A stretch of 64,000 bases of DNA from Alicyclobacillus sp. SO9 (lineage in GTDB: Bacteria; Bacillota; Bacilli; Alicyclobacillales; Alicyclobacillaceae): contig NZ_CP066339.1 in NCBI RefSeq assembly GCF_016406125.1, positions 4,960,001 through 5,024,000 on the forward strand. Direction: 5' to 3'. Numbering within the stretch: position 1 is the first letter of the stretch; every line of letters begins with the position of its first letter. Under the pieces are notes generated by a model. The model saw only the letters and a list, made by a program, of their open reading frames with translations, was not told where the DNA came from and ran no database searches. A program made the position numbers and the translations under genes. Positions 1 to 64,000 of the stretch are shown here, piece by piece.

Positions 1-598
1 TGTAGGCAGCATTTGCGGGTGTCCCGACAATCTTTCCGGCGGCATTTGCGAACAGATAGGATGGATGACCTGCCTTGTCATAGTCTGGCTTACCGTCAGC
101 AGCAGTCAGGGCTGTCCCTTTGTACGCAGGGTTCTTCACAGCATACATCCCTTGTACCGGTTTCCCGTTGCTGTTCAGTACCGCCAATGGCTGTCCTGCA
201 ATTTGAAGACGACCACCAGGTGCAGCTGAAATCGTGCCGTTTACAGCTTGAACCTGGTTATTGGGCCCTGTCACATCAGCAAAGGTTCCCGGTCTGGCCT
301 TGTCCACAATGGCTGCGTCTAGAGCACGGCCCGTGCTTTGTACCGGACCTTCCGCAAAATTCGGGACGCCTTCCTGAAAATCAACGCCAGAAGAGATACT
401 TCCAATCGGAGTGCCTGTATTGAAGTTCTCGTGAGTGTAACCCATCATCCGAATGAGTTCCTGAGGAAAAGACAATAGGGCTCCGTTGGAAGCCTTAAAC
501 CCCGGTGTCTGAGCATTTGCCAGATTATTGGTCAGAAGCTGCTGCATTCGTTCGTCCGCCAACATGCCGGACGCGGAACTTGTGAGTCCGCGAAGCAT
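1..598 (-). CDS. flhO: Flagellar hook-basal body rod protein, FlhO/FlgG-like (3' end outside window)
   Basis: Translation of the minus strand from the ATG at 598 gives 199 residues with no stop; the C-terminus lies outside the window. The start follows a GAGGTG ribosome site. Residues 17-32 carry the N-terminal signature of flagellar axial proteins (NNLANAQTPGFKA), which forms a helix in the rod or hook. The rest reads like an FlgF/FlgG-type distal or proximal rod protein. In Bacillus subtilis flhO and flhP lie directly downstream of mbl, the same place as here, and this supports FlhO over hook protein FlgE. It would be exported by the flagellar type III system and polymerise in the envelope. 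Family confidence is high; the exact paralog is inferred from synteny. Confidence 0.8.
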   Translation of the reverse strand, partial: MLRGLTSSASGMLADERMQQLLTNNLANAQTPGFKASNGALLSFPQELIRMMGYTHENFNTGTPIGSISSGVDFQEGVPNFAEGPVQSTGRALDAAIVDKARPGTFADVTGPNNQVQAVNGTISAAPGGRLQIAGQPLAVLNSNGKPVQGMYAVKNPAYKGTALTAADGKPDYDKAGHPSYLFANAAGKIVGTPANAAY

Positions 599-718
599 AC
601 CTTCACCTCATTCTTCCTTCAGTTTGCCCATGTGTCTGATCGCCGGGCAAAGGACCGCTTATCTGTGTCTAGATGTGGCGTATGTCGGCTGCGGCCTTCG
701 CTGTTCCTGTATCTTCGT

Positions 719-1741
719 CTACCTGTAGCCTCGGGCAGCCTTTTGGTTTTTGGCAGCTCGCCTGCGATACGGGCTCTCCAGGTACATCCCGGTACCTTCT
801 ACGACACAGTGCATGGGATCTTCTGCAACATGGACAGGAATCTGCAGTTCCTGCATCATCAGCTTGTCCAAACCGTCTACGAGTGCTCCGCCGCCAGTGA
901 GGATGACGCCTTTGTCAAAAATATCGGCCGCCAGTTCTGGAGGCGTCTTTTCAAGAACGGACTTCGTAGCTGCAATGATTGAACTAATTGGTTCTTCCAA
1001 CGCAATGCGCATCTCGTCAGCTTCGATGGGCACGGTCTTTGGCAGACCAGTCATCATATCACGGCCGCGTACGTCCTGCTTTCCTGTTCGGCTGTCTGGG
1101 AATACAGTCGCAATTTCCATCTTCAATTCTTCTGCGGTTCGTTCTCCAATCAATAAGTTGTACTGCTTTCGGATGTAGCTGACGATAGCTTCGTCCAGCT
1201 TGTCCCCAGCAACACGAAGAGAATCGGAGGTCACAACATCGCCGAGAGACAAGACGGCGATATCAGTGGTTCCTCCGCCGATATCCACAACCATACTTCC
1301 ACTTGGCTCGAAGATATCCAAGCCGGCGCCAATGGCAGCAGCTTTTGGTTCCTCAATTAAATCTACATGTCTTGCCCCGCAAGCTTCGGCCGCTTCCCGT
1401 ACCGCCTTTTGCTCAACCGATGTGATACCGGCAGGCACACAAATCATGAGCTGGGGACGTGCCATTAAGGTACGTCCAATGGTCTTGCGAATAAAGTGAC
1501 GAAGCATAATCTCCGTAACTTCAAAATCCGCAATGACACCTTCGCGGAGCGGCCGAATTGCAACAATATTCCCAGGCGTCCGGCCTAGCATACGACGTGC
1601 TTCTTCTCCAACGGCGACAACCTGTTTAGAAATTTGATCGATAGCGACTACTGCTGGTTCATCAAGTACAATACCCCGTCCCTTAACATGAACAAGTACG
1701 TTGGCTGTACCTAAATCAATGCCAATCTCTCTAGAAAACAT
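719..1741 (-). CDS. mbl: Mbl, MreB-like actin homolog for lateral wall synthesis
   Basis: The 340-residue product has the actin-fold ATPase layout of MreB proteins. Phosphate-binding motif 1 is IGIDLGTANV near residue 6, phosphate 2 is VDIGGGTTDIAV near 160, and the adenosine motif is LTGGGALVDGL near 285. The GIVLDEPAVVAI stretch and RRMLGRTPGNIVAIRPL match Mbl. The gene order spoIIID-mbl-flhO, as in B. subtilis, favours Mbl over MreB or MreBH. The protein forms membrane-bound filaments that guide elongation-phase peptidoglycan synthesis. A GGGGAGG ribosome site precedes the ATG. It may be cotranscribed with the upstream spoIIID, about 95 bp away. Confidence 0.93.
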   Translation of the reverse strand: MFSREIGIDLGTANVLVHVKGRGIVLDEPAVVAIDQISKQVVAVGEEARRMLGRTPGNIVAIRPLREGVIADFEVTEIMLRHFIRKTIGRTLMARPQLMICVPAGITSVEQKAVREAAEACGARHVDLIEEPKAAAIGAGLDIFEPSGSMVVDIGGGTTDIAVLSLGDVVTSDSLRVAGDKLDEAIVSYIRKQYNLLIGERTAEELKMEIATVFPDSRTGKQDVRGRDMMTGLPKTVPIEADEMRIALEEPISSIIAATKSVLEKTPPELAADIFDKGVILTGGGALVDGLDKLMMQELQIPVHVAEDPMHCVVEGTGMYLESPYRRRAAKNQKAARGYR

Positions 1742-1836
1742 TTGCGGCGAGTCCTCCCCAACTGAGCGTGCATCTGAGCGTATCCCCTGGTACGGTGTCG
1801 TCTTGAAGTAGAAATGGATACGAATAGGAAATAGTT

Positions 1837-2139
1837 CTACAGTCCGCTCGAAACTCCTTTCTCAAGCCCGTAGTTTTTTGTAGATTCTTCTGGATCCTTG
1901 TTGTATTTCAGCTTCGTGGCTTCTCCACCTCGCAGGTGACGAATGGACTTGTGGTAATCCAGAATAGTTTTTACTCGCTCTGCCAAGTCCGGGTTAATAT
2001 CCGGCAACCGTTCCGTCAAGTCTTTGTGTACGGTACTCTTGGATACGCCAAATTCACGGGCTATTGTGCGGACAGTGTTGCGGGTTTCCACAATGTACTC
2101 ACCGATTTTCAGTGTACGCTCCTTGATGTAGTCATGCAC
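1837..2139 (-). CDS. spoIIID: SpoIIID, mother-cell sporulation transcription factor
   Basis: I chose the GTG at 2139 because GGAGG sits 8 nt upstream and the protein then begins VHDYIKERTLKIG, aligned with B. subtilis SpoIIID. An ATG 60 nt further upstream adds residues unlike the family. The 100-residue product has a helix-turn-helix (TIAREFGVSKSTVHKDL, about residues 25-42) and the conserved basic tail ILDYHKSIRHLRGGEATKLKY, which contacts DNA. SpoIIID modulates the sigma-E regulon in the mother cell, repressing early genes and activating sigK and others. A terminator separates it from the upstream spoIIQ-like gene, so it should have its own promoter (expected sigma-E, not verified here). 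Confidence 0.95.
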   Translation of the reverse strand: MHDYIKERTLKIGEYIVETRNTVRTIAREFGVSKSTVHKDLTERLPDINPDLAERVKTILDYHKSIRHLRGGEATKLKYNKDPEESTKNYGLEKGVSSGL

Positions 2140-2283
2140 TCCCCTCGCCTCCCCAGTTGTGCTCAGATGGTCTGATACAGTATATGAGGGGGTGTACACG
2201 GTATGCCTTGTTTCAGTTCATAAGAGCTTGTCATCCTTGATTTTGTGAATATAGCGTTTGTTTTCTCTAATATACTTCCCGGG

Positions 2284-2326
2284 AAATAAAAAGAGACTAG
2301 GTGGCTTCTATGAGCCGACCTAGTCT
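2284..2326 (-). terminator. Rho-independent terminator downstream of spoIIQ
   Basis: On the minus strand AGACTAGGT pairs with ACCTAGTCT, extended by GGCT/AGCC around a short loop, and is followed by CTTTTTATTT. It lies between the spoIIQ stop and spoIIID and should end the spoIIQ transcript. Confidence 0.85.
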
Positions 2327-2360
2327 TCTAAACCCGCGTGGTTACTGTAAAGTTACCTTA

Positions 2361-3068
2361 TTAGCGCTTGGGCAATACTGAGGTAGGATCGATGGGCTGA
2401 CCGCTTTTGTCTACTTGGAAGTAGAGGTGGTTGCCAGCTTTCGATTCAAACTGATTGGTACCGCTGGTGCCGATAGTTTGGCCTGCGTCAATGTGATCGC
2501 CCTGTTTCACCGTCACATTGCCAAGAGATTCATAGTACTCTATGTTCCCGTCTGCACTTTTCACTTCAACAGTCTGGCCATAGAGTTTGTTGTTGTCTAC
2601 CTTCGTCACCACACCGCTGGCGGCGGCAGTTACCTGAAACGGCTTCTTGGTGGCTGACTGAATGTCTATCCCCTGGTGTGGATAGTAGGCATTGTCATAG
2701 AACACCAAGGCATTTGCCTGCTGCTGCTCTGAACCTTTGACTGGGAAGTAGCCGAGAGGTATCTTGTAACTCTGAGCCGATCCCATTACAGGCCACTTGT
2801 ACGTCACAGAGACAGCCTGAGCAGAAGTCGTTTGTGCCGGATTGCTTCCCGCAGTCGGCTGTGTACCGCCTCCGCCCATCTGACTTTTTGCATACATGAG
2901 GCCGATAATTAGTGCCGCAGCCCCCAGATAGATTGCCGGGTACATCCAGCGCTTAGAAAGAACACGACGGGTTTTACCTACCGGCTTGCTCCCTGTTGTC
3001 TTTTCAGGAGCAGCCTTCTCATTTTGTTTGGTAGTTTGCGATGAATTGGAATTTTTCTTTTCATCCAT
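2361..3068 (-). CDS. spoIIQ: SpoIIQ-like membrane-anchored M23/LytM-domain protein
   Basis: The 235-residue protein has a charged cytoplasmic N-terminus, one membrane segment (about 41-60), a low-complexity linker and a C-terminal LytM (M23) domain (about 105-230). HQGID at 131-135 keeps the first His and Asp of the zinc site. The second motif reads HLYF instead of HLHF, so one zinc-ligand His is Tyr, and the YxH motif reads YYE. The site therefore looks catalytically dead, as expected for SpoIIQ, the forespore protein that binds SpoIIIAH across the intermembrane space during engulfment. The position next to spoIID and spoIIID supports this. GAGGTG precedes the ATG. The alternative is another degenerate M23 protein. 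Confidence 0.85.
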   Translation of the reverse strand: MDEKKNSNSSQTTKQNEKAAPEKTTGSKPVGKTRRVLSKRWMYPAIYLGAAALIIGLMYAKSQMGGGGTQPTAGSNPAQTTSAQAVSVTYKWPVMGSAQSYKIPLGYFPVKGSEQQQANALVFYDNAYYPHQGIDIQSATKKPFQVTAAASGVVTKVDNNKLYGQTVEVKSADGNIEYYESLGNVTVKQGDHIDAGQTIGTSGTNQFESKAGNHLYFQVDKSGQPIDPTSVLPKR

Positions 3069-3219
3069 TTGGCGCTCACCTCATTACGACAGTGTCGCCA
3101 TCAAATCAATGTTCTATACCTTTCTCAAGCTTAATTTATACAATCTTCCAAACCACGGACACACTTGGAAATCCCCCATAGTCCCACCTAGTATCATCAA
3201 GCTTTCATTGATCTCTTTT

Positions 3220-4731
3220 TCAAAGGCTGCTAGGTTGAATTTTTGTGCCAGGGTAGAACTTGCTCAGGATTTCCTTCCAACTCTTTCCTGCCTTCCCCCA
3301 AGCTCTAGCCTGATACAAGCTCATTCCGTATCCGTTTCCAATGCCCTTTGTGGTAATTTCAATCTTCGATCCCGTCACCCGAAAGGTCATATCCGCCGAC
3401 GGCAACTCCAGCTTTGCAGCGAAAGCCGCTCCAGTCCACGAATAACTTCCATCACTTATCAATGTGCTGTACCCCTGCTTATCTCTGCTTTTGACTTTCA
3501 GATTCTTCAACACCAGTTGGTTTGTCTTTACGTTTAGCATCTTGGCCAACTGGCTCTCACTAAAGGTAAAGTGACTTTCAAAGTTAGGGGAATGAACATC
3601 AGCTGGACACTTAACAGGAACAAGATAAGGCAAATGTGACCCCAGCTCAACCTTTCCATTTCTAGTCTCCCCTGCGCTCACCCGTGTTAGAAAAGCATCA
3701 ATAGGTGCATTGTGATAAGTCACAATCAATCCATCCGTTGAGGAGACCGCTTCTCGAAGACGTGTCTCATCCACAGCATATTGGGAAGAGAAAAGGTTCT
3801 CCTGTTGCGAATCCGTCAACCACTCCAAGTCGTTCACACCGCTGGTTGTGACGTCAGCCGGATGCTTGCCCTTCCCCTTACCCCCTTGAGTCGCCTGAGT
3901 CGCCCGGGTCATCGCCTTCTCTGCATAAGTACGAATCACAACTGCAGCAGCCTGCAGACTTGCCATGGGTGCCGTCGGAGGCATCTGGGCTGCAAGCACG
4001 TTTAAGATGTACTGATTCAAGGATACAGCCATCGTTTGGCCATTACTCGCATTGTAGACGGAGATGGTTTTGGCCGCATCTGTGGTATTGTTCCATGAGT
4101 TGGCAGCCACTAAGCTAGAGGATACATTTGCAGCAGAGACTGTCCTCGCCCGGTGAATCAACGCCGCCAGTGTTGCCGGAGCAAGCACCACGAGCACAAG
4201 ACTCACAGCAATGGTGAGCACAATTCTGGCGCGCACACCCATGCGCGCCTTCAACTCCGCAACAATGTGCGACCCAACCTCAAGAAGTCTGCCCGCAGGA
4301 GAGCCCAGACCCCCCGTTTGGCGCGACTGCGACCGCCGTCGCACCAGTTGCTCCCGGCTCTCCACACTGCGCCATGCATCCACGCTACGCCAGTCGTACA
4401 CAGCCTGCCGCCGTTCAGCAGCTCGCCGTCCTGAGAAGATGCGTCGGCCGGCAACAGGGCGTCGTTCATTAACAGACCGCCGCCCGCGAACAGGGCGTCG
4501 CTCAGCAACAGGGCGTCGCTCAGCAACAGGGCGCCGTTCAGCAACAGGGCGTTGCTCAGCAACAGGGCGTCGGCCGTCGGGACTGCGATATCGCAGCGAC
4601 CGACCGGGCGCATACTGCCCGGACCTGGTATCTGCCTGTGCAGTAGATTTATTTTTATGTCCAATTTCCAGGGTAAGATGTGTACGCCGCTTACTTGCGC
4701 GTGCTTTAAAGCGAGGAGATTTAGGTGACAC
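3220..4731 (-). CDS. spoIID: SpoIID lytic transglycosylase with arginine-rich repeat extension
   Basis: I chose the GTG at 4731 because GGGAGG lies 9 nt upstream; the ATG at 4776 has no ribosome site. The 503-residue product ends in a SpoIID/LytB domain (about 220-495) containing QYILNVLAAQMPPTAP, VIRTYAEKAM and GNGYGMSLYQARAWGK near the C-terminus. SpoIID degrades septal peptidoglycan during engulfment with SpoIIP and SpoIIM. A membrane segment lies at about 170-190. Ahead of it is about 160 residues rich in Arg with seven six-residue repeats (PVAERR type). B. subtilis SpoIID is about 340 residues and begins just before the membrane segment. An ATG at 4242 would give that short form, but its upstream region has only a weak ribosome site. 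Confidence 0.88.
   Translation of the reverse strand: MSPKSPRFKARASKRRTHLTLEIGHKNKSTAQADTRSGQYAPGRSLRYRSPDGRRPVAEQRPVAERRPVAERRPVAERRPVRGRRSVNERRPVAGRRIFSGRRAAERRQAVYDWRSVDAWRSVESREQLVRRRSQSRQTGGLGSPAGRLLEVGSHIVAELKARMGVRARIVLTIAVSLVLVVLAPATLAALIHRARTVSAANVSSSLVAANSWNNTTDAAKTISVYNASNGQTMAVSLNQYILNVLAAQMPPTAPMASLQAAAVVIRTYAEKAMTRATQATQGGKGKGKHPADVTTSGVNDLEWLTDSQQENLFSSQYAVDETRLREAVSSTDGLIVTYHNAPIDAFLTRVSAGETRNGKVELGSHLPYLVPVKCPADVHSPNFESHFTFSESQLAKMLNVKTNQLVLKNLKVKSRDKQGYSTLISDGSYSWTGAAFAAKLELPSADMTFRVTGSKIEITTKGIGNGYGMSLYQARAWGKAGKSWKEILSKFYPGTKIQPSSL
4441..4566 (-). repeat. 18-bp in-frame tandem repeat in spoIID
   Basis: Seven 18-bp units, the middle ones nearly identical, encode PVAEQR, PVAERR (three times), PVRGRR, SVNERR and PVAGRR in the cytoplasmic extension of SpoIID. 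All three minus-strand frames are open here, which explains the long overlapping shadow reading frames. Confidence 0.9.
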
Positions 4732-4824
4732 GATGCTCGTCCTCCCGGGGTTGTCCATTCTTGAAAAAAGCTGCATTGAGACAACCCTGTTTAAGAACTA
4801 TGCGGGAGGACCGCAAGATATGTT

Positions 4825-6135
4825 TTACGAAGACATGCGCTCAGATATGACTTCCGCTTCTTCCTCGTCGATTTCCAAGCGGCGAATTTTCGCCCCAAGC
4901 CGCTTAAATTTGCCAACGAGGTTGTCATAGCCTCTGTCGATGTGATTGAGACCCGTAATCTCTGTTTCTCCTTCAGCCATCAATCCGGCGATGACAAGGG
5001 CAGCTCCAGCGCGAAGGTCTGACGCCCGGACTTGAGTCCCGCTGAGCTTCTGTACGCCTTCAATCAGAGCTGTGCGGCCCTCAAGTTGTATCTGCGCACC
5101 CATGCGCTGTAGTTCTGGAACATGCATGAATCGATTTTCGAACACCGATTCAGTAATAGCACTGGTGCCTTCACATGTGGCAAGCCCGGCCATCATGACA
5201 GCCTGTAAATCAGTGGGATACGCAGGATGGTAATGCGTCTTCAAATCAAGTCCCTTCATCCGCCAGTTCAGAGCAGGATAGACACGGATGCCGGAGACTT
5301 CGTCATCGATTTGCACGCCGGCTTCTTCCAACTTCGCAATGAGAGACATAAGGTGCTGAGATACTGCATTGTCCACGTATACACCTTTGCCCATAATTGC
5401 GCCTGCAATTAAAAAGGTGCCTGCCTCAATCCTATCAGGTATCACCGTATGACTAACACCGGACAAGCTGGATACTCCGTCAATCCGAATGACATCTGTA
5501 CCGGCGCCCCGCACGCGGGCTCCCATTTTGTTCAGGTAATTTGCGAGATCGACATTTTCCGGCTCTTTGGCTGCATTCTCAATAGTTGTCTGCCCATTTG
5601 CTAATGCAGCAGCCATCATGATATTCTGTGTGGCACCCACACTGGGGATGTCCAAATATATCCTGGCACCCTGCAAACCGTTTCTCGGTGCGCGGAAATA
5701 TACATACCCGTTCTCAATTTTCGTCGTGGCACCCATTGCTTCGAAGCCCTTAATATGTAGGTCCACTGGTCTTTGACCAATGTTGCAACCACCAGGAAGA
5801 GCAATCTTCGCTTCACCGAATCTCGACAGTAACGGACCCGCTACTACGAACGAAGCACGCATGCGCCGCACGAGTTGTGCTGGCGGTTCAATACTGTTCA
5901 CCGTATTTGCACTGATACGGACACTCCCATGCCGCTTTTCCACATAGGCTCCAAGTGCAGCAACCGTATCTGCCATGTGTGTTACATCGAGAAGATCTGG
6001 CACATCTTCAATTTGACTCAGTCCGGACTCTGCCAGAAGACTTGCTGCGAGTATGGGAAGGACAGCGTTTTTTGCTCCACTGACACGAACAGTTCCCTCA
6101 AGACGGTGTCCGCCTTCGATTATGATTTTCGCCAA
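4825..6135 (-). CDS. murA: UDP-N-acetylglucosamine 1-carboxyvinyltransferase MurA
   Basis: MurA transfers enolpyruvate from PEP to UDP-GlcNAc, the first committed step of peptidoglycan synthesis, in the cytosol. The 436-residue protein has the two-domain EPT fold. KNAVLPIL near residue 22 holds the substrate lysine, and the catalytic Cys is C117 in ALPGGCNIGQRPVDLHIKG, the residue attacked by fosfomycin. RIEAGTFLIAGA near 230 is also typical. The start is TTG at 6135 with GGAGG 8 nt upstream. The murA-spoIID-spoIIQ order matches B. subtilis murAA. Confidence 0.96.
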   Translation of the reverse strand: MAKIIIEGGHRLEGTVRVSGAKNAVLPILAASLLAESGLSQIEDVPDLLDVTHMADTVAALGAYVEKRHGSVRISANTVNSIEPPAQLVRRMRASFVVAGPLLSRFGEAKIALPGGCNIGQRPVDLHIKGFEAMGATTKIENGYVYFRAPRNGLQGARIYLDIPSVGATQNIMMAAALANGQTTIENAAKEPENVDLANYLNKMGARVRGAGTDVIRIDGVSSLSGVSHTVIPDRIEAGTFLIAGAIMGKGVYVDNAVSQHLMSLIAKLEEAGVQIDDEVSGIRVYPALNWRMKGLDLKTHYHPAYPTDLQAVMMAGLATCEGTSAITESVFENRFMHVPELQRMGAQIQLEGRTALIEGVQKLSGTQVRASDLRAGAALVIAGLMAEGETEITGLNHIDRGYDNLVGKFKRLGAKIRRLEIDEEEAEVISERMSS

Positions 6136-6229
6136 CGCTCTAACCTCCGTAGTAGTGGCGGCACTTCAGAACAAACTCTGACGACAGCATGCTAGTGTCG
6201 CGAACCTGGCATGCCTGGGCCATTAGTGC

Positions 6230-7051
6230 CTAATACGTGATGGTAATATAAGGGGCACCGACAACAATGTTTGTACGGTGATGCAGGTTATCGTAATGTA
6301 GTCCCACCTGCACATTCATGCGTTTTTTGTTGCTCGTGATGTATTGTGCGGATTCTGGACTATATCCGGAGATGCTGGTTACGTTCTTTGTGTCAATACC
6401 ACCTATGCTTTTTGCGCCAACAGCCGCAAACGCATTGTGAACCACTTGGGTTTTTTGACCGCCACTTATTCTATCATTGCGAATTCCCTTGATACAAGCA
6501 CTGATTTCGGGCTGTATTCCTCGTTTTGCCTCAGCATTCTTTACCAGTCGATATTCTGCAGTCAATTTCTGCGGTTTATTGGACTGACTGTCTTCACGAA
6601 TTATCAGAATGGTCTCATTCTGCGCATTCGGAAAGCGAAAACTCGATAAGATAATGGCTACGTTCGAGTGTGCACCCCGCTGTCCATATATTTCGTAAAA
6701 ATGCTCGTTCTTATCCGCTCTCTTTAAGGTTTTCGCCTTTTGTACAGGTATTTCCTTCTCCAGGCTCAAAGCAATATTTTCTAAACTTTTCTGAGATGTA
6801 AAACTACGGTTGAGTTGTGCCCAACTGTGGACCTCAAAAAAGTTCATTTTGGCTCCTGTCCCTGCAAAACTCCGTTCTGCCACGGCTGCCGGACTAAGAC
6901 TCGGGGAACCTGCCGTCATGGTCATCGGGTTAGCATCCGGCAGGTTCCGAACTGGTGCCTGCGTGCTCTGTCCGAGCACCAAATTAGGTAACAGGTTGAT
7001 GAAGGCTAGTCCCAGACCGACTGCACTGATAATCCATAGCCATTTCTTCAT
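6230..7051 (-). CDS. ywmB: YwmB-like TATA-box-binding-fold secreted protein
   Basis: The 273-residue protein begins with a Sec-type signal or membrane anchor (residues 3-25, WIISAVGLGLAFINLLP). It then has a mixed alpha/beta domain compatible with the YwmB family, whose structure resembles a TATA-binding-protein fold. The biochemical role is unknown. Assignment rests on overall pattern and synteny: in B. subtilis ywmB lies between ywzB and murAA, and here it sits directly before murA. GGGAGG precedes the ATG. In this genome ywzB and ywmB are separated by about 4 kb of repeats and an insertion sequence. Confidence 0.75.
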   Translation of the reverse strand: MKKWLWIISAVGLGLAFINLLPNLVLGQSTQAPVRNLPDANPMTMTAGSPSLSPAAVAERSFAGTGAKMNFFEVHSWAQLNRSFTSQKSLENIALSLEKEIPVQKAKTLKRADKNEHFYEIYGQRGAHSNVAIILSSFRFPNAQNETILIIREDSQSNKPQKLTAEYRLVKNAEAKRGIQPEISACIKGIRNDRISGGQKTQVVHNAFAAVGAKSIGGIDTKNVTSISGYSPESAQYITSNKKRMNVQVGLHYDNLHHRTNIVVGAPYITITY

Positions 7052-7240
7052 GACGATTCCTCCCCAGTATCACCTGCTGCGTCCACTCTGACGCTCCGCC
7101 CGCTTCTCGAAGGCACAGAGAACACCAGTTGTGGAACATTAGTAGGCGTAAGTAGTTCTGTCTTGCAGTATGGTCAAACGGAGGGGGAAATATACTAGAT
7201 CTATCAATGTGTATGGGCGAGTTTGCTAGATTCGAATCGG

Positions 7241-7640
7241 AGAAGGGCCGGGCCTAGGAACGAACGGCCAAAAGGGGCTGGGCGGAGGGTCGGCAGAGGG
7301 GCAGAGCATTCAGAGCGTGCCGAACCTGGGGGTGCAGGAGTGCAGAGCATTCAGAGCGTGTCGAACCTGGGGGTGCAGGGCGGCTGGGCGGAGCGTCGAC
7401 AGGAAATAAGCCTCCCGCAGGAGCTTATTGCCATCATGACAGCCGAGGTTGCAGAAATAGACCCCTGGGAGGAGCTTATCGCAGGTTCAGGGGCCGATCC
7501 CAGGTGTGCCGCCAGGTATAAGCTCTTCTCGAGTGCTTATATATGCGTCACACTGATGGATCAGTTGTATAAGCGCTTTTTAAGCGCTTATTTCCACACC
7601 CGTTTCTGCCATTCGGACTCTGACCTGTGAAAGGAGACGC
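7241..7640. repeat. GC-rich direct repeats and ATAAGC-ended hairpins
   Basis: This gene-free stretch begins with two copies of about 38 bp (GCAGAGCATTCAGAGCGTG start) at 7301 and 7342. A run of hairpins follows, each bounded by ATAAGC and GCTTAT: near 7409-7432, near 7519-7541, and a perfect one at 7569-7591 with 10-bp arms and a 3-nt loop. One plus-strand reading frame (7223-7630) is open through it, but it has no recognisable domain or ribosome site and is built of repeats, so I do not call a gene. The hairpin ends resemble those of the 32-33 kb array. Confidence 0.7.
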
Positions 7641-7828
7641 ATCGAGGGAGCGCTCGGGCGAGGAGGTGCAGGAAATAGGCGGTTCGGAGCGCCTTATGGC
7701 CGTCCGTCGGCGGGGCAACTAGCTCCGGCGGGGCAACGGGATCGAAGGTAAAGCAAGCGGATAAGTTCCATTTATCAACGCAAATGAGAGTTACATCCTA
7801 AATTCGGAAATTGCTGCGACAGAGGCAG

Positions 7829-8772
7829 TGATGCAGGCCTTCGGGCCGTCGGATGTGTTCGGTGTCACGGTGGTTAAGGATCCTTTTGCTCCCTAGTACG
7901 ACACCTGCCAGAGGATAGTGATCGATGGGATCACTATCACCAACAGGCCCTCTACAATAGGGATCCCGTTGCACCCTAACACCCAGGCTCCCGCCCGACG
8001 CTCCCCAACTTAGTGTCCATTTATGACACTAATGCCTCGGGCCCGGTGGCATTAGGGAGCTTTGCGATCCCTATTCCATATGCCGTCCGCGGATAGGGAT
8101 CTTTCCGGACACTAATCGCCTCCCGCCTCCCCGCGCACACCCCCAGCCCGCCCTGTCGGCAGCGGGATCGGCGATAGAGATAGGCAAAAACGTTCCCATT
8201 GTCCACTGCAACAGCAGTTGAGTGCGGAGTTGGCGGTCATTAAAGCGGCAAATGTAGTGATGCAGGCGGCCGGGCCGTCGCATTTGTTCGTTGTCACGGT
8301 GGTTAAGGATCCTTTTGCTCCCTAGTACGACACCTGCCAGAGGATAGTGATCGATGGGATCACTATCACCAACAGGCCCTCTACAATAGGGATCCCGTTG
8401 CACCTTAACACCCAGGCTCCCGCCCGACGCTCCCCAACTTAGTGTCCATTTATGACACTAATGCCTCGGGCCCGGGAGCATTAGGGAGCTTTGCGATCCC
8501 TATTCCCTATGCCGTCCGCGGATAGGGATCTTTCCGGACATTAATCGCCCCCAGCCCGCCCTGTCGGCAGCGGGATCGGCGATAGAGATAGGCAAAAACG
8601 TTCCCATTGTCCACTGCAACAGCAGTTGAGTGCGGAGTTGGCGGTCATTAAAGCGGCAAATGTAGTGATGCAGGCGTTCAGGCCGTCGCATTTGTTCGCT
8701 GTCACGGTGGTTAGTGATCCTTTTGCTCCCTATTACGACACCTGCCAGAGGATAGTGATCGATGGGATCACT
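7829..8772. repeat. Tandem about 0.4-kb repeat made of hairpin modules (family A)
   Basis: Two full units and part of a third start at 7831, 8260 and 8668 (spacing 429 and 408 bp; the shorter unit lacks about 21 bp). Each contains several inverted repeats. Examples are GATAGTGATC/GATCACTATC at 7914-7938, TAGTGTC/GACACTA, AATGCC/GGCATT and TAGGGA/TCCCTA. No coding content is recognisable. The third copy is split by the insertion sequence and resumes at 10457. Confidence 0.85.
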
Positions 8773-9229
8773 GATATGAACGAAGGTGTCAACTACAACT
8801 TAGACTCCATGACACTACACCGTTCGAGTACCTAAGTACCGCGTGGCTTGAATTGGAGTGGCTGCCGTGATAGGCTCATTTGCCGCGGCCATTAAGTACT
8901 TTATATAGGCTGCCTTGGCTGCAGTCATCACGGCTGCAGAGGCTCCAAGTCAAGCCACTTGAGCTGAAAGACTCGACTCGAAGGCAAAAACTTCTCGACG
9001 ATGAGCATTCTGATATGCGTGGGTTGGTTACCACATAGTATCTCTCCGTCCAAGGAGCTTCCGACTAACTATTGGCGTGCGTTCGGTGGAGAAAGACTCT
9101 CCACGTAGCAACAAGTGATCTGCGTGGGTTCTCCTCTACGGTTTTACACTTTTGCCTTCGAGTCCAATCTTCAAGCCTTTATATCACTTCAAACGGTTAT
9201 CCCACAGGGCTATGACAACGGCAACTTAC
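8773..9229 (-). ncRNA. Candidate bridge (seeker) RNA region of the IS1111 element
   Basis: This is the transposase-distal non-coding end. In the IS1111 group the bridge RNA that guides recombination is encoded downstream of the transposase, and this element has its long non-coding end there. The sequence shows a large stem: 8843-8858 pairs with 8943-8958 at 15 of 16 positions, continued by 8864-8871 with 8927-8934. A second hairpin is GTGGAG/CTCCAC at about 9087-9105. AGTGATC at 9114-9120 is complementary to GATCACT left of the insertion. GTTGGT at 9023-9028 is complementary to ACCAAC just right of it. The matches are short and could be chance. Expression is unproven. Confidence 0.5.
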
Positions 9230-10344
9230 TCAGTTACTAGCTACTGAATTCATTTCTTCTTTAGAGATGGCCCACACGAACCCAGCTAACTCTCGGGCAA
9301 GTGCAACGATGGCTTTGGTACTAGGCTTACCTCGAGAGAGCAATCGAAGGTATTTACGATGTAAGCGGTCCTGGGCTTTCCAAGAGATACTTTGCACAGA
9401 AGGGGACTGCCCTTCCTGTCGCTTTCGAATGTCCCCCTCAATGCAGGTCTATAGCGATAGCTCCAAGCCGCTTCGACGAGTACTCTTCTTAGGTGGGTAT
9501 TTCCTGTCTTTGTAACTTTCCCTTGACGTCGCACAGGGCCGCTCGATGATTCACTCGGTATTAATCCTGTATATCCCATGAATTGACGGGCAGTCGTAAA
9601 GCGACGGAAGTCTCCAACCTCTACAACTAAGGTCACTGCCGTAAGCTCTTTTACACCACGGAGTGTTTGTAGTGCTTGAATGACTGGCTTGTGTGGGCTT
9701 TTCATAGCCAGTTCGTGAATTTCTTTTTCCAAGCGTTCAATTCGTTGTGCAATTACAATAATTGCATGTAGATATTCTTGATGTGTCTGTTGTAGAGCTC
9801 GGTTCGAAAACTTTAACTGCTGTAGCCAAGCCATATATTTGCTCTTCCACTTTGTCATCTTGGCAGGGGATGTTAAGTCATGACGAAGAAGAAACTTACT
9901 CATGCGCTGTCTTGCTCTTAGTAAGTCCTCTTTTGCATCTTCTCTACAGCGCACTAGATCTCGCAGTGCCTCATCGTCTTCGTTCGGGACGTATACCGCT
10001 GTGAGCTCCCCTGCTCGGTGTAGATGTGCCAGCTTGATTGCATCTCGACGGTCTGTCTTCACTCGATCTCCAGGTCGTGACGGAATGAGAGACGGGGCGA
10101 TAACAGAACACTTTACACCCATTTGGGTAAGCATTCTCTGGAGTCCATATCCTAAGGGACCCGCTTCATAACAGACATCCAAATCCTCAGGTTGACCCAA
10201 CTTCCGAATGAGTTTTCGAATTGCTTCCGGTGTGTTAGGAATAACCCCCCATGACCTTGGTGCATCTCTGCCGGCGTCGGCAACAGCAATAGCAATCGTA
10301 TCTTTGGACGTGTCTAAACCAACATATTTTGTGTTATCCTGCAT
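9230..10344 (-). pseudogene. IS110/IS1111 transposase, frameshifted near the C-terminus
   Basis: The start is ATG at 10344 with AGGAG 8 nt upstream, giving MQDNTKYVGLDTSKDTIAIA. The N-terminal DEDD RuvC-like domain shows GLDTSKD, YEAGPLGYGL and KTDRRDAIKLA. The C-terminal Transposase_20 domain follows, with LRGVKELTAVTLVVEVGDF and FMGYTGLIPSE. After RPALRG the frame changes at a run of five C on the plus strand (9433-9437). The expected tail (IRKRQEGQSPSVQSISWKAQ to FVWAIS) continues in the next frame to a TGA at 9230. One missing base would explain it; a sequencing error or programmed slippage is also possible. The unshifted frame stops at 9286. Confidence 0.85.
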
Positions 10345-10456
10345 AGTATCGGCTCCTTCACAATGTAGCTCTGATTGGTTTTCTGGTTCTCTTACAAATC
10401 CAGTATTGCCAATTAACCTACGAAATTGTGACATGGAGCCGACTTCGTTCATGATA

Positions 10457-10651
10457 ACTATCACCAACAGGCCCTCTACAATAGGGATCCCGTTGCACCC
10501 TAACACCCAGGCTCCCGCCCGACGCTCCCCAACTTAGTGTCCATTTATGACACTAATGCCCCGGACCCGGGAGCATTAGGGAGCTTTGCGATCCCTATTC
10601 CATATGCCGTCCGCGGATAGGGATCTTTTCAGGCACTAATCGCCTCCCGGT
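10457..10651. repeat. Remainder of family A repeat unit 3
   Basis: The sequence from ACTATCACC onward matches the same portion of the units at 7829-8772, including TAGTGTC/GACACTA, the AATGCC/GGCATT-like hairpin and the TAGGGA/TCCCTA hairpin. It continues the copy interrupted at 8772. Confidence 0.85.
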
Positions 10652-10985
10652 TCTCCCGGTCCTCCCGGTCCTCCCGGCCTCCCGGCCTCCCGGAGCCTCG
10701 CCGAGCCCCCGGCCCCCGGCAAGGGGCCGGTTGAGTCAGTGCCAGCGCGCAGAACAGAGCGAAGAATAATGGAAACGTAAGGTAGTGCAACATGTTGGGG
10801 CAGCCACCTCTAACGAGGGAAAAAATGTAGATGTGGATAAACGGGTCACCCCGTTTATCATCCTTCTTGCGCTTTCTTGGCTTTTTTGCGCTTTCTTATG
10901 CTTTCTCATGCTCTTAATCCTTGGCAGGCTGTTGGCGCCTCGGGAGCGCAGTCTGACGGGAGCATACGTAGAGCCTAACCCCTGA
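10652..10985. other. Gene-free stretch with CTCCCGG repeats and a perfect hairpin
   Basis: About 10640-10705 is a low-complexity run of CTCCCGG-type units. GATAAACGGG/CCCGTTTATC at 10836-10859 is a perfect 10-bp inverted repeat with a 4-nt loop, followed by a pyrimidine-rich run with repeated GCTTTCTT. It may terminate the ywzB transcript but has no clear T-tract on the minus strand. I see no gene. Confidence 0.6.
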
Positions 10986-11243
10986 CTAGAACATGATTTG
11001 GACCAACTGAACGGCAAACACGTAGGCGGCGGCTGCCAAACCCAGCACGAATCCTCCCAGCAGGGCAAACAGGAAGCGGAGGAGACGAATGTTGGAGCCA
11101 ATGGGATCGAACATAAATCTGTCCCATTTAAGAGAACCGAGGGCCCGGTAGGTGATATATATACCAATAAGAAAAGTGATGATGAAAATCATTCCGTCGA
11201 TGGCGCCGGATACGTTGGAGACGATGAGATTGGATTGCAGCAT
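10986..11243 (-). CDS. ywzB: DUF1146 small membrane protein, YwzB-like
   Basis: The ATG at 11243 has AAGGAG 11 nt upstream. An in-frame ATG 75 nt further upstream lies inside the preceding terminator and is rejected. The 85-residue product has two hydrophobic segments (about 15-35 and 55-80) and the DUF1146-type stretch RALGSLKWDRFMFDP between them. Function is unknown. In B. subtilis ywzB lies between atpC and ywmB; here it is downstream of the nuo operon but in the same relative order and strand. Confidence 0.82.
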   Translation of the reverse strand: MLQSNLIVSNVSGAIDGMIFIITFLIGIYITYRALGSLKWDRFMFDPIGSNIRLLRFLFALLGGFVLGLAAAAYVFAVQLVQIMF

Positions 11244-11303
11244 GATACTTGACACTCCTTTTGGGACGTGCGCTTTGAAGAAGCTTACGGACATTATCAT
11301 ACC

Positions 11304-11340
11304 AAAAAAGCGCTCCACAGAGATGAGTCTGTGGAGCGCT
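11304..11340 (-). terminator. Rho-independent terminator of the nuo operon
   Basis: AGCGCTCCACAGA and TCTGTGGAGCGCT form a perfect 13-bp stem with a 6-nt loop, followed on the minus strand by TTTTTTGG. It lies about 60 bp after the nuoN stop and upstream of ywzB. Confidence 0.92.
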
Positions 11341-11400
11341 GAGCAAAACCTGTACCTGGCATAAGCCTATACCTGACATAAACCTGTATCTGGCATAAGC

Positions 11401-12885
11401 CTAGGGCCACTGCGCAAAGTGCTGCAGCGGATACATGAGTAAATCTGGTGCGAGTCCGAGCACCAGTGTGCCTGCGATACAGAGCCCTAACAGGGTGGTC
11501 ATAACGCCTCCGACTGGGATGCGTGCTACTGCTACGCCTTCGCTGTCACGGTGGTAAACCTTTCGCAGCCAGCCGAGGTAGTAGTAGAACGAAATGACAC
11601 TGGTTCCGAACAGGACAATGCCGAGCCAGAGGTAGTGCAAGTGCAGGGTTTCCGTAAAGATGTAAAACTTACCAAGGAAGCCTGCGGTCAGAGGCATACC
11701 GGCGAGAGACAGAACGAATATGGTCAGTGCTCCGGCCAGCCAAGGTGATCGCTTGTACAAGCCCACCAAAGCCTCATCATCAACGGAGCCGCGATTGCGC
11801 GACACCACAGAAACCACTGCGAAGGCACCGACAGTCATAAAGGTGTATGCGAACAGATAAAACGCAATGCTGCTAAACAGGCCGTTCCAATCGAGCTGAG
11901 AGGCGGTGCCAATCAAAGCGAATGGAATGAAAATGTAGCCGGCTTGGGCAACACTGGAGAATGCCAACAGTCGTTTCATGTTTCGTTGCGGCAGAGCCAC
12001 AATGTTTCCTACAAACATGGTTACAGCGGCAAGGATTGCTGCCCAGAAGAACATATGCGGCGCAACCTTGAAGAATCCAAATAGCAGAATGCGAAGCAGC
12101 ATGACAAATGCTGCTGATTTCGCAAGTGTGGCTAAAAATGCGCTAACAGGGGATGCTGCCCCGTCATAGGCATCGGGCGTCCACATGTGAAAGGGAACGA
12201 GGGAAAGTTTGAATCCCATGCCCATTAGCATCAACACAAAGGACAGGACGACGATGGGTCCGTAGTTGCCGAATAAGGAGGGGCCCATTTGTGATGCCAA
12301 CTGCACTAAGTCGGTCGTTCCGGTCAATCCGTAGATAAAGGACATGCCGTACAGGAGTGTGGCAGAACCAATCGATCCCATAATGAGATACTTGATACCG
12401 CCTTCCACTGCTCTGACGGACTGCTTTCTTACTGCAACGAGTACGTAGCTTGAAACGGACAAGAGTTCCAGTCCTACATAGAGTGCAATTAAATCGTATG
12501 CGGTTGCCATGGTCAGGGCACCTGCCACAGCAAACAGCAAGAGATAAGTGTGTTCTGCCGCAATCTTCTTGTGTCCCGTATAGTCAAGTGTAAACAGGAG
12601 GACAAGGAATGCAGTAAGCAATATCAGGATGGTAAAGACACTGGACATGCCATCCGCGATGATTGTATTCAGCAGAAAACTGCTTTTTGGATTATAAGGC
12701 ACGCTAAAGTGCTGTATGGCTGGCACAAAGGCCACGACGACACCCAGCAGGGAGATGAGCGTCAGCCAGCGCCGCGAACCGTTGCGAAACAGAAACTCCA
12801 AAATCATGACGACAAACGCCGTTATGACAATTACCAACAAGGGGCCCATGGTCGACCAGTAGGGTTGATGGAGCATATTTGTCAT
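11401..12885 (-). CDS. nuoN: NADH-quinone oxidoreductase subunit N
   Basis: A 494-residue polytopic membrane protein of the antiporter-like (proton_antipo_M) type. It is one of three homologous proton-pumping subunits of complex I, with NuoL and NuoM. VGLELLSVSSYVLVA near 130 contains the key Glu, and ALTIFVLSLAGMPLTAGFLGKF marks the second half. It is last in the nuo operon, starting 4 nt after nuoM with a GGGGG ribosome site. It should form part of the distal membrane arm. Confidence 0.95.
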   Translation of the reverse strand: MTNMLHQPYWSTMGPLLVIVITAFVVMILEFLFRNGSRRWLTLISLLGVVVAFVPAIQHFSVPYNPKSSFLLNTIIADGMSSVFTILILLTAFLVLLFTLDYTGHKKIAAEHTYLLLFAVAGALTMATAYDLIALYVGLELLSVSSYVLVAVRKQSVRAVEGGIKYLIMGSIGSATLLYGMSFIYGLTGTTDLVQLASQMGPSLFGNYGPIVVLSFVLMLMGMGFKLSLVPFHMWTPDAYDGAASPVSAFLATLAKSAAFVMLLRILLFGFFKVAPHMFFWAAILAAVTMFVGNIVALPQRNMKRLLAFSSVAQAGYIFIPFALIGTASQLDWNGLFSSIAFYLFAYTFMTVGAFAVVSVVSRNRGSVDDEALVGLYKRSPWLAGALTIFVLSLAGMPLTAGFLGKFYIFTETLHLHYLWLGIVLFGTSVISFYYYLGWLRKVYHRDSEGVAVARIPVGGVMTTLLGLCIAGTLVLGLAPDLLMYPLQHFAQWP

Positions 12886-12889
12886 CTGC

Positions 12890-14419
12890 TTAACCCCCTA
12901 TCCCGAGTAGCGTTTTGACCGATAGGCCAAAGAATTGCCCAATGACATGCGGGTAAACACCAATGACCAGCACCAACGCAGTGAGGACAACCGTCGGCAC
13001 CAACTCCGATACGGTCGCATCACTTAACCTACCGTAGGCTCTCCGCAACGGGCCGAATGTAGTTCTTTGAATTGCATAGAGCAGGTACACCGCAGACAAG
13101 ATGATACCGCCGATGCCGACGAAGGACACCGCCGGAAACTGGGCGAAACCGCCTATAAACGCCTGAATCTCACTGATGAAGCCGCTGGTTAGAGGCAAGC
13201 CGAGCGAGCCAAGCGCTGCAAACAGGAGGAATCCGGAAATGCGGGGCATCGTTTTGGAGAGCCCGCCGAGATCGTCCATGTTTGAAGTGGTGGTACGCTC
13301 TTCGATGCTTCCAGTCAGCAAGAACAGCATGGCCGTTAACAGACCTGATGAGACAATCATGAACATTGCCCCTTGCAGACCGGCGGCATTCAGTGCAGCT
13401 ATTCCGAGCAGTACAATGCCCATGTGACTAATTCCGCCGAAAGCAATCAGCCGACGCCAACCTTTTGCCGCCCAGGCTGCAAATGCGCCGTAGAGAATGT
13501 TGATAATCCCGAGAATGGCGATGAGCATGCCGAAGTGGTGAACTTGATCGTGCATCATCCCAACACCGATTCGAAGGAGAACATAGGCGCCTGTCTTTGT
13601 CAGGATTCCGCCAAGCAACATATTTGTGGGCGTATCGGCCTGTTCATGTGCGTCGGGCAACCAGGTGTGAAGGGGCACGAAAGCCTCTTCGATGAAAACA
13701 CCGAGCAACAAGACGATGAACAGTGCTGAACGCCAGCCGCCTGCAAACCAGGAGGCGTGCTTGGCAGCTGCAGCCGTCAGTGCCGGAATACTGAAGGTCA
13801 GTGTGCCAGTGTGAGCTTGTGCAGACAGAGCACCCGCTGTTCCGTAGGCGAGTGCAATGAAGACAACCAGTAAAGCCACTGTGGCGAATCCGCGATAGAT
13901 AAGAAACTTGAAAGCGACAGGTCGGCGATTTTCGCCGCCAAAGAGAAAGATGAGAAAGAACGTGGAAAACAGCGACAATTCAAGTCCCAGCAGAAAGGCA
14001 AACAGCCCTTGAGCTGTAAAGACTCCGAGCACACCGGCCACTGCCAACTGCATCCACAAATAATAGCTTTTCTCGTGTTGTCCAGCGTGGTTCTTTGCCA
14101 TGAGAGCCAACAGTGCTACAAACACTGTCAATGTCACCAGAGGCAGCGACAGGCCGTCTACACCAAACAACAGTCCGATACTAAGCCCTTTACCCTGCCA
14201 CATAAACGGGAGAGTAAACCATGTGTGCAACCCGCTGACCAGTTGCGCTCCCTTGGTAGTGAAGCTAAATTGACCCCAAGCCACAAAGGTGAGAATGAAT
14301 GCAACGACCGTACCAAGCCACGCCAGTCCGCGATACATACCCGGCGCGAGTTTCGGAAGGATGAGTATCAGCGCCGCAGCCAAGAGGGGGGCTGCTACAA
14401 TCCATGATACAAGACCCAT
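12890..14419 (-). CDS. nuoM: NADH-quinone oxidoreductase subunit M
   Basis: A 509-residue antiporter-like subunit of the complex I membrane arm with about 14 hydrophobic segments. LLGLELSLFSTFFLIFLFGG near 145 carries the conserved Glu. FVPLHTWLPDAHEQADTPT and LGGILTKTGAYVLLR are the NuoM signatures. Its ATG overlaps the nuoL stop by one base (TAATG), implying coupled translation. It translocates protons in response to quinone reduction. Confidence 0.96.
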   Translation of the reverse strand: MGLVSWIVAAPLLAAALILILPKLAPGMYRGLAWLGTVVAFILTFVAWGQFSFTTKGAQLVSGLHTWFTLPFMWQGKGLSIGLLFGVDGLSLPLVTLTVFVALLALMAKNHAGQHEKSYYLWMQLAVAGVLGVFTAQGLFAFLLGLELSLFSTFFLIFLFGGENRRPVAFKFLIYRGFATVALLVVFIALAYGTAGALSAQAHTGTLTFSIPALTAAAAKHASWFAGGWRSALFIVLLLGVFIEEAFVPLHTWLPDAHEQADTPTNMLLGGILTKTGAYVLLRIGVGMMHDQVHHFGMLIAILGIINILYGAFAAWAAKGWRRLIAFGGISHMGIVLLGIAALNAAGLQGAMFMIVSSGLLTAMLFLLTGSIEERTTTSNMDDLGGLSKTMPRISGFLLFAALGSLGLPLTSGFISEIQAFIGGFAQFPAVSFVGIGGIILSAVYLLYAIQRTTFGPLRRAYGRLSDATVSELVPTVVLTALVLVIGVYPHVIGQFFGLSVKTLLGIGG

Positions 14420-16332
14420 TAGAAAACACCCCCTACTCGTAACATGGCCACCGCAATAATGATGAACAGGCCAAACACTGCAACCATGCTGTAGGTCTGA
14501 ATCTGACCGGTCTGCGTGTACTTAAAGCCGAGACCGAGAATATATGTTGCGCGCGAGACCAGCTTAACGATGCCGTCAATGATGTATCTGTCGACGATGT
14601 CCACAGCAGCACCAATGAACTTACCAGTGGCAACTACAATGGCGTAGTAGATTTCGTCCAAGTAGAACTTTCGGAAAGAAAGTTTGTACAGCGGACCCAT
14701 CCCTTTCGCCATCTTCTGCGGATTGATTGCAGGACGCCAGTACATGATGGCGGCTAAGCCGATGCCAAGCAAACCGACAACCACACTAAACACCATCAAA
14801 CCAAGGCTGTCAGGCTCAGTGAATCCCATGGTGCCGCTGGCAAAATCGTGAAACAGGTATTTCTGGAGACCGTAGTTGTTGAGCGGCGAATTGAAGAAAC
14901 CTGCAATGGTCGCCATCACTGCCAGCAGAACCAGCGGTAATTTCATCACCCAAGAGCCCTCATGTGCATGTTCGTAGGCTTCCTTGTTCCGCGGCTCCCC
15001 CGTAAACGTGAGGAAGAAAACACGGAAAATATAGAAGGAAGTGAAGAACGCTGCAATCAAGCCAAACCAGTAAAGCACAGGATGTCCGGTGTGAAGAGCT
15101 GCCGCAAGAATGCTGTCTTTCGACCAGAAGCCTGCAAACGGTACAATCCCGCCAAGAGCCAATGCACCGGCAAGGAAGGACCATTTTGTAACCGGAAGTT
15201 TCTTGCCTAACCCGCCCATCTCGAACAGGTCTTGAGTATCAACGGCGTGTATGACAGAGCCAGCCGCAAGGAACAACAGTGACTTGAAGAATGCGTGTGT
15301 CATTAAGTGAAACACACCGTATGCGTATGCGCCAACCCCAAGGGCCATCATCATGTAACCCAATTGAGAGACGGTTGAATAAGCAATCACGCGCTTGATG
15401 TCGTGTTGTGTCAAAGCAATAATCGATGCCATCAACGCGGTAATTCCGCCAATCCAGGCGACGGTCATGGTTGCTCCGGTGCTGGCGTGGAAGAGCGGAT
15501 AAACCCGTGCCACCAGATACACACCTGCTGCCACCATCGTAGCGGCGTGAATCAAAGCGGACACTGGCGTCGGGCCTTCCATAGCGTCCGGCAGCCAGAC
15601 ATGCAGCGGAAACTGAGCTGATTTACCCACAGCACCGACGAAAATCAAAATGGCAGACAGTGTAACCATTTGGCCGCTGGAGATCCACATGTGTCCATTC
15701 ACGGTCAAAGCCAACTGTCCGGCTGACGCTGCCTGGAAAATGTGGCTGTAATCAAAGGAACCGCTGGCAATAAACAGCAAGATGATTCCTGCGAAAAAGC
15801 CCGTATCTCCGATGCGCGTAACAATGAAAGACTTCTTTGCTGCAAGAGCAGCTTCCGGTTTGAAGTACCAAAAGCCCACTAATAAATAGGAGCAAAGCCC
15901 GACCATTTCCCAGAATATGTAGAGCTGAAGAAGGTTGGGCGAGATAACAAGTGCCAACATTGAAAAGACAAACAAGTTTAAGTACTGGTAGAACACTGGA
16001 AAACGGTCATCCTTGTGCATGTAGCCAATGGAGAACAGGAGTACCAGTGTACTGACCGCGGTTACCACCAGGAGCATCAGGGCGTTCAGATGCGTCACCT
16101 GAAATCCGACGCTCAAATGCGTTGCTCCGATGTTCAGCCATGGAAACCTATACGTCGCGTTGGGTCCCGATCCGAGCGAGACGAACACACCAATACTGAT
16201 GAGGAACGATATGAACGTCAACAACACGGATGTACCGGCCACGATTCCCTCGGACGCCCGGCGGCCCAATAAGAGCAGGAATACATAGGCCACTAACGGC
16301 AGCAATGGGACGAGCCATGCGTACTGTACCAT
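14419..16332 (-). CDS. nuoL: NADH-quinone oxidoreductase subunit L
   Basis: A 637-residue distal antiporter-like subunit of complex I. LYIFWEMVGLCSYLLVGFWY near residue 138, VGKSAQFPLHVWLPDAMEGP and THAFFKSLLFLAAGSVIH are NuoL signatures. The extra C-terminal region should form the long lateral helix that clamps NuoM and NuoN. AGAGGGG precedes the ATG. About 175 bp without a gene separate it from nuoK, the longest gap in the operon. Confidence 0.96.
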   Translation of the reverse strand: MVQYAWLVPLLPLVAYVFLLLLGRRASEGIVAGTSVLLTFISFLISIGVFVSLGSGPNATYRFPWLNIGATHLSVGFQVTHLNALMLLVVTAVSTLVLLFSIGYMHKDDRFPVFYQYLNLFVFSMLALVISPNLLQLYIFWEMVGLCSYLLVGFWYFKPEAALAAKKSFIVTRIGDTGFFAGIILLFIASGSFDYSHIFQAASAGQLALTVNGHMWISSGQMVTLSAILIFVGAVGKSAQFPLHVWLPDAMEGPTPVSALIHAATMVAAGVYLVARVYPLFHASTGATMTVAWIGGITALMASIIALTQHDIKRVIAYSTVSQLGYMMMALGVGAYAYGVFHLMTHAFFKSLLFLAAGSVIHAVDTQDLFEMGGLGKKLPVTKWSFLAGALALGGIVPFAGFWSKDSILAAALHTGHPVLYWFGLIAAFFTSFYIFRVFFLTFTGEPRNKEAYEHAHEGSWVMKLPLVLLAVMATIAGFFNSPLNNYGLQKYLFHDFASGTMGFTEPDSLGLMVFSVVVGLLGIGLAAIMYWRPAINPQKMAKGMGPLYKLSFRKFYLDEIYYAIVVATGKFIGAAVDIVDRYIIDGIVKLVSRATYILGLGFKYTQTGQIQTYSMVAVFGLFIIIAVAMLRVGGVF

Positions 16333-16508
16333 AAATCCACCCCTCTTCGGACTTACTCCTGGGTTCTCTTAACGAAATCCGGGGCCTTTTAAACCTCTAA
16401 GACAAAGGCTTAGAACTTTGCAAAGCCCTCAAACTCGGCGAGCCCCCACATTCTGTCCGTTCTGTCACTCTTGTCCTAACACTCACAGTTTCCTTTGACC
16501 TGCGCGAG

Positions 16509-16838
16509 TTAGTGACGTTCCACATCCAAGTCCTCGACGTGAGTCGTCCTACGCAGCCGGAAGATAGCCAGAATCAGTGCCAGACCAACAGCAACTTCGG
16601 CAGCGGCCACTGTTATTGTGAACAGCGTAAAAATTTGGCCGTCAAGATTGGGGCTGACACCTAGTCGTGAAAAAGTGACCAGATTGATGTTTGCTGCATT
16701 CAGCATCAACTCGACCGACACGAGCACCATAATGAGGTTCCGTTTGGACAGAGCGCCGTAGAGCCCTATACAGAATAGAATTGCGCCAAGTCCCAATAGC
16801 GATCCCGTTGGGATATGAATTGCACCGGCTCCCCCCAT
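16509..16838 (-). CDS. nuoK: NADH-quinone oxidoreductase subunit K
   Basis: The ATG at 16838 has AGGAGG 9 nt upstream, giving 109 residues; an ATG 57 nt earlier lies inside nuoJ and lacks a ribosome site. Three membrane helices are visible. NLIMVLVSVELMLNAANIN contains the conserved Glu of NuoK, and EVAVGLALILAIFR holds the second. It forms part of the proton path joining the quinone site to the antiporter subunits. Confidence 0.95.
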   Translation of the reverse strand: MGGAGAIHIPTGSLLGLGAILFCIGLYGALSKRNLIMVLVSVELMLNAANINLVTFSRLGVSPNLDGQIFTLFTITVAAAEVAVGLALILAIFRLRRTTHVEDLDVERH

Positions 16839-16839
16839 G

Positions 16840-17367
16840 TCACTCTTCCTCCTTTCGGCTTTGCGCCAGAACGACGGCTCCAACCAATGCGACAATCAGA
16901 AGCAGCGAGACCAGTTCGAAAGGAATCACGTAGTGCGTGAACATGGTTTGGCCAATTGCCATGGTGTTGGAAATGCCTTTCCCGCCGTTAATATTCACAT
17001 TGGGATTCCCCTGCGGCCATGACTGGGACCGGATGACCAGCAACAGCGTGACACCGAGCAGAAAGCTGAACAGTGCGCTGGCCACATTCCTGGCTGTCCA
17101 TTTCGTCGGCGGCTCAACCGCTTCATGATTGGTGAGCATAATAGCAAACATTATCAGGATGGTTATAGCCCCTGCGTAAATCAGAATTTGCGCAATGCCT
17201 ACAAAGGAAGCACCAAGCAACAAATAGATGGCAGAGCAGCCAATGAACACACCACCGATGGAAACCGCCATATAGATGACTTTACGAACTGAAAGCAATG
17301 CTACAGCGCAAGCCAAAATTCCTAGGGAAATAATGAAAAACGCAATCATCGGTCCGTGCCAAAACAT
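16840..17367 (-). CDS. nuoJ: NADH-quinone oxidoreductase subunit J
   Basis: A 175-residue membrane protein with five predicted helices. The signature GIAQILIYAGAITILIMFAI lies near residues 57-77, the helix that kinks during turnover in complex I structures. The ATG overlaps the nuoI stop by one base. The C-terminus VLAQSRKEEE is cytoplasmic and charged. Confidence 0.95.
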   Translation of the reverse strand: MFWHGPMIAFFIISLGILACAVALLSVRKVIYMAVSIGGVFIGCSAIYLLLGASFVGIAQILIYAGAITILIMFAIMLTNHEAVEPPTKWTARNVASALFSFLLGVTLLLVIRSQSWPQGNPNVNINGGKGISNTMAIGQTMFTHYVIPFELVSLLLIVALVGAVVLAQSRKEEE

Positions 17368-17819
17368 TAGGCGTCACCTGCTTTCTCCGGTTCTGGTTTT
17401 GTTTCAAACCGATCCGGGTGGTTACGCTCGTAGGAAAGTTCGTTATCATACAGCCAGTGCATGTTCAAGTACAAGTCGTCTCTGTCATAGGTTGCCAGTT
17501 CAAAAGTATCCGACATCAAGACAGATTCAGTCGGACAGACATCCGTACAGAGGCTGCAAAGAATACAGATATCGAAGTTGATATCGTAGGTATCAATGCG
17601 CATCTTTTTGTCGTCACCGCGAGTCCCTGACAGTGAGATACAGTCGGTGGGACAAATGCGAGCACACTGGTTACAAACAATACACAACTCCGGAATGAAG
17701 CGGTGTACACCGCGAAACCGTTCTGGCCACTCCGGCTTTACTTCCGGATACTGCAGGGTGACCTTCTTCTTTGGCAGTTGGCTGAGAGTAACACCGAGGC
17801 CCTTCAAAAACCCAAACAT
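17367..17819 (-). CDS. nuoI: NADH-quinone oxidoreductase subunit I (two 4Fe-4S)
   Basis: I chose the ATG at 17819 (ribosome site AACGGGGTG) over a GTG 18 nt earlier, giving 150 residues. Two ferredoxin-type motifs, CIVCNQCARICP and CILCSLCTDVCP, bind the N6a and N6b clusters that pass electrons toward NuoB. The protein sits in the peripheral arm at the membrane. The acidic tail after FELATYDRDDLYLN has no cofactor motif. It lies between nuoH and nuoJ in the usual order. Confidence 0.96.
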   Translation of the reverse strand: MFGFLKGLGVTLSQLPKKKVTLQYPEVKPEWPERFRGVHRFIPELCIVCNQCARICPTDCISLSGTRGDDKKMRIDTYDINFDICILCSLCTDVCPTESVLMSDTFELATYDRDDLYLNMHWLYDNELSYERNHPDRFETKPEPEKAGDA

Positions 17820-17891
17820 TAGATTCACCCCGTTCACTTGCTAGTCTGTACTGCGGCATTCCCGGCTGTGTCAGCCCGGCTTGGAAAGCCG

Positions 17892-18881
17892 TCAGAAAAA
17901 GAACTGTTTAATCACGGCTGTAAGAACCAAGTTTATGAGAGACAGAGGCAGCAAAATCTTCCAACTAAAGCTCATGAGTTGATCGGCTCGGATACGCGGC
18001 ATCGTTGCTTGCACCCAGAACTGGAACAAGATGTACGCCATTGCCTTAATCGCAAACCACAGCCAACCCGGAAGCCAGGGTCCGCTCCAGCCGCCGAGGA
18101 ACAGTGTAGTGGCCAATCCGGCCATTGCAAACAAATAGGTATACTCTGTAAGCATGAAGAACGCAAACCGGAATCCACTGTATTCAACATGGTAACCGGC
18201 TACCAACTCTGATTCTGCTTCAGGCAAGTCGAAAGGCGTACGGTTCAGTTCAGCAGTAGACGCAACCATGAAAATACAGAAGCCGAGGAACTGCGGAACA
18301 ACATACCACCAGCCTTTTGCCTGACCCATAATGATGTCGTTCAGATTCAGCGAACCCGACATCAGAATGACGCCAACAATAGACATGCCTAACGGAATTT
18401 CGTAACTAATCATCTGTGCTGCGGAACGCATGCCACCGATGAGCGCGTATTTATTGTTGGACGCCCAGCCGCCGAGCATAACCCCATGAATGGTGATGGC
18501 GGACAGAGCGATGTAGTAGAGAACGCCGATGCTAAGGTCGGCCGTAAAGACATGGTGTCGTGAAAACGGGATAATTGCCAACACCATAAAAGCAGGTACG
18601 TACGCAAGAATTGGTGCAAGCAGGAACAGGAATCGGTCAGCTTTGTCGGGAATAATATCCTCTTTGATGAGCAATTTGAGTATGTCTGCAAACGATTGGA
18701 ATAGTCCCCACGGACCGACCCGGTTGGGACCAATGCGTCCCTGAATCCAGCCAATAAACTTTCTCTGTCCGTAAATTGAATAGGCGACGACGCCAAGGGA
18801 CAGAAGCAGCACAAGAACGGCGCCAATAATCATTGCGATTGCCGAACTCCACTGTAATGGATGGGTACTCCATGACCACAT
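17892..18881 (-). CDS. nuoH: NADH-quinone oxidoreductase subunit H
   Basis: A 329-residue membrane subunit forming the quinone channel. GRIGPNRVGPWGLFQSFAD near residue 49, YEIPLGMS near 160 and NRTPFDLPEAESELVAGYHVEYSG near 213 are the diagnostic NuoH loops that contact NuoB and NuoD. The ATG overlaps the nuoD stop (TAATG). Confidence 0.97.
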   Translation of the reverse strand: MWSWSTHPLQWSSAIAMIIGAVLVLLLSLGVVAYSIYGQRKFIGWIQGRIGPNRVGPWGLFQSFADILKLLIKEDIIPDKADRFLFLLAPILAYVPAFMVLAIIPFSRHHVFTADLSIGVLYYIALSAITIHGVMLGGWASNNKYALIGGMRSAAQMISYEIPLGMSIVGVILMSGSLNLNDIIMGQAKGWWYVVPQFLGFCIFMVASTAELNRTPFDLPEAESELVAGYHVEYSGFRFAFFMLTEYTYLFAMAGLATTLFLGGWSGPWLPGWLWFAIKAMAYILFQFWVQATMPRIRADQLMSFSWKILLPLSLINLVLTAVIKQFFF

Positions 18882-20005
18882 TAGGCATCGACCTCCCCAA
18901 GAACAATGTCAATGGCGCCGAGAATTGCAATGACGTTGGACATGCTCTGCCCCTGCAACAACTTCCGCAGAATTTGTAGATTAACAAAGGATGGCTTTCT
19001 GATTTTCAAGCGATAAGGTTTGTCTTTTCCTTCAGAGACAATGTAGAAGCCCAACTCACCTTTCGCGCCTTCGATGCCGGTGTAGTATTCACCCTTGGGA
19101 ACACGAATCATCTTCGGAACTTTTCCAAGGGTTGGACCCGATTCCGGAATCTGCGCGACAGCCTGTTCCACAATCCGCAGGGACTGGTGCATCTCAAGCA
19201 TGTGCAAGTAGTACCTGTCGAAGCAGTCACCATTCTTGCCAACTGGAATCTCAAAATCAAAGCGGTCGTAAATGCTGTAAGGCTTATTTCGACGCAAGTC
19301 CCATTTTAGTCCGGTACAACGCAGGTTGATACCGCTGAGACTGTAAGCAAGAGCGGTATCTGTGTCGTAAACACCGATACCCCGCGTCCGGTTTAGGAAG
19401 ATTTCATTGCCAGTAATGAGATCGTCGTACATCTTCAGCTTTTCACGCATGAACGGCACGAATTCCCGAACCTCGTCAATCCATCCTGGAGGTGCGTCCT
19501 GACGGACTCCGCCGACTCGAACGTAGTTGTACGTAAGGCGCGCTCCAGAAATCTCATTGAATAACTGAACAATGCGTTCACGTTCCTGAAACACATACAG
19601 GAATGGACTCATGGCGCCCAAATCCAACAAATATGCACCGACGAACAAGAGATGGGACGCAATGCGCTGCAATTCCATGACAATAATCCGGATGTATTCA
19701 GCACGCTCCGGAATCTCCACTTCCATGGCTTCCTCAACCGTACGGCAGAGAGAATAGTTGTTTAACATTGCCGCCAGGTAGTCGAGTCTGTCCGTGTAGG
19801 GGATAATCTGCGTATACTGCAGATCCTCAGCAAGCTTTTCGGTGCCTCTGTGGAGGTAGCCGACAACGGGATCGGCGTCCACAATTTCTTCACCGTTTAA
19901 CTTCACAACCAGCCGAAATACACCGTGCGTACTCGGGTGCTGTGGACCGACGTTAAGCAGCATCTCTTCTTCGCGAAGGGTGTTTCCTTCATCAATTAGA
20001 GCCAT
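18881..20005 (-). CDS. nuoD: NADH-quinone oxidoreductase subunit D (49 kDa)
   Basis: The ATG at 20005 follows GAGGAGG, giving 374 residues; an earlier in-frame start adds 11 unconserved residues. NVGPQHPSTHGVFRLVVKL and VGYLHRGTEKLAED contain the quinone-site His residues. PRAEY-type stretches, YVRVGGVRQDAPPGW and the C-terminal DIVLGEVDA-like end match NuoD. It is a separate polypeptide from NuoC here, unlike the fused NuoCD of enterobacteria. Confidence 0.97.
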   Translation of the reverse strand: MALIDEGNTLREEEMLLNVGPQHPSTHGVFRLVVKLNGEEIVDADPVVGYLHRGTEKLAEDLQYTQIIPYTDRLDYLAAMLNNYSLCRTVEEAMEVEIPERAEYIRIIVMELQRIASHLLFVGAYLLDLGAMSPFLYVFQERERIVQLFNEISGARLTYNYVRVGGVRQDAPPGWIDEVREFVPFMREKLKMYDDLITGNEIFLNRTRGIGVYDTDTALAYSLSGINLRCTGLKWDLRRNKPYSIYDRFDFEIPVGKNGDCFDRYYLHMLEMHQSLRIVEQAVAQIPESGPTLGKVPKMIRVPKGEYYTGIEGAKGELGFYIVSEGKDKPYRLKIRKPSFVNLQILRKLLQGQSMSNVIAILGAIDIVLGEVDA

Positions 20006-20028
20006 GTTCGTTCCTCCTCTCTCTGCTT

Positions 20029-20823
20029 TTAGCCCCACTCGTCGTAGTCTTTGCGCAGAGGATGTCCTTCAAACTCATCCCACATCATGATGCGACGCAA
20101 GTCTGGGTGCCCAGTAAACTTCACACCAACCAGGTCATAGATTTCCCGTTCCTCCCAATTCACACCGGGATGAGCTGAGACGAGAGAGGGAACTTCGGCT
20201 GTTTCCTTATCCGTGCGCGTCTTCAGGCAGATAAAGTGACCCATCTCCGTAGATTGAACGAAAATGACGGTCTCGAGGAAATCCGGATAGTCTGTTCCCG
20301 CCATACATTCCACGTAATTTAACAGCCAGTTGTCAGCCGTGCGCAGATAGTCTACAGCCTTCAGCCAATAGGTTTTATTAATCACCAACATTGGCTTGAA
20401 TTTTGCCGCACCCGTTTCTTCCACAACGTCTTCCCCAAACTGCGAGACCAAATCCTTTTTGATTTGCTCAGCAGTTTCTTTCGCCGCGACTTCTCTTGGG
20501 TCTGGCGGTTTTGGCTCCGCTTTCTTCTTGGCAGCAGCTGCCTTTCCCGCAGGCTTTGCTGCTGCAGCAGGTTTCTTCGGAGTCGCAGGCTTCTTTTCAC
20601 CGTCGGCATCTGCGCCGACAGATTCTTGTTTTTGAACTTTGGCATCAGCCGTTTCTGTCTGTTTTGGTTGTGCAGGTTCTGATTTCGCCGTGTCTGTGTC
20701 CTTGTCCGTTTTGGCTGCAGACGCTTTCGTCACGGACTCATCGCTTGAGCCCTGTTCGTTTGCAGACTGCTCGCTTGCAGATTGCTCGTTTGCGGACTGC
20801 TCCCTCTTCTCCTCGTCGCTCAT
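20029..20823 (-). CDS. nuoC: NADH-quinone oxidoreductase subunit C with long disordered N-terminus
   Basis: Residues about 113-264 form the NuoC (30 kDa) domain. [25 protein letters not shown] and [19 protein letters not shown] are the signature, and the protein ends there. The first about 110 residues are low complexity: repeated [10 protein letters not shown] followed by a Lys/Ala/Pro-rich stretch, likely disordered. Its ATG overlaps the nuoB stop (ATGA). NuoC scaffolds the peripheral arm next to NuoD. The extension has no counterpart in E. coli. No internal start with a clear ribosome site removes it. Confidence 0.95.
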
Positions 20824-21365
20824 GTACGGCTCACCCGCTTCCCGCGTGCCTCCATGCGAATCTTGTCTTGAAGCATGTTGAGGCCGTACATCAGGGCCGG
20901 TGGCGATGGCGGACAGCCCGGAATATACACATCAACCGGCACAATCTGGTCAACGCCTTTGACCACTGAGTAGCTTTTCACATAGGGACCGCCTGCTGTA
21001 GCGCAGACGCCCATGGAAACAACCCACTTTGGCTCAGCCATCTGGTCATACAACCGCTTGAGCAAAGGCCCCATCTTCTTGGTAACGGTACCTGCGACAA
21101 TCATGACGTCCGAGTGACGCGGTGAAGCTCGAAAGATGATTCCGAAGCGGTCCAAGTCGTAGTGAGACGCACCAGTACCCATCATTTCGATGGCACAACA
21201 GGCTAAGCCGAAGGTCAGCGGCCACAGGCTGTTGCTTCTTGCCCAACCTTTAATTTGTTCCAGCGAGTTGACAATAACGCCTGACTGCCTAAGTTGTGCA
21301 TTTTCCTCTGGGGTAAAACCCTCGTACTCGAAACCAGGAAGCTGGTTGGCTCTTGTCAGGTCCAT
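20820..21365 (-). CDS. nuoB: NADH-quinone oxidoreductase subunit B (N2 cluster)
   Basis: The ATG at 21365 (AAGGTG upstream) gives 181 residues and overlaps the end of nuoA by 10 nt. [22 protein letters not shown] has the tandem Cys of cluster N2, followed by [10 protein letters not shown] and [14 protein letters not shown] for the remaining ligands. N2 donates electrons to quinone at the NuoB/NuoD/NuoH junction. Confidence 0.97.
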
Positions 21366-21724
21366 TCGAGCACCTTCTTTCTCCACGCGTAGATGAGACC
21401 AATGACAAGCATCAAGATGAAAATCAGCATCTCAGTCAACGCAAATAGACCGAGCTTATGGAAGCTGACGGCCCAAGGGTAAAGAAACAAAATTTCCACA
21501 TCGAAAACCACGAACATAAGAGCAAACAAATAGTAGCGCGCATTATAGCGCACATGGGCATCGCCAACCGGCTCAAGACCGCTTTCGTACGTACTGTACT
21601 TTTCCGGACTGGGTTTCTTCGGCCGCAAGAGCGGACCCAAAACCCACAGAGCAGCGACCGGCAACAAAATACCCAGCAGGATGAACAAGACCACGAACAG
21701 ATACCCGTTCCAATAGTGGAACAT
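21356..21724 (-). CDS. nuoA: NADH-quinone oxidoreductase subunit A
   Basis: The ATG at 21724 has GGAGG 7 nt upstream and gives 122 residues, matching family length; upstream in-frame codons are unconserved. There are three membrane helices. [24 protein letters not shown] carries the acidic and Cys-substituted loop (SGLEP), and [12 protein letters not shown] is the second signature. It is the first gene of the eleven-gene complex I operon. TATAAT-like sequences lie upstream (about 21.82-21.86 kb), but I could not settle a promoter. Confidence 0.96.
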
Positions 21725-21865
21725 CGCGTTCCCTCCAGGCTGGCCAAGGATGTCGGACCGGCGAAGCGCGTGGATTAACACCAGACCAGCACGTGTGGAA
21801 CCCTTTGCGCTTTGCCGATTCATATAGAATTATAGCCTTGATAATTATAGCAAATGGCTATTCAC

Positions 21866-21902
21866 TATAAAACCCCTGCGGCCTTTAAGCCACAGGGGTT
21901 TG
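21866..21902. terminator. Terminator between atpC and nuoA
   Basis: AAACCCCTG and CAGGGGTTT form a 9-bp stem, with GGC/GCC pairs extending it. On the minus strand it is followed by a TTTTATAG tract. It should end the atp operon transcript coming from atpC and leave nuo under its own promoter. Confidence 0.85.
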
Positions 21903-21968
21903 TGCTCTTTATGTCACATTATTGACAGAAACTGAGGATCCGGAATGTGTTGTCCAATCCGGGCATAT

Positions 21969-22427
21969 TTAACTGTCAACGGACACTTCAACCTTCTCTT
22001 CCCGCCCCAGTAAATAACCGTTACTGGCAGACAATTCTGCTGCTTCAAGACGTTTTAGTGCCCGAAGCAAAGCAGCCTCATTCCGCGCACGGTCAAAGTT
22101 TTCGGGAGGCTGCAAAGCTCTCGCTTCAGCGCGCTCCTGTGCTCTGCGTGCGCGATCGACGTCAATCTGCCCGCCAATTTCGGCAGCGTCCGCGAGAATT
22201 GTGATTTGATGAGGAAGGACTTCAAGAAATCCGCCGGAAACGAACAGAAATTCTTCGCCTTGGGAAAGCTTCACCTTCACAATTCCCGGTTTCACTGTGG
22301 TGGCTAACGGTGCGTGTCGCGGGAGGATCCCCAAATCGCCGGCGCCGCCGCGCAGAGTCACCATGTTCACTTCTTGCGACAAAACCTGCTTATTGGGCGT
22401 AACCACTTCCAACAGCACTGTACTCAT
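21969..22427 (-). CDS. atpC: F1Fo ATP synthase subunit epsilon
   Basis: A 152-residue protein with an N-terminal beta-sandwich. ADLGILPRHAPL appears here as GDLGILPRHAPLATTVKPG, and SGGFLEVLPHQITILAD follows. A C-terminal helical hairpin is rich in Arg, Ala and Glu and ends in a less usual acidic tail. Epsilon joins gamma to the c-ring and can inhibit ATP hydrolysis. GAGGAGG precedes the ATG; it is last in the operon. Confidence 0.95.
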   Translation of the reverse strand: MSTVLLEVVTPNKQVLSQEVNMVTLRGGAGDLGILPRHAPLATTVKPGIVKVKLSQGEEFLFVSGGFLEVLPHQITILADAAEIGGQIDVDRARRAQERAEARALQPPENFDRARNEAALLRALKRLEAAELSASNGYLLGREEKVEVSVDS

Positions 22428-22474
22428 GTTGCCACCTCCTCCTATCAGTGTCCTGACTGGCCGTCAACGCGTTG

Positions 22475-23887
<1,413 letters not shown>

Positions 23888-24089
23888 CTACGCCTCCTAA
23901 ACAGTTCCCCCTCTGCCCGTCGGAGCGCAAGCACCCTTGGTACAGAGTCGGGGACACACAAGATTCTAGATTCTCCTGCCCGGACTAAACGGCAGGTCAT
24001 TTCTTCACGTTTTTTTATGGCTGCAGATTCACACCGGCCGCAGACTTTACACCGACTGCTGATTTCGTAGCGCTGCGACAGACGACTGC

Positions 24090-24950
24090 TTAGCTCAGCG
24101 CTTCGGCACCGCCGACGACTTCCGCAATCTGCGTAGTGATGGCTGCTTGACGGGCTCTGTTCAGATCCAGTGTCAAGTTCTTGACCATATCTTCAGCAGC
24201 ATCGGTGGCATTACCCATAGCTGTCATGCGGGCGCCGTGTTCACTGGCTTTCGCATCAAGAATTGCCTGATAAACCAGCGTTTCTGCGTATTTTGGCAGC
24301 AGTGCTTTCAAAACCGCTTCCGCGTCCGGTTCATACAGGTAGTGGGGTGTCTGCCCTGACTCCGGTTCGCCGAGATCCGACAGCGGCAAGACCTTTTTCA
24401 CAACAGGGTATTGCTGCATAGGATTGATGAACTCGTTGTAAATCAGGTACAGCTCGTCGAACTCCTCTGCCCCATATGCATTAACCACTCGTTCAGCCAA
24501 ATCGACTACACTCTGGTAGGTAGGAGCATCAGGCAATCCAATAATTTCTCCACCGAGCGGATAGTCATGGCGACGAAAGTAGTCACGGCCCCGGCGTCCG
24601 GCAGCATACACCACATAGCTGGACTTGTCCTTTTCCTCGAACTCCACCAGCGACTGCTTGATGATGTTGGAATTATAAGGACCGGCAAGACCTCTGTCGG
24701 CTGTCACAACCAAATAACCGGTTTTTCGAACCGGACGCACAGCGAGCAGCGGATGTTTCACATACCGTGCATCCTTGGAAATCCCAGCAAGCATGCTCTG
24801 CATCTTTGCGAGATAGGGTCGGGCCTGTTGCACAGCTTCCTGGACCCGGCGCAGTTTCGCCGCAGCGACCATTTCCATTGCTTTGGTAATCTGCGAGGTA
24901 TTGTCTACACTTTTGATTCTCCGCTTAATATCTCTTGAACTTTGTGGCAC
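24090..24950 (-). CDS. atpG: F1Fo ATP synthase subunit gamma
   Basis: The 286-residue rotor shaft. The N-terminal helix IKRRIKSVDNTSQITKAMEM and the C-terminal NATDAAEDMVKNLTLDLNRARQAAITTQIAEVVGGAEAL match AtpG, and TADRGLAGPYNSNI lies near 80. The start is GTG at 24950 with AAGGTGG upstream. It couples c-ring rotation to the catalytic sites. Confidence 0.97.
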   Translation of the reverse strand: MPQSSRDIKRRIKSVDNTSQITKAMEMVAAAKLRRVQEAVQQARPYLAKMQSMLAGISKDARYVKHPLLAVRPVRKTGYLVVTADRGLAGPYNSNIIKQSLVEFEEKDKSSYVVYAAGRRGRDYFRRHDYPLGGEIIGLPDAPTYQSVVDLAERVVNAYGAEEFDELYLIYNEFINPMQQYPVVKKVLPLSDLGEPESGQTPHYLYEPDAEAVLKALLPKYAETLVYQAILDAKASEHGARMTAMGNATDAAEDMVKNLTLDLNRARQAAITTQIAEVVGGAEALS

Positions 24951-25038
24951 TTACTTCACCACCTTTTCCACCGAACGGCTCACACCAGCCCTGCACAGAT
25001 TCTGCAGATGCGGGTGTCCGTCTTGGCAGTAGTTTTGG

Positions 25039-26559
<1,521 letters not shown>

Positions 26560-26590
26560 TCACTTTGCGAATCTTGCGGTACTATGCGTC

Positions 26591-27142
26591 TCATCTCTTC
26601 ACCGCACCGGCCAGCAACTGCTCAGTAAACTGCGTCAATGCGCCTTGCACCGTTGCATCAAGCACACGATTGCCGACGCGAATGCGATAGCCGCCCAACA
26701 ATTCGGAATTGACTTCAACCTCTGCATGAATTTCTTTGCCCCAGGCTTTACTCAATTCCGCATCCAGTTTCGCTGCTTCTCCGTCAGCAAGAGGCTTGGC
26801 CGTTTCTACGACAACCGTCCGTTTACCTTGTGCTTCATCCGTGAGTTGATGAAAGCGTTCAGCAACTGCGGTGACATAGGCACTTCTGCCCCTGCCAAAC
26901 AGGACATGCAGAAAACGTTTCACAAGCCCGTCAAGATTATCTCCGAACACCTTGTCAATGGACTTTAGTTTGTCCTCTGTGGAAATCACAGGGTGCTCTA
27001 TGATGGATTTAAACTCTGGATATTCTGCAAAGGTTCCGGCAAGCAACTGCAGACCCTCGTCGACCGCATTGGTCACACCGTGCTCTTCACTGACGAGGAA
27101 CAACCCCTGCGCGTACCTGTTCGTCACCACTCCGCTAATCAT
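26591..27142 (-). CDS. atpH: F1Fo ATP synthase subunit delta
   Basis: A 183-residue OSCP/delta subunit. The N-terminal helical domain has NRYAQGLFLVSEEHG. The C-terminal part has VNSELLGGYRIRVGNRVLDATVQGAL, the family signature near the end. Its ATG overlaps the atpF stop (ATGA). It links the F1 head to the b-subunit stator. Confidence 0.95.
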   Translation of the reverse strand: MISGVVTNRYAQGLFLVSEEHGVTNAVDEGLQLLAGTFAEYPEFKSIIEHPVISTEDKLKSIDKVFGDNLDGLVKRFLHVLFGRGRSAYVTAVAERFHQLTDEAQGKRTVVVETAKPLADGEAAKLDAELSKAWGKEIHAEVEVNSELLGGYRIRVGNRVLDATVQGALTQFTEQLLAGAVKR

Positions 27143-27621
27143 ACTAATTCACCTAACCGCTTCTCAGCTTCTTGTAACATTTCCTGATGTACCTCGTCGG
27201 AAACGTTGTTGCGAAGAAGTTTCGTGGTCAATTCCACCGTAAGCTCGGAAACCTTGTCCAACACGCTGTCCAAGGCCTCTCGGCGCTCACGCTCAATCTG
27301 GCTGCGATTTTCCTCGAGCAAACGAGCTGCCTCTGCCTGCGCTTCGGCAACAATTTCACGACCCTGCTCATCTGCACGGCCCCTGGCGCTTTCCACCAGG
27401 TACTTCGCTTCCTGCCGAGCTTCTTCCAACAGTTGCGCCTGTTCGTTCCGCAAGCGCTCAGCCTGGGCTCTGTTCTCTTCAGACTCGTTAATCTGCGCTT
27501 CAACATGAGCCCGCCGCTGTTCCAGCATGTTCTGAATGGGCTTGAAACCGAATTTTGAAACAATCCAGAACATGATAAGGAACGAAATAATTGAAAATAT
27601 AAACGTACCTAGCTCGAACAA
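27139..27621 (-). CDS. atpF: F1Fo ATP synthase subunit b
   Basis: I chose the TTG at 27621, since AGGGAG lies 9 nt upstream and the protein then starts at the membrane helix (LFELGTFIFSIISFLIMFW). A longer in-frame extension has no ribosome site. The 160-residue product continues as a long charged coiled coil (ENRAQAERLRNEQAQ, EEARQEAKYLVESARG) that forms the peripheral stalk. Confidence 0.94.
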   Translation of the reverse strand: MFELGTFIFSIISFLIMFWIVSKFGFKPIQNMLEQRRAHVEAQINESEENRAQAERLRNEQAQLLEEARQEAKYLVESARGRADEQGREIVAEAQAEAARLLEENRSQIERERREALDSVLDKVSELTVELTTKLLRNNVSDEVHQEMLQEAEKRLGELV

Positions 27622-27728
27622 CCTTCGCCACTCCCTTCTGTCAAAGCTTGGTCTTGCCCGTTTCGCACCGGAACAACACAATACTGAATTCTCATCTCAG
27701 TACATGCCCTCCGCTTCATGGCTGCAAC

Positions 27729-28425
<697 letters not shown>

Positions 28426-29199
28426 TTATGCGTGACTGCCATGGCCGTCAAAGGACTTGTTGCCGATATACAGCGTCAGCAGCACCATAAATACGTACGC
28501 TTGAACTGTAGCAACGAACCCCGCATAGATCAGCCATAGTAGAATCAGCGGGAATGTCCACGGAATCCACCCCAGCGCAAAGGGTGCATTGAGCATCACC
28601 TGCAGCAAGGCTTCTCCGGCGAAGATATTGCCGAAAAGACGCATTCCGTGCGTGAGCGGGTTCGTGATTTCCTCTAGGAGCCCCAGCGGGTTCGGAGAGA
28701 AAAGGTGACGAAACCAGAGTCCCGGGTGGCGAAGTCCGCGCGCGTTGGCAATAATCCAGACCATAACCGCCAAACCTAGAGCCGTACTCATGTTGGCTGT
28801 CGGCGAATCGAACAGCATCATAGTTCCCTTCGGATTGACGTTTGCCAACTTTGTGGCAGTCAGTCCAAGTGCAGGAATCGGATGATGGAGCTTCACCGCT
28901 ACAGTGATGATGAGGCCCAGCCAGTTGGCGATAAACAGAAAGAACACAGTAAAGAACGCCAACGGCAGAACGAAACGCACAGCTGTTTCCGAAGGCATGG
29001 TATCCCGAGCCGTATTGGCCGTGAAATCAACTGCCCACTCAATGAAGTTTTGAACTCCCCGCGGCCGTCGCATATCCATCTTACTCACAGCCATTCGCAT
29101 GACAATGAGGACAATGAGTCCCGTGAAAAAGATGGTTCCAATCACGACGATATCCGTCTTGAATATGGAGTTCGGAAACAGCAAGGGAAAATTCGGCAT
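28426..29199 (-). CDS. atpB: F1Fo ATP synthase subunit a
   Basis: A 257-residue membrane protein with the essential stator Arg in HGMRLFGNIFAGE near 187. The C-terminal helix has YAGFVATVQAYVFMVLLTLYI. It forms the proton half-channels against the c-ring. GAGGGTG precedes the ATG. It lies between atpI and atpE, in the usual order. Confidence 0.97.
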   Translation of the reverse strand: MPNFPLLFPNSIFKTDIVVIGTIFFTGLIVLIVMRMAVSKMDMRRPRGVQNFIEWAVDFTANTARDTMPSETAVRFVLPLAFFTVFFLFIANWLGLIITVAVKLHHPIPALGLTATKLANVNPKGTMMLFDSPTANMSTALGLAVMVWIIANARGLRHPGLWFRHLFSPNPLGLLEEITNPLTHGMRLFGNIFAGEALLQVMLNAPFALGWIPWTFPLILLWLIYAGFVATVQAYVFMVLLTLYIGNKSFDGHGSHA

Positions 29200-29216
29200 T
29201 TTCTCACCCTCTTTGC

Positions 29217-29609
29217 TTACGAGTCAGTGTTCTGGCCCTTTGCAAAACCATAGAGACCCACAAATATGAAGACAAACCCAAGTAAATAACCGATGAGTGC
29301 TGCATAGGGGTTGAAGAAGGTCCGCCAGTGTTCAGCAATGACCATCACCGCTATCAAGGCAATGACACGCGTGAACATGCCAATAACTCCGGACGCAAAC
29401 AACGCTGTTCCTGCAGTGTTGTCATTCCGGTGCCCTTGGTGAATCAAGCTCAGCACAACGTATGCGCCGCCAAGTTCCCCTAAGAAGAGACCACTCAACG
29501 CTTCCCGCCAATGCCCCAAAACGAGCCAGGCTATGACTGTCAGGCCGATGAAAGCTAGTCCCCATAATTTGATTGCACGAATCCGAGCATTTAATCGGTC
29601 TTGATTCAT
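29217..29609 (-). CDS. atpI: ATP synthase subunit I
   Basis: The ATG at 29609 (GGGAG upstream) gives 130 residues with four hydrophobic segments, matching the AtpI family. AtpI helps c-ring assembly or stability and sits in the membrane. It overlaps the preceding atpZ stop (ATGA). A much longer in-frame upstream extension runs through atpZ in another frame and is rejected. Confidence 0.88.
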   Translation of the reverse strand: MNQDRLNARIRAIKLWGLAFIGLTVIAWLVLGHWREALSGLFLGELGGAYVVLSLIHQGHRNDNTAGTALFASGVIGMFTRVIALIAVMVIAEHWRTFFNPYAALIGYLLGFVFIFVGLYGFAKGQNTDS

Positions 29610-29860
29610 CGCTTGTCTCCCAGAATCTGTTTGGCGAGAAACGCGAGCCCTGTGGAACCTACGACGACACCAAACACAACCCCCACAATAGTTGGCCACA
29701 TATGATGAACATGGTTCGACATGAGGTGCCCCAGATAGCCAAAAACGACCATACAGGCCGCAAATTGAAACATGGCACCTGAATACACAGCAAACGTCTT
29801 CCACATACTTGAACCATCCTGATGTTGAGGATGTTTTCGGTCTGCTATTTTGTACACCAC
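29606..29860 (-). CDS. atpZ: AtpZ/AtpI-type small membrane protein
   Basis: An 84-residue protein with two membrane helices. The second, IVGVVFGVVVGSTGLAFLAKQI, is typical of AtpZ proteins at the head of bacterial atp operons, which have been linked to divalent cation transport and complex assembly. Two starts are possible: GTG at 29860, with a ribosome site close to the codon, and ATG at 29806 (MWKTFAVYSG) with AGGATGG 7 nt upstream, giving 66 residues. Confidence 0.75.
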   Translation of the reverse strand: MVYKIADRKHPQHQDGSSMWKTFAVYSGAMFQFAACMVVFGYLGHLMSNHVHHMWPTIVGVVFGVVVGSTGLAFLAKQILGDKR

Positions 29861-30427
29861 CTAACGCGAATAGCGAGAGGGACAAAAAGAGAGACTGTAC
29901 ATCGCGGTATTCAGGGTGTGAACGCGATTTCACCAGGTTATTCTCATCTGCCCATTAGAGCCTCTATAACCCTGAAACAGCGGTATTTTCTGAAGCAAAC
30001 TTGCTAGCCAGTTTATGCTTCGTAGGTGAAAGACCGTGTCTCATTGTGAAAAGCCTAGAACCCTCGCTAATAGTAACTAAGAAGCCGCTCAATGTCAACG
30101 GATTATAGGCTGTATCTTTAAGCCATGATGCGTCGCAAACTGTCTATTCACAGAACGGCTCTAGTTTTCCCTCTTTTCATTAAAATCATGCACAATATTA
30201 CGAACAAATTCGCAAACAAATTCTTGCATGCACAATCCATGAAACAGACGGTCTCACTCTCAAGAAAACGGTCCCAAAACAAACTGCCAATTCGATGCAG
30301 CGCGGATTTCCGCAAAGCCTAAGCTCGACTCCATGCAGAGCCCGGCGGAACCCAGAGCCGGGCTCGGGTCAAGGCGATGGACGGAACTGCCAGATTCGCT
30401 TGAATCCTAACGCAGCACATCAATCCA
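29861..30427. other. Gene-free region upstream of the atp operon
   Basis: It holds the atp leader of about 200 nt, a promoter (separate entry) and, next to the thiolase 3' end, a perfect 9-bp hairpin GAGCCCGGC/GCCGGGCTC (about 30342-30369). That hairpin may help end the thiolase transcript but lacks a T-tract. No gene is supported. Confidence 0.6.
30070..30098 (-). promoter_or_regulatory. Sigma-A type promoter of the atp operon
   Basis: On the minus strand a perfect TTGACA (30098-30093) is followed by a 17-bp spacer and TACTAT (30075-30070, four of six consensus). It would start transcription about 200 nt before atpZ. Confidence 0.65.
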
Positions 30428-31615
30428 TCAATTCATGCGTTCGACAACCATTGCCACTCCTTGGCCGCCGCCGATGCAAAGCGTTGCGAGTGCATAGCGT
30501 CCGCCCCGCTTTTGTAGTTCGTGCAGCAAAGTGACAAGAATTCTTGTCCCACTTGCCCCAATGGGATGTCCCAGAGCGATAGCGCCTCCGTTTACATTGA
30601 CTTTCTCATCTGGAAATCCCAACTCACGGGCGACAGCAATAGACTGTGAGGCAAAGGCTTCGTTGGCCTCAATCAAGTCCATGTCTGCTACCGTAAGTCC
30701 AGCCTTAGCCAGGGCCTTTCGCGTGGCTTCGATGGGACCTATGCCCATAATAGCGGGATCGACCCCAGCGCTCGCGTAGCCGAGAATGCGAGCCATCGGT
30801 TTCAATCCCAGCTCCGCAGCTTTGTCCTCACTTACAACAGTGACAGCTGCCGCACCGTCGTTAATACCCGACGCATTCCCGGCTGTGACGCACCCATCTT
30901 TTTTAAAGGCGGGGCGGAGCTTGGCAAGGACTTCAGCAGTTGTGCCGGCCCGCGGGTATTCATCTGTGTCAAATGTAACCGGACTGCCTTTGCGTTGCGG
31001 AATTTCCACAGGCACAATTTCATCCTTAAAACGGCCTGCTTCAATAGCCGCAGCGGCGCGTTGCTGACTGCGTGCGGCGAACGCATCCTGCTCTTCCCGG
31101 CTTACAGAAAACTGGTCACTTACGTTCTCTGCAGTGACACCCATGTGCACATCCGTAAACGCACACCACAGCCCATCCCGAATCATGCTGTCGACAACTT
31201 TCTTGTCACCCATGCGAAAGCCGCTGCGTGCACCTTCCAACAAATACGGAGCATTTGTCATACTCTCCATGCCGCCTGCCACGAGCACATCCGCATCGCC
31301 GGCACGAATGGCCTGTGCAGCCAGCATCACACTTTTCAACCCTGAACCGCAGACCTTATTAATGGTCATGGACGGAACAGTGTCCGCAATACCTGCTTGA
31401 ATTGCACTCTGCCGGGCAGGGTTTTGACCAATTCCGGCCTGTAACACATTTCCCATAATGATTTCTTCAACAGCACTGCTATCAATGTTCGCCCTTTGCA
31501 AGGCCTCCTTAATGACAATGGCACCCATAGCTGGTGCGGACAAAGGTGACAGCGCACCGTTAAAACTGCCAACCGGTGTTCGCACTGCACTCACAATAAC
31601 CGCTTCCTTGCCCAT
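30428..31615 (-). CDS. Acetyl-CoA acetyltransferase (thiolase)
   Basis: A 395-residue thiolase joining two acetyl-CoA to acetoacetyl-CoA, or the reverse. [19 protein letters not shown] holds the nucleophilic Cys near 88. [18 protein letters not shown] holds the catalytic His near 350, and [10 protein letters not shown] the second Cys near 380. Length and motifs fit the type II biosynthetic or degradative class. GGGGAG precedes the ATG. It stands alone between the atp operon and a repeat array and is not part of the B. subtilis neighbourhood. Confidence 0.93.
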
Positions 31616-31953
31616 GTGGCTTCTCCCCTTTTAAATGTCTTGAATTCGCTGTGAAAAGGATGCTGCTGAAAGTATAAAAGGTACGTTTTGAAAAAGCGAT
31701 TGTTGAAAAATGATTGCCCCAGTAACAGTCTCTGCGACGCATTTGACCAGAGCACAATGAGATCCATCATCTGTCACCTGCATCGTCAAGCACCTCCATC
31801 GTGAAGCACTGCCGCGGTTTGATGGGGGCCCTGACCTGCGCAGAGAGGTGTAAGCACTTTCATATTATCAGGGAAAAGCGGATAAACCAACACTTTCCAC
31901 ACTTCTCCCAACGGCGAAAAAGCAACGATTTGATGGCAAACTATTTTACATCC

Positions 31954-33232
31954 GCAGATGATGTAGATAAGCGTTTCTGAAACGCTTATCCTCCACTGTG
32001 TCACCGCACTCGCCCGCTGGACTGGGGCCGCATCCGGAGCCTGCCGGGTGTGGGGTGGGGGGCGGGACGGGACGCCAGATAAGCTCCTCTCGGATCGCTA
32101 TTCCACCGCCCAGGCCCGAATTCGCCAAAATAAGCTCCTCCCGGATCCTTATCCGCTACCTACACCCCTGTTCAGAGCAGCTTTCCCACCGATAAGCTCT
32201 TCTCGGATCGCTATTCGCCGCGCGAACCCGCAGATGATGTAGATAAGCGTTTCTCAAACGCTTATCCTCCACTGTGTCACTGCGCTCGCCCGCTGGGCTG
32301 GGGCCGCATCCGAAGGCCTGCCGGGTGCGGGGTGGGGGGCGGGACGCCAGATAAGCTCTTCTCGGATCGCTATTGCACCGCCCGGGCCCGAATTCGCCGA
32401 AATAAGCTCCTCCCGGATCCTTATCCGCTACCGACACCCCTGTTCAGAGTGGCTTTTCCACCGATAAGCTCTTCTCGGATCGCTATTTGCCCCGCGAAAC
32501 CGCAGATGATGTAAATAAGCGTTTCTCAAACGCTTATCCTCCACTCCATCACTGCACTCGACCGCTGGGCTGGGGCCGCATCCGGAGCCTGCCGGGTGTG
32601 GGCTGGGGGGCGGGACGGGACGCCAGATAAGCTCCTCTCGGATCGCTATTCCACTGCCCGGGCCCGAATTCGCCAAAATAAGCTCCTCCCGGATCCTTAT
32701 CCGCTACCGACACCCCTGTTCAGAGCGGCTTTTCCACCGATAAGCTCTTCTCGGATCGCTATTTGCCCCGCGAAACCGCAGATGATGTAAATAAGCGTTT
32801 CTCAAACGCTTATCCTCCACTCCATCACTGCACTCGACCGCTGGGCTGGGGCCGCATCCGGAGCCTGCCGGGTGTGGCCCGCCAGATAAGCTCTTCTCGG
32901 ATCGCTATTGCACCGCCCGGGCCCGAATTCGCCGAAATAAGCTCCTCCCGGATCCTTATCCGCTACCGACACCCCTGTTCAGAGCGGCTTTTCCACCGAT
33001 AAGCTCTTCTCGGATCGCTATTTGCCCCTCGAAACCGCAGATGATGTAAATAAGCGTTTCTCAAACGCTTATCCTCCACTCCATCACTGCACTCGACCGC
33101 TGGGCTGGGGCCGCATCCGGAGCCTGCCGGGTGTGGCCCGCCAGATAAGCTCTTCTCGGATCGCTATTCGCCGCGCGAACCCGCAGATGATGTAGATAAG
33201 CGTTTCTCAAACGCTTATCCTCCACTGTGTCA
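31954..33232. repeat. Tandem about 275-bp repeat array with palindromic modules (family B)
   Basis: Units begin at GCAGATGATGTA near 31954, 32230, 32502, 32778, 33037 and 33182. The unit before the last is shortened to about 145 bp. Each starts with a near-perfect palindrome of GATAAGCGTTT and AAACGCTTATC around a 1-3 nt centre. Three imperfect hairpins of the type ATAAGCTC...GGATCGCTATT follow, separated by GC-rich linkers. Reading frames across it repeat the same peptide and have no ribosome sites. The flank at 31616-31953 shows no gene. Confidence 0.88.
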
Positions 33233-33345
33233 CTTCACTCGACTCCGCCACTCCAGTCGACCCCCGGGCCGCGAGCCTGTCCCCAGCCGCGTCTCAGCCA
33301 TGCCGATGCGGGTAGCATGCATCGACCAGATGTGCGTGCCGGACT

Positions 33346-34494
33346 CTACTTGTATACAAAGGGTTGCGGGCGCGGACCCCGCCCGAAGTGGTAAAGTATT
33401 GCCTCCACAATCCGTTTCGAGGCCTCGCCGTCGCCGTAGGGATTCTGCCTGTGGGCCATGTCCTGATAGGCACTTGAATCAGTCAACAACTTTGTGGCCT
33501 CACTCACAACCGCGTCCTCATTGGTACCGACCAGCTTTAAAGTACCAGCTGTGACGCCCTCAGGACGTTCTGTTGTATCGCGCAGAACAAGCACGGGCAC
33601 GCCCATACTCGGTGCTTCCTCCTGAATGCCGCCGGAGTCGCTCAAAATGAGGGTAGCCTTCGACATGAAGTTGTGGTTGTCGATGACGCCTAACGGATCA
33701 ATCAAGTGAATTCGGTGGTGATTCCCAAGCAGACGATAAGCTGTTTCGCGCACATTAGGATTCAGATGGACTGGATAAATGAGATGTACGTCCTCAAACC
33801 GTTCCACAATGCGAAACGCTGCGCGGCACAAATTCTCCAACTTTTCGCCGAAATTTTCGCGACGGTGAGCTGTCATATAAATAATTCGAGACTCAGATGG
33901 GATTTGATTCAACACGGTGTGCTCGTAATCCGGTTGAACTGTCGTCTTCATTGCGTCAACCACTGTGTTTCCGGTAACAAACACGCGCTCAGCGGGCTTC
34001 CCTTCACTCCAAAGATTCTTTGCAGACCACTGAGTGGGAGCAAAATACATGTCGCAGAGTACATCTGCCAACTGACGATTCATTTCTTCAGGGAAGGGAC
34101 TGTACTTGTCATATGTACGGAGTCCGGCTTCCACGTGGCCAATCGATACAGATTGGTAAAAAGCTGCCAGAGCGGCCGCAAATGTCGTGGTCGTATCGCC
34201 GTGAACCAGTACGATGTCCGGTTTTCGATCGCGAATGACCGGCTCAACTCCTTTAAGCGCCTTCGCGGTAATGGTCCCTAAAGACTGATTAGGTTCCATA
34301 ATGTCCAAGTCATCGTCTGGTTTAATTTCAAAAACCTGCAACACTTGATCGAGCATTTCACGGTGCTGAGCAGTTACACAGACAAGTGATTCCACATCGG
34401 GTTCGGCCTCCAGCGCTTTAACCAAGGGTGCCATTTTCACTGCTTCCGGACGAGTTCCAAAGACTGTCATGACGCGCAACGGAGACGCATTCAC
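33346..34494 (-). CDS. mnaA: UDP-N-acetylglucosamine 2-epimerase (non-hydrolysing)
   Basis: It interconverts UDP-GlcNAc and UDP-ManNAc for teichoic acid linkage units or capsule, in the cytosol. I chose the GTG at 34494, 7 nt after GGAGG, giving 382 residues. VFGTRPEAVKMAPLV at the N-terminus, HVEAGLRTYDKYSPFPEEMNR and LSDSGGIQEEAPSMGVPVLVLR are the WecB signatures. The order upp-mnaA then atp on the same strand matches B. subtilis. The symbol wecB would also fit. Confidence 0.95.
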   Translation of the reverse strand: MNASPLRVMTVFGTRPEAVKMAPLVKALEAEPDVESLVCVTAQHREMLDQVLQVFEIKPDDDLDIMEPNQSLGTITAKALKGVEPVIRDRKPDIVLVHGDTTTTFAAALAAFYQSVSIGHVEAGLRTYDKYSPFPEEMNRQLADVLCDMYFAPTQWSAKNLWSEGKPAERVFVTGNTVVDAMKTTVQPDYEHTVLNQIPSESRIIYMTAHRRENFGEKLENLCRAAFRIVERFEDVHLIYPVHLNPNVRETAYRLLGNHHRIHLIDPLGVIDNHNFMSKATLILSDSGGIQEEAPSMGVPVLVLRDTTERPEGVTAGTLKLVGTNEDAVVSEATKLLTDSSAYQDMAHRQNPYGDGEASKRIVEAILYHFGRGPRPQPFVYK

Positions 34495-34518
34495 ACACTT
34501 TCCTCCTTCGATTTGACT

Positions 34519-34598
34519 CAACTCTTCAACTCAACTCTTCAACTCAACTCTTCAACTCAACTCTTCAACTCAACTCTTCAACTCAACTCTTCAACTCA
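34519..34598. repeat. 13-bp tandem repeat
   Basis: About six copies of AACTCAACTCTTC lie between upp and mnaA, overlapping the upstream region of the mnaA ribosome site. The repeat is non-coding. Confidence 0.85.
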
Positions 34599-34624
34599 GT
34601 TTCTACTTTGTTCAGTCCAAGCGA

Positions 34625-35254
34625 TTAGCGTGTGCCAAACAGTCGATCGCCTGCATCGCCCAAGCCCGGAACAATATACCCGTGACTGTTGAGCTCCTTA
34701 TCAACTGCAGCCACATAGATATCGACATCCGGGTGACTGGCCTTCACCTTCTCAATTCCCTCGGGGGCTGCCACAAGGCACATGAGCTTGACGGAAACTG
34801 CTCCCCTTTTCTTAATGGCTGAAATGGCTGCGCTGGCCGATCCGCCTGTTGCAAGCATCGGATCGACAACGATAGCATCCCGTTCCTCCATGTGTTGTGG
34901 AAGCTTGCAGTAGTATTCTACGGGATCTAACGTCTCAGGATCGCGATATAATCCCACATGCCCCACCTTCGCATTCGGAATCAGGTTCAGAATTCCATCC
35001 AACATTCCCAATCCTGCTCTCAAAACGGGGATTAGCGCAAGTGTCTTCCCGGCAATCACCTGGGTCTTGGCATCACTGACAGGCGTAGTCACACTTACAT
35101 CCGCCAGCGGCAGTTCCCTGGTAATTTCGTAGGCCATGAGCATGGCGACTTCTTGCACCAAGGCTCGAAACTCTTTAGTTCCGGTATCCTTGTCCCGTAT
35201 ATATGTCAGTTTGTGTTGAATCAGGGGGTGTTTCAGAACATGGACTTGTCCCAC
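34625..35254 (-). CDS. upp: Uracil phosphoribosyltransferase
   Basis: It makes UMP from uracil and PRPP in pyrimidine salvage. In the 209-residue protein the PRPP motif is [13 protein letters not shown] near 127. [10 protein letters not shown] near 76 and the C-terminal uracil site [12 protein letters not shown] are diagnostic. The start is GTG at 35254 with AAGGAG 9 nt upstream. In B. subtilis the upstream neighbour is glyA; here about 19 kb intervenes. Confidence 0.97.
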
Positions 35255-35529
35255 GCACCCACACTCCTTCGCAGTATATTTTCATGAAATAAATAAACTC
35301 CCTGTCATTATAACAAAAGTCCCAAAATACAATGCGCTTAAGTCCGTTTTTTCGAGATAATGAAAGTGCTCATGTGATATAATGTGGTCTGCCAAATTCA
35401 ACAGTATGACGAAAAGACGAAATGACGAATTCGTAAATTGAATCCGACATTAGTAGTCGTACATGTCTGGAAATCCCGAGGATCGGACGACCTCTCCCTC
35501 AATCCCATTTTGAAAAGAGGTGCCGGTGC

Positions 35530-36696
35530 GTGGCTCAGTTGTCCAAGCTGCTCATTTTATCCGCCGCTTACGGCGAAGGTCATCAACAGGCTGCGTACGC
35601 CGTTCGCGATGCGCTGTCGTTGCAGAGTCCGGAAACCGAAGTCGTGATTGTCGACTTCGTTCGAATGGTTCATCCGCTTTTGGATTCCGTTGCAAGATAC
35701 TGTTATCTCAAAAGTGTCCAGTTCGCACCCTTGCTGTGGGACTGGTTTTATAAAGGTACAAGTAATCTATCTCCGTCTTCCATGATTCAAAAGAAGTTGA
35801 ACTCCGTTGGCATACACGCTTTGGAACGTCTGCTGACCGAGTCCAACCCGGATGTTGTGCTGTCTACGTTCCCCATTCCAGCTGGAGTCGTTTCGTTTTT
35901 GAAGCAACTTCGACGGACACAGGTCCCGCTGGCGACTATCATCACAGACCATGCCATTCACAGTCAGTGGATCCATCCGTTGACGACACGATATTTTGTT
36001 GGGTCCGATCACGTTCGCCAAGGCCTCATCCGCCGCGGCACAAGCCGCAGCAACATTTCCGTCACCGGCATTCCCATTCGCCCTGCTTTTGACGCTGCTT
36101 ATGACCGAAAGAGTCTTCAGGAAAAATACGGTTTGGACAAGAATCTGCCTACAGTCCTTGTCATGGGCGGTGCCTACGGCATCATGGGCGATATCAATCT
36201 GATTTGCGAAGAGCTGTTTAACTATCCAAAACCTGTGCAAGTGATTGTAGTCACAGGGCGCAACGACAGGATGAAAGCACAAATTGACGGCCTCGTTGCA
36301 AACGCGAAACAAACCGTAAAAGTCTATGGCTTCACGCAGGACGTTCACGAGTTGATGGGGGTCTCCGATATCGTACTGACCAAAGCCGGTGGATTAACCA
36401 TTTCAGAAGCCCTGGCCATGGAATTGCCAATGCTGTTATACCGCCCCATCCCAGGACAAGAAGTGCAAAACGCCGACTACTTGGTATCTGCAGGTGTTGC
36501 TGTACTAGCTGAGACTCGCCCCCAGGTCACAGACGCACTCCGTGATTTGTTGGTGGAAAACCCGCAGAAGCGCGAAAAAATGCGCCACATGACACGGCTC
36601 ATCCGCCGCCGTAACGCAGCAGGTAAAATTGCAGCGGAGCTCATGAACATGGCGGATGCAGTGGAGGTTCAAGCGCAGTACTCGTTCCCGGGGTAG
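35530..36696 (+). CDS. MGDG-synthase-like (GT28-type) glycosyltransferase
   Basis: A 388-residue GT-B glycosyltransferase. LSAAYGEGHQQAAYAVRDAL near residue 10 and NPDVVLSTFP near 105 form the MGDG_synth N-domain. The C-domain has GFTQDVHELMGVSDIVLTKAGG and SEALAMELPMLLY for nucleotide-sugar binding. Relatives such as UgtP add glucose or galactose to diacylglycerol, giving glycolipid anchors. B. subtilis YkoN is another relative, and the following deacetylase with a YkoP-like tail fits that context. The start is GTG with AGAGGTG upstream. The acceptor is not known. Confidence 0.85.
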   Translation: MAQLSKLLILSAAYGEGHQQAAYAVRDALSLQSPETEVVIVDFVRMVHPLLDSVARYCYLKSVQFAPLLWDWFYKGTSNLSPSSMIQKKLNSVGIHALERLLTESNPDVVLSTFPIPAGVVSFLKQLRRTQVPLATIITDHAIHSQWIHPLTTRYFVGSDHVRQGLIRRGTSRSNISVTGIPIRPAFDAAYDRKSLQEKYGLDKNLPTVLVMGGAYGIMGDINLICEELFNYPKPVQVIVVTGRNDRMKAQIDGLVANAKQTVKVYGFTQDVHELMGVSDIVLTKAGGLTISEALAMELPMLLYRPIPGQEVQNADYLVSAGVAVLAETRPQVTDALRDLLVENPQKREKMRHMTRLIRRRNAAGKIAAELMNMADAVEVQAQYSFPG

Positions 36697-36831
36697 GTCC
36701 CAAGGTAGGAACCGAGGTAATGCCCAGGGTATGTCCCGGGGTAGGAGTGCAGCGGCTTTTGGACACATCAGGAGCACTGCACAATACAATGACAGTAGAA
36801 AAACTGGTGGTCGTTGCTGGAGGGTTGTCTG

Positions 36832-38259
36832 GTGCCTCATCTTACTCTCATTACACTTTTGATACTGGCGCTTCTTGCTGGCCTCTTTCTGTGTTATGCA
36901 TTGCTTCCTGAAGCCCTGTTTCACTGGCTTCACATCGGCACATTTTATAAAGGATTAGATGCCGTACATGGTACCGTACGCGCTGTGTCACTCACCTTCG
37001 ACGACGGTCCCGATGAACGCTATACACCTGCCGTCTTGGATTGCCTCAGAAACTACAACGTGAGAGCTACGTTTTTTCTGGTAGCAGAAAACGCCCTGCA
37101 ACAGCCTGCACTGGTCCAGCGAATGATTAGAGAGGGCCACGAAATCGCATCTCACTCCTGCACACATCGCCATGCATGGTTACAAAATCCGTTCACTGTT
37201 TTTCAAGACGTTCGGGAGTCGAAAAGGATACTTGAAAATCTAACCGGACAACCCGTACGGTTTTACCGTCCACCATGGGGTGCCTTCTCGTTGGTCTCAA
37301 GACTCGCCATAAGAGCAGCAGGGCTTAAGCCTGTCTTGTGGTCCGGAAGGGCCATGGATTGGATGGAAAAGCAAACCGGCACCGCGGTAAGAAATAACAT
37401 GATTAACAGCGCCTGTTCAGGAGCAATCATCCTTTGTCATGATGCCGGCGGCGCCGAAGCCGCACCCGTCCGTACAATTGAAGCCTTGCCGGAAGCCATA
37501 GAGACGATTCAGGCCCTGCAGTACAGTTTTCAAACGGTGGGTGATCTGCACAATCAGAAACTTCATGAAACAAGACCGGCCTCGAAAGCTTCTCTGTACA
37601 AAACGTACCCTCTGCCAAGGCGATCATTGATTTTTGTGTGGAGGCTGGTGGAATGGGGCTTTACCCGGTTGTACAAGATTGAAAGCCTGGATGAAATATT
37701 CCGCTTCAACCGAACCGTATGGTCATTCGGACCGAGGCAATACACCTCTGCCCCTTCCCCTACCTCTGCCCCTTCCCATGCTTCTCCCCCTACCTCTACC
37801 CCCGCTGCAGCAAATCACGCTGCTCACTTGCTGCCTAAGCAAGCCCTGTTGCACGATGGTATGCCGGCTTTGGACCTCCACTTTCAAAACACAACTCTGG
37901 CGATGCTTTCCCAAGCAGATAACCCAAAGTCGCTGATAGGAGGTCTGAGACAAACTCGACGCGGGTTGCAACGTCTCGCAGCTTTGTTGCAGTATCACCC
38001 TGCATACCACGATATTCAAGCAATTACCGGAGTTACCTTGATCCACCGGGGAATCGAAACACTTGGATTTCATGTGGAAGACCTACCTTCCCACCGGGAA
38101 AGGCGGCGTTTGGAACGCTATATGCGCTTCCTAATGGCCCTGTACCACCCAGACGGAGTGCGCAGATTGAGACAGGGGCGACAAAGCCTTCACGTCAAGC
38201 ACGTATGGATGAGTCGGCAGGAACTCATCGATAGATACGGAAAAGCTGCTGCCACTTAG
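36832..38259 (+). CDS. Membrane-anchored polysaccharide deacetylase with YkoP-like C-terminal domain
   Basis: I chose the GTG at 36832, 8 nt after GGAGG, giving 475 residues. A signal anchor (about 3-25) precedes a NodB domain. LTFDDGPDERY holds the Asp dyad, EIASHSCTHRH the metal-binding HxxxH, RFYRPPWGAF motif 3 and ILCHDAGG the catalytic His. Such enzymes remove N-acetyl groups from wall or surface glycans. A Pro/Ser/Thr linker (about 305-325) leads to a C-terminal domain of about 150 residues resembling YkoP. It follows the glycosyltransferase by about 135 bp on the same strand and is probably cotranscribed. Domain confidence is high, substrate unknown. Confidence 0.85.
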   Translation: MPHLTLITLLILALLAGLFLCYALLPEALFHWLHIGTFYKGLDAVHGTVRAVSLTFDDGPDERYTPAVLDCLRNYNVRATFFLVAENALQQPALVQRMIREGHEIASHSCTHRHAWLQNPFTVFQDVRESKRILENLTGQPVRFYRPPWGAFSLVSRLAIRAAGLKPVLWSGRAMDWMEKQTGTAVRNNMINSACSGAIILCHDAGGAEAAPVRTIEALPEAIETIQALQYSFQTVGDLHNQKLHETRPASKASLYKTYPLPRRSLIFVWRLVEWGFTRLYKIESLDEIFRFNRTVWSFGPRQYTSAPSPTSAPSHASPPTSTPAAANHAAHLLPKQALLHDGMPALDLHFQNTTLAMLSQADNPKSLIGGLRQTRRGLQRLAALLQYHPAYHDIQAITGVTLIHRGIETLGFHVEDLPSHRERRRLERYMRFLMALYHPDGVRRLRQGRQSLHVKHVWMSRQELIDRYGKAAAT

Positions 38260-38309
38260 CACCATATAGAACAGATTCACCGGAGTGAAAACCCTTACTC
38301 CGCGCTCCG

Positions 38310-38326
38310 TGTCAGGTATTCTAACA
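38310..38326 (+). promoter_or_regulatory. TnrA/GlnR box upstream of amt
   Basis: TGTCA, seven bases, TAACA: an exact match to the TGTNAN7TNACA consensus bound by the MerR-type nitrogen regulators TnrA and GlnR. It lies about 87 bp before the amt start, suggesting induction under nitrogen limitation as for B. subtilis nrgAB. Confidence 0.7.
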
Positions 38327-38412
38327 AATTCTCTTGTTCCTCCACATGCCCCTTGGCATACTAAAACCACATCAAGTGAATTTTTGCAATGTTCAAGAGT
38401 GGAGGAATCCAA

Positions 38413-39735
38413 ATGCCAAACCCGTCCATTGTCACCGGATTGAATACGACTTGGGTTGTACTGACGGCTTCCATGATCTTTTTCATGGAAGGTGGGTTTG
38501 CGCTGCTAGAAGCGGGATTTATCCGCTCCAAGAACCACGTTTCAATCATTATGAAAGTATTCGCAGACCTGATTTTTGGGGTGTTCGCATATTTCTTAAT
38601 TGGATTTGGTTTAATGTTCGGAAAAAGTGCCTTCGGGCTCATCGGCACAAGCGGCTTCGCAATGCAGGGTGTTCTTTCCCATCTGCCGACAACCATTCCG
38701 CATCAGGCATTTTGGCTGTTCCAAGCCGCCTTTACAGTGGCTGCTGTCAGTATTGTCAGCGGCGCTGTAGCAGAACGGATGAACTTCAAGGCTTACGTAC
38801 TGTACGTGTTGCTGATGACAGCCATTATTTATCCTATCTCTGGACACTGGGTTTGGGGCAACCACGGGTGGTTGGCGCAGATGGGGATGAAGGATTTTGC
38901 GGGATCGACCGTAATTCACGCTATGGCAGGCTTTTCAGCCATGGTTGCAGCATCCATGATTGGTGCCCGAATCGGAAAATTTGGCACAGGTGAGAAGCCT
39001 CAGGCCTTCGCTCCCAGCAACCTGCCGTTGGCTGCTGTCGGAACCTTCGTCTTATGGTTTGGCTGGTTTGGATTTAATGCCGGCAGTACGCTCAACGCGC
39101 AGGCCGCTGACATTTCGCAGATTGCGATGAATACACTGCTTGCTTCCATCGCAGGCGGCGGAGCGGCAATGCTCTATACACTGTTCCGCGAAGATAAGGC
39201 GGATATCGGTGCTACGATTAACGGCATCTTGGCGGGGCTGGTTGCCATCACAGCAGGTTGTGCCTTTGTTGGATTCTGGAGTGCGCTTGTGATTGGCGCA
39301 GCTGCCGGTGTGCTGATGATTTGGGCTACGGGCTGGGTAGAGAAAATAGGCGTGGACGATCCCGTCGGCGCAGTCGCGGTCCACGGCGTCAACGGTGTCT
39401 TCGGCACCGTCATGGTGGGCCTGTTCGCACAAACAGGCGGCCTCTTAACAACCGGCCATTGGCATCTGCTCGGTGTTCAACTGCTCGGAACTGTTGTCGT
39501 GAGCCTGTGGGGGGTCGGTGCCACATTCGGATCGCTGAAACTTATCAATCTGTTTGTACCCCTGCGAGTGAGCCGCGAAGAAGAAGAAATCGGATTGGAT
39601 TTGAGTTCACACGGAACGGTGGCCACACACGTGGACTTGGGTGTTGTTTTCAGCCACGAGTGGCAAAAACACGCGACACCAGCAGCTCGACAAATGGCCA
39701 AAGCCTCTGCCATGACTTCAGAAGCCAGCGAGTAG
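38413..39735 (+). CDS. amt: Ammonium transporter Amt
   Basis: The ATG at 38413 has GGAGG 7 nt upstream (440 residues). An 11-helix Amt/Rh channel is expected. FFMEGGFALLEAGFIRSKN near 23 is the N-terminal signature, STVIHAMAGFSAMVAA near 168 holds the first pore His, and AVHGVNGVFGTVMVG near 315 the second. The C-terminal tail is longer than usual and ends TPAARQMAKASAMTSEASE. No glnK/glnB follows, which is unusual because most amt genes have a PII partner. A TnrA/GlnR box is upstream. Confidence 0.95.
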   Translation: MPNPSIVTGLNTTWVVLTASMIFFMEGGFALLEAGFIRSKNHVSIIMKVFADLIFGVFAYFLIGFGLMFGKSAFGLIGTSGFAMQGVLSHLPTTIPHQAFWLFQAAFTVAAVSIVSGAVAERMNFKAYVLYVLLMTAIIYPISGHWVWGNHGWLAQMGMKDFAGSTVIHAMAGFSAMVAASMIGARIGKFGTGEKPQAFAPSNLPLAAVGTFVLWFGWFGFNAGSTLNAQAADISQIAMNTLLASIAGGGAAMLYTLFREDKADIGATINGILAGLVAITAGCAFVGFWSALVIGAAAGVLMIWATGWVEKIGVDDPVGAVAVHGVNGVFGTVMVGLFAQTGGLLTTGHWHLLGVQLLGTVVVSLWGVGATFGSLKLINLFVPLRVSREEEEIGLDLSSHGTVATHVDLGVVFSHEWQKHATPAARQMAKASAMTSEASE

Positions 39736-39823
39736 CGCTTGCTGGCTCCCCGGGTAAACTGCCTTCGTCATGACGCCGCCAGTCTAGACACCGGCTCTAA
39801 CGGACTGTACAAACTACAACCCA

Positions 39824-39890
39824 ACTACACCAACTACACCAACTACACCAACTACACCAACTACACCAACTACACCAACTACAACCGACT
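39824..39890. repeat. 9-bp tandem repeat (AACTACACC)
   Basis: About seven perfect copies lie downstream of amt, followed by a degenerate copy. The repeat marks the left edge of the accessory island. It is non-coding. Confidence 0.85.
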
Positions 39891-39941
39891 GCGACGAACT
39901 GTTACGACCGGAGCGGCGTCTTTTGCCCTGTACTGAAATCA

Positions 39942-40289
39942 GTGCAGGGCATGCTCGTGTCCGCAGATGAAAAGCCCCCGATATGGTTCAATAAGACGCC
40001 CTCTGCTGACGTTTCACCTTCGTCTGAGGCGGAACAAGCGGTACAAGCAAGGCTCCGAGCTACTCACAAACTTACTCAGCAATTCGATGAGGCCCCCGCT
40101 GTCTTGGTACGGCGCAAAAATGCGTTTCAATCCCCAGCGTTGTTAAAGTTCATCGAGATGGTCCGGCCACTTACCCTCGAGAAATGGGCCAGTTTGGCGG
40201 TGCTGAGCATTTTTCGCCAGTACTTATCGACGGCAACATATACCTTGATGAGCCATTTTAGGTTGCCGGCCATTCCATACTACGCATAG
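39942..40289 (+). CDS. Hypothetical protein, unrecognised
   Basis: An open frame of 115 residues with no family I recognise. The N-terminal half is polar (SSEAEQAVQARLRATHKLTQQ). The C-terminal half is mildly hydrophobic. The ribosome site is weak. A 10-bp hairpin (39925-39950) ends right at the ATG at 39951, an alternative start. Its 3' end runs into the degraded intron reverse transcriptase on the opposite strand. It may be a remnant of a mobile element or spurious. Confidence 0.3.
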   Translation: MQGMLVSADEKPPIWFNKTPSADVSPSSEAEQAVQARLRATHKLTQQFDEAPAVLVRRKNAFQSPALLKFIEMVRPLTLEKWASLAVLSIFRQYLSTATYTLMSHFRLPAIPYYA

Positions 40290-40770
40290 TGCCCTCGAAG
40301 TATCTGGTTGATTTGGCGGGATTGCTCCTCAAGTGACTGGTGTCGAATTCTCCGCATCGTTTCGTGCACTTTCGAAGGACTACGCTTGATTCGTTGTTTC
40401 TCCATTTTCCTGCCCACCATAAAATTGCCCTTTCAATTCCGCGTGCAATAGTGGGTGAAGCCAAGGAAGTAAAGCGTTTCTGGCTTCTTCTTTCCCTTGT
40501 ATGATCCCTGTTTACTGGAGAATCTCCCAAATTCAATGAGCCGAGTCTTGCTGGCTTCGAGCTCAAGTTTAAACTTGTTTAATCGCAGATGCAGTGCCTT
40601 TTGGACTCTCAAAGCGTCACTTCGATATTGGAAGCACACAATGAAACCATCAATGTATCGAATGAGATAGGCTTCACCCCTCAGGCGCAGTTTTATCGTC
40701 TTTCCAAACCAAAGGTAGTGAGCCCAAAGTGGGAGTGCACATATATAGCGAAAATAGCCGTTGTTAAATA
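40258..40770 (-). pseudogene. Degraded group II intron reverse transcriptase/maturase fragment
   Basis: The minus strand from about 40765 encodes FRYICALPLWAHYLWFGK, then LRGEAYLIRYIDGFIVCFQY, LNKFKLELEASKTRLIEFG and KPETLYFLGFTHYCTRN. This is the finger-palm and early thumb region of bacterial group II intron reverse transcriptases. The catalytic YADD is YIDG here, so it is inactive. A stop follows at 40433, and further similarity continues in other frames to about 40260 (SPSKVHETMRRIRHQSLEEQ). The N-terminal RT blocks, the maturase and the endonuclease domain are missing. No intron RNA domain V was recognised. Confidence 0.8.
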
Positions 40771-40892
40771 GTAGGTAGTAGTTAGGAAGTCCTCTGTTTA
40801 TTCACCAAAGGCGGTCGCCGTCGCTACAGCGTCCTCATTTCATAACATATGGACATAGCTTCAAATAATCCCCATTTTGGAGGCAGACACAA

Positions 40893-41096
40893 ATGACGCA
40901 TAACGAAAAACTCATTCAGGCACTTTCTCAGACGCACAGGGCACTGCTTAACTGCTCGGAATGCCTTGATAATGTCAATGACCCGGTACAATACAATTGT
41001 CTTTCTACCATGTGTGAATCTCTCGCCAAACAAGCGAAAATTCTGAATCAAACCCTATTGAAAAAACAGAAGTCACGAAGAGAGGGATTAGAATGA
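40893..41096 (+). CDS. Small helical protein, first gene of the split-sigma operon
   Basis: A 67-residue, largely alpha-helical polar protein with three Cys, ending in a basic tail (LLKKQKSRREGLE). TTTTGGAGG lies 9 nt before the ATG, a strong ribosome site. Its stop overlaps the next start as ATGA, so translation is coupled to the sigma-like gene. I recognise no family. From its position it could be a regulator or partner of the sigma pair; that is inference only. Confidence 0.7.
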   Translation: MTHNEKLIQALSQTHRALLNCSECLDNVNDPVQYNCLSTMCESLAKQAKILNQTLLKKQKSRREGLE

Positions 41097-41467
41097 TGGA
41101 ATATACCGCGGAACAAGAAGTGGCTTGGTGTAAGAAAGTAATTAAGAACATTGGATTTACGCTATTGAGAAAGAGACAGCGGCTGTCACGTCACGAATTG
41201 TCCCTTGATACCCTTCAGAAGGCTGGAGTCCTGCCTGTCATAACGCAGTCATCTCCATATGACAGTGAACTCCCGTTTCATTCAATCGAGTGGCTTATGC
41301 TCTTTGAGAAGTTATTAAGCACAGATGAAAGATGTATTGTTCTCAATCTCTTCTGGTCTGGATTTTCACAACGCGAAACGGCCAAATTATGTAATTTAAG
41401 CCAATCGTCTGTGACTAGAAGTCTACACGTCGCGTTAACTAAGATAAGAAGGGCAGTGTTCCTGTGA
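41093..41467 (+). CDS. Sigma-70 region 4 protein (SigO-like subunit)
   Basis: A 124-residue protein. Residues about 75-122 (LLSTDERCIVLNLFWSGFSQ, then RETAKLCNLSQSSVTRSLHV) form a sigma region 4 helix-turn-helix for -35 recognition. No region 2 is present, which by itself would not support promoter melting. The next gene encodes a short region-2-like protein overlapping it by 4 nt (GTGA). The arrangement recalls B. subtilis SigO (YvrI) and RsoA (YvrHa), a two-subunit sigma factor. SigO is longer (about 180 residues), so this may be a distinct branch. The alternative is a phage-type ArpU/Xpf-like regulator. Confidence 0.75.
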   Translation: MMEYTAEQEVAWCKKVIKNIGFTLLRKRQRLSRHELSLDTLQKAGVLPVITQSSPYDSELPFHSIEWLMLFEKLLSTDERCIVLNLFWSGFSQRETAKLCNLSQSSVTRSLHVALTKIRRAVFL

Positions 41468-41688
41468 AGTGTACACCCGAACACGTACACACTCTCCTGG
41501 CTCAAGTCCGCCAAGGTTACTCGCCGGCAATTAGGGAACTATGGAAATGCTTCGCACCAGAAATTACAAACGTAGCGAAAATGGTTGATCAAAATGAACT
41601 CTACACCATATCAGATGAAATAAAACACCGATTCATTCTGAAAATTATCGGTCGAAAACCCAATTCTGAATCAGATCCGAATGAATGA
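41464..41688 (+). CDS. Sigma region-2-like short protein (RsoA-like partner)
   Basis: A 74-residue protein starting with GTG inside the stop of the previous gene. HTLLAQVRQGYSPAIRELWKC followed by FAPEITNVAKMV resembles the N-terminal helix pair of sigma region 2, the core-binding part. The sequence then diverges and ends in a polar tail. B. subtilis RsoA (79 residues) is the same size and lies directly after sigO. I infer that this protein supplies the core-binding function missing from the upstream subunit. Similarity is by pattern only; a generic helix-turn-helix protein remains possible. Confidence 0.6.
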   Translation: MKCTPEHVHTLLAQVRQGYSPAIRELWKCFAPEITNVAKMVDQNELYTISDEIKHRFILKIIGRKPNSESDPNE

Positions 41689-42021
41689 GCGTTTTAAGAT
41701 ACAGAGAGGTCAAACCGCGCGGCTTATCCCTCTCACATATCAACATAGGAGGTGTCTATTTATTACTAAATAGCGAAAGAGTTAGCGTTCGGCCGATGAG
41801 AAAAGAAAATGAACAAGATGACCTATAAGTGAAGCCCACCCCGTTCACCAACACTCTATAGCCTGGATTTTGAGACAAAGACAGTGCGTTCACTAAGGAT
41901 GCAGTTCATGATATTGCATGACCTATACGTTTCCCTAATCATTCTCCTCTGTGTTTTATAAGCAACGATTATTCTCAACGGTTGGCCAACCCGGTTTTAT
42001 AAATAAAGGAGGCAATTCGAT
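41689..42021 (+). promoter_or_regulatory. Leader region of the cysteine-rich gene pair
   Basis: This 333-bp gap lacks a gene. It contains a ribosome-site-like AGGAGG at 41750 followed by no standard start, a perfect 12-bp palindrome GGTTGGCCAACC at 41980-41991, and TTTTATAA-type -10-like elements near 41954 and 41994. The palindrome lies 30 nt before the next start and overlaps the likely transcription start region, so it could be an operator. Confidence 0.45.
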
Positions 42022-42495
42022 ATGACCTTATCAGCGTCGGAAGTCCAAGTCTATGTAGCAGACCCCACCGACATGGAAATTGCACTTGGTGCAGCTGCGA
42101 TTGCGGGAATTTCTCCTAGTAATATAATAGGAAATTTTGAGAGCACTTGGAACACCATCAGTAATAACGCTGCTTTAGTTATTGCGGCTGGCGGACCATC
42201 AAATACAGCTCTCTACCACAATCCGTGTGGCTGGACCAACCCAATTGGTGAAGCTGCAGGACACACTCCGTTCGCATATGCCAGCGAACCTCAAGATACT
42301 CTCCCAGGCGCAGATTATTATGAGAATGCGGCGGGAAATGGTGGATATGCAACAGCTAAACTCGTTGCCATGTTAGCTTATTATGCCGTCCACGGGAGTT
42401 ACCCATCAGGATATGGTTCTTTGCCAGCTCCGTCAGCAGCAGGTACTACTTGTGAGCAAAGAATGAGCAGTAACGTGTCTTGTAATTGCTACTAA
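42022..42495 (+). CDS. Leaderless cysteine-rich protein, paralog of the next gene's N-domain
   Basis: AAAGGAGG precedes the ATG by 9 nt. The 157-residue protein has no signal peptide. Residues about 8-130 align with residues 10-135 of the next gene: both share YxA...AGxSxxNxIGxF, an Ala/Val-rich stretch, a GG, then ALYxNPCGW and later TPFxY...AAG...YYA. It ends TTCEQRMSSNVSCNCY, with three Cys in the tail. No known family is recognised. The Ala, Gly and Asn-rich composition differs from neighbours. It is likely cotranscribed with the next gene (6-bp gap). Confidence 0.75.
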   Translation: MTLSASEVQVYVADPTDMEIALGAAAIAGISPSNIIGNFESTWNTISNNAALVIAAGGPSNTALYHNPCGWTNPIGEAAGHTPFAYASEPQDTLPGADYYENAAGNGGYATAKLVAMLAYYAVHGSYPSGYGSLPAPSAAGTTCEQRMSSNVSCNCY

Positions 42496-42501
42496 ACTGA
42501 A

Positions 42502-43668
42502 ATGGAGGGATATGAATTGGCTATTTCAACAAGCAACATTTATCTATATGCGGCCACTGCCGGGGATTTTAGAATGGCACAAGCCGCCGCGAGATTAGCT
42601 GGCGTATCGAGCGGAAATGTTATTGGTAGTTTCGCTGTTGCGTACAGCTTAGTTCAGGTCTCCTCGCAAAACTTTGTCCTCGCTGTAGGTGGAGCGGCGC
42701 TTTATGCACTATATTACAACCCCTGTGGTTGGGGCGGTTTCAGTGCAGGCAGTACGCCATTCAGCTATTACACATCAGCGCAGTGTAGCGCATTACCTAC
42801 TAATATGTTTATCAACGCGGCAGGAACAACAGCAGCAGACACTTTCTATCGTGTGATGGCATTGACGTACTATGCTATCAATTGTGCCTATCCGAATGAA
42901 TTTCCGAGTTCAAGTATGCCTGCCGGACTAACACCGCAAAACAGTTGTAAAGGAAATAGCGACCAAAGTTGCCCGTGTCCTAGCGGAGGTACCGGAGGAG
43001 GTTGCAGCTTTCCTTCTTCACCTCCGACTGCCTGCTCATCGAATCAAACAACGTTTATTAATAACTATTTGAGTTATGCAAAAACGGCATCGAATAAGAC
43101 GGGTTTACCGGTAAGTTTTATTCTTGGACATTGGGGCCTCGAAACAGCATGGGGAACATCAGCTGGATTACCGAGTTGTAACAATCCAGGCAATCTCGTC
43201 GTTTCAGGACAGCCAACGTGCTCTGCGTGCGGAGGTTGCGGAGTCTCATCGTTCTCAACCTTGACTAATGGCGTCAATGCCTATATTTCAGCCATGAACA
43301 ATAAATACCCATTTGTAAAGTGGGCATATGATAATTACGGGTTGAAAGAGGCATGTAAAGCCATTGGAGCTGGTTGTGAACCGGGGTCCGGATATACGGC
43401 TAACATCTATGCTACAGGGCGATATAACGGAGTTTATTGCGTTGTTAACGGATCTGACGAGGCCGTCTCCAACAACTGTTACATGACTTCAACCACAGCG
43501 GGTAACGGACAAACATACTATAGTTGTAGCCAAAATAGTGCCGGCTATGATGAAGGTGTGACACAATCGTCCTGCGTTAGCAGTTGTAATGGATGCGGAT
43601 GGGTTGGTTGTAGTTTATATTCTACCGTTACGTCGAGTTGCTTATCTCCATACGACTGTGTCTCGTAA
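42502..43668 (+). CDS. Cysteine-rich protein with glucosaminidase (GH73-like) domain
   Basis: A 388-residue protein. Residues 10-135 form the same domain as the preceding gene, including ALYYNPCGW. A Cys/Pro/Gly linker (SCPCPSGGTGGGC) follows, then a glucosaminidase-type domain (about 175-300). That domain has FILGHWGLETAWGTSAG, where the Glu is the expected catalytic acid, plus NPGNL, SFSTLTNGVNAYISAM and YPFVKW. The tail is very rich in Cys, Ser and Tyr (SSCNGCGWVGC), with roughly two dozen Cys in all. No signal peptide is visible, so how it reaches peptidoglycan is unclear: lysis, a holin, or deposition in the spore. Weak GGAGGG site; start could be the TTG at 42517. Confidence 0.75.
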   Translation: MEGYELAISTSNIYLYAATAGDFRMAQAAARLAGVSSGNVIGSFAVAYSLVQVSSQNFVLAVGGAALYALYYNPCGWGGFSAGSTPFSYYTSAQCSALPTNMFINAAGTTAADTFYRVMALTYYAINCAYPNEFPSSSMPAGLTPQNSCKGNSDQSCPCPSGGTGGGCSFPSSPPTACSSNQTTFINNYLSYAKTASNKTGLPVSFILGHWGLETAWGTSAGLPSCNNPGNLVVSGQPTCSACGGCGVSSFSTLTNGVNAYISAMNNKYPFVKWAYDNYGLKEACKAIGAGCEPGSGYTANIYATGRYNGVYCVVNGSDEAVSNNCYMTSTTAGNGQTYYSCSQNSAGYDEGVTQSSCVSSCNGCGWVGCSLYSTVTSSCLSPYDCVS

Positions 43669-43693
43669 ATTCCATCGGGTGTATAGATACTCC

Positions 43694-43737
43694 GGGCTGT
43701 TCCAAATACTAAGGCTGTCCCTTAAATGGAACAGCCC
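43694..43737. terminator. Bidirectional terminator between converging genes
   Basis: GGGCTGTTCC and GGAACAGCCC form a perfect 10-bp stem with a 23-nt loop, followed by TTCTT on the plus strand. It separates the cysteine-rich gene from the convergent lipoprotein gene. Confidence 0.75.
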
Positions 43738-43753
43738 TTCTTATGAACCGGAA

Positions 43754-44368
43754 TTAGTGTTTAGTCGGGGACACCCACTTTGGCCATTGATTATTCATTG
43801 GCCACCAGTACGCGCCACTACTTGTCGGAGTCTTGTAGTGTTTGAGTTTGTACCCCGGAAGCTCCTTCAGTAATGGAATACCTTTTGAGCTACGGATGCT
43901 AGTTATCAGTTGTTTATCTAGTTGGCGCTCTTGTTTAGGTGCATAATTCAGCATCTTCAAGGAGACTTTGGATTTCCATTTCCCCGTCTCTTTCACTAGG
44001 TTCTGCGGTGGTTCGATGGGGCCAACAGACTGTGCACGTAAAATTGCATACATCGCTTTGAGAATCGGCTGATTGAACACATACACGGGACGCGTATTGC
44101 CACTAGAGGAACTGTTGCTAATTTCGTTGGCTGAGCCAGTGCTGCCAGTGCTGTTACTGGAAGATTGTGCTTCGTTCGAAGTTTGTGAATTCGATGGGCT
44201 ATTTGTTGCTTGACCATTACTAGACGCGGTACTTGTTGCATTACTGGTATCGAGACTCTTATTTGCGGATGCATTTGAGTTAGTGGCACCCTTCGAGCCG
44301 CAGCCAGTGAGAACCAAGACCGACGTTCCCAATAACCCCAAAGCCAGCGCTGTTTTCGATATGTTCAT
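43754..44368 (-). CDS. Lipoprotein of the ECF sigma locus
   Basis: I chose the ATG at 44368, with AGAGAGGG upstream; an ATG 18 nt earlier has no ribosome site. The 204-residue protein has a lipoprotein signal (MNISKTALALGLLG) with lipobox LTGC near residue 22. A Ser/Asn/Thr-rich linker (about 28-95) then leads to a C-terminal part with ILKAMYAILRAQSVGPI and LPGYKLKHYKTPTSSGAYWW. No family is recognised. It is divergent from the ECF sigma gene, and both have ECF-type promoter matches, so it is likely a regulon member. Confidence 0.8.
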   Translation of the reverse strand: MNISKTALALGLLGTSVLVLTGCGSKGATNSNASANKSLDTSNATSTASSNGQATNSPSNSQTSNEAQSSSNSTGSTGSANEISNSSSSGNTRPVYVFNQPILKAMYAILRAQSVGPIEPPQNLVKETGKWKSKVSLKMLNYAPKQERQLDKQLITSIRSSKGIPLLKELPGYKLKHYKTPTSSGAYWWPMNNQWPKWVSPTKH

Positions 44369-44438
44369 GCAAGAACCCTCTCTCATTTATTAAGTATATT
44401 TGAGCCATCCCTGAATTGGTACGCTATTCTCAATGTAC

Positions 44439-44465
44439 GACGAAACAGCTAGATAAATTGTTACA
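44439..44465 (-). promoter_or_regulatory. ECF-type promoter of the lipoprotein gene
   Basis: On the minus strand TGTAAC (44465-44460), a 17-bp spacer and CGTC (44442-44439) match the general ECF layout, close to the sigma-M type TGCAAC-N17-CGTC. It lies about 70 bp before the lipoprotein start. Confidence 0.6.
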
Positions 44466-44507
44466 ACAATTTTCTCACCAGCGATACAAATAGGATGACA
44501 ATTATTT

Positions 44508-44534
44508 TGTAACAAAGTGCGGACTTCATACGCC
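44508..44534 (+). promoter_or_regulatory. ECF-type autoregulatory promoter of the sigma gene
   Basis: TGTAAC (44508-44513), a 17-bp spacer and CGCC (44531-44534) mirror the divergent promoter, sharing the -35 and spacing. It would start transcription about 25 nt before the sigma start, pointing to autoregulation. Confidence 0.6.
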
Positions 44535-44565
44535 TTAATTATAGAAGAAGGTGAGGAATGCAGAT

Positions 44566-45081
44566 GTGGATTTAAATCTAAGTGCCGCCGAAGCAACGCA
44601 ACAATTATACGAATTGTATAAGGACGACTTGTACCGCTACATCCGCTTCTCTCTTGGTGATCCACATGAAGCCCTAGACCTTGTTCAGGATGTCTTCATT
44701 CGAGTACTTCATTCTTGGGATTCCTATCGTGGAGAAGCGAAAGTGAAGTCATGGATTTGGTCTATCGCTCGAAATCGAATCATTGACTACACCCGAAAGC
44801 GTAAAAATCGAACAAGTGACAGCTTAGACGAACGATTTGACGTAGCCAGTTCAGACAGCAGTTATGGTGTTGTGGAATTGGAAACGGTGATTCGAAATTT
44901 ACCTAACAAATATCGTGAAGTTGTGATTTTGCGCTTGCTACAGGACTGGTCTACAGCAGATGCAGCCCAAATTCTGGGGTGGTCACAAGCTAAGGTTCGT
45001 ACAATGTTGCATCGTGCCATGAAAGAATTGAGAAGTGAACTGAAAGGCGTGAGAACAGAACAATGGAACCGCGGGCATTAG
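44566..45081 (+). CDS. ECF RNA polymerase sigma factor
   Basis: The GTG at 44566 (AAGGTGAGG, 9 nt upstream) gives 171 residues; a GTG at 44551 is the alternative. Region 2 is LYRYIRFSLGDPHEALDLVQ, then DVFIRVLHSWDSY and KSWIWSIARNRIIDYTRK. Region 4 is LPNKYREVVILRLLQDWSTA, then DAAQILGWSQAKVRTMLHRA. It resembles the SigM/SigW/SigX group that answers envelope stress. The following gene, overlapping by 19 nt, encodes a membrane anti-sigma candidate. Autoregulated promoter proposed. Confidence 0.9.
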   Translation: MDLNLSAAEATQQLYELYKDDLYRYIRFSLGDPHEALDLVQDVFIRVLHSWDSYRGEAKVKSWIWSIARNRIIDYTRKRKNRTSDSLDERFDVASSDSSYGVVELETVIRNLPNKYREVVILRLLQDWSTADAAQILGWSQAKVRTMLHRAMKELRSELKGVRTEQWNRGH

Positions 45082-46211
45082 AAGACGAAATGAAACAAGT
45101 ACTTGCACCTTTAAATCACATTACGCTGCCGCGAGAATCAGAGCAGAAGGTCCGTACCAATCTTCAAGATGCTATTCAAGATTACGAATCCGGATTAAAA
45201 CGTTTTGCTGGTTACAAAAGCCGGCGTAGAAATAGACTTTTCCCAGCGATGTCAGCAGCCGCCTTTGCGATAGCAGCAGCAGGAGTGACATATTACGGAT
45301 TATCAAATCTTGTAAACGGATCGAAACAACCAAGTACTGCGGCACATGATACCGGTTTGAGCAATATCAAATATACAAAACAGACGCTCCAAACCATACA
45401 GGGAACCGCAACGCAATCTGGTGTCTTAATGTATTTACCTCACAAGGTTTTGCCAGACGGTAAAGTTACTGTTGTAAAAAACGGCGGGAAGGGGTCTGCA
45501 ATTCTAGATTTTAACCGAATCTGGATCATCGAAAGCAGCCAGCCGATATCACCGCCACAGAGTCAATACATCTCCTCAAAAGAATTTGTAACGCTGCCAG
45601 AAAACAATCAAAGTACATTTTATAAGCTAAAAAGGAATAATGACGCATTGTACTTTAAGCAAGGAAAGACATACATTGCAATACAACATCTGCGGGGTCA
45701 ATTGCCAACCAAGCAGCAGCTTATTGCTATCGCGAGTTCGTTCAAAGGTGTACCGAATTCTACCCCTAAGATCGTCTTCGGAGCCGCTCAGTACACGCAC
45801 CAGCAACTTTCCCAAGTGAAATCGCAGACGAAACAGATTGGAACCGCACTTTATGTGCCTCACCTCTCTGCCAAAGGAGATGCATTAATTTCAATTCAAC
45901 GGGGAACCGGTACGTTTACAAGTGGTAAAACAGTAGAGTTGAAATTCCGTAAATTCTCACTCTTTGAGAGTGCTACACACATGTCGGTTCCAGGTGGAAT
46001 CAGCAGCGAAAAAAACGTGCAGATAGCGAATGATAAGAGCGGGCGTTTTGCCATCGCAGAGTTGAAACGAACAAACGGAAATATTCAATCTGCGTCGCTC
46101 ATCACCTTTAAGCAAGGGAACACATTCATACAGATTCGGAGCAGAAACGGAACCGTGCTACCGCAAAAGGCATTAGTGCGCATTGCGAACTCGTTATATA
46201 AAGTCAAATAG
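45063..46211 (+). CDS. Membrane anti-sigma factor candidate with duplicated extracytoplasmic domain
   Basis: A 382-residue protein. The cytoplasmic N-terminus (about 55 residues) should bind the sigma factor, followed by one membrane segment (about 58-80, FPAMSAAAFAIAAAGVTYYG). Two related extracytoplasmic units of about 140 residues follow. Each has a YLPHKVLP- or YVPHLSAKG-type start and a FKQGKTYIAI or FKQGNTFIQI strand followed by IAxS. These resemble DUF4367-type domains found on anti-sigma factors. The gene overlaps the sigma gene, suggesting translational coupling. No zinc-binding HxxxCxxC motif is present. Confidence 0.75.
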   Translation: MEPRALEDEMKQVLAPLNHITLPRESEQKVRTNLQDAIQDYESGLKRFAGYKSRRRNRLFPAMSAAAFAIAAAGVTYYGLSNLVNGSKQPSTAAHDTGLSNIKYTKQTLQTIQGTATQSGVLMYLPHKVLPDGKVTVVKNGGKGSAILDFNRIWIIESSQPISPPQSQYISSKEFVTLPENNQSTFYKLKRNNDALYFKQGKTYIAIQHLRGQLPTKQQLIAIASSFKGVPNSTPKIVFGAAQYTHQQLSQVKSQTKQIGTALYVPHLSAKGDALISIQRGTGTFTSGKTVELKFRKFSLFESATHMSVPGGISSEKNVQIANDKSGRFAIAELKRTNGNIQSASLITFKQGNTFIQIRSRNGTVLPQKALVRIANSLYKVK

Positions 46212-46239
46212 TAACAGAACTCAACAACAGAACTCTTAA

Positions 46240-46570
46240 CACTCAGTCTTCGGACGTATGTCAAGACCATTCTCCAATACAACGAGCACCTGTCCCAACT
46301 TAAAAACAGATAGATGCCCTTGCTCAAGATATCGAAAGTATAAGATTATCCAGTCTATCCCCGGTATTGGTCAGAAAACCGTGGCAACGATTATCTCTGA
46401 AACCGGAGAAATAGACCGGTTGAATCATCCTAAGAAACTAGTGGAGTTTGCCGGTGTAGACCCGAGTGTCCTCTCGTCTGGCAAGTTCGCAGTAACCTTC
46501 AGCCGCATTAACAAACGCGGTTCAAGCAGACTGAGGCATGTGCTCTATGAAGCCGCTTCATGTGGGTTGC
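46240..46570 (+). pseudogene. IS110-family transposase C-terminal remnant
   Basis: The segment encodes YKIIQSIPGIGQKTVATIIS, then LVEFAGVDPSV and RINKRGSSRLRHVLYEAASCG, the Transposase_20 domain. Upstream similarity continues in other frames (HLSQLKN, LAQDIE-like), and the N-terminal DEDD domain is missing. It differs from the element at 8.8-10.5 kb. It abuts and has truncated the thioredoxin-like gene on the other strand. Confidence 0.8.
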
Positions 46571-46999
46571 GAAAAACAGGCCGTAACAAGCTCAGGGTTG
46601 TCCAGCAACACGGGCTTGTTAAATTGTGTTTTCTGACGAATTTCTTAACACCAGATACTGTATCCATGGTGTCCACACCAACAAAGGTTATGATGCCTTG
46701 GTACTGCTTGCTTAACTTCTGCAGTTCTGGGGCTTCTTTGTTACAGGGAGCACACCATGATGCAAACGCATTTAAAATCACTGGATGCCCCCTTGCCAAC
46801 AGAGAGTTCAACGAGACCTTTTTATTTGTGTTTAGCTCCGTCATGGAAAAGCTCGGAGTCTCTCTTTTCTTGGAGACCTGTTTGCTTGCGATTTTTTGAT
46901 CACGTTTACTTTACTAGCCACGTTGACCCGCAACGGTGAACTACACACGCTTACAGTCAGCGCTAGGAGAGCTGTGCTCGAAATCAAGAACCTTTTCAA
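46545..46999 (-). pseudogene. Broken thioredoxin-like (TlpA/ResA type) lipoprotein
   Basis: The start is TTG at 46999, 7 nt after GGAGGTG, encoding a lipoprotein signal (LKRFLISSTALLALTVSVC). The thioredoxin part, in a shifted frame, reads ETPSFSMTELNTNKKVSLN, then VILNAFASWCAPCNKEAPEL with the redox CxxC. The shift lies near the run of six T at 46892-46897 on the plus strand. The C-terminus after VRKHNLTSPC is replaced by sequence antisense to the IS110 remnant. It would have been an extracytoplasmic thiol-disulfide oxidoreductase. Confidence 0.75.
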
Positions 47000-47156
47000 C
47001 AGGTCACACCTCCGTGGCTATATTTATTATTTGAGATAGGACTTTACCCTGTCTAACGAGCGTGTTATGAATAACATCCATATTATAAATATTTTAGCAA
47101 ATATCGGGTCTCCGTCATATAGTCTGCCCGAAAACGCTTGGATTTCATCTACACAT

Positions 47157-47642
47157 TCAAGGTGTTGCACCGCCTAAATAACTCTGATCTGGAAGATGAA
47201 GAGCACTGGCAAGAGAGCTCCAAAAGATATTTGCTTTAGGATTGTTTGTCGCACCCGTCAAATGTTGCCCCGTGGATAGTCTGATTTCTTCGCAGCCGTT
47301 TGGATCAACGTGTGCCGTCACAAGGTTCTTGTTTCCTGATTCGAATGTCAAAGTATATTCGATACCGAAATCAGCAGGACAACTTACTGAACCTCTAGGA
47401 AATGCCTTGAACACTTTTAATCCCGCATACATCTTTTGTACTATGTCAACATCCTTAACCGTTACATTCAACGGCTTGAATTTTCCGTGCCGTTGACGGG
47501 TAATATACACCGAAGTAGGATGTGAAAATGTAAATAAGCTACGTTGATATACATTCCAGCCAAGTACAGTGAGTCCGATTAACACGAATGGCAGACCAAA
47601 CAAAATGTTAATTCGCCACTGCTTATCCTTCCAAATCTTCAT
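47157..47642 (-). CDS. Hypothetical membrane-anchored protein
   Basis: A 161-residue protein with one N-terminal membrane segment (about 12-32) and an extracytoplasmic beta-rich part with two Cys (SVSCPADFG, DPNGCEEI). GAGGGGTG precedes the ATG. I recognise no family. It stands alone between the broken thioredoxin gene and DUF523. The two Cys could form a disulfide, but a link to the broken oxidoreductase is only suggestive. Confidence 0.65.
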   Translation of the reverse strand: MKIWKDKQWRINILFGLPFVLIGLTVLGWNVYQRSLFTFSHPTSVYITRQRHGKFKPLNVTVKDVDIVQKMYAGLKVFKAFPRGSVSCPADFGIEYTLTFESGNKNLVTAHVDPNGCEEIRLSTGQHLTGATNNPKANIFWSSLASALHLPDQSYLGGATP

Positions 47643-47803
47643 AGTGCTTCACCCCTCATTGTTCGTCTTTTCTTGTTTTGACGGAATTTTCTCTAATTTT
47701 TGAACAACGTCGTATTGTAAAAGTGCATATTCATGCGGCCTTCAGTGGGCTCTAATAGTTGCGTGAGAGTTGCCCTTAACCAGCGTTGCTGTTTCACACC
47801 TCC

Positions 47804-48262
47804 TTAGCACGGGGCATCCGGTACCCCTTCTTCATCTGAAACAATAAGCCCGTTTCTTAGTAACAGTGCAACGGTTACTCCGACACCCTGTTTTTTGTTT
47901 CCTGAAAATGAACCATCGTATATGACATTGCTGCCACATGAAGGACTGTTCTTTTTGAGAATTGCCGTGGTTGCTTTGATAGTTTGTGCCACATTGAGCG
48001 TTCGGTACGCTCCATCAATAAAACTCTGTGTAACATCATTGCCATGACTGTCGATGACTCTGGCTGTACCGTCAAGCACGTCAAACCCATCTCCCCCAAC
48101 AATTTCAGCTGGAAACCTCGGCGTCGGAAGTCCCCCGAGTTGTTCAGGACATACTGGAACAGCCTCTCTGTTTTGAACCAATTTCTCAACTTCTGGATGC
48201 AGTGCGGACTTATTATCATATCGACACTTGCATCCAATCAGACAAGAGCTAACAATTTTTAT
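47804..48262 (-). CDS. DUF523 family protein
   Basis: IVSSCLIGCKCRYDNKSALH, VPVCPEQLGGLPTPRFPAEI and SPSCGSNVIYDGSFSGNKKQ match DUF523, a Cys-conserved family of unproven role. Family members start almost at the first motif. The best ribosome site, GGGGAGG, is followed 8 nt later by ATA (48262), not ATG. A longer frame from ATG 48340 adds 26 unconserved residues without a good site. Either ATA initiates, or the base is wrong. It follows the TetR gene with no gap and is probably cotranscribed. Confidence 0.8.
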   Translation of the reverse strand: MKIVSSCLIGCKCRYDNKSALHPEVEKLVQNREAVPVCPEQLGGLPTPRFPAEIVGGDGFDVLDGTARVIDSHGNDVTQSFIDGAYRTLNVAQTIKATTAILKKNSPSCGSNVIYDGSFSGNKKQGVGVTVALLLRNGLIVSDEEGVPDAPC

Positions 48263-48340
48263 CGTAGTCGCCTCCCCGAGAGTGGCCCATTCATAATGAT
48301 GGCACCAAAAGCATTGGCCGTACAGGGATACCCACAACAT

Positions 48341-48955
48341 TTACGGACAAAACGTCAAACAGAGTTGTTCTAAAATGCTTTCGGGCGACAAGCCCCGTAC
48401 ATTTCTTTGAAACAGATACGTATCACTGCGTAATACGGTAAGCAACAAGTCTGATCGAAAGACGCTGTCAGGGGATGGTTGCCCAGCCGTATTCATTTCG
48501 TCAAACAGCGCGGTGAATACTTCATGCAGTTGATCATATATGGGGTTGCGTCTACCTGCCGCAGTCCGACTCCTGTCAGCGCCTTCTTCGACACCCGTCA
48601 GAAGCTGCAGCTTCGTCTCCCGAAAACGGATGAATATGCTGAGAACGCCTTTCAACCGCTGTCTGGGCATGTCACCTTTGTGTTGTTCCAAGTACGCCTC
48701 AATGTCTTCAAACAGAATCACAACGTTGTCTTTAATTAACTCCAAACACAACTCGCTCTTATTTCTATAATGGCGGTACAGGGTACCTGGCCCGATTTGA
48801 GCTTCAGTGGCAAGCTGATTCATACTCACTTTTTCTACGCCGTGCTTTTCAAAGAGCATACTAGCCACGTCTAATATGCGCTGACGATTCTCTGCAGCAT
48901 CCCTACGCCTTGTTCGTGTCTCTCCTGGATGATTCATAACATCAAGTCCCCACAT
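48341..48955 (-). CDS. TetR-family repressor
   Basis: The N-terminal HTH runs RRRDAAENRQRILDVASMLF, then LATEAQIGPGTLYRHYRNKS, and a helical ligand domain of about 130 residues follows. The start could be ATG 48955 or ATG 48937. It is divergent from an MFS transporter. A perfect 20-bp palindrome overlaps the promoter between them, making it the likely repressor of the transporter and of itself. The inducer is unknown. Confidence 0.9.
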   Translation of the reverse strand: MWGLDVMNHPGETRTRRRDAAENRQRILDVASMLFEKHGVEKVSMNQLATEAQIGPGTLYRHYRNKSELCLELIKDNVVILFEDIEAYLEQHKGDMPRQRLKGVLSIFIRFRETKLQLLTGVEEGADRSRTAAGRRNPIYDQLHEVFTALFDEMNTAGQPSPDSVFRSDLLLTVLRSDTYLFQRNVRGLSPESILEQLCLTFCP

Positions 48956-48971
48956 TGGAATAGCACTGCCG

Positions 48972-49001
48972 TTGACAAACGGAGATATCTCCGTTTATTA
49001 T
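48972..49001 (+). promoter_or_regulatory. Promoter with 20-bp palindromic TetR operator
   Basis: TTGACA (48972-48977), an 18-bp spacer and TATTAT (48996-49001). The spacer is filled by AAACGGAGAT/ATCTCCGTTT (48977-48996), a perfect palindrome. A repressor bound here would block RNA polymerase. Confidence 0.85.
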
Positions 49002-49085
49002 AACAGGAGTGGTCTCCGCTTTATCATAGCGAATCGATGGACTGCATACAAGACGTTGGAGTCACTGTAAGGAGTGAAGCGAAGA

Positions 49086-50477
49086 ATGCACAACGAGAAC
49101 CCATTCTCATGGAGGTTCGTTGCACCGATGTATATGGGTTCAACGTTGAACCCAATTAACAGCTCAATGCTAGCCACAGCATTAGTGCCCATTTCGGCAT
49201 TTATGCATGTTTCGGTTGCACAAACCACAGTACTCGTTACCGCCCTCTATCTGGCGAGTTCGATTGCTCAACCGACTGCCGGAAAGCTTTCTGTGGAATT
49301 CGGCCCCCGCAGGGTTTTCTTAACAGGCATTCTCCTGGTGCTTTTGGGCGGTCTGCTGGGTGGATTTGGACTTGACTTAACCATGCTCATTCTCTCTCGG
49401 ATTCTTATCGGCATTGGAACTTCTACCGCCTACCCGTCTGCCATGCTTTTGATTCGCAGACGTGCAGAGTCGGCAGGGATGGCAAAACCGCCCGGAAACG
49501 TACTGGGTGCACTCCAAATTGCCGGAGTGGCTACAGCAGCTGTGGGACTCCCCATTGGCGGAGTGCTCGTAGATGCGTGGGGGTGGCGGACAGTATTTCT
49601 GGTGAATATCCCCTTTGCGCTGGTTGCATTTGTCATGGCTGCTCTTTGGATTCCAAAGGACGGACCTATCGTCGGCGGCAGAACCATTGGACAAGTCCTA
49701 TCTCGTATTGATATCACCGGTATTGTCGGATTCGCTGCAACCATCACTGCCCTGATGGTCTTCCTCTTCTCGCTGCCTCGTGCCGAGTGGATTGTTTTAG
49801 CTCTCTCTGTCGTATTTGGTGTTTTGCTCATATGGTGGGAGCTTCAGTCAAACCATCCTTTTATCGATGTGCGTATGCTCGCTACCAACTTAGCCTTAGC
49901 CCGAACCTACGTACGGTTTTCCTTAATCACGCTGTGTATCTACACAGTCCTCTACGGTGTTACTGAATGGATTGGTGCGGCACGGGGAACGTCAGCACTC
50001 GAAGCCGGTCTACTCATACTCCCTATGAGCGTTGTTTCGGCGATCATTGTTGGCCCTGTTTCGAAAAGAAACTTGGTGCGGGGCCCGTTGCTTGTTTGTG
50101 CGGGATCGTCCATTGTTGCCTCGATTGGCGTGCTCTTTCTCACCGGGAGTACTTCAATTGTCTGGATTGTGCTCATTACGGTAGTGTTCGGCGTCACGAT
50201 GGGTACGATGGCTAGTGCCAACCAGACAGCTTTGTACCTGCAGGTGACTTCCGAGCAAATTGGAACCGCTTCAGGACTGCTCCGGACCTTCGGATACATC
50301 GGTTCAATTGCTTCCTCAGCACTCATCGGTATTGTTTTTCACGCAAGGGTGTCCGACGGCGGTCTTCATCATATTGCACTCATCATGATAACGATAAGCG
50401 CGATTGCCCTGATTTTGACCACTGCCGACCGCCGATTGAAAGTCCTTAACAAACAAACAGCAGGAGTTGCACCCTAA
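49086..50477 (+). CDS. MFS drug-efflux-type transporter (DHA2-like)
   Basis: The ATG at 49086 follows AAGGAG by 11 nt (463 residues); a GTG 12 nt earlier is the alternative. There are about 14 hydrophobic segments. Motif A is GKLSVEFGPRRVFLTG. SRILIGIGTSTAYPSAMLL and the antiporter-type ATAAVGLPIGGVLVDAWGWR in TM5 fit EmrB/QacA-like proton-coupled exporters. The divergent TetR and its operator suggest substrate-induced expression. The substrate cannot be told from sequence. Confidence 0.88.
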   Translation: MHNENPFSWRFVAPMYMGSTLNPINSSMLATALVPISAFMHVSVAQTTVLVTALYLASSIAQPTAGKLSVEFGPRRVFLTGILLVLLGGLLGGFGLDLTMLILSRILIGIGTSTAYPSAMLLIRRRAESAGMAKPPGNVLGALQIAGVATAAVGLPIGGVLVDAWGWRTVFLVNIPFALVAFVMAALWIPKDGPIVGGRTIGQVLSRIDITGIVGFAATITALMVFLFSLPRAEWIVLALSVVFGVLLIWWELQSNHPFIDVRMLATNLALARTYVRFSLITLCIYTVLYGVTEWIGAARGTSALEAGLLILPMSVVSAIIVGPVSKRNLVRGPLLVCAGSSIVASIGVLFLTGSTSIVWIVLITVVFGVTMGTMASANQTALYLQVTSEQIGTASGLLRTFGYIGSIASSALIGIVFHARVSDGGLHHIALIMITISAIALILTTADRRLKVLNKQTAGVAP

Positions 50478-50601
50478 TAAACAGAGAACATGCGCAAAAC
50501 ACGGAAATACGAAGACATGACATACGCCGTGGCTGAGTGTTACATCGCCCAGTTTAACAGTCCCACGGGAGTTGAAATCATTCTTGCAGTTGCATCTCAC
50601 C

Positions 50602-50620
50602 AATTAGTTTGGTACTAATT
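50602..50620. promoter_or_regulatory. MarR-type operator candidate
   Basis: AATTAGT and ACTAATT are 7-bp inverted arms around 5 bp, upstream of the MarR gene. The form and position suit MarR autoregulation. Confidence 0.55.
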
Positions 50621-50671
50621 AAATATGTACAAAGTATTTTGCGGAGGGGTACAGGAGGAGGGGTCCAGATA

Positions 50672-51136
50672 GATCCTACAGACGTTTTTGTAAACAATTT
50701 GGGACATTGGGTCCGCCGTGTCTACCATGAAATCACAATCCACACGAATGAGGTTCTGCGCCCCTACGGCTTAGCTAGGAGCCAATGGGAAGTTTTATAC
50801 CGCATAGCCGGTTCCGACAGTCCTGATGGCATTACTCAGAAGGAACTACAAACGACTATGAAGGTTGAATCGGGAACATTGACCGGAATTGTGGATTCTC
50901 TAGTGAAAAAAGGTTGGCTCGTCCGAGAAGAACACCCGTCTGACAGACGAATAAAACGACTCAAGATGACACATGAGGGCCATCAAAGCTGGGTAGATAT
51001 ACCCAATCCCATTGAGGTCCTTCGCCCACAAATGATGAACGGTATTACCTCCGAAGAGGAAGCTTTCGTTGTCAAACTCCTGCAGAAGGCAGTGTTGAAT
51101 TTGAACTTGTTAGATAATGAGGGGGAAAGCAAGTGA
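50672..51136 (+). CDS. MarR-family regulator
   Basis: The conserved domain starts near DVFVNNLGHWVRRVYHEITI. The winged helix is GITQKELQTTMKVESGTLTG, followed by SLVKKGWLVREEHPSDRRIK with the typical Asp-Arg wing. The start is uncertain. GGAGG at about 50657 is followed by ATA at 50672, while TTG at 50609 and 50639 lack ribosome sites and run through the leader. The stop overlaps the next GTG, so the regulator probably controls the SDR gene. The ligand is unknown. Confidence 0.82.
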   Translation, partial: DPTDVFVNNLGHWVRRVYHEITIHTNEVLRPYGLARSQWEVLYRIAGSDSPDGITQKELQTTMKVESGTLTGIVDSLVKKGWLVREEHPSDRRIKRLKMTHEGHQSWVDIPNPIEVLRPQMMNGITSEEEAFVVKLLQKAVLNLNLLDNEGESK

Positions 51137-51993
51137 AGGTGTTGGTTACAGGAGCCACGGGATACATTGGCAATCGTTTATTACACTCATTGCAAGCTTC
51201 TGGGCATGATGTAAAAGTATTAGTCAGAAGCCGCGTTGACCCCATTGATTCACTTGAGAACATCGAGCAGGTGGTTGGAAACCTAGCTGTTCCCGACTCA
51301 CTCGAGAACGTGACCCAGGATGTCGAGACGGTATTTCATTTAGGTGGCGGTATGCGACCTTCTGATGGAAATCTAACGGCCGTAAATGTAGATGGAACAA
51401 GGCGTTTAATGAAAGATGCAATCAAACACCGCGTTCGACGCTTCATTTATTTGAGCGCTGCTGTCGTCTATGGAGACATTGTCACACCGCCGGCGTCTGA
51501 GGGGACCGTGTGTAATCCCTTACGTGATCATGCGTATGCAATTTCAAAGATGCAAGCTGAGGAGCAGCTCCTGTCCCTCGGCAATGATAAGACAGACGTT
51601 GTGATTATCCGAATTCCACAGGTGTACAGTGCGGGAAGTCCGTCGATAACTCGATTTCCTCAGTTAGCGGCGATGGTCGAAGGGAACAACACCACCCATT
51701 TTGTTCATCGAGAGGACGTGGTTCGAGCCATTTTAATGCTGGCAAGTTCCGATTATGCTCCGGGAATTTATAACGTCGCCGATGACCAGCCGCTGACAGT
51801 CCACGATGCCGCCTCCATTATTCGCAAATCTTTGGGTACTGCAGACCGAAAGCCCCAAGGGCAAGCAACCATTCCCCCGATGCTGCGTCGAGTCATGGAG
51901 GCAACATTAGTGTTAGACACGAGCAAAATAAGACATTTGGGTTTCTCACTCAAGTATCCAAGCCTTGAGGAAGGCATTTTTCATGAAAAATGA
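51133..51993 (+). CDS. NAD-dependent epimerase/dehydratase (extended SDR)
   Basis: A 286-residue Rossmann protein. Nucleotide-binding GATGYIG lies at residue 7, and the YAISK catalytic Tyr/Lys near 137 is preceded by IYLSAAVVYG. IRIPQVYSAG and a DVVRAILML motif fit extended SDRs acting on nucleotide sugars or related carbonyls. The start is GTG overlapping the MarR stop (GTGA), with GAGGGGG upstream. The exact substrate is not assigned. Confidence 0.88.
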   Translation: MKVLVTGATGYIGNRLLHSLQASGHDVKVLVRSRVDPIDSLENIEQVVGNLAVPDSLENVTQDVETVFHLGGGMRPSDGNLTAVNVDGTRRLMKDAIKHRVRRFIYLSAAVVYGDIVTPPASEGTVCNPLRDHAYAISKMQAEEQLLSLGNDKTDVVIIRIPQVYSAGSPSITRFPQLAAMVEGNNTTHFVHREDVVRAILMLASSDYAPGIYNVADDQPLTVHDAASIIRKSLGTADRKPQGQATIPPMLRRVMEATLVLDTSKIRHLGFSLKYPSLEEGIFHEK

Positions 51994-52092
51994 ATGAGTT
52001 CTGCGGCCATCCTCGCCTGCATCCGGAGAAGGTGGTCGCTCAGTCTCGCTCGACAGTTCGACCTTTTCATTCAAACGCTGCGATATATCACA

Positions 52093-52275
52093 TTACGTGT
52101 GCACATTACGGGATGACATTACGGAGCTACATTGCACTGGTGAGTTACATCTGCTGCAAAATCCAGTGTGCATATCTTGTCCCCTTTGGCGTTTAAAGCA
52201 CGTTTGGAAGATTCGATGCATTTCTTCGTGAGAAATCTCCTGCTGGCACCTCATACAGAAACACTTAACTGTCAC
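52093..52275 (-). CDS. Small zinc-ribbon-like protein
   Basis: The start is GTG with GAGG 8 nt upstream. The 60-residue product has two CxxC pairs, CMRC and CSRC, about 30 residues apart. This is compatible with a zinc ribbon, but the sequence between has no known family. It lies alone in the 580-bp gap between the SDR and crcB genes; the rest of that gap (51994-52577) shows nothing else. Confidence 0.45.
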   Translation of the reverse strand: MTVKCFCMRCQQEISHEEMHRIFQTCFKRQRGQDMHTGFCSRCNSPVQCSSVMSSRNVHT

Positions 52276-52577
52276 CTTTATCGCCTCGTTTTCTTACCTT
52301 ACGCCCATGTTTGGTGACAATCCAACTCGCAACCCGGGCATACCAGACACATCAAGTGGTAAACGGGCATGCTTACAAGTGGCAGTGATACAGTCTTCCT
52401 ATGAAACAAAGTATACAGATTAAATGTTACGACCAGTTTACGATCGCATTTCCATTCGCTTACTTTTAGACGAGATTAGCCACATTAGCGACCGCAACAT
52501 TTGACATACAGTGAGTGGGACGGCAGCATTTGAGAACTAACGAGATCGATCTTACTCGATCTTACAATCGCATCGGA

Positions 52578-52940
52578 TTACAGTATCAGGCTGACCCACA
52601 CGACGAAACACCCGGCAAGCAGTGAACTCCCTAAGTAAATGAACGCTTTTCTCTTGCTCTTCCTTGCCAAATGCAGACTTTCTGCGGACATCGTGGAAAA
52701 TGTTGTAAATCCCCCGCAAAATCCGGTACCAAGTAGCAGCCACCAGTTCACATCCGCAGAAACAGTACCCAGGTTCCGAAATATCAGCCCCAGCAGAAGG
52801 GCCCCAAACACATTCACAACCCAGGTGCCCCAAGGAAAATCAGATTGGGAAATGCGTACGGTCAGGCTGCCAATGCCGTATCTCAATACCGATCCCGCTG
52901 TTGCACCCACCCCAACCACCACCTCGGCCGATAAGCTCAT
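52578..52940 (-). CDS. crcB: CrcB/Fluc fluoride channel subunit (second)
   Basis: The ATG at 52940 overlaps the stop of the first crcB (ATGA). The 120-residue protein has four membrane helices. GSVLRYGIGSLT near 13, WGTWVVNVFGALLLG and GFCGGFTTFSTMSAE are CrcB/Fluc signatures. Fluc channels are dual-topology dimers. Paired genes usually encode antiparallel heterodimers that export fluoride. Confidence 0.95.
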   Translation of the reverse strand: MSLSAEVVVGVGATAGSVLRYGIGSLTVRISQSDFPWGTWVVNVFGALLLGLIFRNLGTVSADVNWWLLLGTGFCGGFTTFSTMSAESLHLARKSKRKAFIYLGSSLLAGCFVVWVSLIL

Positions 52941-53419
52941 TCCCTCATCCCCTTTAGATCGCGATGAGCCGAGGGTGTCTCGGCGACATCTTCCGAACTC
53001 AGGGTGATTTGGGGACTGATTCGGGGACTGATTCGGGGGCGCACCCAAGATTCTGCAAGAGACTCTCCAGCCAAGACCAGAAATACACCTCCAACCAGAC
53101 TTAGTCCGGTGTACACCAGCGCTGCAGCAGGATTGTTCGTTGCGACTTGTAAGATATTGAGTGTAAACGTGGAAAAGGTGGTAAAGGCCCCGAGAAAACC
53201 CACGCTGACGCCGAGTTGAAGCCATTCACGCACCCGCCTGCGTGATGCCGCAATATAGAAGAAGCCAATGAAGAACGACCCAACCAGGTTGCTTACCAGA
53301 GTAGCAAATGGCATCTGAAACGCCGGAACCATTCCCACGACGGGACCAAGCAGGTGTTCCAACAAGACGCGTGAAGCGCCTCCCAACGCAGCAAAAACAG
53401 CAATTGCAAAGATGTTCAT
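52937..53419 (-). CDS. crcB: CrcB/Fluc fluoride channel subunit (first)
   Basis: I chose the ATG at 53419, after GGAGGGG (160 residues). ALGGASRVLLEHLLG, FATLVSNLVGSFFIGF and VGFLGAFTTFSTFTLN are CrcB motifs. The C-terminus carries a tail of about 40 residues rich in Ser/Pro and acidic residues that the second copy lacks. It lies directly behind a fluoride riboswitch. Confidence 0.95.
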   Translation of the reverse strand: MNIFAIAVFAALGGASRVLLEHLLGPVVGMVPAFQMPFATLVSNLVGSFFIGFFYIAASRRRVREWLQLGVSVGFLGAFTTFSTFTLNILQVATNNPAAALVYTGLSLVGGVFLVLAGESLAESWVRPRISPRISPQITLSSEDVAETPSAHRDLKGMRE

Positions 53420-53445
53420 AATGCCCCTCCTTCGATGTTTGACGC

Positions 53446-53485
53446 AAAAAGGCTCCTGCGAACCTAAATGCGTTTCGCAGGAGCC
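53446..53485 (-). terminator. Riboswitch-controlled terminator
   Basis: GGCTCCTGCGAA and TTCGCAGGAGCC form a 12-bp stem followed by TTTTT on the minus strand. The 5' arm overlaps the end of the fluoride aptamer, so aptamer folding and terminator formation compete. Confidence 0.9.
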
Positions 53486-53530
53486 ATCAACCACGAAGGT
53501 AGTTTTCTCGGTGAGCTCCATCACCTTTGC
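53474..53530 (-). ncRNA. Fluoride riboswitch (crcB motif)
   Basis: On the minus strand GGTGATGGAGCTCACC (53525-53510) is the conserved 5' stem-loop. AAACTACC and TGGTTGATGGCTCCTGC follow, matching the conserved 3' TGATGGCnCCT segment of the crcB RNA. It lies upstream of two crcB genes and overlaps an intrinsic terminator, implying transcriptional activation by fluoride. Confidence 0.9.
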
Positions 53531-53675
53531 AATACTTACAATGTACTTGTGACGACTCACGCCGTCCTGTGGCTTCATTGTAACCAGTAGACAGAGTCTC
53601 CGTCAACTGCGGTACATCTCCGTCCCCGGACACGATGTAAGGCCGTCGGCTGAGTGAATGGGATGGCTGCCGGGA

Positions 53676-53935
53676 TGGGCCCGGGCTCCGTCGGCGAGCC
53701 GGTTAGTGCCTGAAGGGCAGGCCCGGGCTCCGTCGGCGAGCCGATTAGTGCCTGAGGGGCAGGCCCGGGCTCCGTCAGCGAGCCGGTTAGTGCCTGAGGG
53801 GCAGGCCCGGGCTCCGTCGGCGAGCCGATTAGTGCCTGAGGGGCAGGCCCGGGCTCCGTCAGCGAGCCGATTAGTGCCTGAGGGGCAGGCCCGGGCTCCG
53901 TCGGCGAGCCGATTAGTGCCTCGAATGATCCCTAT
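53676..53935. repeat. 42-bp tandem repeat
   Basis: Six copies with one or two variable positions, each containing GGCCCGGGCTCCGTC, GGCGAGCC and TTAGTGCCTGA. The plus strand is open across it because 42 is divisible by three (repeat peptide GQARAPSASRLVPE), but there is no supporting ribosome site or homology. Confidence 0.88.
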
Positions 53936-54668
53936 TTGGCAAAGGGCGATGCAATTGTGATCCCAATGATCCCTATTGCCACCCGGCCCGAGACATTAGG
54001 GAGCGAAATGATCACTACCGCGGAGTGGGGCAAGGTGGAGCGTAGGTAATAAGGCGCAACGGGATCCCTATTGTAGAAGCCGGCTCGTGATAGTGATCGC
54101 ATCGATCACTATTGGTTGGCGCGCGTCATAATAGGGAGCAAAAGGATCCTTAACGAACGGATGTTTGCGAACGAAGTGGCTTGGACCGGGAGCCTGCATG
54201 AGTGGTACCGTCTTGTTTTAAACCAAATTCATCATATTATGGTCTACAATGGGAATCCGGTGATATAAGTCGAATAAAAGGAACTTTTCCGCTCACCTTC
54301 TTCGTCGATCGCGCTGTCTGATGCTGACGGAATGGCTGGCGGGATGGGCCCGGGCTCCGTCGGCGAGCCGGTTAGTGCCTCGAATGATCCCTATTTGGCA
54401 AAGGGCGATGCAATTGTGATCCCAATGATCCCTATTGCCACCCGGCCCGAGACATTAGGGAGCGAAATGATCACTACCGCGGAGAGGGGCAAGGTGGAGC
54501 GTAGGTAATAGGGCGCAACGGGATCCCTATTGTAGACGGCGGCTGGTGATAGTGATCGCATCGATCACTATTGGCTGGCCCGCGTCGTAATAGGGAGCAA
54601 AAGGATCACTAACGAACGGATGTTTCCGAACGAAGTGGCTTGGACCGGGAGCCTGCATGAGTGGTACC
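53893..54668. repeat. Two about 0.32-kb direct repeats related to family A, inverted
   Basis: Copies lie at about 53893-54214 and 54350-54668 and are nearly identical. Each contains GATAGTGATC/GATCACTATT (54089-54113 and 54548-54572), CAACGGGATCCCTATTGTAG and AATAGGGAGCAAAAGGATC, the reverse complements of modules in the 7.8-8.8 kb array. Between them (54215-54349) and after them (54669-54821) I see no gene. Confidence 0.85.
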
Positions 54669-54821
54669 ATCTTGTCATCCTCCTCATAGAACTGGTTGTG
54701 TTGACAGGTCCAATTTTACCCAGATTCTACTCAGAGGAGAGACAAGACAAGATGGCATTGTTCCACTATCTTGGTGACCGCCAACCGTACACCGGCATAG
54801 GGATTCGGCGGCAGTTACTAG

Positions 54822-56075
54822 TTACTGTGCGTAGCTCAACCCTTCATACATGGGATAGCGCACTGTCAACGCATCGACTAAGCCCCGTGCCTCGGCCAGG
54901 GCTGCATCGCCAAACTCGCTCTGCAGGGCTACCTTGAAGATGTCTGCAATTTCGCTCATAGCCTGTGTATCAAAGCCGCGAGTCGTGACGGCAGGTGTAC
55001 CAATGCGGATGCCGCTGGTGACGAAGGGTTTGGCGGGATCGAATGGAATCGTGTTTTTGTTGACCGTAACACCGACTTCGTCCAGCCTGTGTTCTGCTTC
55101 CTTACCTGTTAAATCGAAGTTTCTTACGTCAATCAGCAGAAGGTGGTTGTCAGTGCCGCCTGAAACCAGTTTAAATCCGCGGGCACCCAAGGCTTGTGCC
55201 AAAGCCGCTGCATTCTCAACAATCCGCTTGGAGTAATCCTTGAATTCGGGCTTTAGCGCCTCTCCAAAGGCGACAGCTTTGGCTGCAATGACGTGCATCA
55301 ACGGGCCGCCCTGAATACCGGGGAAAATGGCTTTGTCAATGGCTTTCGCAAACTCCTCGGTTGTCAGAATCATGCCGCCGCGAGGACCCCGCAGGGTTTT
55401 ATGCGTGGTTGTCGTTGTAAAATGGGCATAGGGAATCGGAGAAGGATGGTGGCCTGTTGCAACCAAGCCTGCTATGTGGGCCATGTCGACCATGAGATAG
55501 GCTCCGACTTCGTCAGCAATGTCACGCATCTTTTTAAAGTCAATAATCCGCGGATAAGCACTGGCGCCGGCGACTATCATCTTGGGGCGGTGTTCCTTGG
55601 CCGCAGCCAAGACTTTATCGTAGTCGATGCGTTGCGTCTGTTCATCTACGCCGTAGGCGACAAAGTTGTATAGTTTTCCGGAAAAGTTTACAGGACTCCC
55701 GTGGGTCAAGTGACCGCCGTGAGAAAGGTTCATTCCAAGTACAGTGTCACCGGGATCTAACATGGCATGATAGACAGCCATGTTGGCCTGAGCACCAGAG
55801 TGAGGCTGTACATTTGCATGTTCGGCACCGAAGAGTGCCTTTGCCCGATCCCGCGCCAGGTTTTCCACGACATCCACGTACTCACAGCCGCCGTAATAAC
55901 GTTTACCTGGATAGCCCTCAGCGTACTTGTTTGTCAAAACACTGCCCATTGCCTGCATAACAGCTTCACTTACAAAATTTTCTGACGCAATCAACTCAAT
56001 CTTATTTCGCTGTCTCTGCAACTCTTGCTCCATTGCTTCTGCAACTTCATTGTCCCAGTCTTTCAAATTAGCCAA
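54822..56075 (-). CDS. glyA: Serine hydroxymethyltransferase
   Basis: It interconverts serine and glycine with tetrahydrofolate, a PLP enzyme and main one-carbon source. The 417-residue protein has [31 protein letters not shown], and the PLP lysine in [15 protein letters not shown] near 225. The start is TTG at 56075 with GAGAGGG upstream. It resumes the conserved glyA-ywlG-rpiB-ywlE order. Confidence 0.98.
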
Positions 56076-56209
56076 CCAAATCCCTCTCTTTCTCCCTCTC
56101 TCAGTCTGATTTTATCTTACACGATTTGTACCAACCCGTCTGCCGCGAATTCCATTCAACAGGTCTAACCCATTCAACTCATTCAACCCATTCAACTCAT
56201 TCAACACAC

Positions 56210-56872
56210 CTAATCGCAGGTGCTCCCTGGTTCAGTTGCGCCTGATTTCGGCTCGTTCGGCGCCGGGCTGTCAGTGCCCACTGAGCCGCTTGTGTGCTTG
56301 TCCAAGTCGGGAAATACCCGTCTGCGTGCCTCTTCTACATCATAGACGGCTCTTGCTCCGCCAATCAGAGGCCCTCTTGTTCGTGCCATCGTTATATGGG
56401 CTTGCCCCACTTCTGTGCGTCTGCCCCGCACTGGTACGGCGACATGTCGAAGATGCATGCCAATCAGTGTGTCGCCGACATCAATGCCGGCATCGGCCTC
56501 AATTGCATCAACCAAACAGGCACCTGGCAACGCAAAGAAGGCGTGAGCCGCAACTGCTCCTCCTGCACCAGGAACAGGAATCGCATTTACTTCACGCCAG
56601 CCTTTTTGACGAGCCACGGACCTCTCCACCACAACCGCCCGGTTCAGATGCTCACAGCACTGAAAAGCGACGGAACAGCCCGTGTTCTCTGCAAAGTCGA
56701 GACACGCTTGGACAACTTGTTGTCCAACTTCGAGTGAAGTAGCCTTGCCAATGTGTTTCCCCAACAGTTCACTGGTGGAAGCACCAACAATCAACACATC
56801 CCCTGCTTGCAGAGAAGCCGCATCACGCAGGTCTTCCAAGCATTCCGTCAATTCCATTGTAATGTCGCTCAC
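56210..56872 (-). CDS. ywlG: YwlG, UPF0340/TIGR01440 protein
   Basis: A 220-residue protein with the family features VGASTSELLGKHIGKATS, then VAFQCCEHLNRAVVVE and GGAVAAHAFFALPG and DIGDTLIGMHLRHVAVPVR-like stretches. Function is unknown. The start is GTG with GAGGAG 9 nt upstream. It sits between rpiB and glyA, as in B. subtilis. The last about 20 residues are low complexity. Confidence 0.92.
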   Translation of the reverse strand: MSDITMELTECLEDLRDAASLQAGDVLIVGASTSELLGKHIGKATSLEVGQQVVQACLDFAENTGCSVAFQCCEHLNRAVVVERSVARQKGWREVNAIPVPGAGGAVAAHAFFALPGACLVDAIEADAGIDVGDTLIGMHLRHVAVPVRGRRTEVGQAHITMARTRGPLIGGARAVYDVEEARRRVFPDLDKHTSGSVGTDSPAPNEPKSGATEPGSTCD

Positions 56873-56916
56873 AACCTCATTCTCCTCTCGTCAGAAGCTG
56901 TGATTTACATGGCAAG

Positions 56917-57375
56917 TCAACATGTAGCATCCAGGTTCTGCCGCTCAATCTCAGTCATTTTATCAACCCGGCGCTGGTGTCTTCCCCCTTCGAACTCAGT
57001 GGTCAAGAAGACTTTCACGATTTCTGCAGCCAATCCCGGACCAATGACGCGTTCACCCATGGTCATCACAGTGGCGTTATTGTGCCTGCGAGCCATTTCA
57101 GCCGAGAATGTGTCATGGACTGTTACTGCACGAATTCCGGATACCTTGTTGGCACTGATTGCCATACCAAGGCCTGTACCACAAATCAAAACACCTCTAT
57201 CGTACTCACCTGAGGCAACGCCCTTCGCAACCTGAACCGCAAAGTCAGGATAATCAACGGAATCTTCGGAGTAGGTTCCGACATCAGTGAGTTCAAAACC
57301 TTCCTTTTCCAACATGGGCAGGAGTAGTTTTTTCAATCTATAGCCTGCGTGATCGCTGCCAATTCCCACTTTCAT
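56917..57375 (-). CDS. rpiB: Ribose-5-phosphate isomerase B
   Basis: The ATG at 57375 follows AAGGGG by 9 nt (152 residues). IGSDHAGYRLKKLL at the start, GVLICGTGLGMAISANKVSG with the catalytic Cys near 68 and VHDTFSAEMARRHNNATV identify the RpiB/LacAB family. It interconverts ribose 5-phosphate and ribulose 5-phosphate. Confidence 0.96.
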   Translation of the reverse strand: MKVGIGSDHAGYRLKKLLLPMLEKEGFELTDVGTYSEDSVDYPDFAVQVAKGVASGEYDRGVLICGTGLGMAISANKVSGIRAVTVHDTFSAEMARRHNNATVMTMGERVIGPGLAAEIVKVFLTTEFEGGRHQRRVDKMTEIERQNLDATC

Positions 57376-57405
57376 CGATTCCATCCCCTTACTGTTATTT
57401 GCTTT

Positions 57406-57900
57406 TTACTTTGTACCTGTGTCGGGCCCTGTCCCGTTCAGTCTATCAATCAGCAAATCAATGTATTTATTGAGCTCTGCGGCACACTGTTTATACTCCT
57501 GCTTGGAACCGCCAAATGGGTCTACGATATCATATCGTCCCGCGTTCTCACTGTCCGTATCCGCACCCATCGCGAACTTAGCGAGTTGATGAATTTTGGA
57601 TGAAAACTCGGGAAAGTGTGCCAGAAGGTCGGCGCGGTGACCTGCTGTCATTGTAAACACGTAAGATGCGGAAGCAATCAATTCGGGGCTCAATTGCTGT
57701 GAATAATGGGCCGATCCGTTAATCCCCAGTTCATCCAGCGCCCCAACCGCGTGTTTTGACATAGGCATCCCCGGGGCAGCAAATAGTCCTGCTGACGTTA
57801 CCGTCCAGCTCAGGCCCTTCTGTTGTAACTTTTGCTGCAGTAAAAAAGCCGCCATCGGACTGCGGCAAGTATTACCCGTACATACAAACACAATATGCAT
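57406..57900 (-). CDS. ywlE: Protein-arginine phosphatase YwlE
   Basis: The ATG at 57900 (GGAGG 11 nt upstream) gives 164 residues. The low-molecular-weight phosphatase loop is VCTGNTCRSPM, with Cys7, Thr11 and Arg13. Thr at position 11 is the feature that gives YwlE its phosphoarginine specificity. The general acid loop is DIVDPFGGSKQEY. It reverses McsB arginine phosphorylation that marks proteins for ClpCP. Synteny with rpiB and mntP supports the call. Confidence 0.94.
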   Translation of the reverse strand: MHIVFVCTGNTCRSPMAAFLLQQKLQQKGLSWTVTSAGLFAAPGMPMSKHAVGALDELGINGSAHYSQQLSPELIASASYVFTMTAGHRADLLAHFPEFSSKIHQLAKFAMGADTDSENAGRYDIVDPFGGSKQEYKQCAAELNKYIDLLIDRLNGTGPDTGTK

Positions 57901-58086
57901 AAGGGTCAGACCCTCCTGTCTCAACCAAGCCCGTTTCAACTAAAATTGTCTAAACCAAACGAGACGCAAGCTCCTAGTCACAAAGCGCAGCAGGCTCATG
58001 ACCAAAGCCACTCTATCCAAGTCATTTCCGCAAGACTTTTGCTGTCTACAGTATAGCCCTTGTCAAAAACACCATGCAACAGCCTG

Positions 58087-58644
58087 CTACTTTATAAGAA
58101 AATGGATTCCGAATCCAATCAGAATTGCAGCACCAAGCAGTTCTCCGTATTTTCCCGCCAATGAAGTTACTCTTTTCCCCAACCACAGTCCAAGCAGGCA
58201 CATCATCGAGCCGATTATCCCGAAGGACAGAACCGAGACAACGCCGAAAGCTGTACTCCGCAGACCAAGACTGAATCCAACTGAGAGTGCGTCAAAAGAA
58301 ACTGTGAGAGAAAATATAGGAATTGCAAGGGAATGCGGATTAAAGGACTTCTCGCTTTCCCCCGAGAAGAGAGTAGAATAGACCATGTGAAGCCCAAGCC
58401 CAATCAGCAATAACGCGCTGAACCACTGGGCAACCTGACCAAGGAGGCCTTGTACGACCATTCCTGCGACAAGCCCAACGGATGCCATAAAGACATGGGC
58501 AAGTCCGATATTTGTCACAAGCTGCCAGGCAGTGTCGCGTTTGATACCTTGAAGCCCCAGACCGACGGCGAGGGAAAAGGCATCCATACCTAATGCCAGT
58601 GACATCATTAGAATTTCGAGTAAGTCATGTATGTGATTTAGCAA
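58087..58644 (-). CDS. mntP: Manganese efflux pump MntP
   Basis: A 185-residue membrane protein with two related three-helix halves. ALGMDAFSLAVGLG near 18 and SLTVSFDALSVGFSLG near 112 hold the paired Asp residues of the MntP family. The start is TTG at 58644 with AAGGGGG upstream. It exports Mn2+. No yybP-ykoY riboswitch is recognisable upstream, unlike many mntP genes. Confidence 0.93.
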   Translation of the reverse strand: MLNHIHDLLEILMMSLALGMDAFSLAVGLGLQGIKRDTAWQLVTNIGLAHVFMASVGLVAGMVVQGLLGQVAQWFSALLLIGLGLHMVYSTLFSGESEKSFNPHSLAIPIFSLTVSFDALSVGFSLGLRSTAFGVVSVLSFGIIGSMMCLLGLWLGKRVTSLAGKYGELLGAAILIGFGIHFLIK

Positions 58645-58766
58645 CCTTATCCCCCTTCGCCAGCTTTCGGATTGTCAGGGGCCGAATCGACCAAAGAAAT
58701 GGGCAGCGCCATCCTCTTCCAAAATGTATGCGCCTGTCCACGTGGACATGATTGGGGGAACAAGAA

Positions 58767-60389
58767 GTGAACAAGAGCCCACACAACTCGACGAATCGTT
58801 TTTTGACACACTCTGTGGCGAAACTCCTGTTGGCGTCTGTCGTTGTTTCATTCAGTGTGTCTGCCTGCGGGCAACAAGCAACGCCTCAATCTCTGACGCT
58901 GTCCACCAGCCCAAGCAATGCTAAAAATCAAAACGAAGGTGTGAGCCTGGTCAGCCTTGGTGACTCTATTACGTTTGGTGAACATCTGCCAGGGTCAAAG
59001 CTTCCTGTTGTACCAGGGAAACAGGGCACGCCGTCAAAATATGCCTATCCGTTTCTAGTGGGCAAAAAAGAAAAGTGGAATGTTCATGATTTAGGGATGG
59101 CGGGATATACTTCTACGCAACTCTTGAGGTATATGAAAAATAAGAGAGTGAAGCACGATTTGCGAACTGCGGACGTTGTAACCGTTGATATAGGCAGCAA
59201 CGATCTCATTGCCGCCGCCTACAATATTCTTGAACAGATGTTTAAAGATCCAAGCAACACTTCGCCTCAGACCCAACAAGCGATATTTGCGAAGGCACTG
59301 AACAACTATGCCAAGAAGCTCCCTGAAATTATTACCCAAATTCGAAAACAGACCGATGCTCCGATTATTCTCATGACCTTGTACGATCCGTTCCCCGCCG
59401 GCAGCTCGCTCCACGAAATCACGGAACCTCTGCTGGCCAAAGCCAACCATATCGTCCTGCAAACAGCAGTCGAACACAACTGTATGCTCGCAAACATATA
59501 CAGCCTCATGAACCACCATCAGAACGAACTGGTTCGTGTGAAGAGCAACGACATTCACCCTACGATTGCCGGACAAGAAGCCATTGCCAATGTCGTTGAG
59601 AACGTCATTAACAACGCCCAAAACTATCGGCCGGAGCAATATGTCTACACAACTTCAGACCTCAACATCTATTCACATCCGCATCCGTCTACGTCACCCG
59701 CCGCAACCGTTACGGCAGGGCATCTGATTCAGGTCATCGGACGCAAGAAAGACTGGCTCCGTGTTAGGACAGCAACCGCACAGGTCGGCTATGTACAAAG
59801 GACAAATCTACAATTGATTGACTGGCCCTGGCCTAGACCCAGCCACCTCGGCCCCATTTTAAACAACGCGGCAGACAACAATTCCGGGGCCACAAGTCAA
59901 CAAACACCGTCTACAGCAGTTGACTCAGGCCAAATCCATGTACAAATGAGTCCTTCCATTAAGGGATTTCGGTTCCATAACACCATTTATGCATCTCTGA
60001 GTCAGCTTGCAAAAGCGATTGGGGCCAATCTCCAGGTAGGAACAGAGAATCAGACAATCGATGTTCAGACGATTTTACAGAGCGGAATTAAAGGGTGGGT
60101 AGATACACACAAGACACCGCCTGTGCTGCATTACTTTTGGCCGATGTACGAAAGTCCCGACCAAATAACAGGGAAAGGAGATTACAATGTGCATTACACC
60201 GCGACCGGCACTACCCAGTTCGTCCAGTTGCAGCAAACGGATTATCTCCTTGAAATAGACGGTGAACCAGTCCGGCTAAACGCTCCAGTCATCCAGTTGG
60301 GGCAAGGACAGTTTCTTAATTCCGGGCAGAACCTGTATGTCCCGGTATACGAATTCTGGAAGGCCCTCGGCGGCAACACCAAGCAGTAA
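58767..60389 (+). CDS. SGNH/GDSL hydrolase lipoprotein with SH3 and CuAO-N-like domains
   Basis: The GTG at 58767 (GGGGG 8 nt upstream) gives 540 residues. A lipoprotein signal ends at SVSACG. The SGNH domain has GDSITFGEH (Ser), GMAGYTS (Gly), DIGSNDL (Asn) and NDIHPT (Asp/His). An SH3b domain (NIYSHPHPSTSPAA, DWLRVRTATAQVGYV) and two short segments like copper-amine-oxidase N-terminal domains (SLSQLAKAIGANLQV, LYVPVYEFWKALGG) follow. It is likely a wall-bound esterase or lipase; the substrate is unknown. It is oppositely oriented to both neighbours. Confidence 0.88.
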   Translation: MNKSPHNSTNRFLTHSVAKLLLASVVVSFSVSACGQQATPQSLTLSTSPSNAKNQNEGVSLVSLGDSITFGEHLPGSKLPVVPGKQGTPSKYAYPFLVGKKEKWNVHDLGMAGYTSTQLLRYMKNKRVKHDLRTADVVTVDIGSNDLIAAAYNILEQMFKDPSNTSPQTQQAIFAKALNNYAKKLPEIITQIRKQTDAPIILMTLYDPFPAGSSLHEITEPLLAKANHIVLQTAVEHNCMLANIYSLMNHHQNELVRVKSNDIHPTIAGQEAIANVVENVINNAQNYRPEQYVYTTSDLNIYSHPHPSTSPAATVTAGHLIQVIGRKKDWLRVRTATAQVGYVQRTNLQLIDWPWPRPSHLGPILNNAADNNSGATSQQTPSTAVDSGQIHVQMSPSIKGFRFHNTIYASLSQLAKAIGANLQVGTENQTIDVQTILQSGIKGWVDTHKTPPVLHYFWPMYESPDQITGKGDYNVHYTATGTTQFVQLQQTDYLLEIDGEPVRLNAPVIQLGQGQFLNSGQNLYVPVYEFWKALGGNTKQ

Positions 60390-60467
60390 GGCTTTCCGAT
60401 GGGCCTGCGAGGCCGTCCGCTCAGGCTGTCCGCTCAGGGCCGTCATAGAATTCTTTATATGGAGCCG

Positions 60468-61514
60468 CTATACTTCCTTCACTCTGCCTTCGGCCGCTTT
60501 TCCCAAGCGGTTCATTAGGGCAGCCCCCATGTCCGTATTGGGTACACCCTGTACCAAGACATGGCGAACACCCTGTCTGTCAAATTCACGCAGGAGGCGA
60601 TACAGTTCACGGCTGAGCGCACCTATGTAAGACTCCCCTTCCGGGGGTTTCCACGATTTTACTCGGCCAGTAAAATCCCTCTCCGAAATGACTGCAATTT
60701 CCGCGCTGTTATAGTCGTCAATGAACTTCATCATTTCTACCAAGATCCGTCCTGAATCGCCATACCAGACGTGCACCTTTGCTTCAGGAGCATAGTGCCG
60801 GTACTTCATTCCAGGTGACTGGGGCGATTCACCTGAATCGCTGGAAGCTAGGTTTTCAGCGTACACGACGGGGATTTGCAGGGCATCCTCCAAAACCTCG
60901 CGGGTTATGTGCCCGGGGCGGTAAATGACAGCGTGATCGTCGAAGATCTCAGCCACAGTGGATTCAAGGCCCACGCTGCAGGCACCGCCATCAACCACAC
61001 CGTCGATAAGGCCGTCCATATCCTCAATGACATCCGCGGCCGTAGTTGGGCTGGGCTTGCCAGACTTATTGGCACTTGGAGCCGCCACTGGACATCCTGC
61101 CGCTTCCAGAAGCTTCAGTGCCGCGGGATGGCGCGGAATACGCACACCCACATTGCGCAAGTTTGGATGGACACCTTCGGCCAAGGCGCTGTTTGCGGGA
61201 AGGAGCAGAGTGAGTGGACCCGGCCAAAATTGTTCCATTGCGACTTTTGCGGCCTCGGGAAGAGCGGTTTCCTCATCCATCACTTGATGTAACTGTGAAA
61301 CGTCTGCAATATGTACGATAAGCGGGTTGTCCGCCGGGCGCTGCTTCGCCTCAAAGATTTTCAGTACGGCTCGCTGATGAAGGGCATTGCCTCCCAAGCC
61401 GTACACAGTTTCTGTGGGAAACGCTACGAGACCATCGTTGCGCAAGATATCTGCTGCTCGGCTTAGGTCCTCCGCCTTCCATTCCTGTTCTTCGGAAATA
61501 TGCCACACTTCCAC
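60468..61514 (-). CDS. ywlC: Threonylcarbamoyl-AMP synthase YwlC/Sua5
   Basis: It makes threonylcarbamoyl-AMP for tRNA t6A37. The 348-residue protein has the YrdC domain first (VAFPTETVYGLGGNA, KQRPADNPLIVHI, PVAAPSANKSGKPSPT, YRPGHITRE) and a C-terminal Sua5 domain (about 240-348). The linker SPGMKYRHYAPEA is typical of Sua5. The start is GTG at 61514 with GGAGG 10 nt upstream. Confidence 0.96.
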   Translation of the reverse strand: MEVWHISEEQEWKAEDLSRAADILRNDGLVAFPTETVYGLGGNALHQRAVLKIFEAKQRPADNPLIVHIADVSQLHQVMDEETALPEAAKVAMEQFWPGPLTLLLPANSALAEGVHPNLRNVGVRIPRHPAALKLLEAAGCPVAAPSANKSGKPSPTTAADVIEDMDGLIDGVVDGGACSVGLESTVAEIFDDHAVIYRPGHITREVLEDALQIPVVYAENLASSDSGESPQSPGMKYRHYAPEAKVHVWYGDSGRILVEMMKFIDDYNSAEIAVISERDFTGRVKSWKPPEGESYIGALSRELYRLLREFDRQGVRHVLVQGVPNTDMGAALMNRLGKAAEGRVKEV

Positions 61515-61639
61515 AGTGGGTTTGCCTCCTGAAACGGGACTGCCTGCTATGACAGGATCCCTGTAAAATCATACTGGTTATAAGCTCTATCATCATACTG
61601 GCTGTAAGCCTCTATTGTCATAAATCGTAAACATATGCT

Positions 61640-62461
61640 CTAAAACCATTGCTTAACGGTCTTCCATAGTTCTTCTCCGTAGTCTACGGACGCCAATCGA
61701 ACGGCTACTTTCGTGGGTTTCCCCTGTAAGTTTGGAACTGTAATTGTTTCGAGCGGCGGCAGGTCCGGAAAACCTCCTGTGTTTGGCACCGCATCTCCAT
61801 CTGCTATATCTACGAAACACAAGGGCGGAAAGAGCACACACCACCAGTTCTTGCCCTGTCCCTTCCCGAGAATAAAGCGGAGAGCCTTATAGTTCCCAGC
61901 AGGATAGACGCGGTTCCCGTAAACCTTTGTGGGAAAGGGGACTTTCCCTACCTTCGCTTTCACATCGTACCGGAAACCGTGCTGATGAACAACCTGTACG
62001 GCCAGTGACTTGAGTGAAGGTAGGTGATTGGTAACAATTTTCTGAGCCTGCGCTTCAGTGGTCGCACCTTTTATCAACTTGGCAACTTGAACAACCACGG
62101 CGTTTCGCACCTCACGTTTCAACTGCTGGTCTGCCGCGCTGTCGCTGTTGGCAATGATGCGCAGCCGCAAGGCGTTTTTGGGGATGGGGGCGTCGTGTGG
62201 AACGGCGGGATCGACCTGGGAACTCACCGTTAAATCCGCCGGCTTGGATGCTTGAGCCTGCGACGATATTTGCTGTTTAGATGTTGGGGGTGTGGCAGAC
62301 CGGACCTGGCCTGTTTGTACCCGACCAGCAACGCCGGCGGCAGATGACCGCAGCCCAGCGACCGCAGTCTTACTGATATGGTTCATTGTTTCAAGTATAT
62401 GTCCACCACCCGCCAAAACCGCAACGACAGTTACAAACGCGATGAGCCTCTTCCATCCCAT
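61640..62461 (-). CDS. spoIIR: SpoIIR, forespore signal for SpoIIGA activation
   Basis: The ATG at 62461 (GGAGGGG upstream) gives 273 residues with a signal segment (about 6-25). The SpoIIR core begins ALRLRIIANSDSAADQQLKR, then YPAGNYKALRFILGKGQGKN and WWCVLFPPLCFVD. It is secreted from the forespore to trigger pro-sigma-E cleavage by SpoIIGA. A Ser/Gln/Ala-rich linker of about 60 residues separates the anchor and core. Position beside ywlC matches B. subtilis. Confidence 0.95.
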   Translation of the reverse strand: MGWKRLIAFVTVVAVLAGGGHILETMNHISKTAVAGLRSSAAGVAGRVQTGQVRSATPPTSKQQISSQAQASKPADLTVSSQVDPAVPHDAPIPKNALRLRIIANSDSAADQQLKREVRNAVVVQVAKLIKGATTEAQAQKIVTNHLPSLKSLAVQVVHQHGFRYDVKAKVGKVPFPTKVYGNRVYPAGNYKALRFILGKGQGKNWWCVLFPPLCFVDIADGDAVPNTGGFPDLPPLETITVPNLQGKPTKVAVRLASVDYGEELWKTVKQWF

Positions 62462-62721
62462 GTGGTTTCCCCTCCTACCATGTCTAGCAAACAGTCTGCC
62501 CACGAAATGATAGGTTTAAACGCGTTGATAGAGTTTGTTTTTGGATTATTTTTGGGGTGGTTTTGGCGGTGGTTCTGGTGGCGGTTCTGAGCACGATCTT
62601 GGCGGCGGTTGATAGAGTTCATCCGGCTGTTTATAATTTAGTGAATAATTCTGACGACTAGTTTTGCGGGGACATCAAGTTTGCGCAGACACCAAGTGTT
62701 TTGAGATTGAGGAGGCTGCAT

Positions 62722-63921
62722 ATGAATGTTCCGGTATCGCGCCGTGTTCACCAATTGACAACAGGAATCTTTTCTGAGCTGGCTGAGAAGAAGAGAGCAG
62801 CTAAAGCCTTAGGGCAAGATGTTATCGATCTGAGCATAGGCAGCCCGGATCTCCCCCCTCCTGCCGAAGTTCAGAAGGCACTCGTTGAGAACGTCAAGGA
62901 CGGGTCCCAGTTCGGTTACACGCTGCGAGGGTTACCCGAATTTCATGAGGCGGCAGCAGACTTCTATTATCGCCGGTACGGTGTTCAAGTCATGGCGGAA
63001 ACAGAAGTACTCCAACTGATGGGGTCTCAGGACGGCCTCGCTCACTTAGCCACCGCACTATTGAATCCAGAAGATGCGGTTCTTGTGCCCAACCCGGGCT
63101 ATCCTATTTATGAAGCCAGCGTTCATATTTCCGGTGCGCAACTGATTCCTATGCCACTCCAAAAGGAAAATGGTTTTCTGCCTGACTTGAAGTCACTTGC
63201 AGAACAGGACCTGAGCCGAGTCAAGCTGATGATTCTGAACTACCCTGGAAACCCCGTGACTGCGCTGGCTAACCGGGAGTTCTTCGTAGAGTTAGTCGCG
63301 TTTGCGCGGCGCCACAACATCGTGGTTGCCCACGATTTTGCCTATTCTGAACTTGTTTTCGACGGCAAACGTCCTCTGAGCCTCTTGTCTATCCCAGGCG
63401 CCAAGGAAGTAGCTGTTGAGTTCAATTCACTTTCGAAGACATTTAACATGGCAGGATGTCGAATTGGCTATGTGATGGGAAACCAGCATATCATCGGGCT
63501 GTTGGGGAGACTCAAGTCCCATATTGATTATGGGATTTTCGAGCCCATTCAAAGAGCGGGAATTGCAGCATTGCGCAGCTCGCATACCGTATTGGATCGA
63601 CTTGTACAACAGTACGAACAACGGCGCAACACGTTGATAGGCGGGCTGCACGAAGCCGGATGGCCAGTACCGCGATCAGAAGCCACCATGTTTGTCTGGG
63701 CACCCATTCCCAACTTGGTCGGGCGACAGGCTCCTTGGACCTCCCGTGAATTTTCCTTCGATCTCCTTGAAACCACGGGAGTCGCTGTAACCCCCGGCAA
63801 TGCCTTTGGCAGTCTGGGAGAAGGTTATGTCAGAATAGCACTTGTCCAACCGGAGCAACGGTTGGCAGAAGCCGCCGCGCGCATCAATTTGTTTTTGGAC
63901 AGAGCCCGAGCAGCAAAGTGA
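62722..63921 (+). CDS. Class I/II aminotransferase
   Basis: The ATG at 62722 follows GAGGAGG by 6 nt (399 residues). It is a fold-type I PLP enzyme: GSPDLPPP near 40, LMGSQDGLAHLATAL near 95, LNYPGNPVTA near 170, AHDFAYSEL with the PLP Asp near 205, and FNSLSKTFNMAGCRIGY with the Schiff-base Lys near 235. It resembles DapL or AlaT-like aminotransferases. The substrate cannot be fixed from sequence. It is divergent from spoIIR. Confidence 0.9.
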   Translation: MNVPVSRRVHQLTTGIFSELAEKKRAAKALGQDVIDLSIGSPDLPPPAEVQKALVENVKDGSQFGYTLRGLPEFHEAAADFYYRRYGVQVMAETEVLQLMGSQDGLAHLATALLNPEDAVLVPNPGYPIYEASVHISGAQLIPMPLQKENGFLPDLKSLAEQDLSRVKLMILNYPGNPVTALANREFFVELVAFARRHNIVVAHDFAYSELVFDGKRPLSLLSIPGAKEVAVEFNSLSKTFNMAGCRIGYVMGNQHIIGLLGRLKSHIDYGIFEPIQRAGIAALRSSHTVLDRLVQQYEQRRNTLIGGLHEAGWPVPRSEATMFVWAPIPNLVGRQAPWTSREFSFDLLETTGVAVTPGNAFGSLGEGYVRIALVQPEQRLAEAAARINLFLDRARAAK

Positions 63922-64000
63922 CGTTGACAAAGGCATCCCCCAACGAGCTGATTGGCGGTGAGCGGAAAGGTCCAGATCCGCTGCGCGAGCGACGTGGGGA

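What the first reader, a model, noticed from the sequence alone, without database searches (positions are those of the whole stretch)
40893..41688. Candidate split (two-subunit) sigma factor operon
Three small genes overlap as ATGA and GTGA. The second has sigma region 4 but no region 2; the third looks like an isolated region 2 N-terminal part. This matches the SigO/RsoA arrangement known from B. subtilis, but the region 4 subunit is shorter and a third, unrecognised 67-residue helical protein leads the operon. The third gene could be a switch or adaptor.
Basis: partly seen in the sequence, partly recalled or inferred. Interest (0 to 1): 0.85.

Follow-up and report, generated by a model that had tools for sequence, protein, structure and literature searches.

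The report
Split sigma switch for lysin cassettes
Three tiny overlapping genes, two of which encode the two halves of a transcription factor broken in two, head a mobile gene cassette that also carries a cell-wall-cutting enzyme and a facing lipoprotein; it looks like a switch for a bacterial weapon or lysis enzyme and its antidote.

Summary
At 40893-41688 three ORFs (g1, g2, g3: 67, 124, 74 aa) overlap as ATGA and GTGA and evolve under purifying selection. Profile-profile comparison puts g3 on columns 11-67 and g2 on columns 91-198 of full-length sigma factors, and g3 on RsoA-like proteins: a two-subunit sigma factor, split inside domain 2. g1 matches nothing and is not sigma.

The finding is larger than its coordinates. 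In Alicyclobacillales, g1-g2-g3 heads a mobile cassette: sigma operon, leaderless peptidoglycan-hydrolase-like effector(s), convergent lipoprotein. A plasmid of Alicyclobacillus sp. TC carries five units in tandem; between two of them effector and lipoprotein C-terminal parts change together between near-identical flanks. A promoter-like motif precedes the effector in relatives, but not recognisably in this window, which also lacks the holin-like gene of some relatives.

Best reading: a dedicated split sigma switch for a recombining lysin/antidote cassette, working like clostridial UviA-UviB-Bcn5 without being homologous to it. The sigma part is well supported; killing, immunity and the role of g1 are inferred. 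Main counter-evidence: related hydrolases without sigma genes are common, one pair in this genome, and one effector/lipoprotein match fails.

The parts
40893..41096 (+). g1: 67-aa helical protein of unknown function, first gene of the operon
   Evidence: ORF; family in 8 of 59 genomes of the order, one of them weak; invariant T14, H15, A17, L18, C24 and others in seven members; pN/pS 0.54-0.69 in window pairs; no sigma match
41093..41467 (+). g2: sigma region 4 subunit with a piece of domain 2 at its N-terminus
   Evidence: Pfam and NCBIfam; hhalign to full-length sigma columns 91-198, probability 97%
41464..41688 (+). g3: sigma domain 2 N-terminal subunit, RsoA-like
   Evidence: hhalign to RsoA-like set 96% and to full-length sigma columns 11-67 97%; no family match of the single sequence
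41698..41736 (+). weak stem-loop at the place where relatives have promoter motif plus stem-loop; the motif itself is not recognisable here
   Evidence: fold z -1.9; motif score 4.4
42022..42495 (+). effA: leaderless 157-aa protein made of the shared N-domain alone
   Evidence: 57% identical to the effA of G001 and 37% to the N-part of effB over the aligned stretch; AlphaFold model mean pLDDT 65.5
42502..43668 (+). effB: leaderless, cysteine-rich; shared N-domain plus glucosaminidase-like C-domain
   Evidence: PF01832 E 2.6e-6, just under the cut-off; PHROG endolysin E 9e-7; C-domain 85% identical to TC unit 2 over 233 aa
43754..44386 (-). convergent lipoprotein, candidate immunity or restraining partner of effB
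   Evidence: signal peptide with lipobox LTGC; C-part 56.5% identical over 138 aa to the lipoprotein of TC unit 2, whose effector has the same C-domain

Best explanation
g2 and g3 are the two subunits of one sigma70-type factor, split between regions 2.2 and 2.3/2.4 and made together by translational coupling behind g1. The factor is the private transcription switch of a mobile cassette: with both subunits on core RNA polymerase it fires a promoter beside the operon and expresses a leaderless peptidoglycan hydrolase (here effA and effB). The hydrolase leaves through a holin or by lysis of a few producers and cuts the walls of related cells; the convergent lipoprotein on the surface protects its owner. 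Effector and lipoprotein C-parts lie tail to tail between conserved flanks, so that one double crossover changes both while the sigma head stays constant. Shown: split sigma homology, operon, linkage, DNA mosaic. Inferred: polymerase binding, promoter use, export, killing, immunity. g1 is most likely an adaptor or brake on this switch (inference only).
For: Split sigma homology, with region-4 plus HTH_16 gene pairs common in Bacilli. g1-g2-g3 in 10 of 13 clear g1 loci; an effector follows in 9 of these 10 and the tenth is cut by its contig end. Effectors include glucosaminidase-like and Rv2525c glycoside-hydrolase-like proteins, 17 of 19 without a signal-like start. Tandem array of five units on a TC plasmid, one unit on an ALC3 plasmid. 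DNA mosaic with constant arms and exchanged effector/lipoprotein C-parts. Lipoprotein similarity goes with effector similarity beyond permutation: 4 of 7 against 0.64 expected, p 0.0025 at E<1e-3. Promoter-like motif before effector, glutaredoxin or holin in relatives. Holin-like gene beside split sigma genes in 9 of 15 places hit in the order, 6 of them profile seeds, and in TC unit 0. AND-gate behaviour is known for SigO-RsoA (PMC10028694, passages).
Against: No experiment. The window lacks a recognisable motif (score 4.4) and its genome lacks the holin-like gene (0 matches). The effA-type N-domain occurs in 35 of 59 genomes of the order; in 11 such loci outside cassettes none has g1, g3 or holin hits; the window's genome has its own such pair with a glucosaminidase-like C-domain and no lipoprotein seen beside it. 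TC units 0 and 3 share effector C-domains at 61% but not lipoproteins, and 10 of 14 effector-similar combinations have dissimilar lipoproteins. The ALC3 unit has no convergent lipoprotein. Physical linkage alone predicts some matching.
Confidence: 0.5

Rival explanations
1. Autolysis or mother-cell lysis module: the leaderless hydrolases open the producer's own wall (as B. subtilis CwlC/CwlH do; recalled), the split sigma gives the timing, and the lipoprotein restrains the enzyme. No rival cell is killed.
For: Related hydrolases in 35 of 59 genomes of the order, mostly single genes without split sigma hits in the 11 loci looked at; leaderless starts; the hosts form spores (recalled for Alicyclobacillus).
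Against: Plasmid arrays, exchanged C-parts and matching lipoprotein types suit conflict better than housekeeping; patchy distribution of g1 (8 of 59).
Confidence: 0.25
2. Stress sigma of the SigO kind: the pair responds to acid or wall stress, and the hydrolase and lipoprotein genes are ordinary wall-repair targets or chance neighbours.
For: Homology to the RsoA family; the papers seen give acid stress for SigO-RsoA (PMC10141391, passages).
Against: The sigma operon and unrelated effector types travel together as one repeated unit; no oxdC- or yvrL-like gene was noted in the stretch 36000-46500 (by eye).
Confidence: 0.12
3. The window's unit is a stranded, decaying copy: the genes are still open but the promoter, holin and upstream sigma pair are lost.
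For: No recognisable motif, no holin in the genome, and only broken frames upstream.
Against: All six genes are open and the overlaps intact; pN/pS 0.42-0.69 in window pairs, though with synonymous sites near saturation.
Confidence: 0.1

Closest known systems
SigO-RsoA (YvrI-YvrHa) of Bacillus subtilis
   Same: Sigma4-type and sigma2-type subunits on two proteins, sigma4 gene first; g3 family matches RsoA-like proteins (PMC8103513 section 2).
   Different: g2 is smaller (124 aa against a 22.5-kDa SigO, PMC10141391 passage); g1 leads the operon; the neighbours are hydrolases and a lipoprotein, not oxdC-yvrL/yvrJ; the motif of the Alicyclobacillales units was not found in the HTH_16 loci of other Bacilli.
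UviA-UviB-Bcn5 and TcdR-TcdE loci of clostridia (group V sigma, holin, leaderless product)
   Same: Dedicated sigma gene beside a leaderless product, plasmid-borne in the case of Bcn5, with a holin in part of the relatives here (PMC9527704, passages).
   Different: Sigma is split in two and of another lineage; the product itself is hydrolase-like; a convergent lipoprotein and exchanged C-parts; no holin in the window.
Polymorphic toxin/immunity cassettes
   Same: Constant N-part, exchanged C-part, with the partner gene's specificity part exchanged at the same time.
   Different: Partner is a convergent lipoprotein; products are wall hydrolases without a secretion-system domain seen; dedicated split sigma at the head; toxicity untested.
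HTH_16 gene pairs of the L139-L145 kind (Tn916-like by recall)
   Same: HTH_16 gene directly beside a region-4-like ORF in 7 of 7 such loci.
   Different: Weak similarity of the region-4 ORF to g2 (E 1e-5 to 2.5e-4) and no hit of the g3 profile in these loci.

Membership tests
[quoted passage not shown]
   g2; hhalign columns 91-198 of 210
[quoted passage not shown]
   g3 profile: RsoA-like set 96%, full-length sigma 97%. The single sequence has no Pfam HTH_16 match; its relatives in other loci do (7 of 9 g3-like proteins at E<=0.1, 5 over the cut-off)
[quoted passage not shown]
   41093-41467 and 41464-41688; usual in 26 of 29 HTH_16 loci
[quoted passage not shown]
   needs the bench
SigO-RsoA orthologue with the oxdC-yvrL/yvrJ regulon | oxdC, yvrL or yvrJ beside the pair | tested here: not met
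   ORFs of window 36000-46500 read by eye and with Pfam for 16 of them; none is such a gene
Group V sigma with holin and leaderless toxin (UviA/TcdR kind) | Single-chain sigma of the TcdR/UviA lineage | tested here: not met
   two chains; RsoA-like
Group V sigma with holin and leaderless toxin (UviA/TcdR kind) | Holin gene beside the sigma gene | tested here: inconclusive
   absent in the window's genome at E<=0.001; present beside split sigma genes in 9 of 15 places in the order, 6 of them seeds, and in TC
Polymorphic toxin/immunity cassette | Constant N-part and exchangeable C-part of effector together with its partner | tested here: met
   TC units 0/2 DNA mosaic; matching across genomes p 0.0025, with the exception TC units 0/3. 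Shown for relatives, not for the window alone
Polymorphic toxin/immunity cassette | Effector kills and partner protects | not testable with these tools
   needs the bench
CTP1L/CD27L-type endolysin wall-binding domain (for effA and the effB N-domain) | Same fold as the CTP1L C-terminal domain | tested here: inconclusive
   first three VIA-align rows, Z 5.4, 5.4, 5.2, 79-80 residues, rmsd 2.9-3.1, below the level that counts as clear; Foldseek and a sequence profile give no such match

The most novel reading that the evidence does not exclude
A previously undescribed kind of weapon between bacteria: plasmid- and island-borne, recombining arrays of leaderless wall hydrolases with cognate convergent lipoprotein antidotes, each unit headed by its own three-part switch (two sigma halves that act as an AND gate, plus g1 as a new class of third, sigma-associated subunit).
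Probability: 0.35. Interest if true: 0.9.

Novelty: new variant of a known kind. Interest (0 to 1): 0.75.

Why it matters
In the papers seen here SigO-RsoA is the one two-subunit sigma factor described, and what splitting a sigma factor is good for is open. Here split sigmas recur as the constant head of exchangeable hydrolase cassettes, which gives a natural series of units for asking what the split buys (tight AND-type control of a dangerous enzyme) and what the third protein does. It also points to an unstudied set of hydrolase/lipoprotein pairs in acid-loving spore formers.

Tried and rejected
Rejected: g3 as a plain unknown; g2 as a phage regulator acting alone (its PHROG match is an RNA polymerase sigma factor; 19 phage records match a relative of g2, the ten shown at 30-41% identity); relatives in viral contigs (three scans, none confirmed); g1 as a sigma part or a known family (only weak scattered matches); PADLOC defence families (none in 8 proteins).

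Led nowhere: the single-sequence model of g3 (mean pLDDT 67, pTM 0.44) has helices 5-16, 20-40, 43-47 and 51-61, but Foldseek gave one match at E 7.5. The effA model (65.5, pTM 0.69, two sequences) has no Foldseek match at E<=0.001; a fold not listed is not excluded. In the HTH_16 loci of other Bacilli the motif matrix gave one score over 19 (19.2, under the shuffle maximum of 19.9). The stem-loop alignment held a wrong piece for G052 and was not used; single folds were. The alignment of two g3 proteins was badly gapped and not used. The first co-variation run cut lipoproteins at wrong places and was replaced. Five weak g1 matches outside the order are unresolved; two were looked at as raw translations, without a cassette seen. 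An earlier count said 27 of 29; the output gives 26 of 29.

Literature: nine searches with RsoA/SigO, YvrI/YvrHa/YvrL, two-subunit sigma factor, split sigma factor, UviA/holin, Alicyclobacillus bacteriocin, Tn916 orf7/orf8 and Rv2525c/immunity terms listed no title that describes this cassette. In the paper on alicyclobacillin 24 (PMC13176240, passages) the words holin, immunity and lipoprotein do not occur. The eLife paper listed first (PMC12419801) was not opened. The two primary SigO-RsoA papers were not held.

Full report
What is there. The three ORFs exist as described: g1 40893-41096, g2 41093-41467, g3 41464-41688, overlapping as ATGA and GTGA. g2 carries sigma region 4. g3 alone matches no Pfam, NCBIfam or PHROGs family.

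Is it a split sigma? I compared by hhalign alignments of six g3, three g2 and seven g1 relatives with two sets: 19 RsoA-like proteins, and 12 full-length sigma factors (11 that match a g3 profile, of 12 such; L047 was left out; plus the ECF sigma of the window). g3 against RsoA-like: 96%, E 1.8e-9, 57 columns. g3 against full-length sigma: 97%, columns 11-67 of 210. g2 against full-length sigma: 97%, columns 91-198. g1 against either: 0.08%. Controls under 1%: g3-g1, g3-g2, g3-holin, holin-sigma. So g3 and g2 cover successive parts of one sigma factor and the break lies inside domain 2. Caveat: both sets were filtered with a g3 profile that held one HTH_16 member; the g3 alignment tested does not hold it, and the RsoA-like set came first from a Pfam HTH_16 search (L145-L165 used, L139-L144 not). 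A g3 profile (with that member) also finds SigW residues 5-52 in the PDB at E 0.015, weak but at the right place. Pfam HTH_16 also rings in B. subtilis. Of the 29 HTH_16 loci fetched from other genomes of the class (the best-scoring ones), 26 have a region-4-like ORF just upstream on the same strand and 20 match the g3 profile.

Is it a real operon? g1 was found in 8 of 59 genomes of the order (G056 weak and set aside) and in 11 of 398 of the class, 6 of them genomes of the order and 5 weak. Of 13 clear g1 loci (a piece at a contig start in G022 not counted), 10 have g1-g2-g3 in order: window, the ALC3 plasmid (G020), G022, G052, G012 and five units of the TC plasmid, where g3 of units 1 and 3 is unannotated and begins with GTG. 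G043 has a broken g3, one G012 unit has g1 fused to g3 without g2, and G030 has g1 directly before an effector. pN/pS is 0.21-0.69 in the 29 printed pairs.

What follows the operon. In the window: effA 42022-42495, effB 42502-43668 with a glucosaminidase-like C-domain (PF01832 E 2.6e-6, just under the cut-off; PHROG endolysin E 9e-7), then the convergent lipoprotein 43754-44386. An effector follows in 9 of the 10 complete units; in the tenth (G052) a glutaredoxin follows and the contig ends. Of these nine, seven have a convergent lipoprotein with lipobox (window, one G012, five TC), one (G022) a convergent ORF cut by the contig end, and one (ALC3) none: transposases follow. Effectors are of several types: PF01832-like (window; TC unit 2 at the cut-off; TC units 0 and 3 only E 0.03), Rv2525c glycoside-hydrolase-like PF08924 (G022 contig 70, two of G012, TC unit 4), and types without a Pfam match. 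By a crude hydrophobicity test 17 of 19 effectors lack a signal-like start and 12 of 12 of the lipoprotein-side genes have one; the exceptions are effA of the window and of G001.

The TC array. Plasmid p1 of Alicyclobacillus sp. TC (NZ_CP044435.1, L138) carries five units in tandem at about 98.9-117.3 kb. Units 0 and 2 are 99.9% identical over 2151 bases from g1 to the end of the effB N-domain, have no DNA match across the rest of effB and most of the lipoprotein, and are again 97.9% identical over 194 bases of lipoprotein signal peptide and flank. The two effB C-domains still share 36% over 80 residues; the two lipoprotein C-parts share nothing detectable. Units 1 and 3 are 98.4% identical up to the effector start and 95% from the lipoprotein signal peptide on. 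This is the pattern of an exchange between constant arms.

Do effector and lipoprotein types match? Among 18 pairs picked by hand (153 combinations), after removal of the shared N-domain and of the signal peptides, 4 of 7 lipoprotein-similar combinations at E<1e-3 are also effector-similar (14 in all); 0.64 expected by permutation, p 0.0025. At 1e-5 it is 4 of 5 (p 0.0003), at 1e-2 6 of 7 (p 0.00005). The window goes with TC unit 2 (effector C-domain 85%, lipoprotein 56.5%). Against: TC units 0 and 3 share effector C-domains at 61% without matching lipoproteins; 10 of 14 effector-similar combinations have dissimilar lipoproteins; a lipobox was recognised in 14 of 18 (one sequence is cut by a contig end, one shows a TGC by eye, G037 and G043 show none), and G043's partner is not adjacent. 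Linkage alone also predicts some matching.

Promoter. Between g3 and the effector of relatives there is a motif of about nTCAAAAT-N16-18-(G/T)TAAAGAGTAGAGGG. A pattern built from it hits 12 times in 550,077 bases, each time before an effector, glutaredoxin or holin; block-shuffled mean 0.2 (the pattern comes from these sites, so only the absence elsewhere informs). With a matrix that leaves out the tested locus and what I judged near-copies, the expected site is the top hit in 9 of 10 loci; in L025 it is second by 0.1 to a new site between two upstream sigma-like genes. Expected sites listed score 23-33, other places at most 17.4; in L138 units 0 and 2 are not among the four rows printed; the G020 and G001 sites are alike but were kept as separate groups. 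G001 has a further site beside a g3 remnant (L061). In G022-type units the motif lies in the last codons and stop of g3; in G020, G001, G052 and TC unit 0 it lies after the stop, so the DNA itself is conserved. In the window it is not recognisable: 4.4 at the expected place, and the best places (up to 18.0) are elsewhere (shuffled 10-kb maximum 19.9). A stem-loop follows: 7 of 13 folds have z of -2.6 or lower (TC unit 0 -8.5), 3 of 13 -1.34 or higher; window -1.9.

Holin. A holin-like protein (PHROG holin E 1e-5) was hit at 15 places in the order; 9 are beside split sigma genes, 6 of which had built the profile. Of the 9 others, 3 are beside a split sigma and 6 are not. TC unit 0 has one. The window's genome has none at E<=0.001.

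The N-domain outside cassettes. It occurs in 35 of 59 genomes, mostly once, in open frames of about 380-530 aa. In 11 such loci none has g1, g3 or holin hits; three have a g2-profile hit, one (L121, 131 aa) 0.5 kb upstream. Some carry C-domains like those of cassette effectors, and the window's genome has such a pair at 38 kb with a glucosaminidase-like C-domain. This is the best argument for a housekeeping role. The effA model resembles most the wall-binding domains of the phage endolysins CTP1L and CD27L (Z 5.4, 5.4, 5.2), too weak to rely on.

Compared with what is known. SigO-RsoA is the described two-subunit sigma (PMC8103513, section 2 read; PMC10141391 and PMC10028694, passages). Clostridial UviA/UviB/Bcn5 and TcdR/TcdE loci join a single-chain sigma, a holin and a leaderless product (PMC9527704, passages). 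The cassette works like the second with the machinery of the first. I file it as a new variant of the two-subunit sigma: with a third gene, heading exchangeable hydrolase/lipoprotein cassettes.

What g1 might be. It has no detectable family, stands directly before g2 in 11 of 13 loci, and keeps a histidine and a cysteine invariant in seven members. In TC units 1-4 its first residues are replaced by sequence of the lipoprotein flank, so either its N-terminus is dispensable or only the first copy works. G030 keeps g1 beside the effector without g2 and g3, which mildly favours a link to the effector. I cannot decide.

Noticed in passing
L064 5586-6194 and L065 5177-7203 (G000:C1 near 4,894.6 kb and 1,385.2-1,387.2 kb): Two further region-4/region-2-like gene pairs in the window's own genome, without g1; their region-2 genes match Pfam HTH_16.
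   Followed up: partly
window 44551-46211: Ordinary ECF sigma (176 aa) overlapped by a 382-aa gene with one predicted-looking membrane stretch, probably its anti-sigma or regulator; no Pfam family for the latter.
   Followed up: no
L138 4703-4945 and 11148-11390; L025 285-512: Glutaredoxin gene between g3 and the effectors in TC units 0 and 2 and in G052; it may keep cysteine-rich effectors reduced in the cell.
   Followed up: no
L129 5400-5744, L130 5037-5381, L131 6264-6542: The holin-like family also sits directly after a dnaJ-like gene (name by eye) in three genomes of another family of the order, away from any split sigma hit.
   Followed up: no
NZ_CP066785.1 near 91.4-92.3 kb (L137); NZ_CP044435.1 near 104.3 and 112.5 kb: Public gene tables show no g1 or g3 in the ALC3 unit and no g3 in TC units 1 and 3, although the frames are there; the plasmid table is known to be incomplete.
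   Followed up: partly
L138 2882-3393: TC unit 0 is preceded by another region-4 gene with a 54-aa ORF before it; the ORF matches neither the g3 profile nor Pfam at a useful level.
   Followed up: partly
window 40433-40639, minus strand: Short frame that by recall resembles a group II intron reverse transcriptase remnant just upstream of the operon; Pfam finds nothing. TC unit 2 holds an intact annotated ltrA.
   Followed up: partly
window 39821-39883: Seven perfect copies of a 9-base repeat CCAACTACA.
   Followed up: no
window 46258-46899: IS110-type transposase piece (PF02371 E 2.8e-22) near the cassette.
   Followed up: no
L065 7224-7628 and L066 6602-6973: A third type of split pair, in the window's genome and in G002, is followed by a similar Ala/Ser/Thr-rich protein.
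   Followed up: no
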